Shown here: in pieces, positions 1 to 64,000 of the stretch
Position numbering within the stretch: the first letter of the stretch is position 1
Layout of the letters: each line of letters begins with the position of its first letter
Assembly (NCBI GenBank): GCA_000310025.1
Contig: FN649730.1
Coordinates: 778,860 to 842,859, forward strand
Length of the DNA: 64,000 bases
Direction: 5' to 3'
Source: Ectocarpus siliculosus
Taxonomy: Eukaryota > Sar > Phaeophyceae > Ectocarpales > Ectocarpaceae
Translations under genes and position numbers: made by a program
Notes under the pieces: model-generated
What the model was told of the DNA's origin: nothing
Database searches by the model: none
The model's input: only the letters and a program-made list of their open reading frames with translations

Positions 1-554
1 GTAAAGGGAGGTGACAACCTTAGGTGAAGACATGCTAGCGCGGAAGGAGGTACGCAGGCCGTCCCGCGATACAGCTCCTCAGAAAGCTTCGTTATTCCTG
101 TCGCCACGATAGTGCGATTTTGTTCCTTTGAGTTAGCTTTTTCTTTCGCACGGTGGTGTCGGAGTCAAACTCTACAAGCGCGGCAAACTACCTCGAAAGA
201 TGCGGACAGAAGAAGGGCAGAGTTGTGTGCCAACATCCATCGCAAGCAAGGGCTCAAACGCTCAACAAGTCGAAACATATTTCGAGACTCGATTTGAAGA
301 CGGCAACGTGCAAATTACTCTCACTGGAGATATTTGCTGTTGTCGTAGTCTAGTAATCCTGCCGATCTCAAAGAGGAGACATAAAATACAACATCAACAG
401 GCAAAAACAAAACAACACCCACACCAACAACGACAATGGCAACGGCAAGTAGGCCGGGACACGCAAATGCAGTAGGAGCTCGTTCCTTCACGGCCAGAGA
501 CTGCGGGCGGGCGGTCAGCAAGAAACTCAAGCTCCCGAACAAAAACCCCAAGAA
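1..554. other. No gene seen at the left edge
   Basis: I see no convincing coding exon, RNA gene or long repeat here. Short open frames exist on both strands but none has recognisable domain content or a good pair of splice signals. The stretch probably lies in the last intron or 3' flank of the minus-strand PHD-finger gene, whose last confident exon ends at 1228 with a GTGAGT donor. Confidence 0.4.
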
Positions 555-987
555 TGCCGTGAGACGCGGAGAGATGGCAACCCTCCTAGACCGGTTTTCA
601 AAGCTCGATTGCTCCACAACCAACATTGTCTGTACCGTACCGTGGTATTCCGTGACAGGCGGAGAGATGGCAACCCCCCTAGACCGGTTTTCAAAGCTCG
701 ATTACTCCACAACCAAGATTGTCTGTACCGTACCGTATACCGTACCGTGGTATTCCGTGAGAGGCGGAGAGATGGCAACCCCCCTAGACCGGTTTCAAAA
801 GCTCGATTGCTCCACAACCAAGCTTGTGCCAAAACCAAAAATGGTACTTCGTACATAGTTTTGGAAACATCATCTCGTCGACGGGTTTCCGTTGGGCTCT
901 TTCAGCGCAAAACCTTGGTTGCGGTGGAGAAATCGGGCTTTGAAAGTCGGTGTGAGGGGGGTGCCATCTCTCCGGCTCCTACGGCAC
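555..987. mobile_element. MITE-like element with a triplicated left terminus
   Basis: The left end (GCCGTGAGACGCGGAGAGAT at 556) is matched in inverted orientation by the right end near 950-987: both carry GAGATGGCA, a pyrimidine-rich block, then CTTTCAAAGC or TTTTCAAAGC and a GGAG/CTCC box. The left terminus is repeated in tandem, with GAGATGGCAA starting at 571, 664 and 769. The spacings are 93 and 105 bp; the second is longer by an extra TACCGTACCGTA-type 12-mer. No transposase is encoded. It is related to the elements at 7041-7244 and 10792-10991 through the shared TTTTCAAAG...CTCCAC terminus. It lies downstream of, or in the last intron of, the PHD gene. Confidence 0.7.
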
Positions 988-1227
988 TGTGGTAAAAGCC
1001 CCGGGGGGTCAAAGTACAGTGGGCCCTCGAACAAGGCGGTCTGAATACTGGAGTCGCCGCATGTAAGGCGGGTGAAAAATGGCAAGCATAGACGGAAAAA
1101 ATGAAGTTGTCCCACACATCGCACAAGGCGGCTGCCCAGATAAGGCGGTCATTATCAGCTGCCCCACCACCGCCCTTTTATTCGGGGACCCCAACTGTAG
1201 CACTATTGACGGACCCTGGTTACTCAC

Positions 1228-4200
1228 CACCGCCGCCACCGCCGCCGCCGCCGCCACCGCCACCGCCACCGTCTTTGTCACCGCTCGCAGGGACAGGAGG
1301 AGAAGAGGAAACCGAAGACGGCTTCTCGCCGTGGGCGCAGCGGGGGCAGAACCAGGGATCCGTTCCCAACGGGAGGCCCTTCAAAGGCACTGGGAGGCAG
1401 TCGTAGTGGTACGGAGCTACGTGGAACACACACGCAAGGATGGGCAAGGGGGGTGGGTGGGGGGTACGTTGTGATGGTCCTTGTGATAATATTTGGTCGA
1501 TGCGTACACGATGAAACAAGTGGGCAGATGTAGTCTGGGGTGAAAAGCGCCCCAAGGCGGGGAATGGGTGTTTACGTACGAGTTGCTATAAACGGAAGTA
1601 AGATCGGCGATGAGGGGGGTGGGTTGGGGTGTGGCCAACGAGGGGGGGGGGGCGGGGTGTACTCGTAGCATGCCTTAGCGGTTAGACCATTGACCACGCG
1701 TTCTCGAGAGGAGCATTGTTCCCACAGGACCGATCACCAATGGCCAATCGTTCCTTCCTACTTTGCCAAAGGTGGCTCAAAATTGTCGTCCCTAGTCTAT
1801 CTATCCTACCGATATCACTTCCCGCCTTTTGGGGGGGTATGCTTTTCTTGCTCATTCCAGCGGAGTAGCCTTCTACCAAAATTACGAAGCTGCCGGAGGA
1901 AGACGCCGACAAGGGTGTGAGGATTTGGGGTGGAAGTCGTGGTGGGTATTCAGTGTGTTGCGTACCCGTAGCATGGTTATCACCCAAAGCGTTGTTGAAT
2001 CCCCCCAAAATAGGGGCGGACGTGCGGGATTCTGAGGGCCAAGCGCACACTGCTGTGCCAACCTCGCCGAGGAGGAGGTTATGGAGGAAGAAGTAGGGCT
2101 CATGGGGTGTAACAGTCATTGGTTCGTTGGACACGCGTCGCCCCCGTGAGACATGGTGCACCATTCTCTCTCCTGCAAGGGACTACACACACCGCCAGTA
2201 TTCGGGCGCTCGTTGTTTTCCTCCCCGTACCCTTCCCGTCAGAGCTGAGGGTAGGTAACAACAACAACAACAACAACAAATAACACGGGGTGATGAGTGG
2301 CGCATGTGTCTCAGGACCGCCTTCGCGAGAAATGGAGTTCATGAGGCAATATAACATGGAGAGGGGGCCCGCAGACCCTATCCCCTAACCCTAACGCCAA
2401 CTTCCCCGACTGCAAGCTTTATCCAACATGTTTTCTGAATCGAAAAACCCTGGGAAGGCTACTGGTTAGTGTCTCACTTACTGCTATTGCACCCGGGGCC
2501 GTCGCAGAGCAGGATCTTCTCGTCGTCATCCGTGCTGCCGCAAGCGTTGCACCCCCTCTCCGACAGCTCCGCGTTCTTGTCTAGCACGCAGGCATCGCAG
2601 TACCACAGCCATCGAGGGACCTGCGCAACGACACAAGCACATCACAGAGCACAGCAGAATTTCACTGGAGGTAAACTTCTGCGTGTACAAACAGAGCACG
2701 GCAGGAGTATGCGGCGGCAAAGCCCCGTGTGCGCAAACAGAGAGAGCACAGCAGGTGTACATAACGGGGGCAAACTCCTGTATGTGAGCCCTTCCCCTCT
2801 GCTGTGACCCCTAGCGGCCGGTGCTTCCAGAAATTGTTTCGAAAGGTGTAACGACTTACGTACAGAAAATATCGGACGACAAAAAAATAAAAAAGCGCCG
2901 GACCGTCGCGCTGTGGGTCGAAAACCGGTACTGTTGGCAAAAAAAAGCAGTGCAAGGAGAGAGGAAAATTACGCTTGGGGGGGTTGGATGCAGCAAGAGG
3001 GGTAGAACAAAAGAGAGCAACGATACTTTGCGATGCTGCGTGGAGGGAAGGTAAATTGTTGAATGTATGAAACCACAGATCTGTCCCCCGGCACGTGCGT
3101 AAACTATAGCTCCACATGAACGGGCTACTACTAAAGGAGCAGGTTCACGTAAAAGTTGGTTGATTCTCCTAATCATGTCCACGCACACTGGTTGTGCTGT
3201 GCGATAGGTCGATGCATGTAGATCGGATGGACAAAAGACAAGTAGACAACAACAACAACAACATCAACCTCATGAACATCAACATCAACGAACACCAACA
3301 CGAGCCCAACAAGAGCCTTGTCAGTCACAGCCGTAAAAAACACCGAAAACTCGATACTCCGTGATATGGTACACTCGGTATTGCTGCACCCTCCTATCAC
3401 CGGCACCATGCCGGGGATCATATCAATTGCCTGAAAATACCCCAAGCAGTGATAGAGCAAGGATTCCTAAAAAGTAGGCGCATTATAACCCTACCTCGTT
3501 TAGCGGGGGGTCGAGGCACTTCATATGCGTGGCGATGGGGCAGCCATTGCCGTCACACAGCAGCAGCTGGTTGTCACGTCCTTCGCCGCCGACAATTCCG
3601 CACTCCGAGCACCTGCCGGTGCTGAGCAGGCACGAGGAGCATGACCAGCCAATCAGAGGAGAGGACCGGGAGCGGGCGAGGGTAAAAACGGTGCAGGAAT
3701 AAACGGCGTCTGTGAGGACAACCAACCAAGTGTACGCTCCAAGTCAGTCCTCCGGAGTGGGCTCATGAGAGCCAAGTGTCACCAAGGGGTGATGATGCAA
3801 TATGAAAATAAAAACAGGCAGCAGGACTCGCCCACAGCTCGCGGCTGCCAGCTGCCAGCCGTGACGCTTCCCAAGCTCACCAACTCACACAGCTGACGTT
3901 TATTTAACCCCAAAAGCCCCGCGAGAACCTCAACGAACACAAAAAAGAACAACACGCTAAATTTGTTTTACAGTCTTACAAATCTACCGCATCCGTCCTT
4001 CTTCATCATTTCCTGCGACGAAGAGAGCGCAGGCTATACGGGCGGTGGTGCTTTAAACGTCGACCGATTTGAAACATGACCAGGAAAAAAGACGGTGGTT
4101 GTGTTGCTAGCGGGGGGGGAGGTGGGGGGAGGCCCGGCAGTAGATGCTCGTAAGGGACGGTGGTGATCCAACAAGCCAAGGGCAGGGGTTCCGTCAACTG

Positions 4201-7200
4201 ATATCACAACGCGTACTTCACGAGGGTCGGACTGTCAGTGACGGGGGACGTTAGACAGCCAGGTTCCGTCATGTTCAATTCTCTGGGAACGCAGGGAAAA
4301 CAGGGCCTGAAAAAAAACAGATTCTTGCATCATCGCGAATACTGACGGCGACAACAGGAACAGCAAACAGCTACACCACCACCACCAACAACACCAACAA
4401 CAACAACAAACAGCAAACAACAGCAGCGACCACAATCTATCTTCTTACTCGGAGTTGTCCAGAGAATCCACCGAGGCGTTATCGTCTCCAGAATTGGTCC
4501 CGTTGGCGATTCGCACGCACTCAGCGTGCTGCGTTTCCGATAGAAGTCCCTGTTGCAACGACAAATAAAAAAAAAAAACGGTTCGATCCAGGCACCCGGA
4601 GCGGTGTGCGGAAGTTCACGCATGTTACACAGTAATACACACAGGTTAGTCGGAAAAGTATCGACAACAAGGACGGAACAAACCTGGGAAAGGAAAAAGT
4701 GAACACGCCTCGACATCTTAAAAAGAGTCTCGAGCGGGTCGTGTAGAATACTCCCTCTTTTCCAACATTTTCTCGACATACTGCTGTACCCGATCCAAAT
4801 CAGCCCCCAAGCGTCGCAGTCTATCTCTGCCTCTCCTCTGAGGGAAACCAACCTGCAGGGAGGGAACGGCGTTGGTAGAAGTCGAGGCTTCCTGAGGACA
4901 GGGGGGCCGACAGATGGGACTTGGCGTACGAAGCACACCATAACTCCAACACCACGAAAAAAACAAACAACCAAAAAAGTCCAACACACACACTAACCTC
5001 GCACGCTCGGCAAGGAGGGGGATTTTTCTCCTGCAACTGCCGCTTCTTCTTCGCCGCTGTCCGAATCGCTGCTATCCGCTCCCGGTGCCTTTACGATACG
5101 AGACGGCGGTAGGTTAGGAAAAGGAGAGGAAGGATGGGGACAAGGGGAAGGAGTGGTCCCACCATCACGCATGACCGCCGGCTGTGTTGTCGTTGATGTT
5201 GCTCTGACGTTCACATCTGAAATCGTTCATCACACACGGCCGATGCTGCTGGTATTGTGTCGATGGTGTTGTCTTGTCATAACATCGTATTTTTCTCTCC
5301 CTAGTACCTTCTTCTGTCGTCTCTTCAGGGAAACGAAACGAATGCCCGGAGGCACACACTATGTCCAAAAAAAGGTACACATCGCAACAGTTCCAAAGAC
5401 CGATTATGAAATGTGGGGGCCTTATTTAGTGCTGGTTGAAAACTGCCGGTGCTCGGTGTAGTGCCGGTTTGTTCGGCTGGCACAGACTGATTCACCAAGT
5501 CATTATTACCTGTTTACTTTGATTAATATTACCGTGCCCGGTATAATGCCGGTCAATTCTCTGGGCACATAACCGGCACTAAACAGCCCCCCACTGCTGT
5601 ACTTCTACCACGCAATAACCGCCCAATAACGACATCAAGACGGAACGGTGATTGTCTTCGGTTTCGCCGACCAAACGACCATTTCAATAGTGGGAGTTCT
5701 CCAATAGTGCCGATTGAAAGTGCCGCAGCGCTGGTGAAATCTCCAGCCTACGTACGTACCAAACTCAAGCGCTACACTGCCCCCCGGCACCCCGAGCACG
5801 ACGCTAAAGAAAAGCTGTTTCGCCGGACCGTCTTGGCGACAAATTAAGTTTCTGGAGAAATAGAACAGGGAGGGGGTGGTACGCCGACCCTATCCCTAAC
5901 GCTAACCCAACCGCCCCGATTGCCTGGTTTATCCGACGTGTTCACTTAATAGAAAAGCCAAGCGAAGGCTACCGGTTTCACCCCGCCGCCCTCAAAACGC
6001 CAAGCTAAAACAGCGGCTCACCGGTCGAAGCAGGCGCAGCACACGCCGAGCGCGTACTGGCCGCTATCGCATCCGGGGGTTTCGCACTTGACGCTCTTGT
6101 CCTCCACGCGCTTCTCCTCCTCCTCCATGGGGTCACTACCGCCACCGCCCTTCCTGGCCTCGTGGCAGGAGTGACACTTGCCGTTCTTGTAGTTGACCTC
6201 GCTCCCGGCCTCGACGTGCTCGCACTTGCCGCGTCCCCAGGACTGAACCGTTACGGACGGACGGGAGCCGCCGGCGGACAGCGACGAAACGCTGCCGCCG
6301 CCCCCGCTACCGCTACCGGTGCTGCTGCTACCGCCACCGCCGCCGCCGCCGCTATCGCTGCTACCGCCGCCACCACCGCCCCCGCCGGACTCACTGCCGG
6401 CACCGCTGCCGGAGCTTCTGCTCCCGGTCCTTTCTCCCCGTGGCGGAGTTGGCACAAGCTCCATATCCTTGAGGTTGATGGCAGCGCTGAGGTAGCCGGG
6501 CTGGTGCCTGTACGTGCAGAAGGCCTCCATGTCGCGACCGTCATCGTTGTGGTCCTCGAGGGAGTACACGTACCCGACCTGCTGCTTCCTCCCGTCCTTC
6601 CCTGGGACCGCCATGTAGGGGAGCTCCCACCACCGGACGAGGTCGTCTACCCGAAACCTCACCGGGGGCCCCGTGCCGCTAACAGGGACGTTGGGGGGGG
6701 GCGGGGGGGGGGAGGGGGGTTAGAAAATAGACTAAACAACAAATATGTCTGAGCTCTGAGACTCTCAAAGCAAAGCGGTTTCGTCGGTACACGAGTCTGC
6801 AGTCGCCTTCAGACCTTTTGTTCGCCGGTCTTCGCCCACTTCAGCGCGTCAGTCTCTCCATCGCAAAGCCCCTTTCGCGGGCTCGAGAGACTCCAATCGC
6901 GACACAAATACAATCACATGAAAGACTATCCGTTCCAGACAATACCACAGTCGAACGGGGATGTGTTGGAAAGTCAGCGGGGAAGAAAGTCTGCTGCATA
7001 CTGGTCTTACCTTGAGTTTGATTAAGCACACCGTACATAGGAGATATGAGATACCCCGTGGACAGATTTTCAAAGGCCAGCTACTCCACGACGAAGATGA
7101 TGTACAAATCAAACGATACGTTGACGGAAAGCTACTTGTTTCTATGAGACGGTTCCAACGCCGCAATTCTCGGTATCATCACTCGCCGTGCTGTGGAGTA

Positions 7201-10200
7201 ATCGAGCTTCGAAAATCGGTTCAGCGGGTGTGATATCGTATCTCACCTACTATGTATAACTGGAGAATAACTTTTGCGCGAGGAAAAGGCCCGAAGGGCG
7301 AACTGCTACCATCCCAAATTTGCGGCGGAGCCTCATCATTTTGTTGACCGTGAAGAGTGAGCACGAAAATCGTCTTAAGGGTGCCCTCTCCTTCAGCACT
7401 TTTGAACATCGGTTCCGAAAAGCCCCGCTGGACCTGACTCACGCTGTGGGCTCGAACACCTCCTCGGAACTGTTCGATTGGCTGTGTTGCAACCGGCCAT
7501 TATGGTCGTGCAAGTTCTTGTCAACAGTACAGCATATTTCGTGGGGAGCCTGACCGTCTTATTGCTGGCAAACAGGTGAACGTGTCGCGGAGTAGCGAAG
7601 CACCACACCGGGCTTTCACAAATGGCAAGGGGGGGGGGGGGGGGTGCTACTTTCATCGGGTCCCCCGACCGCGCAGGACGATTCGATTACTCCCTTACCC
7701 GTTGGGCTTGGCCAACGTCCACAGGCGAATGTTGCACTTGCAGCACCTCTGGCTTGACTCCGTGTTGATCGCGCCGCACCCTCTCGGCTTCTTGGGGCAC
7801 TTGAACCCCCGCCTGCCCGGCCAGAAGGCAACGCGAATCGTAAGCAACGCCTGTTACACAAGGACCACCGCTGCCGTATGCCAGAATCAAGGGAACTCGC
7901 GGCCTAGCTTCAGCAACACAAGGAGCCAACTCATTGGATGTATGCATAGCAAGAGCGCACGCCACTAGGCAGACAGGTCCGTAAGCCTCCGTGGCATGTC
8001 CTTCACAACCCCGCCCGTTCTCGATCGCACCCCGTCATCAGGCCAAATGACAGGAAGGGTCAAGACATGTACAAGGATTGCCGCTGTCTGCATAGTAGGA
8101 CCGTCCAGACTTCATTCCAGGACCCCCGCCGTCCTCTTCCAAGCCGTAGCGCAATGATGTCATGATGATACTTGAAAATGTGGAAAAACTCCCCGGCAAC
8201 CTAGGGGCCGTTGAGACCTTGTGCCGTTCGTCAAGAGGCCAACCAACACCGACCACCACGAACGAGACCAGCACAACCCTTACCCGCTGGCGCCGGGGGG
8301 CAAAAGCCGACCCTTCCCCTTTCCCTCGGGCTTGTCCTGAACCTTCTCCTTCTGCTGCTGCGCCCTCGGTCGATCGCTCCCCGACCCCTTTTTCCTCTTA
8401 CCCGCCGCGCCCCCGCCCCTTCCTGCCCCCGAGCCGCTCCCGCTTCTTTTCCGCTCGACGCCGTCTGACGGTTTACTGGGACTACACTCGGGCGGAGCGC
8501 CGTTGTCGACGGCAGCACCACCTCCGGCGGGGGCGGCGGCGGCGGCGTCCGAAGGTTCGGGTTTGATGTCGACCTTGGTGTCCTCGCTCTTGACGCGGGG
8601 TCCTCGAGCACGCGTCCCCGTGGGATCGTACCGGCGAGAAACGAGGAGGACGGACTTGCTTTGCCTGGGGACGGGGTTTGCGGCGTAACGAGGCCGGTGA
8701 ACGAGGAGGGGTGCTGGGATGCGTACGTGACTCCTGCGTCCATAAACAACAACCTTCTGTCGCTGCACTCACTTGCGAGGCTGGTGTAGTGATTACACGC
8801 ATGCATCTCGAGGAAAAAAAAAAAAACAGGACTCGTGCGAAAGCAACAGCAGTGCTGATCAACACGTGTACGAAATCGTGAGACTCGAAAAGTCACCCGA
8901 CAAGGATTGCCCGACCGCACTTGTAGGAGTCGCAACCATTGCAACAGGCCATCAAGGTATCACTACGTATTGTCGTCGTGATCGTGACATCTTCGGAGAA
9001 CACATTAAATAGCATGCCACGGAACGCGACACGACTGAGGACTGCAACCGCAGGCATCACATGGAGATACCACGCGAGAGCTTCCCACCCCTGCCATGGG
9101 CAAGGCTCTCAAAGAATGCAAGGACGTAGTACGTATGCAGAGCGATCTGGAAAAGGAGCACCCCCGCCCGAATTGTCACTCGGCACCCAAGCCCGACAAT
9201 CGCACCTCTTAGCCCGACTCTCTTTCTTCTCCCTCTCCTCTTCCACCTTGATCTGGTTGTCCAAACAGAGGTTCACGTGGCTCTGCAGCGACTCCACCGG
9301 AAACGGCTTGCCACACACGAGGCACTTCTCTTCGCCGGCATCGCTGCCACTGCCAGCAGCGCCCTGCCCTTCGCTGGGGCCGCTGCCGTTTCCCGCGGCA
9401 CTCTGCCCTTCGCTGGAGCCGCTGCCACTGCCAGCGGCCCCCTGCGACGGACCAGCCCCTCTCGCGCCGCTCCCCCTCCCTTGCGCTGCGGCGGCGGTGC
9501 CGGGGGGATCGACTACCTGAACGTCATCGTCTTCATCTAGGCACCTCTGGACGTGAGCCTCCACCTCGGTCGTCGGGAACTCTTCGCGGCACAGCGGGCA
9601 CGGAGTCATCGGTGACGCTTCGTCTGCGGGGCTACGCGCGGCGGTTTCTGCCTGTGCTTGCTTGCTGCTGCTGCTTCCTCCCCCCTTCTCTGCTACCCCG
9701 CTGGTGCTGCTTCCTCCCAACTTCTCATTCCTTGCTGGTGCTGGCGTTGATCGTTCTTCTTCGTTGTCACTACCGTCTGTGTCCGTGTCTTTCCTCACCG
9801 CTGCTCTGTTATTGTCCTCGAGGTCCGTGTCGCCAGCGGGGAGAGCCGATGTCCCGGTGGTCGTAGTGCTGCTGCTGTCATCGTTGTCTCTCTCTCTCTT
9901 CTCCCGATCGTCTCCTTCTCTTCCCGCCTCTCTCCCGCCCTCCGTCTCCCCGTCCTCAGCCTCCGTGCCCGAAACTCTCAAGCTATCGTCACGGCTGCTG
10001 CTGCTGCCGCCGCCGTTCCCAGCACTTCCTTCGCCGACAGCCGCCGCTGTCGACCCAGCCCCCGGAGGTGCCTCGCTGCCAGCCTTTCGTTTGCCCCCAC
10101 GAGCACCGCTCCCCTGACTACCGCCGACTCTGGGTCTGCGAGAGGCGGGCGTGCGTGGCATCTCGTCGTCAGAGTCATCGTCTGACCCGAAAGCGTTGAA

Positions 10201-10263
10201 CGTCTCTTGCGCAGGCTCTGGCTCATCCCACGGGTATTCTGCAGTGCCCTCTGCCTGTGACAT
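1228..10263 (-). CDS. Multi-exon UBZ / Tudor-like / tandem PHD-finger protein
   Basis: Probable nuclear chromatin- or ubiquitin-reader protein. The proposed exons (minus strand) are 10263-9208, 8665-8284, 7812-7699, 6681-6022, 5088-4998, 4852-4790 (least sure), 4549-4449, 3621-3495, 2620-2482 and 1416-1228, and reading phase is preserved at every junction. Exon 1 starts MSQAEGTAEYPW and is acidic and Ser-rich. It carries two C-x2-C-x11-H-x3-C fingers (CPLCREEF..., CLVCGKPF...) of Rad18/UBZ4 type. Exon 2 is Lys/Pro-rich and disordered. Exon 3 has a Cys cluster (GFKCPKK...RCCKC). Exon 4 begins with an SH3/Tudor- or BAH-like stretch (RFRVDDLVRWWELP), then Gly/Ser low complexity and two more Cys pairs. 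Exons 8-10 encode two adjacent PHD fingers, the first ending VPRWLWYCDAC and the second ending TDPWFCPRCA. Exon 10 ends in a poly-Gly run and a GTGAGT donor, so the C-terminus lies further left and was not found. Introns hold MITEs and telomere-like repeats. The domain calls are secure; two separate genes are possible but the phase continuity argues against it. Confidence 0.8.
1231..1283. repeat. GGC/GGT microsatellite encoding poly-Gly
   Basis: A CCG/CCA trinucleotide tract on the plus strand is read on the minus strand as a run of about 15 glycines directly after the second PHD finger. It ends at the exon's GTGAGT donor. The tract is likely length-variable between strains. Confidence 0.8.
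1641..1831 (+). repeat. Dispersed SINE-like repeat, copy 1
   Basis: This copy is similar to 25943-26140 (same strand) and 50233-50433 (opposite strand). All copies start with a G-run, followed by GTAC and a GCATG motif, then GGTTAGACCA..GACCACGCGT, GGAGCATTGTTCCCACAGGA and CTTTGCCAAAGGTGGCTC, and end near CACTTCC and a T-run. The GCCTTAGCGGTTAGACC segment resembles a tRNA A box, but I see no clear B box. It lies in an intron of the PHD gene. Confidence 0.7.
2257..2281. repeat. AAC trinucleotide microsatellite
   Basis: About eight AAC/ACA units in an intron of the PHD gene. Similar AAC-rich tracts occur at 3245-3265 and 4380-4410. Confidence 0.8.
2367..2466 (+). repeat. Dispersed repeat with telomere-like CCCTAA core, copy 1
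   Basis: This copy contains CCCTATCCCCTAACCCTAAC followed by a region ending GAAGGCTACTGGTT. It aligns with 5871-5979, which has the same order: CCCTATCCCTAACGCTAACC, TTTATCC, then GAAGGCTACCGGTT. A related inverted copy lies at 12637-12702. It is too short and too imbedded in a gene to be a chromosome end. Confidence 0.6.
5415..5591. mobile_element. MITE-like element with TTTAGTGC(C/T)GGTT inverted ends
   Basis: The left end reads GGGGGCCTTATTTAGTGCTGGTT and the right end, reverse complemented, reads GGGGGCTGTTTAGTGCCGGTT. Internal sub-repeats of a GCCGGT..AATGCCGGT type are present. The element is about 175 bp, has no open frame and sits in intron 4 of the PHD gene. Flanking target duplications are not clear. 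Confidence 0.6.
5871..5979 (+). repeat. Dispersed repeat with telomere-like CCCTAA core, copy 2
   Basis: Aligned with 2367-2466 over about 100 bp, including CCCTATCCCTAACGCTAACC and the terminal GAAGGCTACCGGTT. It lies in the large intron upstream of the exon starting at 5088. Confidence 0.6.
7041..7244. mobile_element. MITE-like element, about 200 bp, long inverted termini
   Basis: The left terminus (GAGATA..ATACCCC.. then AGATTTTCAAAGGCCAGCTA, CTCCACGACGAAG) is inverted at the right (GTGGAGTAATCGAGCTTCGA then AAATCGG..GATATCGTATCTC). Paired with 10792-10991, the two share the termini plus an internal AACGATACGTT block. It lies in intron 3 of the PHD gene. No transposase is encoded. Confidence 0.75.
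7630..7648. repeat. Poly-G homopolymer run
   Basis: An uninterrupted run of about 18 G in intron 3 of the PHD gene. Similar G or C runs occur at 27720-27736 and 50416-50433. Their length is likely unreliable in the assembly. Confidence 0.8.
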
Positions 10264-12063
10264 CCTTGTTCGGCGGCTGCTGGCGCGTACCCAGGGGCCA
10301 CGCGGTCAGGACCCCGTGGTGTGCTGTTCAGGAATGCTGAGTCATGTTGCGGTAAGGCAAGGAGGACGGGGGAGGGCGCACGCAAGTCGAAACACATGGC
10401 GCGCTTAGCGAGCTCCTTCGACAAAAAAAAAAACATTGGAATTCTACCTTTTAGCTGGAATTATTCGGCATAACACGACATGTCGTGCTTGAGAGGAGAT
10501 ACGCACAGCGGTGTCACCAAACCGTGTGTCATGTTTGTAAGGCTGCATGTAACAGGACAACAGGCCGACTTGGTGAGGGGTGTGCATGGAGAGCAACACG
10601 TGCAAGTGCAAAAACGGTGATTTCGGGGAGAACGCACAACACACGTACCCTGCTGGGCGCCCTGCGTACCCCTTGAAGGGCGCTCTGCTTCGGCTGAATC
10701 TGCTGGAGGGGGGGGGGATTCTCGTGCTTACCGACAGCCTCACACAAGGGCTGTGATATCGCCAGCCACCTTGTCTACCACACAAGCATACGACACGAGA
10801 CAACACACCCCTTGGGCCGATTTTCAAAGCTCCATTTAGCAACGGCAGAAAGAGTGTCAGCGCGGAAACGGCGGCGTCGAAGCCGTCTCGTCGAGAACTC
10901 TCCGAAAACGTATCGTTTCGTGTCTGCACCCTCTTCGTCGTGGAGTAATCGAGCTTTGAAAGTCGGTAAAGGGGGTGTGTTATCTTGTGTCATACATGGT
11001 GTATTGCACGCCACTTCGCGAAAAACAATGAGGATGGAAAAGAGCCGACATTCCCCACACACGAAATACTACGAGTGGGACACCCGCGAAGCATCTCTCC
11101 ATCTTATCATATCAGAATGCACGGGAACGAAACCGTCCTTGCTGCAGGTACTACCTGTATGCGAAAACGTCCTTACCGATCCTTCCGCTTGAGGGAAGTA
11201 TGCTACGTATCACGACGCGATGCATATCGCGACGCTAGCGATGGGGCGACTGCTACGGGTTACACACTAGCCGGTGGTGCACATGGATTGTTTGCCGGTG
11301 GTGATATGGATGACCTCATAGCCGAATGCGTCGTGCGTTGCCTACTGCTGTAGACTATGTATGCGGTATCTCACGGCGAAAGAAAAAGAGCCGCACCCCT
11401 TGTATCAGAAGACCACCGCTACTTGCGCACACCAAAATCTTGTCCAACGGAGAATCCGAGGAGGAACAGAGGAAACTCTCTGCGAACATACCGCGTGGTG
11501 CGGCTGAGAAGCAAATACCGTCTAAGCACCCGTAGAGCAAGTGCGAACGCGCGCGTTTTGAAGTGCCTCAACGAATTTGCAACATGACAGACAATACAGC
11601 AGGTGTACAGTAAATAGTAGGGGGAAAAACCCTGCCTGCTGAGATACTCTTCCGTGGACTTACCGCAGATACGTGGTCCCCTCTCCCACTCAAACGGCAG
11701 CCCGTGCGCTCTGCCTCTATCTTGTGTGTAGACGAGGCGATGAGTGCGGGCACCGCCCTGGTCTGTGGTTTCAAAAGTCTGTCCTGGGTGAGGTGCGGTG
11801 ATCTGCCGCGGTGTCCAGGGGTTCCGCGAAATGAGGGTTATCAACCACCCACGGCCAAAAGAGTCAGCGCACCATGGTGGTTCATGCACGTGCCACACAC
11901 GCAACGAGGAGCACGCGACACCATGGACAAGGACCGCCGTGTAACGCTGCTTGGGGGTCGGCGGAGTGGGCGGGGGCGGAAGCGTTGCTTTCTGTGGTTG
12001 TGTGCCCTCTCAAGCCTCCAGGGAGCGGCTGGCTTCCTAGTCTCGCACACCGCATTGGCACAG
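10264..12063. other. Divergent intergenic region, no confident gene
   Basis: This lies between the start codon of the minus-strand PHD gene (10263) and the first candidate exon of the plus-strand TPR-IQ gene. It holds the MITE at 10792-10991 but otherwise no recognisable gene. It presumably contains the promoters and 5' untranslated parts of both divergent genes; I could not identify core promoter motifs. Confidence 0.4.
10792..10991. mobile_element. MITE-like element, same family as 7041-7244
   Basis: The ends are GACACGAGACAACACACCCC and, inverted, GACACAAGATAACACACCCC, followed inward by CCGATTTTCAAAGCTC and its complement. The interior shares AACGTATCGTTT and CTCTTCGTCGTGGAGTAATC with the other copy. 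The flanks CATAC / ATACAT could contain a 3-4 bp target duplication. The element lies just upstream of the PHD gene start. Confidence 0.8.
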
Positions 12064-12111
12064 GCATCGAGAGCATGCTGGCATCACGGAAGGACCTGCT
12101 GCGGGTTGAAG
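12064..12111 (+). CDS. Candidate upstream exon of the TPR-IQ gene
   Basis: A 48-bp open stretch between a GGCACAG acceptor and a GTACGA donor reads IESMLASRKDLLRVE in the frame with phase 1 on both sides. It has the composition of a coding helix and is on the strand of the downstream gene. Another exon would be needed to reach the phase-0 exon at 13528. The evidence is only splice signals and composition. Confidence 0.3.
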
Positions 12112-12636
12112 GTACGAGCTATTCGCTGCTGTGCTGGCAATCAAACCTGCTGTTACCTAGTGTAGCCTCTATGCGGTCGTCATGATCACTGCAAAAGCCA
12201 ACAAACATCGCTGAGAAAAGTGCTTTTGCTTTTCAGACAATGCCTGCTGACGGTACGAGGTAGATACATGTGCTGCTGCTGTGCTGCCTCTGTGAACGGC
12301 TGAACACAGCAGTTGTCAACACTACCGACAGACGGCAGTGCTTGCGACACGACCATGCTAGTGCAAACTACTATTGCTGTGCCCATGTATATCAGCCGGC
12401 AGACTGGAGGAGGCCGTACAGCATTTGGAGCATTGGATTCTTGAGAAGGGTATACAAAAGAAATACAATGTATGCATACAAGACAACACTGCATGCAACT
12501 CGCATTGAGAAAATACTGCTGTAAACTTTGTGATCACGTTGGACTGCTGGAACTGGGCCTAGATAGGGGAGATAATTCACCGCCACTCGAGTTGCGTTAC
12601 AATCTGTAGCCTTCGCAGTTTTTTTTTTATCAAGCA

Positions 12637-12702
12637 TGAAACCGGGGATGTTGGGTTAGAAGGTAAGGGTTAGGGATAGGTTCTGCGTACCCCCCTCCCC
12701 GT
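12637..12702 (-). repeat. Dispersed repeat with telomere-like core, copy 3 (inverted)
   Basis: Plus-strand GGTAAGGGTTAGGGATAGG is the complement of the CCCTATCCCTAAC core of the copies at 2367 and 5871. It is flanked by the equivalent of the GTACGC..CCCTATC junction. It is in the region upstream of, or in a 5' intron of, the TPR-IQ gene. Confidence 0.5.
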
Positions 12703-13527
12703 TTCTCATAAAACTACCTGTTTCATTCATGCTTGCCTGTGATTTGGTCGACGAAAGAAATAGAACAAGGCTTCCGGTTTCTGGCTCCGGACTCTCGGAA
12801 AAGCGGGAACCGGTTGTTTTGTGTGAACAGATTATTATGAGGATCCCCGGCATTTTGGTTTTGACTAAAGACATAATACCGAAACAGCAGCCAAAAGTCT
12901 AGCTGTATCGGTAGACATAATTCCAATTCGGATAAACCCGAGTGATTTACGTTCCCCTCACGTCTATCTCCATGTTGGTGTTTACCTCGGAAAGAAGTGC
13001 TGCGCACCGTCAGTTGGCACGTATGCTGCAGCCACACGCATCGTCCTCTGCCCGCCATTGGTGAATAGCGATGATGCCATAATTTATTGATGAGAATGCC
13101 AAGCTTTCATGCCGTTTCGGTGGAGCTGCTCCCACCACCATGTGGCGTTTGGAGCACGCTTGATGAAGCTTGGACCACGAGCACCCACTTGCTGATACTA
13201 TGCCTCAAGTGTTGGTTGGTTTATTTCTGACAGCTCCCGGCACATGGTCTGCCATTGTGTCCCTCTTCGGCTCTCTTGGCAGCAATTCCGCCGCATCTAA
13301 GTTACGCTGACCGTGGGGTTGTTAGGCGGGTGGGTGTCGCCAAATAGCCTGAAAACGACGTTGACTCTTTCATCGAGAAGGTCAAGCTTGTACCCTCTAC
13401 ATAGGTATTCTTACATTCTGTGTGGAACTTTCTACCTTATGATAGCAGATCCTCGCTCCGGAGGTGTTTTCTTTGGACTCAAGTGCGCTCACCCATGCAT
13501 CCTCCATGCATTGCGGATATAACGCAG

Positions 13528-16500
13528 GCTTCTTCAAGCTCGAACGGTGGCGAGGCCGACGGTGATTCGGAGGGGGATCAGGACGGGTCAGATTTGATGT
13601 CCGAGTTTATGGGAGAGGTAAGCATGACGCTGCTGCAAACCGCGACAGAGGCCCGCATCGTAAAGATGTCTCTCTTTGGTGTCTACTTCCGCGTGCGGCT
13701 GTCCACGGAATCGCTACATACGGTCTGTACTCACCGCCACGATGCATCTAGTATTGTCAACCTGCCGTATGCAAAGAAACTGTGTGCGTTCCCTCTGATT
13801 TGCCCATTCTTCCGGCTGAATCTCGGCAAGCAATTCGCAGCTGGCGAAGCATGCTTTGCATGTGCAGTTACACCCTGGTTGATATATACGACGTGCTCCA
13901 AATCTCTTCGGCGAACTGCTTCCCTTGTTGCGCTCTGTGTTGGTCGTTTGCCCGGGCCATCACCCTCTCGCAACCAGGTAAATCAACGAGAAAGTTTGCG
14001 GAGAAGAGAGGGCGTACGTCTCCTCGAGCGGCCGTCTGCGCTTCTCCCTCCACATACCGTGCTGGAACACGTGCTGACCTCTCTTCAGAATCTCGATTTC
14101 CCTACGGAGGGCGCGGGATGGCGGAAGGCAAGTCCCGCAAAGAATGCCGACTCTTCTCTCATCTACTGTTGCTCGTACTCTCATCTATTGTTGCTCGTAC
14201 TCTCATCGACGGTTGCTCGGATCAGCCGCGCAATCTCGTGCTTGGTGACGTTGTCTGTGGATCTTGCACCGCGCTTGAGTTGCTTGTGTCGCAGCAGCCG
14301 TGCAACTTTGCTCGTTTGAAGGGTGGCTCTGTGTTGCCGTTAGTTGCGCCTTCATGGATATGCAACATGCAGACTTGGAGGCTTTTTGTACAGCGGGTTG
14401 TGATGCTGCGACACTCTACGGAAGATAAGAAAACACGAAATAGTACAAGTTGTCGTATGCTATTCCCTAGACCTCCATGCAAGGGTGTAGATGAATTTGT
14501 CTTGTTTCACGTACTGATCTCGCTTACTTGATTAAAACGGCGACAACTCAAGTGCGCCTTACCCCACAAAACCAACGCCCCCAAGGCTTGCGAAAGTATC
14601 CTTCCTTTAACTGATGGTGGAAGCACTGGAGGCACGAGAGAAGCGAAGTGGCCGTGGTGTTCTCCACGTGTCCAAGGGTGAGCCTGACGCTCTCCTTTCA
14701 TACTTATTTCAAGTAAATGTAATAATTGACAGGCGTTCCTGTTCAGTGCGCTGGACCAGGAGGTCAGTCGAGGACCGATCGACTTTCGCCGCGACTGGAC
14801 GGACGAAGACGAATTACAACCAAGGTGGGGCTTGACTCCGTCCGCCTAAAGATCGGTCCCATCGAAGACTTTGTCACAACGAAGGATAAAAAACGCTGGC
14901 AGGCAGTGTTTTATGGTCTAACTGTCTGGCGGGTTCCTCGCATCCTGTCCTTAACGTAATGACTGGCCTCATCTACGTTACCGAAGGATAAATAGCCCTG
15001 GGGGGCAGTGTTTTAGGCACTTACCTGTCTAGCGGGTTACTCAAATCCAATGTGTGGTCCCTGTAATCCGTTGCTTGTGTGTATGGCTGCATGAGATTGT
15101 CGTTTGCGTTACTCCTTGGGCAGTCGCTGCCGTTCAAATCTAGCAGCTCGGAATTCTGTTGACATCGATGGGCTTGGACTTGAAAGCAACGACTCAGTTC
15201 TCGACGCGATTGCATTTCACCAAAACGCTTTCCTCGCTCTTGGATTTCAGGTCGGTTAAGAAGGCACGACATTGGTATATGCTTGAGCTTCTTGAAAGAT
15301 CTCCCTACCGTACCTGACCTACGAAACGTTGAACCTTGTAATCACGGGGCCAACGGTGTTCTGTTACTTTTACGCGTGCTGTTCAAATGTACGGCACACA
15401 GGTACCTGGATAAGGACTCGTACGTGGCAGTGATGAGGCAGAATTTTCCGTTCCTTGCGGGGATGGATTCGTTCAACATGGCGGGAGAGCCAATTTTTTC
15501 CGATGACGATCATCGCGTCACCTTCCCGGTGAGGGGTATTGGCAAGATTAGTGGTACAGGAGTTTTAAGCAAAATGGGACAGGGTATGTCGAGAGTGGCA
15601 CAGTTACGCGCCACCCTTGAGAACCTCTTATTTCGCACAACGGTCGTTTCTTTCAGACTCAGTGGGGGAACCCAGTATCTACTGTAGAGGTTTTAGGGTA
15701 GCATCCTTAAACCGAGCAACCTGTTCGTCTGGGCCAAGTTCTTAACATCATCTCTTTCTGAGCGGAGAGACAGCTTTCTGCGATGTATTTGGCGTTGTGC
15801 TATGTGTATTTCACGACGCGATCATGTTCTTGCTTTGAGTTTGCTGTTGCGCTGTATTTTGTTGATGCGTCCGGATAACTGTGACCTAACTACTACGCCA
15901 GACCAGTTGATCGCGGTATGCTTGATCATTTTCTCTCTACAGCCGCACAGGAAACCACGGTGGTATGGTCTCTCGTCCCTGTGCAGCGCCCAGCTCTTTC
16001 TTGCCTCATGCACACGGGAACACCCTTCTGCCATCGCAATTCTATCAACTCCAGTGAATCACACCACCTAGGTTGATTTGCTGTATTTCCGTATTTTACG
16101 GCTGCTTTTTTCTTGCTTTCGTGGAGCTTGTTTCCCATTGTATCCTGCCTACTGACCTTCACCCAACCCGGCCGCTGCTGACGATCTCGTATTTCGAATC
16201 ACTTCATTCGCGCCTGCCCTGCTTGACGGTTACGTGCAGATACGTGTGATCGTCGATGAGACGAGAACGGTGGTGAACTGGGCGGAAATGGACTTTAGGT
16301 TAGGCCGTGTCAGAGATGGCAGCCACAAAGACTGCTGGCTGGTGGAACGAGTAACCATCAGGGATTCTGGGCACGATACGAAATGACACTACGTACAGCA
16401 CTGCCGTTCGTACGCCCTTGACTCCGCATGGTGTCACGCGTGCGTTGAGCGTCTTTTTCCTGTCGAAGAGCGTCGAATGTTGCCTTTTGATTGTTTTCTT

Positions 16501-19500
16501 TTTTAAGTATTTTTCGAAACGGAGAGTCTTCTGCAAGGCGAGGACGTCACAAGGCAATCGGGTCCTCTGATGATGTTGTGGTGTGTCGTGTGGTCTAGAC
16601 TCTCACAACCCGGACGGTGTGGCATGTATCATGCCAATGACGTTGAGAGTCCGGTGAAGCGTTGGTACCTGTGTGTTGTCGAAGGCAACGGATGTATGCG
16701 TGCATCGAAAGTGAACCCTACCACTACTTTAGCGGTGGGCGGCGAACATTCGCCTCACGCAATCAGGCTTTGAACACAGTTTCCACTTCGTTCAGCTTTG
16801 GCGCCGACAAGAAAATCGAGGTTGGCCTCGGTCAAACCAAATAGCTCGTTTCTGCATTGCTGTGGACTTGTAGGTCTGAGGGCTCGCTGTCGGGTGCTTT
16901 TTGTCTTGCACTATCTGAGCTCTGTGCCGGAGGCATGCAGCATCATCTTTCCTTCGGTTTGTTCGTCATGTTTCTTACAAAAACGATTGAAAAGTTTCTC
17001 TTTCCACAGATGATGCGAGTCTAAGATATATTTTCGTTTTGATTCGAATCAGTACGAAGATGAAGATACCCGAGCCAAGTAATATCTAAAGATCTCACGG
17101 TCGCAGGACTGGTACTGTAGTGCCGTTTCTTCTAAGTTCAATCCAGCGCTCCTCAGTTTGAGTCGGGTACAAGAAAGGTGTGCTGCCGCCCTCTCCGTGA
17201 GAGGAAGCAAATGGGCCACAACGAGCCGGGCAAGGAATGGCGTTAGACGCCTGACATTGGGTGGGGTGGAGGGTTAGAGAAACCGGGGGTGATGTTCTCA
17301 CGCTAGAAACATCCGGCTGTGATAATGATAGATCAAAACATTCAAAACGTTTCATCATACATGGACTCCTTTCTTCGCTTTCTCAGCGGTTATTGACAAG
17401 ATGATCTTTCTCTGTAGGGATTTTGATAAGCATTGGTTGGAACGTGAGGAAAAACACGCCACAAAGTGGCAACGGTCGCAAACCTTGGGTACCACGGTAT
17501 CCCACACATTTATATTTCCGGTTCAAGTTGGAAGTCGACCTCATTGGACAGACAGGTACAGCAGCTACAATAACAGCAGTAGTCCATGCATGAGGTGAAC
17601 GGTGTTGTTCGGATAGATACATTCGGTAATTACAAATCTCCAGCTTGAGTCTGTGCCTCAGCGTACGAAGTACAGGACGTTGATCGTGCACTGTGTGTGT
17701 GGCTACAACCTTGCACGCAGTTCAAACACATTTGTGGCAGCAAGAGATGAAGATATGCTTAAGCAGGGGAACAAGGAACAAGGACCGCACCAACGCGGTG
17801 AGCCTCAGTGCCTCGGTGCCTCGGTGCTTCGGTGAAATAGAGAATGCGGCGGAACTTGTTGCGGTTCGGGTTTCGCATGCGGCGAAATTACTCGTGAACG
17901 CGCAGGGTGTCTCTCGTTGCCTGCGTATTCCCTCGACACTACCACTGCCCTCCCTACGCCTCCCTCTATCTGTACGTGTTCTCTGTGCCCCTCCCACTCT
18001 CACTCTTTGTGTCTACCTCCGTGTAAATACGCGTATCCCGCCTGTCTCCGGCCGACCCCTCTCTTTCTTCCCGAACCCAAGCGGACAGTCTGGGCTGGGC
18101 GTTCATGTTGACCGAGGGCGGTGGGTAGAGTCATGGCACCCCAAGACTCTACCACGCACCAACCCGCGCGCGTTTATGCTGCTAAGGATTTAGCGGAAGC
18201 GGACCCTCATTGGTGGTTCGCCCGGGCAAAATCTTTAGTGATCAAATGGAGAAGGGAGTACGCTCCTGATGAAGGTGATATACATGCACACAGCAAGAGT
18301 TAAGCAGTCGGCGCAATGACCACTACTACTGAAAGGAGAGCAGAAAGTTCAGGACAATGGCGACCGACCGTATTAGGACAGCGGCTATAATTGGGGTGCG
18401 CACATTGACTGCAATCTCCAAGCGGTCTTTCGAATATCAACTCAATGTGTTTATTTTCACGTGTTTGTTGATGCCACCGAGTGGCACCCCCGTGTTGTTC
18501 GGTTCCCCCAGATGAGGCCCTAGCCGAGGCGAGAGAGGCCTATAGGAGGTGTGCTGAGCTTGAGGGCCCAAGGGGAGAGAATATCAAGGTGCAAGCTCAA
18601 GTTGGCTTAGCGAGGTTGGACTTTGTAGTAGGTGACCCAGCAAGCATCCGCTCTGCGCTAGCTCGGCTCGCAGAAATATTGCGAGACCACCCTTACAGCC
18701 AACACATCGAGGAGGTGATCTACTTCCTAGCGGTACCAGCCGCGTTCCCGCAAACGAAGCAATCCACCGCAACTGCGACGGGGGCTCTCGAATACCTCGA
18801 CTACCTTCGAGATAGCTATGCCCCATCAAGGGAGGGCGCGCCCACGGCGATGATGTATCCTAGATGGGACGCTCCTGAGCAAGAAGTACGCGATAGCGAG
18901 CGGGACGGTATCGTACCAGGGGATGCTGAGCGCTGGCAAGGCAAAGGACTCCAGGTGCATGGGTTGCCTGCATGGGCCCTACAGTTCCAGATTGGCTTGT
19001 TGGCCTCCCGATTGGGGAATTCTACTCGGGGAATGGAGACTATGGAGAACGCATTCACAAGCTATGAGGCATGGCTGCCCAGGTGCGACCGATACACTGC
19101 CGACAAGGGTTCATCGTCCTTGAGAATTTCGTTGTGCGCTTGGTATGGTCGCGCCTGATAGCCTCACCCATCGCAGTGTAGTCGCTTGCCAAAATCACCC
19201 ACATCATTACTAGAGAGTGATCGGGGCGCTCGGGGGAGTTTGCGAAGTGTGGTCACCGTACAGCACATGGCTGCCGAATTTGTAGTTGTTTCTATCATTC
19301 TTCGCGCGGTGCAATTGCTTGGGGGCAGTACATGTATTACGCTACCCTGCCCCTCGTGAGCCCTTGTCCTGTTCCGACGTCTTGACGCCACGGCCGCACG
19401 CACCAATGCGCCAAAAACCAGGTCTCGAGGGCAGTTCAACGACGGTGCCCCCGATGTCGACGCCATCCGGAGATCATGGTACAACGGATTGCCACATTGG

Positions 19501-22321
19501 ACTGCCTGGGTGCAACACCCAAGGTACTCTAGCGCGCTTCCCGCGCGCAACTGGGTTGTTGTCTACGAGGTTCCTAGATGCCTAGGGTTTTGTGTGCCTT
19601 GGGTCGACAACAACGCAGCACGCTAGCATTGAGTACCGTGCGTGTTTTGCACGGTGTGGGTAGGACTCAGAGAAGCTGAAGCTAAAGGTTGGTAGGGTAC
19701 CAACCAGGGGTATCACCCTAGCGTGACAAATAGATGTTTGCCCTTGTTGGGTGATGTGCGCTTGCGCGCAGATGTTGCAGAGGATGTCCACCCCGTTCCA
19801 AGCAGAGCAAGAGTGATCTTGTCAGCTGTATGACAGTGTCTTCAGCCGGATAGACTCCTTGCACTGTCGTGTAGCTAGAAATGTTGCCCCCCGTTTGGAT
19901 CACAACGAAGTTTGGAGGGAATACTTCTTCTGTCGGTAGGAACAGGTCACTCGGGGAAACATCAGCAACGAAAGAAACAAGTGGTGCTCCGGAACACGTT
20001 GTTTCATTTCGTCACCACAGCCGGTCAGGTCCAGTCCGATTAACCCCTTTAGGGCTGGATCGCCTTTAGGGGACACGTTTTGTCCCCATCTTCTTCACCT
20101 GCTTCATCTCGCGAAGATTGGCATGATTGTCTCCTCCTTTGCACTGCTCGACCAGGGGGGTGCCAGGGTACACAGGGACGACTCTAGTCTAGTATGGATG
20201 CTTTGTAGAGTGGAGGAGTATGAGGGTAATGAACAGGTCGAATCGCGGGGCGATTACGCCGCCGGTTCAACAGCGAAGTTGCGCCGCGTCTGTTTACCCT
20301 TAGGTGGAAAGCGCTACCAGGGGCAAGCGCGGAAGAAGTACCTAGACCACCGTTGATAGGAGGCACCAAGCAACCTAGGGCTTGAGTTAGAAGGTCTCGC
20401 TTTCCCTCTAGAGAAATATCTTGAAAACCTCCTTTTCGTGCCCCGTTTACCACGCCCCCGCCAGTTGCTGTCTATAATCCCTATCAATTGTCCCCTCGTA
20501 TCGAGGGGACAATTGATGGGGATTATAGACAAGAGCCGGCTCAAGTGGGAAGGCAGCTTTGCACTTGCACCCAGGGATGGAACTGTCTCACCATCCAATC
20601 AGCAGACGTCGTTCGCTCTTTTTCTTACATTTCAGCAATTTCGCAAGACAGCCGAATTTTCTGTGCGTGGTAAGGGGGTTAAATGTCATTCTCAAAGAGA
20701 AACCAGGGGGTCCACTTACACCATCAACACGGCCGCATGTACTGTACGTTCCTCGTGACCCCCACCGTTCACTGGAAAGAACATGGCTCGATCTTGGAGA
20801 CATTGCCTACCGCCAGGGTGTGGGTTGTTTTCACGTGGCCGCCGAGGCGTACAGAGGAGCTCTGAAGAGGGCGGGGAACCTCTTTCCCCCGGATCAACAG
20901 GTAGGAAAACGGAGAAACAGTGAAGCATTGACCCATGACGTTAGTTATGAATACGGGCAACATTCTTCAAGCGTGTCAAACTTGTATTTGTTTGAAGTCC
21001 GCATCTGGAGAAAAATGAACAAATTTGTGTCTGTTATTTGCCGTGTTGGGAGACAAAGCAGTGCGGTCCGTTTCTCGCGTCATCTTGCGCAGGAATCTAT
21101 CGCTTACCGCATCGCCAAGTGCTGCAGCCGCTGCGGCGACTTAGCTGGTGCAGTCAGCGGTATCGAGGAGCTACTTTACACCCACAATTTCTGGAGCGAG
21201 AGATACAGGTATGATGCTTTTCTCAGGTCGCTACATCCAGTACCCAACAACGATAACTTGCCGTATTCCGGGAACATCGGGTATGGGTTAAATCAGAAAG
21301 TTATACAAGATACCCACGATATAGCTCTAGGAGCCCTCTGCCACATAAGGTCTTGACCGCGAAGCCCCCCTTTCTCTCCCCCGAAAATGCTGGCGTGTGT
21401 ATCTCGTGCTTGTGCGACGAACTGGGGCTGTACTGCACGCCGTTAACGTTTTCTATGCAGTTGATACCTGTTTCGTCCCCGGAAAGGGATGCAAATAGGT
21501 CGTGACCGCTTCATCTCTCGGTGGTGCCATGAATTATGCACCCTGCTCCGCGCATCTATCCCCCCGATGCCCACACGATCGATCCTTCGTGCTGTTGTCA
21601 CACCCTTGTTGGCACTTGATTATGATGCATTGACTCCAACGCTATTCCCATCCTCACAAAACACACAAGAAACCACCTCAAGGCCTGGTCTGAAGCTTGG
21701 CGAGAGCACTTTAGTCAAGAGGATACGGCCTCTCTGTGTTTACAATGTCTCTGGCGTGTAACGGCCGCGAAGATGGAGCTGCACTCCTTACGGGCGCAAG
21801 CACGAGTGAGTTTTCCGAAATAGAGGATATGTCCCCAGTGTTTGCGTTTCCGCCTATTTGTTTTTGCGTCAACAGCGCTAAACAAACGTGCGGTCGTTAT
21901 ATGCGTCCGTGCGCACAGCAATCGTAGGCAAACTGACTCGCTACGTTGGGCAGGGGGTCGTGGAACCCGAAATTGAAAACGCGATACTTCAGAACACCTG
22001 CATTCCCATCACTCCCTCCCGTGCTGTTTGTCCGCGCTCGACTGCCGAAGAACTCACGTGACCCTTTAAGCACACAAAGATGTTTGTATACCATGGGCAA
22101 GTATTTTCTCATTTTCATACTGCTGCAACCCACACCCGAAGGTTGTTTCAGGATTCAACGTTCTGACGTGTTGCCCCGTACAAATGCATGCCCTGACCTC
22201 CCAGTTGGTGCTGGAGTACACTGAACTGAAGAGGAGAAATGTCTTGAAGCATTACTTCCACAGCATCTTGCAACACTGCCGCGCGAGGCAGAGGATGTCA
22301 AGGTTCGCGACTCTCATCCAG
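13528..22321 (+). CDS. TPR-like N-terminal block of a giant TPR-IQ-LRR protein
   Basis: The proposed exons are 13528-13617, 14733-14824, 15402-15528, 16240-16298, 18129-18274, 18512-19082, 20780-20900, 21093-21208, 21670-21805 and 22205-22321; phases agree at every junction. The first exon is acidic and Ser/Gly-rich (GGEADGDSEGDQDGSDL), so the true start is upstream and unseen. From 18129 on the sequence is helical with TPR spacing, for example DEALAEAREAYRRCAELEG and TWLDLGDIAYRQG...AAEAYRGALKRAG (W, L, G, Y, A positions of a TPR). The 571-bp exon 18512-19082 is unusually long for this gene. The exon at 21670 ends in a degenerate IQ-like LQCLWRVTAAK, and 22205-22321 ends in LIQ at the intron, opening the IQ block. 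The dispersed hairpin repeat at 20053-20675 lies in the intron before exon 20780. A scaffold role is inferred from repeat type only. Confidence 0.75.
20053..20675 (+). repeat. Dispersed repeat with internal long hairpin, copy 1
   Basis: About 620 bp nearly identical in order to 55288-56222. It starts GGGCTGGATCGCCTTTAGGG, contains GGGACGACTCTAGTCTAGTA and GCGGGGCGATTACGCCGC, a 61-nt palindrome at 20470-20530, then AAGGCAGCTTTGCACTTGCA, and ends near TTTCTGTGCGTGG. Short outer inverted ends (TTAACCCC at 20040, GGGGGTTAA at 20673) may mark the borders of a non-autonomous element. It carries no protein. Confidence 0.75.
20470..20530. repeat. Near-perfect 29-bp stem hairpin
   Basis: The arms 20470-20498 and 20502-20530 are complementary over 29 bp, with one T:G mismatch and a 3-nt TAT loop. 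The arm reads GTCTATAATCCCTATCAATT onward. It sits inside the dispersed repeat; the other copy at 55701-55780 has a degenerate, longer version. Confidence 0.9.
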
Positions 22322-22822
22322 GCGAGTGCGGTTCCTCCAAGCGTTCTTGGTCCCCACCCCCACGCCTACACCCCTTCCCTGTACAACTCTCTCTCTATTC
22401 GGCAGGTTGGATTGAATGGAAGTAGAACGCTGAGCCAGGGCACCATGTCTCGATCCCACGCGTTAAGCATATGTAAATCGAGTTTGCAAGACACCGAAGG
22501 CTCTTGGCTGGGGTTGTTTATAACCAGTGTCATGTGTATACTTTCTCTAGAAGAGCCGAAGTGCCCAACGCCGAATAAGCTGTTGCAACCTCTTTCAAAA
22601 CAGATTTTGTGTGTGGTTGTCGAAAGATGTGTACACCATGTCGAACTTGCAACCGGAAGCGCCTTGATTGATGCTCTTGGGACAGAACAACAACAGGCCC
22701 TGCCCCTTCCCTGTCCCTATGTTTCGGTTCCCCCGGTGTCAGACAGAGACCCTCGCCCACACCCGTTTTTGTTCCTCCTGGCGCCGTGCCTTCTGCCCAT
22801 AGTGTCGGTATCGTATCCACAG

Positions 22823-25800
22823 AGCATGCGCTAGGGCAGTGATAGCTAGGTCAGCGAGGGACTTCCGAGAAGCCATCGTGCTGGCACATGCATCCAAGCT
22901 CATACGGAACTTCCAGGTGAAAGCACAACGTCGCGGAGTGCAACAACAAGGTGGTACTTGTCGCTAATGGGGCTGCTGCCATACTCATCCTTTTACGGAC
23001 CTAGAGGCAATCGCACTCTAGATTTTGCTCATCTTCGGAGTTGCCAACGAGCTTTGAGTTATGGGTCATGACATGCAAAAATAGCATGCGGATCATGTAA
23101 ACGCTTCGACAATGTGAGTATCTTAAACACGTTCGTGCGTTTCGTCCATGAAACGATCAGGTCGTGTGCTGGAAGCACTGGAAGCAGCACCACGACATGG
23201 TCAGGTTGGACAAAGCGGCAGCGCAGATTCAGGCAAGGGTCTCATTTGATAGTTCGACTTCGAATATCATGATCGAAAAAGGAATGTTATTACGCGTCTC
23301 AATTTAGACCTCCTCGCTACCCCACGCCTTGCAAGGGGAGGGATCCAGACGTTCCACATATCCCCAGCAAGGTTGACCTTGCGTAGACGCTGCAAACAGC
23401 GTAGTTCGGGCGTTGTCCATATGCGAATCTCGCTGCCTTAAACTGCTGGTAGTGCTGAGAATCTAGCAGAGCCACATGGCGCGCACCCCAGAATCACGTT
23501 TATGCCGCTACAGGGAAATTCTGCCGCGATCAGTGTGCTCACGGTAGAAGCGTTCGTGCTTGGTGCAAGCTCAGTACCAGGCACTTACTTGACGAGACCA
23601 CGGTACAACATATTGTTAGTGTTCTCACCCCGCAAAACGTCGCGACACAGGCGTTGCTACGGGGCACCAAGGCTCGAGCCGTTGTCCGGTTCATCCTGGC
23701 TGCACGCAAATCGCGAGGTAATCAGGTGTATGAGACAAGTCAATACAGTGCGCAGACGTCATAGGTACCTCATGGTTGAACGGAGCTGTGAGCTGTGAGC
23801 TGTCGTGACTTTCAGCCGCTAGCTGTTTCTGTCCACCCGCAAAGAGAATGGCGTACGCATCATTGACGAAACAAACGCAGATCTTCTGGAACAGTTGGTG
23901 GAGAACATGCACGACAAGTGCATCGCAAGACGCGTCCTACGGAGGTTGTCGAAGCAAGTCATGGTCGGCAGACGCGAGAGAGCGGCAACAACGATTCAGG
24001 CCATGGCGCGCGGTGTCGTGGGGCGCGAGACTGCGTCTGACGAGAGAAATCGCCAGGCCCGGATTAACGAGCTTCTCCTGAACGCTTTGAGGAGGCTAGG
24101 CACACCCGTCTTTCGAGAGTGGTACAAAGCCGCTCACAGCCTTCGGAGGGTGAGGCAGAGGCAGGCAGATTCGCTTGTTCGGGTGCACCCCAAACCACGG
24201 GTTTCGTGCCCTGCCGAAGAATGTGTGTGTTTTGCTTGCACAGGAGCTCACGAGAGAGGTTTATGTTAATCTGACACACGTACACCGTCTTCGACAATAT
24301 TCGCGCTGCTACTGGTATTTCCGCGGATCCCTCTGAAACAAGCCTTTGTCAGCCCTATTTGTTTCAGTACACACACCTTTGACGCCATCTCCGCCTACGT
24401 ACACGAACGAGCACATGCGCAGTCCCATTTTGTTTTGGTCGACTGCACAGCGAGACGGCAAGCACATGAAAGTGGGAATTATCACTGCGTCGTGTTTTGT
24501 TCTTGTCCTTCCGTTCGTGCCTTCCCTTCCCCTCGCCAGGCGCGAATGTCGATCAAGATCCAGTCCCGCTGGAGAACGTTTCGAGCAATGCGTGCATTGA
24601 CTTTGACCAAGACAAAGGTGAAATCAGACCAGCCCGTGTCGCACCATAACGCCCGCACGAACGCGCTATATATGACCTTCTTTCACAAGCACCACGTCTT
24701 GGCATAGTTCTAGGGCACCAGGAAGAATCGGCAGACATAGCAAGAAACGGCGAAAGGCGCATACGAAAGAGTTTTCGGCGGAGAAGTTGTGGCGTTTTCG
24801 TTGTAACCCACCGGTCAGTACTTGAAAATTCACCAGGTTGACGGTTTTGACAACAGGTTGGCTTTCAGGAGGATGAATAGCACTTGGTCTTGATTACGGC
24901 AAATGTGTGTGTTCACGTCAACGTTTAGAGCGCGTGCTACCGACAGAGAATAACGCAACCATGTTGTCATCGCCTGGGGAAAAAAAGGTTTCGCGAGCTC
25001 ACGAGATGGGGATTTTGGCAATCGGTCGCAACCAGCTGGCGGACAAACGCCGCGTCGTGGAAACTTGGAAACACCTTGTCCTGGAGAGGAAGGTAGTCGC
25101 CGTGCAGGGCATGGCGAGGTGAGAAAGAAGACCATAAAGGGCGGGGTGTTTGCTCGGTCCAGCCTGCTTGTGACACTCAAGGGCGCCAACAGCCGTTTAC
25201 ACGAACCTGTCGACGAACCTTTGTCTCGCCCACACGCTCGCGTGCCGAGACAAGGAACGACAGCGGCCTGAAGGACCGTTAACAGTGATAGCCTTTGCTA
25301 TGGTGCACCAAGAGGACGGTTGCGAGCGTTTTCCTTAACAGCGATAATAACCTCTTCTATGCCATACACTAGGACAACGGTTGTTCGCGCTTTCGTTGTC
25401 TTAGTACATGGTAGAAAATCACCCACAACCTATGGGCGAGAAAAGGCAAGCTTTGACCCAAGCGTTGAATGGACTAATGCTCAAGTAGTCCCGTCTAGGC
25501 TGATGTAGTTCCATCTAGAGGAAACATTAGTGTAATGCTATTTTAGTTCGTTACAAACAGCAGTCCAGCGTCATGTTTACCAACAGGCGGAGCGATCCGA
25601 GGAAAATATCTGAGTATTCTCCGCTCGTGTGCCAACTCATTCCTATACGTAACGCTTGCGCCCTCTCAGGATATGGCTAGCGAAACGGGTGATGTCTAGA
25701 GGGCGTGTGCGGCAGAAGGAGCTGCGAAGACTGTTCATGCGCGTGACGAAGCCTATCCGCCGCCAATGCTTCGTAGCCTTGGCGCGGAACAGGACCACTT

Positions 25801-28800
25801 GCCGCAAGAATAAGAAGGCGTTGGTGTTGGTTATTCAGTGTTGGTGGAGGTGAGAAATTCAGGAGCCGTCGTTCTAGATGGGCGTTGCCGCCGACAGCAG
25901 GAAATATATTTTCCGGAATAGCTGTGCGGAAGTGGACGTCTCGAGGGGGCGGGGATGTACTCATGTTTTTGCATGCCTCAGTTGTTAGACCACTGACCAC
26001 GCGTCCTCCAGAGGATGGAGCATTGTTCCCACAGGACTGATCACCCATGGCCAATTGCCATTTCCTACTTTGCCAAAGGTGGCTCAAATGGCTTTACCCC
26101 TATCCTATCTACTCTATCGATCTCACTTCCGGCCTTTTTCAGCCCACTTGTTTTACCCCAGATGTCGCGAAGGAGGGGGGGACTGTTTGAGATGGACACA
26201 CATGTACGAGAGCATGCGCCTGTTCGATTGTCTCGCCGCTCACTTGCATCATGCACAAAATCGCGCGAAAACAGGTGCCGTCATGCCATCGGCACAACCC
26301 GTCGAGCTCGCGAGTACCGAAAAGCCATCCACGGTGCCTACGACACGGTGGTCACGAATCATGAAAGGCGGTTGCTGACTCGCTGCTGCCGGGAGTGGAG
26401 GGAGAACATCCCGAAACAGAAGGCGGCAACAAAGATACAGGCGGCGTGGAGAGGCTGGGAGGGGCGGTTGAGGGCGGCTTGGTTTAAGGACAGAGAAGTT
26501 CGTTTTGAAGAATTCGCGCAAGTCCTGCGGGCAGTGTGAGTATGAGAGGGCTGTGGGAGCATTTCCACGCTTTTTTCATTTCATCAGTCTTCGCTTGTAT
26601 AGCACACGGTATCGCCACCACTTGTACACGATCTAACGTTCGTTTTCGCACCAAACGTTATTGCTACATTGCAAAAGAATCATATAGTGATTTCGTCCAG
26701 AGCCTTGACAACAGCAACAAAAAACTTGTCCCCTTTCCATAAAAAAACATGGAGATCCGCTCCCCCTAGTCCCCTTCGTTGTGGTGGTGGTTTACAGCTC
26801 GGTGGAATTACGCCCACAAGGTTTCGGCGAGATGCCAATCGAAACGGTGTGCACGGCTCTGCAACGCTTCCTCTCTCGTTAAAGTTCCCCCCACACCCTC
26901 TAGTGAACTAGTGTACGGCTGTAGAACAGCACCTGCATGCCGGGCTTGACGTTTGAAACATGTCATCCGATGTATCCTTCGTTCCAGATCTCGACAGGCA
27001 GTCCGCAAGGTGGCGATCAAGGAGTGGAGAACGTTGGCATGGTTGAGCCGGATGACGACGAAGCTTTCGGCGCGCTACCGAGGCATTCGGGCAAGGACGG
27101 CATTTGCGGCGAAGATGTCCGCTCTTAGACGACAACAGGTAATTTACTGGTTTGACGTCTTGGTTTGGCGCGTTTGATGATGCCGTTGTGGCCTGAGACA
27201 CGCCTCTTCATTCATTATGTGTTGCACACTGACTAGACGGTAAACTTGCTTTCAGCGGGGGACGCAAGCGCAGTAGGCTCTGGTGCTGAGAACCCTGGGA
27301 CGGTAAAGTTTCCTCCTTCAAGAATGCTGCAATAATCTGGTCTTGATGTGTGCGACTCGCACTTGTCTCCAACGCAAACCAACAACGGTAATCCCACTCT
27401 GATTGTCAGCGCCAGGAACATCTGCTTACCGAGTGTTAATGTTTCTATCAGCATTCTGTCGTTTTCGTTGTCAACTATTATCCGAACGTCCTAACAAACG
27501 TTTGCGCAGGGCGCTCTTTGTCGAGTAGCTGGACGCAAAGAGGAGGCTATACCTCATTGCGGCTATGCGCCTCTGGAGCGATCACTGCTACTGCAGTCAG
27601 ATGTTCTCCGTGTTTCAGGCTCGGATCAGGGGATGGCTCCCCAGGTCCCGGGCGTATTTACCCACGTGGGGTTGGTGGAGAGCAATAATCGATACCCTGC
27701 CTTGGGAAGCGTGAATTTCGGGGGGGGGGGGGGGGGAGGGAGATTGAGATAAAACTGCGAAACGCCTACTTGATTATCATTCCATAGGCGAACTGAAACT
27801 GCGATTGCCTTGTGCTCCAGGATTGGAATAGCGGTAGGATGTGCTCCCAATGTGCATTTTTTCAAGAGCCACAGGAATCGTCGATGAATACTATTTTGGT
27901 GTACACTAGCCTACGGTTACCTTGAGCACGCCTCACCCCCAAACCTTCCACCTGCCAGACGGTAACTAGTGTGCGTTGATTTACCTCCTCATGGTATCAT
28001 CGTGTCTGCAAGGCTTTGCGGGCGAACTAAGTTACTTAGGAATAGTGTGATCTCTGACCTAGCGAAGGTAGGCTACGAGACAATACATACAAGGAGGCGT
28101 TTGCTTGAAAGGCCTCGCGCCAATCTTCGTGTTACTTCTTTGTTGACTCTGAGCAGGCGGAGGCTAACAGCAACCAAGTATTTCACGCGGGAAACGACCG
28201 AGATGTTTATCCTGGGTGGCATCCGGAACCTTGTTCAGCTGCACGCCACGTGTTGCATCAGCCAGGCCGCCTGGAGGGGGGTTCTTGCTCGCGAACGGTG
28301 CCAGCGGGTGAGTCTCTCTGTAGCGTAGAGTGTTCGATGTGGTTCCTACCTGGCTGCATAGAGAATAATCTCGCTGGTCCCAAACGGTACACGAGACTCA
28401 GGTACATTCTAGCTTTGCGTCATCCCTTCGGTAGACGTGACACAGTAGGATTTTTGCTCTTTGTTTTCGATCACTTTTCAGGTGCAAGCGAGGGCTCGCG
28501 TTGTGGGGGAGATAATTGCCCGCGTCAGCGACGCTCGACGGCGACGAGTGCTGGGAAACACCATGTACATTTGGTGCTGGACGCGCTCCACCGAAAAACG
28601 GATGGCCATTCGTCTCCAAGCCGTCTGTAGGGGTCGTAGAGGCCGGTAAGTTGCGGTGCTCTGCCACCACGTAGCACATCGTTTCCTCACATCAACCACA
28701 GCTTGCCCTTGTCCATCGGCTTTCACATGGACGGTTACAAGGTGTCATGAAGGAGAACAAATATTTAGCAATACGCTGCAAATGGTGAGTAGGCACCTGT

Positions 28801-30651
28801 GCGATCCGCGACCGGCCAATTCAGCTTGACATGCCGATAGCTTCAGTAACTTGAAACTCCGCGCCCATAGCCAGTACTGCTAGTAGCAACCTCTGCTGAC
28901 GTCTGTACCTTGCCTAAATGGCAGAAGTGGTTCATGAAGACAAAGCTTTACGGTTACCCCTTTCTTTAGAAGTCGAAGGCACGTCCTCAAAACTGTAGTT
29001 GACCTGTACGTGTAATTCGTTGCCGATGTTTTGCCCGCCGTTCAGCGCCCGAGCCTGTTCAGTCAAGGCCCATCAACAGTGGAGAGATGATGTGGTCGCG
29101 AGGTTTCAACAAGAAGTGCTTCGACGACGAAAGTTGAGGTATGGGGATGTTAGGTCATTAATGTGGAGCTGAGTTTAGCGTCAGCAATATTTCGCGCTCT
29201 TTGGTGTTGGTTGGTTGGTGTGGCGCGGTAGTAATCGCGTCGACAAACAAAATCTTGTTGCGTAAAGGTCCGTATTTTGATGGATCATGTCGAAGCTTTT
29301 CGGACGATACGGAGCCGACCATGCACGATAGCTGGTGATGCATATTTATGCTCTCAAATCAATCCGTAAGATTGCCCCGGGTTGATGGATACTTTTCGGG
29401 CAACTTCATATGTATGGGAGCTTTCGTTCGCCTCGGAAAGACCCATACATCCCCATAGCTGACTGTAATCGAACTGCTCCACGCTTGAACATACTAACCT
29501 CTTCCACGCTGCATCGTGTCTGGCCTACTGTATTAGTAGGTGCTTTCGGGCGGTAGAGGCTTGTCTGGTCGAAGCGTATGCCACGACATTTAGGTCCTTC
29601 GCATCTGACAAGAGAAAAATTACAGGTATGCTACCATACCGTTCGGTCGAACAAACATCGGGTACAAGTATTGCTGTTGCAGGTGCCGTTTTCGTTCGGG
29701 TTGTGGGCACTGGGCCGCGCTGCTACCAGTCAGGCATTCGCCCGGTACACTACGATAGGTTTTGCCTCCCGCGAGCCCCCTCTGCTGTTACTCGAGCTCC
29801 GCGTTGTTTCGAGTTCTCCCTGCGATAAAGACCATTCTCTTGCCCTTGCCCTTGTTCTCTCTTCATGCCCCTGCACCCCAGGTACTCTCTCTACGTTAAA
29901 GAACGAAGACCGTAGATTCAACGAAGTAAAACACTTTTGCTAATCGAGTGCTGTGTCCAAGTCAAATTTCGCTTTTATTCCCCCCACGTAAAACTCCCCT
30001 CAGCGGTGCACGCAGAGAGAAGAATTCCCGGAAAGACTGCAACGACGCACGGGGGGGACGCGTGGGAGTGCAAGTGAGTAGCACCCTTTGACTGTAAACC
30101 TCCCTTCCTTGTTATAGTAGTCCCAATGATTTATTTCCGACTGTAGTACGTGGTTCGGGGCTTTTCGACTGAAAGCGATCAGACAGACAGACATTCACGT
30201 TGTTTTTACGACGCGGTGAGACGTGTATCGGTCTCTCAGAGGAACCAACCATTCTAAGCACTGAGTGTATGTTGGGGGTGGCGACTTGTCCGGAAACCTT
30301 GTCCACCACCTCCTCCGCTCGTCGGTTCTTCCAACGTCGTTGTCAAATACCAAACAGCTGCCCCTAGAGAAATACTTTTGAGCCTGACCTCCTGTCTCTG
30401 CCGTCGGATGCCTGATTCAAACAGCGGAAGCTCGCCGCGAGACCCAGACCACGCGCTGCCCTCGCTCGGCGAATCTCGCAACAGCCCGCAACCGCACCGC
30501 ACGGGAGGTCAACGGCAGCCCGAAAATATGTTTTGTGAAGGTGACTCCCTCTGCAGGATGGAAACCTCGACGACGGCACAAGAGGGAGACAACTACACCC
30601 GACGACACTCGCGACATCCACCAACGTCTTTTCGGAACCCCGTTCCCGTGG
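22823..30651 (+). CDS. IQ-motif (calmodulin-binding) block of the TPR-IQ-LRR gene
   Basis: The proposed exons are about 22823-22916, 23161-23232, 23651-23717, 23881-24149, 24540-24617, 25036-25118, 25670-25849, 26275-26535, 26988-27138, 27529-27644, 28157-28307, 28482-28645, 29046-29138, 29540-29625 and 30557-30651. Phases match at all joins from 23161 on. IQ motifs (IQxxxRGxxxR pattern) include QIQ|ALLRGTKAR, TIQAMARGVVGRE, IQSRWRTFRAMR, VQGMAR|IWLAKR, VIQCWWR|CRHA, KIQAAWRGWEGRLR, ARYRGIRART, VFQARIRGWLPR|R, SQAAWRGVLARER and LQAVCRGRRGR|A. The bar marks an intron, and several introns cut the motif at the same place. Between IQs each exon has an R-rich helix with a central W, resembling a roughly 45-residue repeat unit. 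Such arrays bind calmodulin or myosin-type light chains, so a cytoskeletal or axoneme/centrosome scaffold role is likely but inferred. The join 22321 to about 22823 lacks a canonical splice pair. Confidence 0.8.
23232..23650 (+). other. GC-AG intron in the IQ array
   Basis: The exon 23161-23232 ends ..GCAGATTCAG and is followed by GCAAGG, a consensus GC donor. The next exon starts after ACACAG at 23651. Joining them in phase 0 builds a perfect IQ motif across the junction, which supports the GC donor. Confidence 0.65.
25943..26140 (+). repeat. Dispersed SINE-like repeat, copy 2
   Basis: Same family as 1641-1831 and 50233-50433. It contains GTTAGACCACTGACCACGCG, GGAGCATTGTTCCCACAGGA and CTTTGCCAAAGGTGGCTC. 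It lies in the intron between the IQ exons 25670-25849 and 26275-26535. Confidence 0.75.
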
Positions 30652-31460
30652 GTAAACAGCGGAGAACAACAGCGGCAAGCCCAGGTCGCTCACGCCGTGG
30701 TAGCGGGAAGGACGTTATTCGGCAACGGCGGCCCGTAGGGCGCGATATCGTTTGGGAGGCAGAAAACGGCGGCGAGTGCGAGGCGGGAAAGTGTCCTACA
30801 TCTAGCTGGATGTGGTTGTCCAATTGGGTGGCCGCTGGAGAGGTCAGTCAGATCGGTCTGTCGAACAGCCGGTCGCCACGGACTCCATCACACCGTAGTA
30901 GACGCGATGCACAAAAACGTATACCGTGTCAGAGACATGAAAGACTTCTCCACAATTCGAAAACGTTGTCTCGTACACTGCTACCGTACCCTGTGGTGAC
31001 GAAGCGGGAGATCGGGGTCCGTCATGTCTGCTATGTTTGTGTCTTGCGCATCACGGCATCTAATTCTGCACGCTACATATTGACGCCATTTTTGTGAACG
31101 GATTTGCCTCAATACCTGACCTGCGTTGGTCCGCGTGTTCCGTTCCCCCGTGTGTGTTTTCAGCGCTCGACCGACTTCGTGTCTTCGGCGTTTTTCCGAG
31201 CGTTTGATGAGGTGAGCGATTGGGTTTCGAAACGAGGGTTCCAATTCGAAACACTTCGATGTGCGTTACACCAAGTTGGACTCAGTCTGCCACAGGAGTA
31301 ACAGCCGCAAGCAGCTTTGCAGTATCGGCGGAACGTCGGCACCGAATACAAGATCGCGGAGATGAAGGCCTATTCCACTTGAGTCAACCCATTTTTGCTT
31401 TTCCGGCATAATGCTTAATAGGTTCGTAGGAGGAATTTTTTGCGGTGGCTACCAGGTCAG

Positions 31461-34400
31461 CTTTCGTGTCAGGAGCTGTCCTTCTTGTGCCGCTATGCCA
31501 GGGTCATTGTTCTCGACCCCGCGCCGGCAGTGGAGGTATGCCCGATGCCAGTTTTTCCGGGTTGGATGAGCTAGTAGCACACCTTGACGATAATATATAC
31601 TTTGTGCTTGTGGCACATTTAACGTCTGTGCTAGAAGGTGTTGATGGCTAGTAGGTAGCAGGGAGTGCCCATTTTTGCCAGAATGGCTCTGTGGTAGAGG
31701 AAGTGCTTCTATCGATCCTACAACACCACAACCAGCAACGCGTCATCGAGCTGGCCTTCAAGTTTGTGTTAGATTTTCGCCCATGCTGCAATTCAACAGG
31801 AACGTCAACTGCGGCACAAAGGGATCCCTGTGAACTCGTCCTCCTGCGCTCCACTCCGAATGGGCAAAAGGATGCGCCACAACTTTGTTTTCTTGGCGAC
31901 ATGGAAATATCCACGTCGGGGGTTGCAAGAACGGTGAACATATGCCGTCCTGTATGTCTCATCTCCACCCGACATATCACACATACATACCCCACGCGCG
32001 ACTCGTGTGCCACAGGTGTGGAAATTGGTGGTGGTGCTACGAAACACACTCTATCAAGATCCCACTTTTGATGGGCCAGAGACCGGCATCACCACAAACG
32101 CCCCACCGACCGAGGGGTGCGGCCTGCCAGGTAGAACGACCCGCAAAGCCTGTCTGTATGGTAGAGCTAACCAGCTCTTCGTCTCGAAAAAAAACGCAGA
32201 GACCCGCGGTAGCAGAGGTTTTCGAAACGCCCCTGCGGTATTCGTACGAGCACATTCCACCGCTTCCGGAACGCGGCCACGTCGTTTTCAGTACGTGACA
32301 GCATTATTTGCATCTCAATGTCGGTAGTGTTCGCGACAGGTTCTGGCACAGGCAGACCGGCGGTTGTCCTCTGCAATGGCGAGTACTCCGGAGACGTTGG
32401 ACAAACGGGAGGCGGAGCTGTGGCGGCCTTAATAGATGGTGGGGTGGACACGATGGTCTGCTCGCTCTGCTCAAGCTTGTCGGCGACAGCGTGCTCCCTC
32501 GGCAACGGAGGAGCCATGGCAATCGCGAAAGCGTGCTGCGGCGGGAACCTGGAAAAGCTCTGTCTCGAAAATTGCGGCATCGGCAACCCCGGCGCAACCG
32601 CCCTGGCTCTCGCACTAGGAGAAGGTACGACTAGAAAACCTTGCAGAAAGAGAAGGTACGACTAGAGACCTTGAAGAAAAAGGTGGCGTTCCGTGTGGTG
32701 ACGATGTCGCTGCCAGTTCCGAACGCTCAGGCCTCTGCCAACGTGTTGATTCTTCCTCGCTCCGGTACTGGCGACGCTTCACATTTTCTTTGAAAGGTAC
32801 AAGCGTGTTCGGCCGCCGGTGTGTCATACTGCTGCTGGAGTAGTCGAGGTTTTTCTGTCGTGTACTGTATGTACAGGGTTGACTCCGAGTTGACGAATAC
32901 TTGTCTATGGACAATCCCCGGGTTCTCACAGGAGCTACCGCTAAGGACAAGCAACTGCGCAAGCTTGTGCTCTCTGGCAACCGCATTGGGGGGGTGGTGG
33001 CGTGTGCAAGAGCCCTGCGAAATGTCCTTATCCGCAGGCCATTGGAGGTGAGTCTTCTCGAAGCCTATCGACAGGCACTCGTGGCAGGATCTCGCTCTTT
33101 GTTTCCATCCACGCAAAAAATGCAAAAGTTAGGAGAACACGGACGTTGTGTCGGAGTGTCGGCACCCTGCCGAGTTCTAGGGCTTCTAGCACATGAAGCC
33201 ATGCGTGCCTGTTTTTATCGCATTCCCTGTGCATACTTCCCGCGAATTCCATGCATATCAACTCCTTGCGACGCCGATATTGCGTAGCTGGCTACAACCG
33301 TAAGGCCCAGCACCAACACTTGCATTTCTCTCCTCTGAGACAATCAACTGGGATCCCTTCGCGTGTGATGGCTCCCACCACGCGCCGTCCCGGCCAACGC
33401 CAGGTGCTCGAGCTCTCTCGCTGTAGCGTCACTGATGGTGATCTGTCGGTCATATCCAAGGGTCTCGTGGATGCACGGTGCCGTCTCCGAGTCCTTCAGT
33501 TGTCCGGGAATATCGATCTTCGGGACCGAGGGGTAAACGGTGCGTCCCACATTTCGCGATTGCGTTGTGGCGGTTTTTTGTGGTGATCGTAGCGACCGCC
33601 ATCGGCGTCACGCGTAGGCTCCGTTCTTCTGTCTTCGCTGCAGCTGCACCATTAGTTCGTGCGTGTGTCGTACAGGGTGAAGTAATGTACAGTGCTTCAT
33701 TTGGTTTTATTTGTGTCTTAGTCGCGCATCCATCCGCGCAGCACGGGTAAATGTCGTTAAGTAAGATAGAGACCGAACTGAGCGACAACATCTTCTCCGT
33801 GAAAAAGAGCTGCTCGGCAGGTATGCCGTATTCGCTGCGACAGGGCACCTCCTGGTACAGTAGCAGTCAACAGTTCTTGAAAATATATCTCCACTTGTTT
33901 CTCCTGCAAAGGGTTGCTTATTCCCGGTAACTGTGATCGAGGGTTTTCTCAAACTTCGAGCAGCCGGAAATCATTTTCTGCGGGATGATGATCTTCCCTC
34001 TCAGATGGCATGCCCTCTATTGCAAAGAAAACGCACCGTGTGTATGTCGTCGCGATGTGGCATCAACTTTCGAAAGGTGTGATGACATTATCGATGTTAC
34101 ACAAGTACCGGTGGTGCTACCGGCGCCCACCGTGGTGCGCGTAGCCTCTACTTATCTAGCCAATCAGCCATGAGGCGGATTTCATGCACGACACGTGCGA
34201 ACTTAGTCCCCGCTCAAAGGGACAGCTTGGTTCGTTGTATGCTTCCCTAGTTGAATCCAGGGTTGTGATCTGCCTTTCTGCTTTGTGCCCGCCGTGCGCC
34301 ACAGATCTTGCGGAAGCTCTCAGGTCGAGAAGCGAGATGTATCACGGGGCGTGTCAATCGTCTTTGCAGGTGCTACAAGAGCGAAAATGATGTGTCCATT

Positions 34401-36025
34401 CGCGCAATTGTCCATGGTGCCGTCACAAAACGTCGCGGTATCCAAACACGCCCTTCCATACCTTTAGCCACAAGGGTGTTTGTTTTGTGCGAAACGCTTA
34501 GTTCGAGAGGCGTGCTCTGGTGTGGAAGGCAGCCCAATGTAGAGTGTCGCGTGGTATGGACAACCGTGGGTGTGGCCTAAAACATACCGGGCGGTCTCAT
34601 CTTTTTAAGTCAGTGTGCATCTTGACCTTGACAACGTACACACGCCAGGTGGATCTACACGGATGCTCGGTCAACACATGGGGCTGCCGGGCTCTCGCCG
34701 CGTCCGTCTTAGATATTAACAACGACGGGACACACCACGGAGTTGGTGCTACTGCGGTGGTGAGACTCGGTGTTCGCTGACTGTGTATGCCGGTATCGCT
34801 AATTCCTCACCTCGAAAAAGTTGAGTCATGAAGACATTATCGGCAAAGCAACAGCGTTGTGCATGCAAGGGAAACAACCTCATTGGTATGAATATCCGTA
34901 CCGTATCACCAAAGTTTAGAGGTCCTGACATCCTTCACAAGGGACGGCAGAGCACGACGGCTTCTCGGATCAAGTAGGCACTGTAAGAAGCTCGAAGCAT
35001 CAAGTGCCTGGCGAGTCGCGACACGTGCGACCTGAACAATGGTCGGCGTAACGACAACCTCGAACGGTTTTAGTGCTTCGCCGAGCGGCGACTTCGAGCA
35101 AACGGCCATGAGTATAACAAGCCATCAACTGAGTACCGCTGCGCGATCCGATCATTACCCTTTGGCCCGGAGTACGGATGAAAGGCCGCAAACATTACAC
35201 TAATGTCTTTGCCCAAACATGATGGATTTATCCAATTAGGTTGTCATCGACGGGATTATTTGGTGGTTCGTTGGTCGCGTTTTTGGCCGCACCGGTCTGT
35301 GTCGTGCATTCAACTAGCGTTTCCGATATTTTCCTGCCATCTGCGGACAAGCACATCCATATCCAAAGCTTGAGCGCCTATGCTAAATCAGCGCATCTAC
35401 CACAACCTGAATCAAACAATGTGACCTATAACCTTGCGCTTCCGTCTCGACCCTGGTATCTCTGTCTAAGACGGTGAACCTGGGGTACAACTCCATCAAG
35501 GATGTCGGAGTGGAAGCGATGTCCTGCGCGTCTCTCGGCCAGGAGTACGAAGACCACAAGAAGCGACAGAGCAATGCTCGGCGCCAGAAGCACCGCCAAT
35601 CGAAAAGTCCGGGGGTTCTCGACGCCGCACGTGTCCACAAAGCACACGAATTTGGGTCTGGAAATTTGGAGCTCCGCTGTGAACCAACAGGAGACTTGCC
35701 TCCTTTGACGGGGACGCCGTTGTATGTTGCAGCCACTGCTGCTTGGCCGGATACACGGCATGATGATCCCCAGGCCAAAGGCGCACCCCCCTCGACCCCT
35801 TGTTCGGTGGTGTTGGATGGAAACAGAGTGTCGGACAGGGTTGCAGCTGGGCAAGGTGGTCTTGCGGGGCTGGGCGAAGCAGCGTTGTTTCGGGGGTGCG
35901 TTCTGCCGGAGACGATTGTCAGTAACACAGGTTGGACTAGGGGTTCGTTCTGGACTAAGACTAGGGGGAAGCGTACCTTAGGGTCATCGCAGGGATGTCA
36001 AACATCGAACTATATGGAGGGGAAG
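31461..36025 (+). CDS. Leucine-rich-repeat block, probable C-terminal part of the same gene
   Basis: The proposed exons are 31461-31535, 31682-31765, about 32349-32624, 32932-33047, 33404-33532, 34649-34759 and 35471-36025. Where both ends are clear the phases agree with each other and with the phase-0 end of 30651. The repeats are RNI/ribonuclease-inhibitor type: LEKLCLENCGIGNPGATALA, LRKLVLSGNRIGG, VLELSRCSVTDGDL...RVLQLSGN, VDLHGCSVNTWGCRALA and VNLGYNSIKDVGVEAM. This is the LxxLxLxxN/C xIxxxGxxxLA pattern, usually one repeat per exon. The last exon is long and turns into low-complexity K/R/P-rich sequence, with a possible donor at 36025, so the stop codon is not placed. A separate LRR gene starting near 31 kb cannot be excluded, but I saw no stop or start between the blocks. 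Confidence 0.7.
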
Positions 36026-37196
36026 GTGTGAGTGGGACCGGGGCACCGTTAAACCTGTCGCCGGGGAACAGGAACCATGTGCGGATCTCGATGGGAGGAT
36101 GCAACTTCGTCTCAAGTGCGAAAAGGTGTAATATTGTCCCTCTCGAAACTCGTCGCTTGGACCGGGGATACGTCAGTGTTGCTAGGCACTTCGGCCTGTT
36201 TCCTGGGGAATATGCGACATATTCACGGGAAATAGTCTCGAATGAATGGGTTCACGCAAGGGGTTAAATGTAGAAACTGATGTGGGTTTTCATGCCTGTG
36301 TTTCGTCGATCCTTCGAGAAGTTCCGTAGTGAGGCTCTAAGCAATCGAGGCGCCCGCTTGTCCAAAACCAAAACAACGAAGGTACGATTGTTTAATTAGC
36401 GTACAACCTTAGACTATGCGTAGTGTTTCGTTTAGCTGTAACATACCGCCTCCGACTATGTGCAATGTGTTGTTCAGCTGTAATAATATGTTTCTCTACT
36501 GTTGGCAACCGAGGAGCCCGAAGGCCTCCGGAAGATGTAGGGCCCAAAACGATATGTTATCCTATGATTATTTTCGATGGTAACAGATCGGAACTGAAGC
36601 AGGTTGGAGTTCATCCACTCGGGATTCAACGTACTTATCATCACCGCGATGAACTCAGTCGTTCCGGTATTGGTAGGTCTATCCCTGCGCCCTTGTAGAC
36701 CTCGTCGGTGTGTGAACATCCAAATTTTCAAATGTCCTTGTGTGAACGCCGTCAGACACCTACATGTACACATCCGGTATATTTGTGGACACAGCAGCCT
36801 GGGTCACGGCTGTCGGTGTTGTTATCGTTGTTGTCGGCGTTGTTGTTGTTCCGCCACTACACACGTGAATTAATGACCGTGTATTCAGGAGTCAACGTTA
36901 TCGTCATGTGTGCGTTTTGCACACCCGGTTGCGGGACCGCACGCCATACCATACGCAGACTACACGCTCTACAAATCCATGAATTCTACGCAACAAACCC
37001 GGTGCGCAGGGGCGTCGAGGCTGTCGTCTGTCGTGTCTATAGTCAACTGCTGTCGGCTTCGTGCGTACCAGATAGTGGAGTGGCATCATTTTTCTTGGTG
37101 TTTTGTTCGTCGACCTCGGATTTCGCTTCTTCTGTTCTTCCAGGTCGACTGCCGTTGGTGCCGTGCGTTGGTGCCGTGCCAACGGTGTTCAACCGT
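36026..37196. other. No gene seen between the LRR exons and the retroelement
   Basis: Only short unconvincing open frames are present. It may hold the 3' end of the LRR gene and the 5' flank (or remnants of the 5' LTR) of the retroelement. I could not match it to sequence at the element's 3' end. Confidence 0.4.
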
Positions 37197-37310
37197 CCGA
37201 TACAATGTACCATGGCGTGCAGCAATCACCCAGACTGTGGTGTGCCCGGGCATGAGCATGGCCAAACGGTCCTGTTGTGCGACACATGCCTTGGTATGCT
37301 ATGTCCGCCT
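37197..37310 (+). repeat. Retroelement leader segment, first direct copy
   Basis: The CGTCCGATACAATGTACCAT block continues through a short reading frame, MACSNHPDCGVPGHEHGQT, ending in LCDTCLGM. The frame carries paired Cys and His (C, H-x2-C, H-x-H, C-x2-C). It is nearly identical to 38222-38335, with only two or three base changes. A Gag N-terminal start is possible. Confidence 0.8.
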
Positions 37311-37724
37311 GCGCCAATCTCCGCTGGTCGCTGATCGACTGTAGAATGAAACGTTTACCCGTCGGATCCAGCCGATCCGTGGCGGTTCCGTTCACCGCTC
37401 TACTTCTTCTGCTGTTGCTGAGGGCATGCTGTTTGAGACCGCCGCCACACTGGCATCTCTTCAGGCAAGTGACCACACACCAGACACGTAGGTTTGGCTT
37501 GCGGTGAGGTGGATGCCATGTTGGTGCACGGTGCAATGATGTGAACGGTCGCCCCGGATCGCGGAGGAACGCGGAGGAACATTTACCCGTCGTCGTCGGG
37601 TCATGGATCGTGGATCATGCCGAACTTCTTTCATGTTGTCGACGTGGACTACTGCTTGGGACCGTTACAGCACGGCCATGTCTTGAACGCACACCCGCTG
37701 GCCAATTGGCCAACAACTTATGTA

Positions 37725-37756
37725 TGTATGTGCATGTGCATGTGCATGTGCATGGA
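37725..37756. repeat. GTGCAT hexanucleotide repeat
   Basis: About four GTGCAT units inside the retroelement leader, followed at 37830-37890 by a G/T-rich GGTGTGGT low-complexity tract. Confidence 0.8.
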
Positions 37757-37948
37757 CACGTTGACGTGTCGTGCGGCGATAGTCTAGAGGATATGGCAAT
37801 GTCGCGGTTCCGGTTTTTCCGGTTTTGGTGGCGTGGTGTGGTGGTGTGTGGTGGTGCGGTGGTGTGGTGGTGTGGTGGGGGGGTTGTTTGGATACCCCCC
37901 CGGGTGTTTTTGGTTTGAGTTTGGGGAAAGAATGAGAGACAGACACGC

Positions 37949-38054
37949 TGTAAGACTGAAACACTTTGTGCCAGCCAAACTCCCAATCAATCAAGACCGC
38001 CGCTGGAAGAGACAGATAAATCTGTAAGACTGAAACACTTTGTGCCAGCCAAAC
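37949..38054. repeat. Short direct repeat in the retroelement leader
   Basis: CTGTAAGACTGAAACACTTT..GTGCCAGCCAAAC occurs at about 37949 and again at about 38023, a period of about 74 bp. Confidence 0.7.
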
Positions 38055-38221
38055 AATTCCAGGGTCTGCTCATATCCACGGTGATCACCTCTGTTTCTAT
38101 ATACCCTTTCGCTCAAAACTCACCATTTTGGTGTGCGCCAACACGATGAAACTGGCCAGCGTGCTGTGCGGAACCACCGATTGGGGTTTTGACTGCGGGA
38201 CCACCACCGGTTGAGGTCGAC

Positions 38222-38335
38222 CGTCCGATACAATGTACCATGGCGTGCAGCAATCACCCAGACTGTGGTGTGCCCGGGCATGAGCATGGCCAAACGGTCC
38301 CGTTGTGCGACACATGCCTTGGTATGCTACGGCCG
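38222..38335 (+). repeat. Retroelement leader segment, second direct copy
   Basis: Second copy of 37197-37310. The encoded short frame again begins MACSNHPDCGVPGHEHGQT but ends early at a TGA near 38335, just before the Gag open frame. Confidence 0.8.
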
Positions 38336-39210
38336 TGACACCGTTTGACTCGATTGATACAATGTGGCAGGCGTTCGCGCCTTTGGCCACCAACAAAACT
38401 CCCGCTTTAGGAGGTTCAGAGTATTTTTCTTTGTCTTCCACGCCTGGTTCTTCGCAGCCCCGGCGTTCCCAGAATCGTGCAACTGCACCTGCGCCTTCGG
38501 GCCGGTGGGCACAAGGTTCTGCACAAAATCATGTTGTTTTGGCAGTTCAGTCTCAGGGCGGCGATGATGATCCGTTTTCCCGTGATTATAATGCATGGCC
38601 CGCCACACAGGGCGATTGGTCGAATGTGTACCAAGTCAGTTCCTCTTTCCGTAACACCGGTGACCCTTTTTTGTGGACTCCTCTCTTGACTCAGGACGCT
38701 CGCTCGCAAGCGTTTCGAGAGAACCGTAACCGTTGTTTGAACTGCTCTGGTGATGACCATTCCATGAAACACTGCCCAGCTTCTTTCACAAATTCTAGCG
38801 GTCTGTTGAACCCAGAACTAGGTGAGCTGCACGACAACTCTGACGCTTCCCGACGTTGGCAAGGCCGTATGAGGTCTTACCGTCGCAAGCCACACACCGG
38901 TTCAGGTGCTGGTGGCGGGCGTAGCAAGCGTCACTCTTCGTCTTCGCGTAGAAATCACGCAGGCGACTACCGTAACAACGGTAACTCCCAGAATGATGTT
39001 CGCAATAATGGAAATCTTGCTCATAACTCGCGACAGCCGTCCACAGACAACACCCATCACACTGGTGCTCTGTCTACATACCGACCGCAATCGTCGGTCC
39101 ACACAGGCTCTCCTCGTGGCGCTTCCGTTTCGTCCAACTACAATGCTACACAGCCGGGAAATTTCCAATCTGGCGGTCAGAATGGCCACAATACTCGTGG
39201 GTCCAACTGA
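38305..39210 (+). CDS. gag: Gag-like protein with CCHC zinc knuckle
   Basis: An open frame of about 300 codons. A zinc knuckle CLNCSGDDHSMKHC (C-x2-C-x4-H-x4-C) lies at about residues 143-156, the nucleocapsid signature that binds the element's RNA. It is followed by a very basic R/K- then S/N/G/Q-rich tail. The upstream 140 residues are S/T/Q-rich with no clear capsid fold, so the capsid part may be truncated. The frame start is uncertain because the upstream leader is duplicated. It is in the same frame as the NADAR region, separated by stops. Confidence 0.75.
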   Translation: MRHMPWYATAVTPFDSIDTMWQAFAPLATNKTPALGGSEYFSLSSTPGSSQPRRSQNRATAPAPSGRWAQGSAQNHVVLAVQSQGGDDDPFSRDYNAWPATQGDWSNVYQVSSSFRNTGDPFLWTPLLTQDARSQAFRENRNRCLNCSGDDHSMKHCPASFTNSSGLLNPELGELHDNSDASRRWQGRMRSYRRKPHTGSGAGGGRSKRHSSSSRRNHAGDYRNNGNSQNDVRNNGNLAHNSRQPSTDNTHHTGALSTYRPQSSVHTGSPRGASVSSNYNATQPGNFQSGGQNGHNTRGSN

Positions 39211-39303
39211 CTCGTCGGTGGTGGTTCGTGTACCTCCCCCGACCCGCCTTCGGCACCATCGGGACATATTGCACGTTTTTCACAAGTTGTACGTGTATCA
39301 GGG

Positions 39304-39735
39304 ATGGTGGAGCGAGGTGCTCCTGCCCTGCGAAACGCTGGTGCCCTTGCACCCGCTGTTTCTTCTCCATATTCGGACAAGAGGGTTGGGAATGCACAAG
39401 ACGATGCCGTTCCCCTTTCACCCTCCGACGTTTCGCTTGCGACCTCTGCTACTTCGCCTCTTTCGATGGGTATTTTTTCGGGAAATTACTCCCCCGAGGC
39501 GAGTGCCGTGTTGAGGTGCGGGAACAGAGCGACCAGACGCGCGGGGCCACCGAGTGTAGTTCGGCAGCTCCCCCCGGCGTCTGCAGGTAAGACCGGCAAG
39601 AGCAATAGCAATGCGCTTTATATGATTGAGGAGGATTTGTCAGAAGTGGTCAATTCTGATGCGTCTTCTGATATTCTTGTCATTCGTCTGCGCTCGCTGC
39701 CGCCGTTGGTCCGCCAGCCGCCGCAGCACCGGTAG
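39304..39735 (+). pseudogene. Low-complexity Gag-Pol linker fragment
   Basis: An open stretch of about 143 codons, S/P/A-rich, in the same frame as Gag and the downstream NADAR region, closed by TAG at 39733. No domain is recognisable. It is likely a former linker of a longer polyprotein, now broken by stops at 39208 and 39733. Confidence 0.4.
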
Positions 39736-39912
39736 CGGTTTCGTCAGATCCGACCGACGATTCTCACCCGGTGGGGCTAAGCAGACCCCACCAATTGCCA
39801 ACGCGAACGATCGTGCAGAGGTGCAAACCAGGAACATCCCGCGATCGACGTTGAGAGTGTTGACAGCACCGTCTCCAGAGGACGCTTAAGAGACGCCCGC
39901 CGTAAATACGGT

Positions 39913-41076
39913 ATGCTCGCGATCCTTGTCACGGAGGACCTTGCACCATCCAACGTTGTGTTGACAGACAAAGCACTGGTGGCCGCTCCTAGCGAAAGCG
40001 ATCTATATGCCCCCTGGTCCGAATCGGATGCCGGTACGGTAGAAGATCTAGAAACGGACAGCCCTATACGAAGCGTGGCGCCCCCGTTTATCTCGGCAAA
40101 TTCGGCAGTGGATTCGAATTCTCCGATGGACCCACCCCCTGATTTAGGCAATTTAGCAATGGATGTAAATCCCTTTGCCCGTACACCTGGCACCGGCCCA
40201 TCTGCAGAAGATGTTGACCATAATGCTGCCCGGGCGTCTCCCACTTCAGGCCATTTAGCAGTTGACACACATCCTGCTCGTACTTCTCGTCATCGTCCGT
40301 CCTCGGAAGACGCTGGTTTCGATGCTACTCAGGAGTACTCCAATTCAGACGTGGTCCTATTTTGGAAATCCCCTTCTCCCTTCTGTCAATGGACCCCATC
40401 TACTTTTGTCGTTGATGGTACTTCGTATGTGTGTGCAGAGCAATTTTTTGCTGCAGAGAAAGCTCGTCTTTTCGGCAACCGCGAATGTCTACAGAACATC
40501 ATGAGAGTTTCCGACCCCGATCTACACAAGAAGTATGGTCGTGCTGTCCAGGGTTTCGACCAAACTCTCTGGGAGAAGGAGCGCGAGAATATCGTGCTGA
40601 CCGGCTCTTACGCTAAATTTTCCCAAAATCCAGAGATGAGACTACACCTCCTTGGATCCGGAGACAAACTTTTAGCAGAAGCCAGTCCTTATGACTGCAT
40701 TTGGGGAATCGGTCTTCGTGCAGATCATCCGGACGCTTGTCGTCCGTCTCGTTGGCGTGGTCTAAATTTGTTGGGTGTAGCTTTACAGAACGTTCGCCAA
40801 CTTTTACGATCAAACGCCCCACAGCCAGAACGTAGTTCTCGCTTAGCGGCTTCGGGTGAAACGCCCAGGCCAGATCGTTGTAACGTGTTCGAAGTTAATC
40901 CTTCCACGCATCATCGGCTGTCGACGGCACCTACCTGTGCCGTCGTCTTCGGAACGTTTCGCAATACGCCACTAGTACCCCGTCCGATCATGACAACAGC
41001 GTTTGGGCTGTGTCTCGGGACACTGACCATTCTGGTCCTCAGTCGCCTTTGCTTCCTGAGCAAGGTCCTAGTTTAG
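39913..41076 (+). CDS. NADAR (YbiA-like, DUF1768) domain region of the retroelement
   Basis: A 387-codon open frame. About 130 residues of acidic linker precede a NADAR domain at about residues 148-300. It reads FWKSPSPFCQWTPSTFVVDG, then CAEQFFAAEKARLFGN (the E-Q-F helix with the conserved Glu and Lys), KYGRAV, WEKERENIV, KFSQNPEMR, LLGSGDKLLAEASPYD, IWGIGL and GLNLLGVALQNVR. These are the hallmark blocks of the family, in order and uninterrupted. NADAR proteins hydrolyse ADP-ribose from guanine and are linked to NAD/ADP-ribose metabolism. The position between Gag and protease suggests it is made as part of the polyprotein. The end overlaps the protease frame (+/-1 shift near 40950-41010). 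It is the best-preserved frame of the element. Confidence 0.85.
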   Translation: MLAILVTEDLAPSNVVLTDKALVAAPSESDLYAPWSESDAGTVEDLETDSPIRSVAPPFISANSAVDSNSPMDPPPDLGNLAMDVNPFARTPGTGPSAEDVDHNAARASPTSGHLAVDTHPARTSRHRPSSEDAGFDATQEYSNSDVVLFWKSPSPFCQWTPSTFVVDGTSYVCAEQFFAAEKARLFGNRECLQNIMRVSDPDLHKKYGRAVQGFDQTLWEKERENIVLTGSYAKFSQNPEMRLHLLGSGDKLLAEASPYDCIWGIGLRADHPDACRPSRWRGLNLLGVALQNVRQLLRSNAPQPERSSRLAASGETPRPDRCNVFEVNPSTHHRLSTAPTCAVVFGTFRNTPLVPRPIMTTAFGLCLGTLTILVLSRLCFLSKVLV

Positions 41077-42317
41077 TCGGCGGTGTAATCACCGTTGACG
41101 ATGACTCTTTCACTGCACGAATCCTCACCCATTGTGGCTCGGCTTCTACGCAATTTGGATGTGTGGCATTGCTGGACACCGGTTCACCCCAGACTTTCGT
41201 TAGTTCATGAACTTGGGAGTCCATGAAAGCCACGGGTGCAGCTTCGTCGTTGTTTGAAACACGCACCCATCCTCGTTGTTGGGGAGGGTTTGGTGAGTCC
41301 GCCCCCCTTCAAACGTCGACCATGGTCCGTTTGAGCGTGCAGTTTCTTCGGCGAAAATTCCCGACCGCTTCTCTCGCCGTTTGGGCGTATGTTGTGCCTG
41401 ACGGTGTTATGCAACATGATGTGTTGCTCGGCAGAGATAGTTGGATGCGGTTTAGCAACCGTTCCTACCGTGCCTTGCCCACAAGACGCCCCAGTGATCG
41501 CGTTTTCGGGGAACTGACTTTAGCCCACCATAACCAGGGTGGTGCTGAAGCTTTTGTGCATGATGTCACTGCTCGTGGGGGTAGTTTCCAGCTTAGATAT
41601 GCTGGCCGAGATCCAATTCAATTGCTGCCTGAACACCAACTTGTTCCAGTTGATTTAGTTCGCCGTGATGGGTCTCCTGCCCTTGTAGGCAATTATCTGG
41701 TAGATATGTTTGCTCAAATGTCCATGTTTTCTTCAGAAGAACATTTTGTTACTCATGGCCACCAACGTGTGCCATTAGCGGGAGTTTCGAGTTTGGAACC
41801 GGGTGATGTCTTGGGTACCGCTTCAGCGCCCCTTCTCAAGGTTCCTCTCGGTGCGTTTCCGTGTGATAACGACGGAGCTGGTCTTCCGGCCACCGCCGTT
41901 CCACCCACTCCCGCTTCGGACACCTCGCAATCTGACCAAACGGACCCTGGCCCCGTTTTTCACTACGATGGCTCCGGTTCGACAGCGTCACCGATGGCTC
42001 ATTCGTTTGTGTATGATTTGCATGAAGGGACCGCCAAACCGCAGCATCCGGCGCCTGGTTCGGATCCTTCTGATTCGACTCCTCTTTCACGTCCTTCGGC
42101 TCTTTTGGCGCGTTTAGCACCAGATCAACGTGCCAGTTTCTCTCGTGTATGGGATAAGCTCCCCCGTCACTTGCGAGAAATCACGTTTAATTTACATGGT
42201 CCTGGTTGGACACCGGACGTTATTGCCGAATTGGGTAATGTGCTATGTGAATACCACGACGTGTTTTCCAGTTCACCTACGGATTCGGTTCTTGTTCATT
42301 GTTCCCGTTCAAGTTGA
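41010..42317 (+). pseudogene. Retropepsin-like aspartic protease region, interrupted
   Basis: CVALLDTGSPQTFVSS holds the D-T-G active-site motif of retroviral-type proteases. An in-frame TGA at 41208-41210 follows at once. The same frame then continues for about 360 codons and includes DVLLGRDSWMRF (the conserved hydrophobic-G-R-D C-terminal protease motif), then a Pro/Ser-rich linker and a segment (WTPDVIAELGNVL..YHDVFS) typical just before Ty3 reverse transcriptase. The frame shifts near 42300. Confidence 0.75.
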
Positions 42318-43444
42318 CCGTTCCCCCCGGCAGTGAGCCCGTTACATCTCGTCCGTACCGAGTTAGTCCTCCGGTTTCGAAGCAAGTGGACGCTATTATC
42401 GACCAATATCTTGCTGCGGGTCTTATACAACACTCGACGTCACCGTACTTGAGTCCTTTGGTTGTGATACCCAAGAAATCCGGTGGTGTTCGCATCACCG
42501 TAAATTATCGTAAGTTGAATAAACTATATGCTCTTAGCCAGCTTCCGATTCCTAGAGTTGATGATACTCTGGACAAATTGTTGAAGGGAAAGATTCATTC
42601 TCTCTTTGACATGAAATCTTCGTTCCATCAAATCACGGTTCATCGTGATACCATCCCTCTCAAGGCGTTTGTTACGTCTTCTGGGCTGTTTGAGTGGTTG
42701 AAAATGCCTCAGGGCAGTGCCGCTGCTCCCGGATGGTTCTGTAAGGTCGTCAACGAAGTCATCAAAAATCTTCGGGGTGTTGCGTCGTATCTGGACCTCA
42801 TTGTCTTTGATGAGACCCCGGCCGCTCATGTAGCGACCACTCGCTCTCTTTTCGAAAGATTGCGCGAGCACAATTTGAAACTGACTCCTCCGAAAGCCAC
42901 TATTGGCGCCACGGAAGCCGAGTTTCTTGGGCACACTATATCTCCGGACGGAGTCCGGCCCAATGGTGAAAAAGTTGTTGCTCTCACCAAGATGCCGATG
43001 CCCAAAGACACCAAGCAGCTTCGAGCTTTGCTGGGTGGTTTGGGCTATTACCGGAAGTTTCTTCCACAGATGGCTAAGCGTATTCGCCCTCTTACGACTC
43101 TTCTTAAGAAGAATGTGAAGTTTGAGTTCACGGGTTCAATGGCATCGGTCGTTCGCCCACTTCTCGAGGAACTGGCGAACCCTCCAGTTCTGGTGTATCC
43201 AGATTGGGATGCTGTATCCGACGGTGCGCGCCCTTTTCGTCTCTACTGTGACGCGAGTAAAGATGGGTTTCGTGGAACTTTGGAACAAGAGCAACCTGAT
43301 GGAACTATTCGGCCCATCGTTTTCGTTAGCCGAGCTACTTTGGAGTCTGAGCGTCATTGGACTCCTCTGGATCTTGAAGCTGGCCGCATCATTTGGTGCA
43401 TCAAGCGCCTTCGCGGTTACCTATGGGGCACCCACTTCCCTTGA
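42299..43444 (+). pseudogene. pol: Ty3/gypsy reverse transcriptase and RNase H, damaged
   Basis: RT blocks are clear: SPLVVIPKKSGGVRITVNYR, LFDMKSSFHQI, MPQGSAAAPGWF (in place of the usual GL.NAP), AEFLGHTISPDGV and the LRALLGGLGYYRKF connection helix. RNase H follows with LYCDASKDGF, RPIVFVSRATL and LDLEAGRIIW..LRGYLWG. The catalytic loop reads SYLDLIVFD, so the second Asp of the usual Y-x-D-D is absent, consistent with loss of one codon. The frame ends early at 43444, and the RNase H tail (VQRWLEFLTAYS, then RKGSSNGNVDFLSRLP) is spread over two other frames. This copy should be inactive. Confidence 0.85.
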
Positions 43445-45126
43445 ACACCTTGCAAAGGTGGGGGAAAACAACGCTCGCGTTCAACGTTGGTTGGAGTTCC
43501 TCACGGCATACTCTTGAGTATCGCAAGGGTTCGTCTAACGGCAATGTTGACTTCCTTTCTCGACTACCGATAGAAGCTACCGAGCGTGACCGTTCTGGCC
43601 GCAGTCGTTTGACTCCGTCGGCTGAAGATGAAGCGGTTTATTTTATCCGCTCTTGTGGATTTGTGCCTTCTCGCCATCGAGCCGGTGTTGGCTTGGGTGG
43701 GCTCGTCCCGTCCGCCCCGAGTTCAGTCTTGGGTGGGCTACCGCCTTCTTCAGCTGATTTTGCTGATTTTCGCGAGCACGGACCGCGCGCTACTGTCGCT
43801 CATTCCGGAGTTCCCTCGGGCGTCTGGTCTGTTAGAGGTTTAACCCCGACTATTATCGGTGCTTCGGGCTCTACAACCGCTCGCAAACGCCCTCCCTTGG
43901 TCACCTCGGATCGTTCTGCAGTTTCGACTGCTGCTGATGTTTTTTCCGTACAGAATGCGACAGAGACGCCCGCTACACGCCCTGGTGCTTCATCCAGGCG
44001 CTCCCTGGATCCTACCGATCTAATTTCGACACGGACCCGTCGGCGAGCTGCTGCTGCCGCCGGTAGTCCGCGCCCGGCTGTGGACTATGGCTTTTCCCAG
44101 CCGCAGGACTCGCTTCTCGAGCCGACTGTCCCTCAGTCTGTAGCTCGTGCGCCTCGTGCTCATCAATCTTCGGCTTCCCGGCCGGTAGATTCCGCCACTT
44201 CGGCGCCACTGAGTCCAATTCCGGAGATGGCCGTTCGCTCAGACCCGACACCGCCGACGCCCGCGTCTGGACCATTGCTTGGTTCGGTGCGTGTTCCGCC
44301 GGCTGTTGATATCCCAGTACTTGCGGGCGTGGAGCTCGATTTCCGCGAATCGGTTGAGCGTTTTTCCCATTCTGATTGGGCGCGAGAACAACGCGGTGAA
44401 CCCGTGTGTGATGCCGCCATACGCTACATCCTTCTAGGTCAACCTCCCGAATTACCGCCTAGTTTTCTTGACCACCTTCCGTCACACCGTCGACCTTCGT
44501 TTTCGGACATCCGTGAATTGGCACACAAAGGCCGGTTGCACGTTGACGACAATGACGTAGTACTTCTCGTTAAGAAGCCCACCACAAACACTTCTGCCAC
44601 TTCCACGCGCCATGGCGGGCGTGCGGCACGTCCCCTCAACGACGAACCTAATAGGGTTTACGTCCCCATGTTGATGCGCCCATGGATCATGCAGGTCTGT
44701 CACGCTAATGCGTCTTGTCATCTTGGTGCAGCTCGTACGCGGTCTATGTTAGAGTGTTTCTACTGGTGGGTAGGCATGAGCGTCTGTACCAAATGGTGGA
44801 TTCGCCATTGCCTCAAGTGCCAAGCTCGTAAAACTTCCCGACAAACGGCCCGGTGGCCCATTTTAAGCTTGCCACTGCCGTCCGGACCTGGAGTGTCCGT
44901 GAGTGTCGATTGTTTCGGCCCACTGCCGACTACCCCTAGGGGTAACACTTACATTCTGCTCTTCACCGACCGATTTAGTCGGCGTGCTGACATGTACGCC
45001 GTTACGGCTGCTGAGTTTACCGCTGAAGGTACTGCAGATTTTTTAGTGAATCGGAATATCCCTCTGTGGGGTTGCCAAAGCATCCGAGAGAGCGGAGTTT
45101 CGACGCTCGATCCGAGAAATGGATAA
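43393..45126 (+). pseudogene. pol: RNase H tail, linker and integrase N-terminal half
   Basis: A frame of 577 codons. GNVDFLSRLP closes RNase H. A long Pro/Ser/Ala-rich linker (about 43570-44330) is unusual in length. The integrase zinc-binding domain follows (CHANASCHLGAARTRSM ... WIRHCLKCQARK; H/H/C/C). The core begins at VSVDCFGPLPTTPRGNTYIL, which holds the first catalytic Asp. The frame loses homology at about 45090 and stops at 45124, where the inverted segment begins. Confidence 0.8.
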
Positions 45127-45129
45127 CTT

Positions 45130-45533
45130 GTGCTGCTCGCGTACTAGCTCGTATGCACGGCGTTGGCGATCAGCAGCGAGGTCGCAATATTGGAGATGGT
45201 CGCGTGACCACGAGCATAAGGATGCTCGATGACAGTCATCGGAAGGCGAGGCAAACGGTTGATGTGCACCTCATTAGGTGCTAAACCGGTGGCCGCGCTA
45301 ACAGAGTTATTACGCGCAAACTCTACATGAGGGAGATGGACATCCCAATCATCTTGCCTTTCGTTAACGACCATGGCAAGCGTTTGTGCCATAGTATGGT
45401 TAACTCGCTCGACACCACCATTTCCATTAGGATGGTACGAACTGGTGGCCACTTTGCGAACTGCGAGACGTATGTAAACGGCTTGTGACAGTTTCGAGCA
45501 AAATTGTGTGCCATTGTCTGATAAAAGACACAA
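45130..45533 (-). pseudogene. pol: Integrase core second half, inverted
   Basis: The minus strand reads LLSDNGTQFCSKLSQA, SSYHPNGNGGVERVNHTMAQ and DWDVHLPHVEFARNNS, then a LAPNEVHINRLPR-type segment. These are the second Asp and the Glu of the D,D-35-E integrase triad and the following helices. They belong between the plus-strand sequences ending near 45090 and resuming near 45533, so about 400 bp has been inverted in place. Confidence 0.85.
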
Positions 45534-46170
45534 GCTTCCGACTTACACCATCGGCGATTGGGTTTGGATCTATAATACCGAATCTACCATTCGCTCCGGC
45601 GTTCGATCAGGCACCGACGACAAGGTTCTCAAAGCGAAGTTATCGTTGCTTTGGACCGGTCCGTTTAAAGTGTTGGCTGTAGGCCCCTGTTCGAAAGCCC
45701 CTGATGGCAGTCCTCTCGCGGCCAAGTTGTTATACTTGGATCTTCCGTCGGACCTGCCGGGCAAAGACTCGAAACGTCGTGTTTCGGCCGCACGCTGCAA
45801 GCCATGCGCTAACCCGCATGACGCTGAGGACTTGCCACGGTTTCTGCCGGCTGGTCTCACGCAGTATGTTTTAAAACAACTATACGACAACTCTCCTCCG
45901 TATCATGTTACAGAAAATGACGTCTCGACTTCGGTCGAACGTCTCGAGGTGGTACTGGTCACCAGTCTGTTCGCGGTCGTGGTGGCGGTATCGCTGTTCT
46001 GTATTAGACACATTGGAAGGGTCTTCTCCGCCCTTCTTGGGAGCGTGAGATGGACCTTCAGCACTCTCGATCGCAGATTCTCCGGTATTGGACGGGTACG
46101 CCCGATCAACACCGTCAGACGAATCGCCGTTACAGTGCAATGCGTATTGGCGCAGCCGCACGCGAATTGA
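45534..46170 (+). pseudogene. pol: Post-integrase region with GPF-like module
   Basis: The plus frame resumes with KLPTYTIGDWVWIYNTEST and KLSLLWTGPFKVLAVGP, the W/GPF-type module found C-terminal to Ty3 integrases. A hydrophobic stretch near the end (VVLVTSLFAVVVAVSLFCI, about 45950-46010) looks like a membrane segment, which is unexpected. It may be a frame artefact or an envelope-like remnant. Confidence 0.65.
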
Positions 46171-46508
46171 CACATGCTAAGGGCGAGAGATATTTGCCTC
46201 CGGGTTACTCCTTTGTCTCCCGCTCAACCTGGGACCGCCGTTTCGCCGATGCTCCTCTACCTGTGGGTGCGTTCTTCTGGTACAAGGCTCAAGATGAACT
46301 CTGGTGGCTGGGCAAGATTTCTGGACCGACAGCGCGGGCCGACCACTACATCGTCCGCTTCCTCGACGACCCCGGATCGGTCAAGATCGCCCTCTCCGTT
46401 GTTCGTTACTCTACCCTCGGATCTGCCGTCTGCGGTTCGTGGTGCCTTCAAGTTCACGGCGGTAGCGCCCTCATGAAAGGACTTCTTCGCAATGTCGACA
46501 TGTCGTGA
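46050..46508 (+). CDS. Tudor/chromo-like C-terminal domain of the retroelement
   Basis: A frame of 152 codons overlapping the previous one in another frame. LPVGAFFWYKAQDELWWLGK, then YIVRFLDDPGSVKIALS, gives alternating strands with an aromatic cage-like WYK..WW pattern of an SH3/Tudor- or chromo-type barrel. Ty3 elements of the chromovirus type carry a chromodomain here that directs integration to modified chromatin; a similar role is inferred. The fold call rests on pattern only. Confidence 0.5.
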   Translation: MDLQHSRSQILRYWTGTPDQHRQTNRRYSAMRIGAAARELTHAKGERYLPPGYSFVSRSTWDRRFADAPLPVGAFFWYKAQDELWWLGKISGPTARADHYIVRFLDDPGSVKIALSVVRYSTLGSAVCGSWCLQVHGGSALMKGLLRNVDMS

Positions 46509-47421
46509 AACGTGGAGACGGAGCATTCGCCGCCAAATGATTCGGCACGCGCCGAGTAGCAAGCGTGTGTGTCTTGGGATCTGCCTGTGTGATGTGTGTG
46601 TTCTATCCCAGATGGGATGCGGACTTGAGGTCGCCCTTGATCTCGTCCGGTCCTCTCATTTGCAAGTACGTGTAGGCTGTTGTTGCCTCTGGATAGCGCA
46701 GTGTTAGGCCTCGTCTTGGCATTTCGACCCCTTTTTTCCCGTCATTCTGGCGATCGGTTTGTTTCTGCCTGGTACGTCGTCTTGTCCTTCGAGTCCTTTT
46801 GCGTTTCTGCTTCTTTCGCCGTTCGCGTGGTTGAGCTTGATTTTCGTCTCCCTGCGGCGGTTTGATTTCGTCGGACCTTATGTTGGGTCATGGCCCCCTG
46901 GTTTCGCTGTCGAAACGATTGGTTTCTTACCTTTTTGGCTACGTCGTGCTATGGCGTCATTAGGTTTTCTTTGTGGTTAGTAAGCTTATTCGGGCTAGCC
47001 GTGAGTATTTTCGTCGCTTTTAGTCGTTTGGGCGACACCGACGGCTTCGTGTTTTGTATCGTTTTGTCGATACATTTGGTTATCGCCGTTCCGACGGTGT
47101 TTTTCCAGCGTTTTCTTCCTTTCTTTGGGTTCCGACCTGTTATGGTATTTGTAGCGTTGACGATTTCTTTTGTCGTGTCTATTGTCCCCCTGTTTCATTC
47201 CTAGCCCCGTCTTTTCCTTCTCTCTCTATCGTTCTTTTTGGTTGGGTCAAACAATGGTCTTGCGAGTCATCGTGTGAGAGGTGTGGGAGGGTGATTCTTG
47301 GTATTTTGGAGCTCCACATCATCCGTCCTCGATCCTTTCATTTTTTGGGATTCGACAATTTTTTGTCAACTTCCTAGGTTTCAAGTATCTGCGTATGAGA
47401 ACCTCCAGGGTGGGCTACTAG

Positions 47422-47686
47422 TGTTATGGGATTTGAATGTAGACAGTGCCAACGGTATTGCGGAGTAATTCCCAGAGGAAATGCGGGAGATGTAACTCCC
47501 GATGGAAGGATAAAACAGAGGACAGGACCTTTGTGGCCCCTTTTAGAGGGAGCATGTCCTCCCCCTCTGTGCTCAGTCTACCTTTGAGAGAAAGGCAACA
47601 GCAAGCACTGCTGTTCCAAGAGATTAATAAACAAGTGAGTCTTCATCAGGGTCTTCAGGGATCGCTACGCGTGTGATCCCACAACA
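47422..47686 (+). mobile_element. Copia-like long terminal repeat (solo or 3' LTR)
   Basis: About 265 bp starting TGTTATGGGAT and ending ATCCCACAACA, an 11-bp imperfect inverted terminal repeat with TG..CA ends. It contains an AATAAA at about 47626 and a promoter/terminator-like U3-R-U5 layout. Immediately upstream, CCAGGGTGGGCTACTAG resembles a copia polypurine tract, so part of the internal 3' end may be kept. No matching second copy is in the window, and the flanks do not show a 5-bp target duplication. Confidence 0.65.
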
Positions 47687-49744
47687 CTTGCTGCTTGCTG
47701 ACCCTTCCTTGCTGTTTGGTGCAGGAGGACCACACATACACACACACATTGATGGCTGCTGCTAAAAGGGGCTACAAAGAAAGGTCTAGGATTTGGTGTG
47801 GTCATATTCACCTCTCTCTCTTTGTACAAGTAAGTATGGGTTTTATAATGTTACACTTAAGCCTATACATTATGGAAAATATAGGCTTTAATTTATTAGT
47901 ATAACGATTCTAAGTCCTATACTATAAACAAACGCCTTGACCAAACAGTTTTTTTTTTTTTTTGTCTTCACTTCAAATCAGCGCTTACAGCACTGAGTAC
48001 TAGTGCCGTTTACTCCAACCCGTGGTCACACAGAAGAACCCTCTCTACCCTCCCCTCCTACGGTACTTTGCCTTCGATTTTTAATGCGAGAAGAGTTCAG
48101 CATTCTCTTCCCTCTTTGTACACACGAACTATTTAGCGCGATCCACTAGGCCAGGAGCGGAAGCGAGAGAGAAGAACTCACTTCGCAAGAAAAGCTCGCT
48201 TGCGCCGGGATTCGAACCCCTGACCTGACCTCTAGAAGGTTTCGAGAATACCAACTAAGACCACCGGGGCGACCGGCATAAATAATAAAATAACGCCTGA
48301 AAATGGAGGGGGGGGTGCATCACGTCGTTGAATCCACGTGCCCTCTTTCTTGCGGACCTGGTAGGACACTGCACCACACAGTCTAGCAGTCTTTCCTTCT
48401 GCCTTGCCTCTACCCAGTAGCTGTACCTGTGTTGTGGCGCACTAGATATTGATCTCTGAAGTGTGTCACCACTGGCAACGCTCCTTACATCACTCTTCCC
48501 GGAATACCCTCCACGTCGTCACAGGAGTGCACTGCTGTCGGAAACTCGCCAAGTCAAGTCGATCTTGTAGTCTAGACCTCACCAGCTGAGAACGCGAGGG
48601 GTCTCGGGAGACCAACACGTCCATCCACAATCAAGCCGACGACTACACACGACACGAAAGAGGTAAGCATACATAGGCGAGTCGAGTGCTGTAGCAACAT
48701 TATCGATGCCAGCAGGAGCTAAAGTTGACAGTGTGTCCTACGCTCAAACGCTGGAGATGATGCCGAGATGCGGGGAATCTCGGCTTGTTCTAGAAAAATC
48801 GGTAAGAAGAAGGTGTAGTCTAAGGTCCGGCCCCCTCGTGCATCCCTCCGTCTAACCATTAAGAGTCTATAGCGAAGCGGCGTCAAAATTTATGTTGATT
48901 TCTACCGTTCCACAGCCCCTTGTGGTTCACCCAAGAGTCACCTTGTTGTCCGGCACTCCCGTGCAATTGCATTAAACTATTCAACAGCGAATGGTGCAGA
49001 ACACGAACTGGTGTTGAACTTGGGAGTTTTTAAATTTCATGGTGTAGTCTACGTAGACGTCTACTGGACTGCTGTTGTTGCATACCACTACTTGTGTAGA
49101 TTGTACACGAGCTTTGTGCATATGACAGTCGTACGCCAACCGCTCATCGCTGGTACAGCAGTAGTATGACGATTCTCTGGTATTTATTTCGTTTCTCTTG
49201 TCTGCCTCCTGCAGCGTTGCTTGCCCTCAAACAGTAGTACTACAATATTATCTTGTAGTTCGCATCACGACACGTAACGGCCATCCATCTCTTTTCCCTC
49301 GTACACCGTGAAGCCGAGTTTCTTTCGCGAAGTAATAAAATAAAACAAAGAATCACGTGCGGTAAATATTACTTTCCGCTTGTTGTTGGGGCATATGATG
49401 TGAACAACAAGCAGAACTCTTCGTGTGATTTTGTCAAGTTTCAACTGCCGCAGTTGTTAAAACTCGCCAACATTACAGGTCCATCCATCCCCCAAGTATG
49501 TGGTATGGTGTTTTCGCGTGTGTTTCCTCAGTGGTTCACACTACTTGTGTGACACTTACAGGGCAGTGCACTCCTCCCAGCGAGCCACTGAGAAACAAGG
49601 CGTCGATTCTTCCTCACAATCAATGCAAACGTCCATGCCCGTACTTGTTCGCCCCCGTCCCCCGCTGTGGTCCCTTCGCTCGTCCACAGTCGTATCCGAC
49701 ATCATCTAGGTCGCACCGCACGTGAAGTCGAGTGGACGAGAGCC
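47687..49744. other. Non-coding stretch before the Hikeshi gene
   Basis: No protein gene is recognisable. It holds a T17 run near 47950, the tRNA-like sequence at 48202-48270, a palindromic CTACGTAGACGTCTAC at about 49049-49064, and otherwise unstructured sequence that should include the Hikeshi promoter. Confidence 0.45.
48202..48270 (-). tRNA. tRNA-like sequence with A and B boxes (degenerate)
   Basis: On the minus strand GCCCCGG can pair with CCGGCGC (6 of 7). TGGTCTTAGTTGG fits an A box, GGTTCGAATCC is a perfect B box, and a TTTT run follows at about 48192. The T-stem and anticodon stem pair poorly, and the loop TTCTAGA would give an unlikely CTA anticodon. It is therefore probably a tRNA pseudogene or the head of a SINE rather than a working tRNA. 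Confidence 0.45.
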
Positions 49745-52700
49745 ATGTCGGTTGCTCCAGCCGTGCCTTTCGGAATAATTGTGCCTGGCCGGCCAGTGAT
49801 CCCAGAGTTCAGGTCTGTAATGACGGTGTCGCAGTGAACAGTTTTTTGAAGATTCCACTGCGCTGTGCGCAAGGGTTCCTAAGTACGAAGAAGTACGTCA
49901 GAGTGGGCCAACCAGACTTGAAACCGCCAACACCTTGAGGCCCTCGAAACTGTGAACCCCTCTACGTTTCTAAAAACGAGTGCATTCTTCTGCGCCGGGA
50001 ATGATGTCAATGCTGCTTGGAAACATGTGTACGATAATTCGTCCCCGAGTGAAATACAGAGACGCGTTTTTTGTGTACAGATAGCGCCCGCGCTTAAGAA
50101 CAACCTCTTGTTGAGCATGAAGTTCTTAGTTTCCAAGTTCTGAAGTACGGGTGCTATGCATAAGTATTGTAAATAGTGCGATTCAGTATGCCCCCCCCTT
50201 CGTAGCTGTACTGGGTCAAAGGAAGTGGGTAGAAAAGGGGGGAAGTGACATCGATGGGATAGATAGACTAGGCAAGACAATTTCGAGGCACCTTTGGCGA
50301 CCTTGGAGGGAACGATTGGCCATCGGTGGTCAGTCCTGTGGGAGCAATGCTCCGTCCTCTCGAGGACGCGTAGTCCGTGGTCTAACCGCAAAGACATGCA
50401 AAACACAAGGGTACGCCCCCCCCCCCCCCCCCCTTCGATGGTTGGGCGCATCNNNNNNNNNNNNNNNNNNNNNNNNNTCCAGCACCCCCGACATGCTCAT
50501 CGTCACCAACCCAAACGCCTTCCTCTGTTTTTGTCTCGTTGGCAGGGCGATAGATTCATCCAAGTGCGTGACTGAAATAGTCACCCCCCGAGAGGTAAGG
50601 AGTCTTAGCCCTGTCTGACACAGGTGTCCGTTGCGTCGAGGCACGTTTCCGCTAAACGAACCCGCGACACCTATCTGCTCGCGAGCGACAGTTTCTGCTG
50701 TCTATTTAGCAAATCTGCAAACAGCAAGCGAGTTGAATTGGTCCTGTGTTCTTAACTGCGGGATCGCACGGATTAGGAAACTGTGCGCGGAGAGAGAGAG
50801 GGACAGACAGACAGACAGACAGACAGACAGAAGAGAAAGGGAGGAAAAGAGACAGAGGGAAGAGAGAGAGACAGAGAGAAGATAGGGTAAAGGGCGAGAG
50901 AGAGAGAGAGACAGAGAGAAGACAAGGGGAGAGAGAGACAGGGAGAGAGAGAGTCGTCCTTCGGGGTACACGCTGACACCTTTTCAACTCTAGCCCCTCG
51001 CTAGGTGTTGACTACTTGCAATGCCACGACGCCTTACGTGCTCTCTTCCCCAGGTAGACGAGTTGGTGTTCTTCCTGCTGCCAACCTCTCCCGTCCCGCC
51101 GGGGCAAACCGCCGTGCTCTACTTCAGCGTGCCTACCGCTACCACTGGAGCCTTCGAGCATTGGTAAGTAACGTACCGTTCTCAGCGTGCCCGCCTCTCT
51201 CATTAGAGCCTTTGAGCATTGGTAAGTAAGCTGCGGTTTTCAGCGTGCCTACCTCTACCACTGGAGCCCTCGGCATTGGTGAAGTATCTTCGAGCATTTG
51301 GTAAGTAGCCCACCGTTGGTTGCGCCCAACCATCCATGCCTTCGACCCCGGGTGGTCGACCCCCCTCGCTGTGCCATGCTGTTACCGCGTTTAGACGATT
51401 ATCTGGTTCTGTTTGTAGTGTTTTTTTTTTTCGTTCTAGAAAGGTGTTCCCCCCTTCGGGTAGTTGACTCGTGACCACGGGAGGTGTCTGCGTCAGTTGG
51501 ACAGCAGTACGGATTGTACTATAACGTACTCAGCGGAGACAGGAACGGTGTTTAATTTGAAAACAACAACAACAAACGAATTTACACTTGTGGTACCTGG
51601 CCGTCGACAACACCAGTATTTATCCGATCCCTCCAACCAACCCCAACATCCTCCTCCCCCGACGACAGGGAGGTGCTGGGAGCGCTAGCGGCGAGCAAGC
51701 CGTCAGGCGTGTTTCGAACCGGGTGGCCTACCAACGAGCAGATGCAGTCGTGTGGGGTAGTTCAGCTGGGTGTTTCCATCGAGTCGGCGGTAAGCCTGTC
51801 GTCAGCCTACAGTGATGTTGCTCAAGAATCCCGATGCAGTTGGCCCTCCATGAGTTTTGACCGTGGATCCCAAAAACATTTTAAGTAAGGCATCTTCTTA
51901 ACGCTCATGACCAGACGCTTGAGACTAGACACTCGAGGAAAAACAAAAAATGCCACCCACGCCCAGCCTCGATCTCCGCACTGTAACAGGCAACGATTCG
52001 GCCACAGTTTGGCGCAGCCTATGTGGGTTTGGTGATTGCCTTTTGCCTACCACACGGATGCAGGGTGATTGCCTTTTGCCTACAGCATGAATGCAGCCAC
52101 GCCGTAGCGGGGGTGAACGCAGCAGAGGAGGGGCCAAGCCGAACCCGGAGTCAGTCGTTGCGAGAGATCGGTTGTTGTTCGCTTCGGCGGTGCAGAACCT
52201 CGCGAAATAGAGCGTGCTTGCGAATGATTCCGCGGGCAGGACGGGCGTCAAACGACCACCTAACGGTCTTCTTGTTAACCCTGTTGCCCGCAGGATTTCT
52301 CTATCACTTTGCAGAACCAACGGCTTTTTTGTTACGCAACCTACCTTCCTTCATGGGGACCCCACATCGTCGATCTACATGTAGCCTTATTTAAGGGCCG
52401 TGCACTAGATAGCAGTAATTTTTTTTTAGCTTTGATTCCATGGGGAAGGTGACCAATAATTTCCTGTTCTAGATTTGTGCAAGAGATAGGTGTTTATTTG
52501 GTTTTGGTTGTGGGTTTACGATTGAATATGCTCGGCCGTTGTTTGTTCATTTGTGATTTTTTTTTGTTTTCGGCAAAGACTGCGTACAACGGACGAATGC
52601 CAGATAGTGGCAGACCAACGCAATGAACAGACCCCGGACCGCAACGTTGTAACACACAAACCCCAGAAAATCATGCGACAAACCGAAAATTTCGCCGAGT

Positions 52701-54111
52701 TGCCAACCCCCCAACCGCGTGCTAATTTTCTTCTGCTGCTTCCCGGATAGGACACCGCCACCAACTTGGGGCTATGTGCTGGAGGCGTACAGGACCGAAA
52801 GAATTTCGCGCTCAAGATAGCCAAAGACCTGTTCCAAGTACGTACTGTAGTACGTGGGCAACGTATTTCTGGCGGGCACCACTTTTGTACATGGCAAATC
52901 CAAGACTGGTCGGGTCTCGTACCGTTACATTTGTTTTATTAAACCGTCACCTTTGATTGTTTGGGTTTCCGACCGGGGGCATTTTGCGGTGCGTTCCCGC
53001 CTGTGCGTTCGTTCCTGAGAGAAGGCTCGGTGAGGGTTGTTTGTGCTTGCAGCTCGGCGCGCGCATCGATTCCCCGAGGCTCCGCTCTTCTTATTCTAGT
53101 TCTTACGAAGAGTCCATGAATCAATCTCTATCCACAGATTTATAGATAATGAAAGAGTCCAGGAAAGTCGTACGGGGCTCCTCCGCCGTGTGTGGTGCCT
53201 GAACCGATGGCTAAAACGAGCGGTTTGCGTTTCTGTCTTTCTTGTGGTGCGGTTTTGTCCGTCCACGCTCGTCGTGCAGTTCATGTCATCGTTCAGCCAG
53301 AGCACCCAGGCCGGTCCAGAGCTGATGGTGGTCCCTACCAACGTCTTGGATAGGTGAGGAACTACTGCTGCTGTGCACTCAGAAGAGCAAGGAACCGTCG
53401 AGAGAAAAACACCTGTGCAAGTTGATTGCAACTCCAGCATGCTGCGGGTTCGTCGGAATGCAGTTTCTTGAGTGGACCCGTTCCTTCTCCGTGGACCGTA
53501 GATACCCACTGCAAATATTTTCAAAAGCGAACACGTTGTTGTTGTGCTCGGTGTTGGAGATTTTTTCGATGTCGTTACTAGGGATCGTTGTCTGCATTGA
53601 CTTGCTGGAGAGGGTGGTACTGCGGTAAAGAAAGCCCCTTGCACGTCACCTATTATTATTGTCGAATTGATGAGCTTATCGTCCGGAGATGGGTTGCATG
53701 GCCCAGCCCTACCTTTTGTTTTCAAGGGCTTCCGCTGCCTCCGATTGAATCATCACTCGTCGCGCACAGCTGTTAGTTGCTGTAGCGCCCGCGTTTGAGA
53801 AGCACCAGTTTGGGGTCGAGGCTCAATTTCATACTTCATCGCCACTCACTGCTGTCGAGCAAGAGCTTGATATAACAGAGGTTAGCCTTGGATCCACCGC
53901 TGAGCTGTATTTCTTAACCCATTCTCTCGTTTTTCGTGAAAATTTGAACCTCTGCTTCCTGCAAATGTAGCGAAATGCTTCTTAGCTGCGGGCCCCCTTT
54001 CTTCTGTCTGTCTGTACTGTGTGTTTCCGCCCTCGTTCCCCTCGAAGGTGGATACTACGTTTCGAGAGCAAGTACAACCGAGACCCGAACTTCATGTTGA
54101 AAGACCAATAG
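49745..54111 (+). CDS. HIKESHI: Hikeshi/OPI10 family protein, seven exons, complete
   Basis: Hikeshi carries Hsp70 into the nucleus under heat stress by binding FG nucleoporins and Hsp70. The exons are 49745-49812, 50546-50594, 51054-51163, 51669-51789, 52793-52837, 53280-53353 and 54048-54111; every junction is in phase, giving 176 aa (human protein 197). Family landmarks in order are PFGIIVPGRPVIPEF (N-terminal strand, human FGCLVAGR), VDELVFFLLPTSPVPPG, VLYFSV, HWEVLGALAASKPSGVF (human WQLLGFVTNGKPSAIF), VQLGVSIES, then the C-terminal helix FMSSFSQSTQ, MVVPTNVLDRW and KYNRDPNFMLKDQ-stop. The start ATG at 49745 fits the family N-terminus with a seven-residue extension. Intron 1 contains a 25-N gap and an inverted SINE-like repeat; intron 2 has a GA/ACAG microsatellite; intron 3 begins with tandem copies of the donor region. 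Confidence 0.93.
50082..50160. mobile_element. Short MITE-like element of the AGCGCCCGC family
   Basis: The ends TAGCGCCCGCGCTTAAGAAC and, inverted, TAGCACCCGTACTTCAGAAC enclose about 40 bp. It has the same ends as 54119-54335. It lies in Hikeshi intron 1. Confidence 0.6.
50233..50433 (-). repeat. Dispersed SINE-like repeat, copy 3 (inverted)
   Basis: Reverse complement of the 1641-1831 and 25943-26140 family, with the G-run now a C-run at 50416-50433 next to the assembly gap. It lies in Hikeshi intron 1. Confidence 0.75.
50453..50477. other. Assembly gap (25 N)
   Basis: Twenty-five unresolved bases directly after a long C-run. They fall in intron 1 of the Hikeshi gene; exon phases on both sides agree, so no exon appears to be lost. 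Confidence 0.95.
50793..50957. repeat. GA / GACA microsatellite
   Basis: About 165 bp of AGAG and ACAG units, including an (ACAG)6-7 core at about 50804-50830, in Hikeshi intron 2. Strongly purine on the plus strand. Confidence 0.9.
51125..51310 (+). repeat. Tandem duplication of an exon end and its splice donor
   Basis: CAGCGTGCC..GAGC..TT(T/C)GAGCATTGGTAAG units start at 51125, 51183 and 51241 (period 58 bp). The first contains the true end of Hikeshi exon 3. The later units carry further GTAAGT donors at 51222 and 51301. Confidence 0.85.
52030..52096 (+). repeat. Two-copy tandem repeat
   Basis: GGTGATTGCCTTTTGCCTAC followed by a CA(C/T)G(G/A)ATGCAG end occurs twice in tandem (unit about 34 bp) in Hikeshi intron 4. 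Confidence 0.8.
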
Positions 54112-54118
54112 CTAATCA

Positions 54119-54335
54119 ATACAGCTAGTGCCCGCACTTGAGAACCTGGAGCTAGTTTGGTCGAGGATGGGGTTCTCAGTTATAGGGTTAGGCTTCGAAT
54201 GCCTGCTATGATATAGGTTTTAGTGTAGTAGGGGTTCTTAACCGGCCTCACAAATTTAAATGGTGCTCGTGATCCTTTGTCTTTTTATGTTAGTCGAGCA
54301 TGAAGGGCCAATACTCAAGTGCGGGCGCTAGCTGT
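54119..54335. mobile_element. MITE-like element with ACAGCTAGTGCCCGCACTTG ends
   Basis: The left end TACAGCTAGTGCCCGCACTT and right end, inverted, TACAGCTAGCGCCCGCACTT match over more than 20 bp with one change, enclosing about 170 bp without coding capacity. It starts eight bases after the Hikeshi stop codon, so it probably forms part of the 3' untranslated region. A partial third copy lies at about 53774-53815. Confidence 0.8.
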
Positions 54336-57300
54336 AGATAGAGTAGGGAAGCGGAGGCGGTGTCTGAAAAGGGCCGAACGCCGTTGAGCTTTGCCTTCTC
54401 CATGTGGTGCGTTGTACCATGCATGGTATTTTTTTTGGCGCTTCTAAGCGTTGTATGATGTTCGCGTCAACCCTGCCGCGTAATACCTGGAGTATATATA
54501 TATATTTTTCTTAATATGACACCACGAAACCATCTCTATCATAGAAAAGAGTCTGAGACAGATTAGCAATGAATTCATAGCGTCAGAAAGTACCTGTATG
54601 TCTACGGTTTCCCAGAGTATATTTTGGACTATATTGTTGCCGTAGCCGTGGCGCCCTGCTGGTATGTTGGTAGCAGTAGTCGTGGGGCTAGGGGTTTGTG
54701 GTGTTATTGCGCAAGCAAGGGTGAAACTTGGATGTATTTCATTAACTCATATGTATAGAGGTTGTGGGGAATCAGGGCGTTTGCTGATTGCGTCGGTCGT
54801 ACATAATTTGGAGTATTTTGTGGGTGTGCGCTTGTTTTTTTCTGTTTGTTTCTGGTCAACAAGGAAAGAACGAGTTAGAAAAATCGCGTTTTGTATGTCC
54901 AGGTGTGCTAGTTCGGCCACCATCATGCTGCATGTTATTCATGCCGAGCGGTGTATCGTGTTTCGTCTGCGTCAGATTTGTTTGGTGTTTTGGGGCACAT
55001 GTGGGAAGGAAACTTGATGTGAATGAATGTGCTCCGTATTCGGCGATATATAATATGCACATAACGGCGATATGCACATAATTATATCGCCATGAGTTTT
55101 TTTGCTCAATCAAGCTAGAATTTCACGGCAAAATGCTCGTCGTCATGTTGGATACTACTGGAACTGCTTCGTCGGGAAGGTGTGAGCGTTGCTGAGCAGC
55201 AACCCACGTTTGAAGTAGCACCGCGCCACGTGGGGCTGAGTTTTGACGAACGGTAGTACATGTAGTTCCGGCGATTTTGTCTGCTTTAGGGCTGGGTCGC
55301 CTTTAGGGGACACTTTTTGTCCCCATCTTCTTCACCTGCTTTACCTCGCGAAGAATGACATGATTGTCTCCTCCTTTGCACAACTCGACCAGGGGGGTGC
55401 CAGGGTACACAGGGACGACTCTAGTCTAGTATGGATGCTTTGTAGAGTGGAGGAGATGAGGGCAATCAACAAGTCGAATCGCGGGGCGATTACGCCGCGG
55501 GTTCAACAGCGATATTGCGCCGCGTCTGTCTACCCTTGGATGGAAAGCGCTACTAGGGGCAAGCGCGGAAGAAGTACCTAGCCCACTGTTGATCGGAGGC
55601 ACCGAGCAACCTAGGGCTTGAGTTAGAAGGTCTCGCTTTCTCTCTAGAGAAATATCTTGAAAACCTCCTTTTCGTGCCCCGTTTACCATGCTCCCGCCAG
55701 TTGCTGTCTATATTCCCTATCAAATGTCCCCTCGTATCAAGGGGACAAGAGGGGACACTTGATAAATAGGGATTATAGATTGCCGTGTGCCCACGGCTGC
55801 TTCCCCAATTGATTTTTTTGACCCGGGGAAAAAGCGCGCACGCACGGACGCACGCGTGGCGCGGAGTGTAAAAAACACCCCAGCAATATAGGTATCCGAA
55901 CCAAATAATTATGGCGTGTCATCATATACATACATAGATAGATATAGGTGGTGCAAAAATAAAAACAGCAAAAAATATCCTACTACTGTAGTACTAATCG
56001 AAATGCAAGCTATTTTCTATGATAGAGATTGATTCGGGATTGCGCTAGCTGAAACCCCAATTTTGCAATTGGGGAATAGAGAAGAGACGGCTCAAGTGGG
56101 AAGGCAGCTTTGCACTTGCACCCAGGGATGGAACTGTCTGCACCATCCAATCAGCAGACGTCCTTCGCTCTTTTTCTTACATTTCAGAAAATTTCGCAAA
56201 CGCCGAATTTTCTGTTCGTGGTACACGCCACCACATGAGATAAAGTCCAATTTTGCGGAACCCTCCCTCGTTTTTGATCAGTGGGGAAATCAACAGGGAA
56301 AAACATGAAGGTCACACAGGATTCAAATCAGGCCCTCCAACAGCGTGTCCCAAGTCGGCCGAAAATTGACGAGAGGGATGACAGCTCTTTGTTTAGCACT
56401 GCCCATGACATTCGGGCTACTTGTAGACACTCGGAGACCCCCTATGCCCGATCCTGGTCCACAAGCCCTCCCCCGTCTCACAAGTACGGGAGGCTCGGTT
56501 ATCGTGAGAATCAATCACTCTGTCAGCCGTAGCATAGCTTCACAACTTGATTCAGCCTACAGCACAAGCGAGACAATGCCCAAGATACATCGCACAGATG
56601 GTTTCTGGAAGTCCTGTCGCTGTCGCCAGAAAAGGAAAAAAAGCCGCTGTACTAAATATTAGGATACATTCTTTCTTGAGAAACTCATCAATCACTCAAC
56701 CGCCTTCCTCAAGGTGTTCCGATTTTTTTTTCGTGTGCGACATGAAATGTCCAAGTCAGACGCAAGTTAAACACGCAAACGCGCGGCAAAAAGGATCCCA
56801 GCCAAAAACAGAGAAATGCGGCAAAAAATACCCCTTGCGCAACCGTAGGATGTCATTAACTTCGCTCATCAAACTTGTGGAAACTCTCCAGGCTATCAAC
56901 CCCTGTGTAAACAGAGCTTTTGTGATTTCCGAGCAAACCATAAACGGGGGTGACGTAATGCCTCCCCCCCCCCCCAAACAAATCTTGCCAATTATAACCA
57001 CCCAACAAACAGAAACACGCAAACAAGGAGCTACATTAAACTGGCACAACATATCGCTCCACCTTAAGTCCATTTGCACTCCCCGCCCCAGCAACACACG
57101 ACGAGAACATCTATCACATAGCATAGAAGTAGAAAACTTCGAACCAAACGACCAACAAAACTACCAGCGCACTATTACGCAACGAGGGCTACCAGAGCAC
57201 TAAATACTAAGAATACCTGAAATACGTCATACATAACACACTGTTGCTATTGCATGCATACTTGGAGGTGCTCGCGTTTGAAATCCACGGTTAAAAGGTA

Positions 57301-57952
57301 AAACGAGGGAGAAAATCGAAGACAAAACACACCATGCACACCTCCTTTTCACCATGGCCTCACGTACATACCAACCAAGGCTGCGATGGACCTTGTGCGC
57401 GATGGTACCGCTTAGCCTACAGATCAAAGTATAAGTAAAGCTAACCGGCCATGGCACCATCCGACTACGCGCTCTTGTCTGACGCAGGCGATGAGCAAGG
57501 CGTGCGTTGTGCCCACTCAGGCGCGCAAGCTAGCTCCACATACAAACTCGACACATGCACCATGAAGGGTCTGCGACATGCCCGAGTAGGGTCACCCAAA
57601 CCAAGTGACGCATCTCTTAAAAGCAAACCATACACCGAAATGATTCGCGGTTGCCATACGGTAAAACCAACCCAACACGATTTCGAGCAGTCCGCACGTG
57701 ATCTTTGTGGAGCTGGTTGTTCCCCACCCAAAGCGTAAAAACCTGCTGCCAAGCTCGTCGTCGGAATGACCAACCCCAACATGGTAGTTTTTTCGCGCAC
57801 TCCGTCCACAACAGGGTTCATAAAAAAACAAACGAAAAACTATCGAAGCCCTGGCGGGGAGGGGGGGGGGGGAAGACGTGCAACATTCAAACCTATTTTA
57901 CCGAAAGTGTCGTAATACATTTTTTCCACACCGTTGCCGTGCCCCCGCTTGT
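54336..57952. other. Repeat-rich intergenic region without a convincing gene
   Basis: Between Hikeshi and the bactofilin gene. It has a TA run at 54494-54506, the hairpin repeat copy at 55288-56222, and from 56220 to about 57900 a plus-strand A/C-rich, strand-asymmetric stretch with open frames up to 218 codons. Those frames are Thr/Gln/Asn-rich, without domains or splice logic. Confidence 0.5.
55288..56222 (+). repeat. Dispersed repeat with hairpin, copy 2, interrupted by an insertion
   Basis: Matches 20053-20675 from AGGGCTGGGTCGCCTTTAGG to TTTTCTGTTCGTGG. About 290 bp of unrelated A/T-rich sequence (about 55775-56065) is inserted after GGGATTATAG. The insert is bounded internally by CCCCAATT..AATTGGGG inverted motifs. 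The internal palindrome (55701-55780) has drifted. Confidence 0.8.
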
Positions 57953-60900
57953 CTAGACGACAGGCGTCTTACGGACGGGTGCGGACGCCCCGTCTTGGAC
58001 CGGTGCTTTAGGCGCGGACGAGCGACTAACGGCGTCTCCCGCAGGCATCTTGGGCCCGGCCTTATCCTTACCACCGCTCGCAGACATGAGGGGCAGGGGC
58101 AGAGGAGTGTCGTCACCCATTCCCGATGAAGAAGAAGAGTCGGACGGTTCGCGCCCATGCCCCGTTCCTGCCGCGCCAACCTCCGGACGAGTGCCTTCGG
58201 GGCGCAAGTCCCCGCTCTCGCTAGCCCGTCGTTTCTGCTTGTCGTAGGTGGAGCCGCGGGATCCCACCGACTCCGGGCTAAGTACTGAAGTCGATGCCCT
58301 CGACGAGGTGTCTTCCGCCGAGCGAGTCTGCCGGGGAAACACGAAACAACAATCGCGGTCAGCTAATTCACCTTAAAAGCATTAACCCAAAACAAGCCGA
58401 GTTTTCCAGCTGGTTTCCCTCTGCTCATTGAAAAGACTTCAGCACATCCCTTTCGACTGTGGTAATATCTCAAAACAGGTAGCCTTTCCGTGTTTCCATG
58501 AACATTTTCTAAAAAGCCGTAGCGCACGAGGTGCCACGCACCCAACCGTCGCTTGATACCTGACACGGCGGTTCGAGGTGTGCACAGGGACCTCAACCCT
58601 TGACGCGTGTCCGATTCAGTGTTCCACGTAATGAACGCTGCGAATCCCAACAACAACGACTACATGCCCTCGAATACCGTAAATCTACGCCGATACTCAA
58701 GAAAATGCGCCTGCCCCCGTGCATTTCGCTCCCTCTGGCCTACCGGCGTGCAACAAGCGCGCGCGCTGGCGTTTGTCGAGACGCGACTCTACGCCATGGC
58801 TCGTGAGCATGTTTCCGCCCCCATACGCTCCTCCCATTGGCCTACCGGCGTGCTTGCTTCGAGTCTCAAACGCGCTCGGGACTACATAGTCATCACCTGC
58901 GACCGAGAGCCCTGCTTGTGGCGAGGAGCGGCGCTTTTGGACTTGGTCTTTTCCACCTTCTCTCTGGGATTGATGTTGGCGCTTCCCTGTTCAATATGGC
59001 AACGGAATGATCATGGAACGAGTTGGTGACTTGTGTTCAGACTCGCTCGAACAGCTACGAGCCTGGTCGATGGCTACTTTAGGGCAAGGGAATAATCATG
59101 ACATTATAGGTGACTTGCTTCGGACTCGCTCCAACACCTAAGATCGGTGGCTACGCCTTAGAGAAACGACCCGGCTGCTGCCAAGAACCCAACACGCGTT
59201 GCCTGGGGCGCCCAACGGATTCTTGTCACACAACAAACTGCTGTATACCGCGTCACGGGCATCGCAAGGCAGCAAGCCGTATTCGCGGTCCCCGCACACA
59301 CGAATGCCTACCTTGAGCACCACGGAGGGGTCCATGCCGAGAGAAGCGCAGATGAGGTTTCCCGTCACGCAACCGGCGAAACGGATCTGCATCTTGTTGC
59401 AGGAGCAGTCACCGATCAAGATGCCTTCCACGTAGACCTGTGGGTCACCAAGCCCCCGCGTGCGAGAAAAAAGTATCGGGGAAACACTTCAGACTATTCG
59501 GTCAACTGCGCAAAAAAAAAAACAGCCTGCGGAACAACGATATCGCGCCTCCAATTGGGCGACGTTGACAAGGGTATCGCCTACATATATCGCGCGGAAT
59601 ATCCGGCACCCACACATTCACAGCAGCTAGTGCACGCAACAAAGCCCTCAGAGCATGCGGCCACAAACATCCGGCTGACCCAAAAGCTAAACTTGTGCAC
59701 AGAAGGTCTTGTTATCTCTCGTTCATCCAAACACAACATCTGGCTGGGTCAAGACACCGCAAAACGCACCTCGTTGAGCCCACGCAGGTTGGAAATCACT
59801 TCAGCCGTGGGGCCGATGATGAGACTTCCATTGCCGATCAGTTCCCCTGTGTCGTTAAAAGTCACACACGAGTTCAAGCGCAAAAAACAGGTGGCAGCAA
59901 ATTTAGACCGCAAGAACATTGGAAAAGCGACAAAGGTTACTTGTAGGAACATCGACAATGGTTAGGCGGGACACCACCAAGCTGCGTAGTAGATGGACAT
60001 CACTTACTAGACGCCAACAAGCGGTGTCGCTTTCATCTGGGGTTTTTACTGGAACAGTAGGAGCATTAATACCATGGTCGTCTACCCGAAGGGAACTAAT
60101 ATAGAACGAGCACCAGTCGCCGCTGGGGGGGGGGTGGAGCGTGAAAGTAAAGCTACTCGATGCTGTCGGATGATGTCTTAATTCTTGTCGACATACATCG
60201 CCACCACGGCTTAATTCTTGAGGAAAGACCCCCCCAAGCGCGGAAAAACACACGGCAAACTGCAGTCCTGAGGATTCGCGCCAGATTTTTGGCGCGCTCG
60301 AACAAACAAGTAATTGAGGTAACTTTTCTTCACGGCGTAAGTGCATACGTGGCAGAAACAGCAGTCTTGGGTAGATGAGAAACTTCAACTTCACCACCAG
60401 CACGAGTGATTAACTTATGCACATGATGCTGCGCTGCAAAATAAACCAGCGCCGTTCAGGGGTTGTTTCCAATGCCAAGAGCTGCTGAAGCAGAGGAACG
60501 ATATTTTTTCTGTTTTCGCTTCTTAGAAAGACTGCACTACCTGTTCGAGATATAACCACATAACCGCATAACCACAGCCTGCAGTTGAAAGGATGTGTTA
60601 TCTCTAGGCAGTGACATTTACGAAAACACGACCGATTCATCGATTCATCTCTATCCAGATAGGAAGAGTCCTCGAGCAGCACTGCTGCATCTTGTTCAAT
60701 ACTGTGATGTATGCATTCAACAACGCGAATCCATCTCTATCCACGGAACGCGTCCAGGGTTGATTGGCGGCAGTGGTTCATATCGTTAGCGGAGCACTAA
60801 ATACCAGAGTTTGTACGGTTTCACGAGCAGTGCACAGCGATTCTCCCTAGTGGGTTAACAGCCTCTTCAAGACAGTTTCGTGGCCATCTTGTGGTTTGAC

Positions 60901-63867
60901 CGATAGATGTGCATATACAAGATCTCTTCCAACATTGTGTAACACCAGGCAGGACTTCGTTCAAAGTTAAGATCGAGCAAGATCGGAAGCCGGCAAGCAA
61001 AGTCTGTAATGATTCTTGATTTTTCGAATCTCGTGCATGCTGCTTGCGTATGTGTACAGTATCGTATGGTCACGTCAGCTTGGTTGACGAGCATCGGATC
61101 CGCCACAATCTACCTCGAAAGGTCTGTCTTGGTTGTTGTACCAAGAACATTTTCTGCAAAACACTTGCTGTCTGTCGGGGTTGGCGTGCCTATAGACAGG
61201 GGCTGCCACAACGGATTCTTTCAAGTTTTCGGAACAACAGACACGGTATCCAAAACGTACATACGTACATACGTTAGTGAGTTTTTCATGGATACAGGGT
61301 GGCGACGACCGACCAACGGGCGGGACCACACACACCACACACACGACACTACCGCTCTCCCGCCGCCCGTTAGTTATCCCGCTCGACGGTTACACCAAAC
61401 ACACGGGGGTACAGCAGTCAGTGCAATTTCGCGACAAAATGCAACTGGTGCTCTCATTGCGAGGGCATCTGAGATCTGAGGTGGTGGAATAGTCCGTCGG
61501 CTGTTTGAAAAACCCTCTTTACGATGTGAATTCGAAGCATTCATTGATGATGAACTCGGGGTGGTTGGTGAAGAACATCGGCGTGGAGCCCGCAAGTTAT
61601 CACAGCAGGCTCATGGAGATCAGATACTGGTGTGGTCTGAATGAAATCATGTGCTGCGGCTGTCCGCGATGAAACATTTTGCTGCTGGAAGGCAAACCAA
61701 GGAGTATCCATCCTACCACGCTCCCAACCAACCCGAAGGCCAAATGTTGCACTCTTCCAGCAGTGGGATCTAATAGTAAAGCAAGACCAGATTAACGCGC
61801 CCCTCGCACCCGTGCATAGGGGATTGAAAAAAAAAAGGGGGCCTGTTGTTAGCATACGAATCAGCGCTCCCGGGCTGCGTGACCAGGCAAGGAGAGAGAC
61901 AGGCAAGTAGTTTCTTCAGGTTTTCGTACTCTGTGTTGCAAATGTTTCGTCTTGAAAACATATTGCGTTTGTTCATTCTGCGTGGTACTCTGTCTGGAGC
62001 TAGAGCAAGGGCTGTCTGTCCCCCACTAGCACTTCTACTTCCTCCCTTTTGCTGAGTCGGTCTGGACTTGGCCATGTGACAACCATTTACAGCAGTCATC
62101 CAGTACCAAAATATAGGAGTAGTTTTAGCCTTTCGTCTGTGTTACCTTTCCCTGGGATGGCGTATGCACATAAATACTGCAACAAGAGGAGGTTGTGCCT
62201 AAAAGTCGGAACGGTTTTCTCGGTCGCTGCCTGAAAAAAACCACCAACAAGCTTTGGAAACAAAAAAAGAGAAAAAAAGTAGACACATCTTTAAACCGTG
62301 CTCACGTGCATCACCCTGCCCTACCCGGTGGAGATTGCAGCACCTCACCGGACAAACCGCGAGGGCAGGTTCAGTATTCTTTAAAGAGCTTTCAATTTTC
62401 ATGCCCGAGCACCTCCAGCCGTTATCCACCAAGCTGAGACACTTTTTATCTATTTAATCGAGGTCAATTGTCGTGGGAACGTCTCTAACGACAACAAGCA
62501 AACTCTCCGGACAAGTATTCAGATTCTTCACGGGGCGTTTCACCGTTTCACCGAAATTATCACTAAAAGGCACCTGAAGAGACTGGGTAGGGTCGGCATG
62601 CCGTGCCCAGTGACGCAAGAGTACCGAATCCCCAAAGGGCAGCACATGACGAAATGTCTTGGAGACTGGATAGGGGTGTTTACATACAATCTCTCTCAGC
62701 TGTCTATGGTCACGAACCTCCGTCGCAGTTTGAACAACGATTCCGAAATGGGTGTCATTATTCGGCCCTTTGGAAACATATCCGATTCAATTTCTGGCAA
62801 ATGGTTCTTCCTTGCCCACCCCCTCTCCCAACGCACGCATGCGGGCGATCAATGAATGTGATGCTGGGTTCGTCAAATATCGAGCTCGTGTACGAAGGTC
62901 AAGCAGAGCCAACGTTGCCGCTATTTAGATAGACCTCTCACGATTTGCCGCCCGGGCCAATGGCTGTGGCATAAACGCGAGACGCCGAGTGTCGGAGATT
63001 TTTTTTCACAGAACAGACAACCTTTCCGACGCGTCGAATTCCGGCGTGTGATACTTCCGGCTCGGATCCTTTCTGTTGTGTGTGAGGAGGCAGCAGGCAG
63101 CGTGGAGAGCTTGCTCACCTTCGAAGTGGCCGTCAATGCGCAAGAGGTTCTGGAATTCCACGCGGCCCTGCACCACGAGGGTCTCTCCGATCACATTGTC
63201 CGGTGTCTGCGTGGTGATGGTTGTCGTGTCGCTGCTCTTGTTTCCCGGCGTAGATGCCGTGGATTGCGGGGCGCTGGTGGCCGGAATGGGAACAGCCACA
63301 GGTGTAGGCTCCTGTCATACAACAATGGCACAGAAAAACAGAGCGGGGTGAATGTTGAGCTTTGGGCGGGTGTTCTCAAACGCGGACATCCACAACCAGG
63401 AGCAAAATCCCGGCTTCGTCCCAAGCCAAGCTATGTGCACGGCTCCCCTTATGCCCGTCGGCTCGTGGCTGCTTGCCAAGCAATCCGCCAAAAATGATGC
63501 ACACATCGTTTCTCACTGCTGTTTGGGGACCCAATACGCATGCATGTTGTATGGATGATGTGTGATTCGAATCTCCCGGTCTCTCTTTCGTGTTCTTACC
63601 GGCGACGCTTGGAAAGCGTCCGAAACCCTCTTGGACGAAGCCGGCTGCGGCGGCCGCCCCACGTCCTGCTGGCCTGCCTGCTGGAAGTCTCCGCGCTCGC
63701 TTTCCCTCCTGCTGCGAACGACAGAGCAAGGAGCGCGCTTGGACCCATCGATTTCGAAAGGAGTGCCTGCAGCATGTGCTCTCTCTCGCGCACGACAGAC
63801 AGGTCCCAGATCCGCGATATACTCCGGAATTGTGAGGACCAAGCGTGTTCATGCTGAGCGAAGCCAT
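57953..63867 (-). CDS. Bactofilin-domain (polymer-forming cytoskeletal) protein
   Basis: Bactofilins are small right-handed beta-helix proteins that polymerise without nucleotide and act as cytoskeletal scaffolds, known chiefly in bacteria. The exons (minus) are an unresolved first exon ending at 63600, then 63311-63119, 59846-59770, 59437-59312 and 58327-57953 with stop; all phases agree. The N-terminus is disordered (Pro/Thr/Ser). The domain starts NVIGETLVVQGRVEFQNLLR, a classic bactofilin opening, then IDGHFEG|ELIGNGSLIIGP, TAEVISNLRGLNE|VYVEGIL and GDCSCNKMQIRF..GCVTGNLI, about 100 residues in all, the family's usual size. The last exon adds a 124-residue Ser-rich tail. Intron 2 is 3.3 kb and empty of exons. 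An ATG at 63867 is a candidate start but its frame needs a further small intron; a strong acceptor near 63720 is the likely start of the exon ending at 63600. Function in the alga is unknown. Confidence 0.85.
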
Positions 63868-64000
63868 CCTTCGACTACCGACACGCTGACACCAACCTAC
63901 AACCCTTCTCTAGCGGTGCTGGTAACCAGCCAGCTCAGACGGCAGGCCGCTCTCCGCTGTTCTCCCTCTGTCTTCCCTGTCTCCAGTAACGACTCGTCTC

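Follow-up and report, generated by a model that had tools for sequence, protein, structure and literature searches.

NADAR-bearing Gypsy elements of Ectocarpus were already published in 2025 (PMC12477816), so that their discovery as such is not new. According to that paper, the NADAR-carrying lineage of Ectocarpus sp. 7 (e.g. Gypsy-12_Ec32) is one among four Gypsy lineages, a Tudor domain is found in a different Gypsy lineage, and a NADAR-like domain also occurs in ORF1 of Tx1 LINEs from the oyster Crassostrea gigas. Its authors suggested a bacterial origin for the element NADAR domain and tentatively proposed that it serves in the processing of RNA intermediates. In the main text of this source the terms 'stop codon', 'readthrough' and 'frameshift' are absent and 'purifying' appears once, on other matters; we found in it neither a selection test of NADAR nor a comparison of NADAR with the reverse transcriptase (RT). 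A search of open-access journal papers yielded, among the papers listed, no further report of NADAR in LTR elements.

Eukaryotic (oomycete), bacterial and YbiA-type NADARs have been described as hydrolysing guanine-ADP-ribose (PMC11543638, PMC11125620). NADARs encoded outside DarT1 operons also hydrolyse it in vitro and protect poorly against DarT1 (PMC11125620), so that their native substrates may differ. In the YbiA subfamily the catalytic residue is given as a Glu in the last strand (E125 of the Phytophthora nicotianae protein, PDB 8bau), not an Asp or a His (PMC11543638, PMC11125620). RNA viruses (yellow head virus, nido-like) are reported to carry NADARs inside the polymerase (replicase) polyprotein (PMC9503650).

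Here we analysed a stretch of 64,000 nucleotides from Ectocarpus siliculosus (contig FN649730.1; hereafter the window), in which a Ty3/Gypsy lineage that was active until recently is represented by a decayed copy. As in the published NADAR-Gypsy lineage (PMC12477816), NADAR lies in the N-terminal part of Pol, a likeness in domain position. The Tx1 elements likewise combine a retroelement with a NADAR-like domain, but they are LINEs, and their domain is divergent and sits in ORF1. What we add to the published pairing is data on selection acting on NADAR, on its co-divergence with RT and on the Gag/Pol boundary.

A decayed Ty3/Gypsy copy with NADAR in Pol

The element spans positions 38326-47687 of the window (Table 1). 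Its order, gag-PR-RT-RH-IN with a CCHC knuckle, is that of Ty3/Gypsy elements (Metaviridae), the knuckle and the protease being known by motif alone, with no Pfam match for either ORF. RVT_1 and RNase H were matched within ORF 42299-43444 and Integrase_H2C2 within ORF 43393-45126. The preliminary description, made by a model from the letters of the DNA, had described a complete NADAR domain with the Gag zinc knuckle before it and the protease after it. This arrangement was borne out, with a UGA codon that separates Gag from NADAR and thus puts the domain in the N-terminal part of Pol.

Table 1. Features of the Ty3/Gypsy copy in the window (positions are those of the window)
Feature	Position	Strand	Basis or remark
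gag, 3' part (5' part missing), ends with UGA 39208-39210	38326-39210	+	blastn with sibling L142; ORF 38305-39210
CCHC zinc knuckle CLNCSGDDHSMKHC (CX2CX4HX4C)	38734-38775	+	read from sequence
Gag/Pol boundary, UGA then CUC GUC GG, Pol in same frame (LVGGGS...)	39208-39270	+	probable readthrough site
Variable N-terminal Pol linker, two stops before 39913 in the window copy (L081)	39211-40359	+	frames read
NADAR domain	40360-40809	+	Pfam; ORF residues 150-299
Retroviral-type aspartic protease region, approximate limits	41100-41620	+	DTGSP at 41175-41189, read from sequence
Reverse transcriptase (RVT_1)	42467-42940	+	Pfam, E 2.8e-22
RNase H (RT_RNaseH, RT_RNaseH_2)	43160-43438	+	Pfam, E 3.7e-17 and 1.2e-18
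Integrase, zinc-binding H2C2 and start of catalytic core	44662-45076	+	Pfam, E 1.3e-10
Integrase, rest of core, inverted in place, 459 bp	45076-45534	-	blastn of sibling piece, minus strand, 94.5%
Integrase, C-terminal region	45535-46506	+	chromodomain-like stretch at about 45946-46098 (sibling match)
3' LTR	47422-47687	+	96.7% match to sibling 5' LTR; sibling LTR 266 bp, TGTTATGGGAT...ATCCCACAACA

The same description had called NADAR intact and RT and integrase broken. The domain is indeed whole and the breaks are present, but the linker before NADAR also contains two stops. The NADAR ORF is out of frame with the following protease, the protease has an in-frame stop (41208-41210), two more frame breaks lie near 42300 and near 43400, and the RT has lost one Asp of its YLDD motif. 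With this damage and the inversion in the integrase, the window copy looks dead. Homology of its gag to the sibling begins only at 38326, so that the first part of gag is gone. Two direct repeats of 119 bp, 97% identical and 1028 bp apart, are present at 37189-37307 and 38217-38335; since the second of these reaches the start of the gag homology, it may have been involved in the 5' loss. No 5' LTR of this copy was found within the window, and the presence of the 3' LTR alone makes dating by LTRs impossible.

A sibling copy from another place in the genome was read in pieces: its gag has an open frame of 538 codons, ending close to the knuckle, and its piece L143 gave a match to the rve integrase core (E 1.1e-08). 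Its two LTRs (266 bp) are 99.6% identical and have CGTA, a short target-site duplication, on both sides. Such similar LTRs indicate a recent insertion. A C-terminal chromodomain belongs to the lineage of PMC12477816; in L143, PF00385 (Chromo) matched at E 0.049, below its cut-off. A second aromatic-rich stretch at about 46262-46414 (GAFFWYKAQDELWWLGKI...YIVRFLDDPG) has by eye the look of an SH3/Tudor-type reader and had no Pfam match in L143.

The NADAR domain and its predicted fold

The ORF at 39913-41076 (+ strand, 387 aa), whose assignment to the NADAR family had been made from its motifs, matched PF08719 significantly (E 1.2e-43; 149.6 bits, cut-off 35.1). Among PDB sequences, the ORF hit 8bau, the NADAR of Phytophthora (E 4.4e-17), and 2b3w, the YbiA of E. 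coli (E 3.1e-08). The AlphaFold model of the domain (pLDDT 96.7) is predicted to have the YbiA fold, with a helical core and two small sheets, and its best fold matches in the PDB were again 8bau (E 1.3e-12, TM 0.84) and 2b3w (E 4.8e-09, TM 0.75). The predicted fold was also matched by 52 viral models at E ≤ 0.001; among the 50 listed, many are named NADAR and others are nameless. These include the RNA-virus NADARs mentioned above, whose predicted folds match that of the window NADAR at about 20-24% identity for the entries named as replicase and which belong to positive-strand RNA viruses.

We compared twelve sites that contact ADP-ribose in 8bau or are important in its relatives, with roles taken from the description in PMC11543638. 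The window ORF has E176, K183, K206, G209, R210 and W220 at the positions of E43, K50, K75, G78, R79 and W89 of 8bau, and E256, D261 and W264 at those of E125, D130 and W133 (the last three by alignment and motif). Together with R93, ten of the twelve sites are therefore kept; at the other two it has Phe (Y84) and Gln (D86). The Pfam score above cut-off, the equivalents of E43 and K50 and the catalytic Glu (E256) in the last strand place the domain in the YbiA subfamily. It thus has its fold and catalytic residues in common with the P. nicotianae protein, which is not part of a retroelement. DarT1-NADAR antitoxins, which are not retroelement parts either, differ in having a catalytic Asp (PMC11543638) where the window NADAR keeps Glu, and the genome gave no DarT match that could represent a linked DarT1.

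NADAR is a regular component of the lineage

The genome assembly searched comprises 189.5 Mb in 492 contigs. It contained at least 109 NADAR matches with the window ORF as query and at least 150 with a brown-algal host NADAR, some of the matches in both cases being split pieces of one place. The two findings named beforehand as speaking against a NADAR-bearing element, lack of a NADAR match and presence in a single copy, were thus both contradicted. The RT lay downstream of NADAR on the same strand in all 44 element copies fetched from this genome, usually at 1.9-2.0 kb from start to start and at 3.0 kb in one. We sorted these copies into subfamilies that we labelled A to F (7, 17, 13, 3, 2 and 2 copies, respectively). 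The 166-aa NADAR domain was free of stops in 42 of the 44, and the NADAR frame continued past the protease motif in 36 of them and past YLDD in 20, counts that are raised by drawing the copies mostly from the top of the hit lists with a preference for open frames. Many relatives of the window copy thus keep long open frames.

Protein-database searches returned 59, 556 and 568 proteins, with 292 different ones among the matches listed. A D[TS]GSP-type motif followed NADAR by 110-153 aa in 81 of 293 proteins (the 292 listed plus the window ORF), and in Ectocarpus sp. CCAP 1310/34 NADAR and RT are united in the same gene models. NADAR is a regular component of this Ty3/Gypsy lineage, not a chance insertion. 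One metagenomic protein of 316 aa (P0054) joins RNase H (PF00075) and NADAR, with no further Pfam domain listed.

The genome also has a separate host NADAR gene at C24:2125206-2127066, with pieces 81% and 92% identical to an Ectocarpus sp. 13 protein; these pieces (L137, C24:2125000-2127300) are in different frames and look like exons, and their identity puts the genome close to Ectocarpus. An N-terminal Cys/His stretch of the CxLPGC type is present in the related proteins of Pylaiella, Ectocarpus and Scytosiphon (P0006, P0179, P0180). Esi0017_0056, described as a stress-induced Ectocarpus protein of 391 aa with NADAR at 132-291 and as bacterial in origin, was used to raise the salt and heat tolerance of Arabidopsis (PMC7922944). 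Compared by its description, its layout resembles that of the element ORF (387 aa, NADAR at 150-299), and it may be element-derived; the two introns predicted for it speak against this.

Origin of the domain

From 361 NADAR domains, clustering and sampling left 85 for a tree, in which 29 of the 82 inner branches are drawn open. Twenty of the 21 rows labelled as element-borne, together with three unlabelled ones, formed one clade (support 93/85), the element label of P0002, P0004 and P0170 having been given by resemblance, without a protease motif or an RT in the same protein. The remaining element row, P0177, which has NADAR and the protease motif, fell outside, and forcing it inside was not rejected (AU p 0.315). 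Among viral contigs, 162 relatives were found, of which 80 loci were kept and 15 entered the tree; none fell in the element clade.

The brown-algal host NADAR genes form a clade apart from the element rows. Six brown-algal non-element rows lie with the element clade (three unlabelled rows included, P0177 excluded) on the same side of a weakly supported branch (67/93), a weak hint that element clade and brown-algal host genes may be neighbours. Given this joint branch, the domain could equally have been captured from an algal gene or transferred from bacteria.

Selection on NADAR and co-divergence with RT

For the selection analysis, the 44 copies and the window copy (45 rows) were used. Two rows with a stop were dropped from the NADAR set; for the RT set, 12 rows were discarded that had no RT hit covering 330 aa or more in a single frame, and a stop removed 7 of the 33 left. 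Between subfamilies A and B, dN was 0.186 and dS 2.38 for NADAR (ratio 0.08; pN 0.16, pS 0.73), compared with 0.090 and 1.92 for RT (ratio 0.05). With synonymous sites at or near saturation, the NADAR value of ~0.08 is a rough one that is clearly far below 1. The comparison of dN/dS across copies that the preliminary description had put forward as a check therefore indicated purifying selection on NADAR. The other NADAR pairs with finite dS gave 0.11 (C-D) and 0.17 (A-F), and dS was infinite for all remaining pairs. Within subfamilies, the pooled ratios were 0.20-0.61 for NADAR and 0.28-0.36 for RT, values that are themselves lowered by the preference for open frames in sampling; higher ratios at this level are expected for young copies, some of them decaying. 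In one A-B pair (L097, L104), the identity was 27% in the 100 aa before NADAR, 77% in NADAR, 64% in the linker after it and 83% at the start of the protease.

NADAR and RT distances were strongly correlated (r 0.973, n = 24 copies, p 0.0001). Inside subfamilies, the correlation was r 0.68 in C (p 0.024), 0.32 in B (p 0.19) and 0.22 in A (p 0.50, n 3), so that the high overall value is due to differences between subfamilies, and the correlation was weaker inside each of these three. It was thus not significant inside A and B.

Further evidence was obtained from the ligand and catalytic sites. Over 24 element lineages, the mean conservation of the twelve sites was 0.89, compared with 0.67 over the whole domain, and only 9 of 20,000 random draws were as conserved. 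For nine contact sites the mean was 0.96, which none of 20,000 draws equalled; as this figure omits Y84, D86 and R93, which vary or differ, the twelve-site mean is the fairer one. E43 and E125, which are reported to contact the distal ribose (PMC11543638), scored 1.00 and 0.96, while R93 was partially conserved (0.79) and D86 was not (0.29). A Cys replaced R93 in 36 of 55 element rows and likewise in 25 of 80 phage rows. E43, K50, R79, E125 and W133 were all kept in 20 of the 24 lineages and in 47 of the 55 database rows that have the full domain and the protease motif. By these sequence measures, purifying selection acts on the element NADAR about as it does on RT, and the domain retains its catalytic residues.

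The Gag/Pol boundary

Gag and Pol lie in one frame, split by a UGA. The string TGACTC(A/G)TCGG was found at the boundary in 14 of 16 loci (L081-L096), and Pol continues after the UGA with L(V/I)GG, its first Met coming at codon 32 in A loci and at codons 354-447 in B loci. A UGA followed by C is a leaky stop context. In one A-B pair (L083 vs L092), pS in the first 18 codons after the stop was 0.32, which is below all 148 NADAR stretches and all 364 RT stretches of equal length (overlapping stretches; medians 0.75 and 0.67, respectively; lowest RT stretch 0.35). In this same single pair it rose with the length considered, from 0.25 for 15 codons through 0.32 for 18 and 0.35 for 22 to 0.41 for 30. 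So little synonymous change just behind the stop suggests a cis-acting RNA signal, although the RNA fold predicted there was no more stable than shuffles (z -0.2 to -1.0). We infer that Pol is expressed by UGA stop-codon readthrough; with one frame split by a conserved UGA-CUC and few synonymous changes after it, NADAR is probably made only in this way.

Discussion

The domain, the architecture of the element, the co-divergence with RT, the purifying selection, the catalytic residues and the predicted fold are directly supported by the data. The explanation that we prefer, to which we give as a whole a probability of about 0.5, is that NADAR is an in-particle eraser of ADP-ribose, made by readthrough and acting on the RNA or cDNA of the element; from the data we infer the readthrough, the packaging in the particle, the substrate and the benefit to the element. 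NADAR would be a standing enzymatic domain early in Pol, in the order Gag - UGA - linker - NADAR - protease - RT - RNase H - integrase - chromatin-reader-like tail. Readthrough of the UGA would bring small amounts of it into the particle within Gag-Pol, and it would then be freed by the protease or remain joined to it. In the particle, it would strip guanines of ADP-ribose in the genomic RNA or the nascent cDNA; if left in place, the modification would block reverse transcription. dUTPase serves some retroviruses in a like manner. That the element NADAR is an eraser of ADP-ribose is probable, this being the likeliest activity in view of the published hydrolysis of guanine-ADP-ribose and of the selection on the same residues; that its target is the element RNA or cDNA in the particle has an even chance.

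It is possible, if somewhat unlikely, that NADAR acts not on the nucleic acid of the element but on small derivatives of ADP-ribose or of nucleotides (NAD-derived signals, by-products of RNA repair, riboflavin intermediates), and so lowers a host signal or clears damaged nucleotides. YbiA and plant NADARs are described as N-glycosidases on riboflavin intermediates (PMC11543638), yet the YbiA-type NADARs tested also work on guanine-ADP-ribose DNA (PMC11125620). Many viral NADARs have been argued to prefer soluble ADP-ribose derivatives, macromolecular targets being favoured for those of RNA viruses (PMC9503650). The conserved sites of the element domain would bind ADP-ribose whatever it was formerly attached to, but the building of the domain into Pol, beside the protease and RT, suggests that it acts inside the particle or on nucleic acid.

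A domain that binds or processes rather than erases, recognising RNA or ADP-ribose and aiding packaging, RNA processing or targeting to modified chromatin, seems to us distinctly unlikely, the distal-ribose contacts E43 and E125 being conserved (1.00 and 0.96 in the 24 lineages) as they are in enzymes. In its favour are the processing of RNA intermediates suggested in PMC12477816, the nematode trans-splicing factor SNA-3, which has three NADAR domains and is reported to act in RNA metabolism (PMC9303266), and the chromodomain-like tail of the element, with a Chromo match below cut-off. The view of NADAR as a passenger, a gene of host or bacterial origin that was picked up accidentally and is now decaying, fits the many breaks in the window copy, but we give it hardly any credence and regard it as already refuted by copy number (more than 100 genome matches), by the fixed position before RT in six subfamilies, by the A-B dN/dS (~0.08, rough), by the protease motif after NADAR in 81 of 293 database proteins (292 listed plus the window ORF) and by the brown-algal host NADARs, which form a separate clade, with the host gene of this genome in separate exon-like pieces.

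Against the preferred explanation, the searches brought up no guanine-specific transferase in this genome. The genome gave four partial PARP matches, in a search whose control matched in 0 of 14 genomes, and no DarT match, the control of that search being positive in 1 of 14 genomes. The ART family PF01129 had no genome match and its control matched nowhere as well, which makes this search uninformative. The PARP and DarT results neither prove nor exclude that the host ADP-ribosylates invading nucleic acid. ADP-ribosylation of nucleic acids is established as a weapon in bacteria and their phages. In a broader and, in our estimate, unlikely scenario, brown algae would restrict retrotransposons by ADP-ribosylating guanines in the RNA or cDNA of these elements. 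This Gypsy lineage would counter the defence with a particle-packaged eraser made by readthrough, and the eukaryotic conflict would mirror that between DarT and NADAR in bacteria.

The conserved UGA boundary suggests how such elements may ration Pol. An eraser that appears to be active has persisted while the lineage diversified, which suggests that something in the algal cell attaches ADP-ribose, or an adduct similar to it, at places where this can harm the element.
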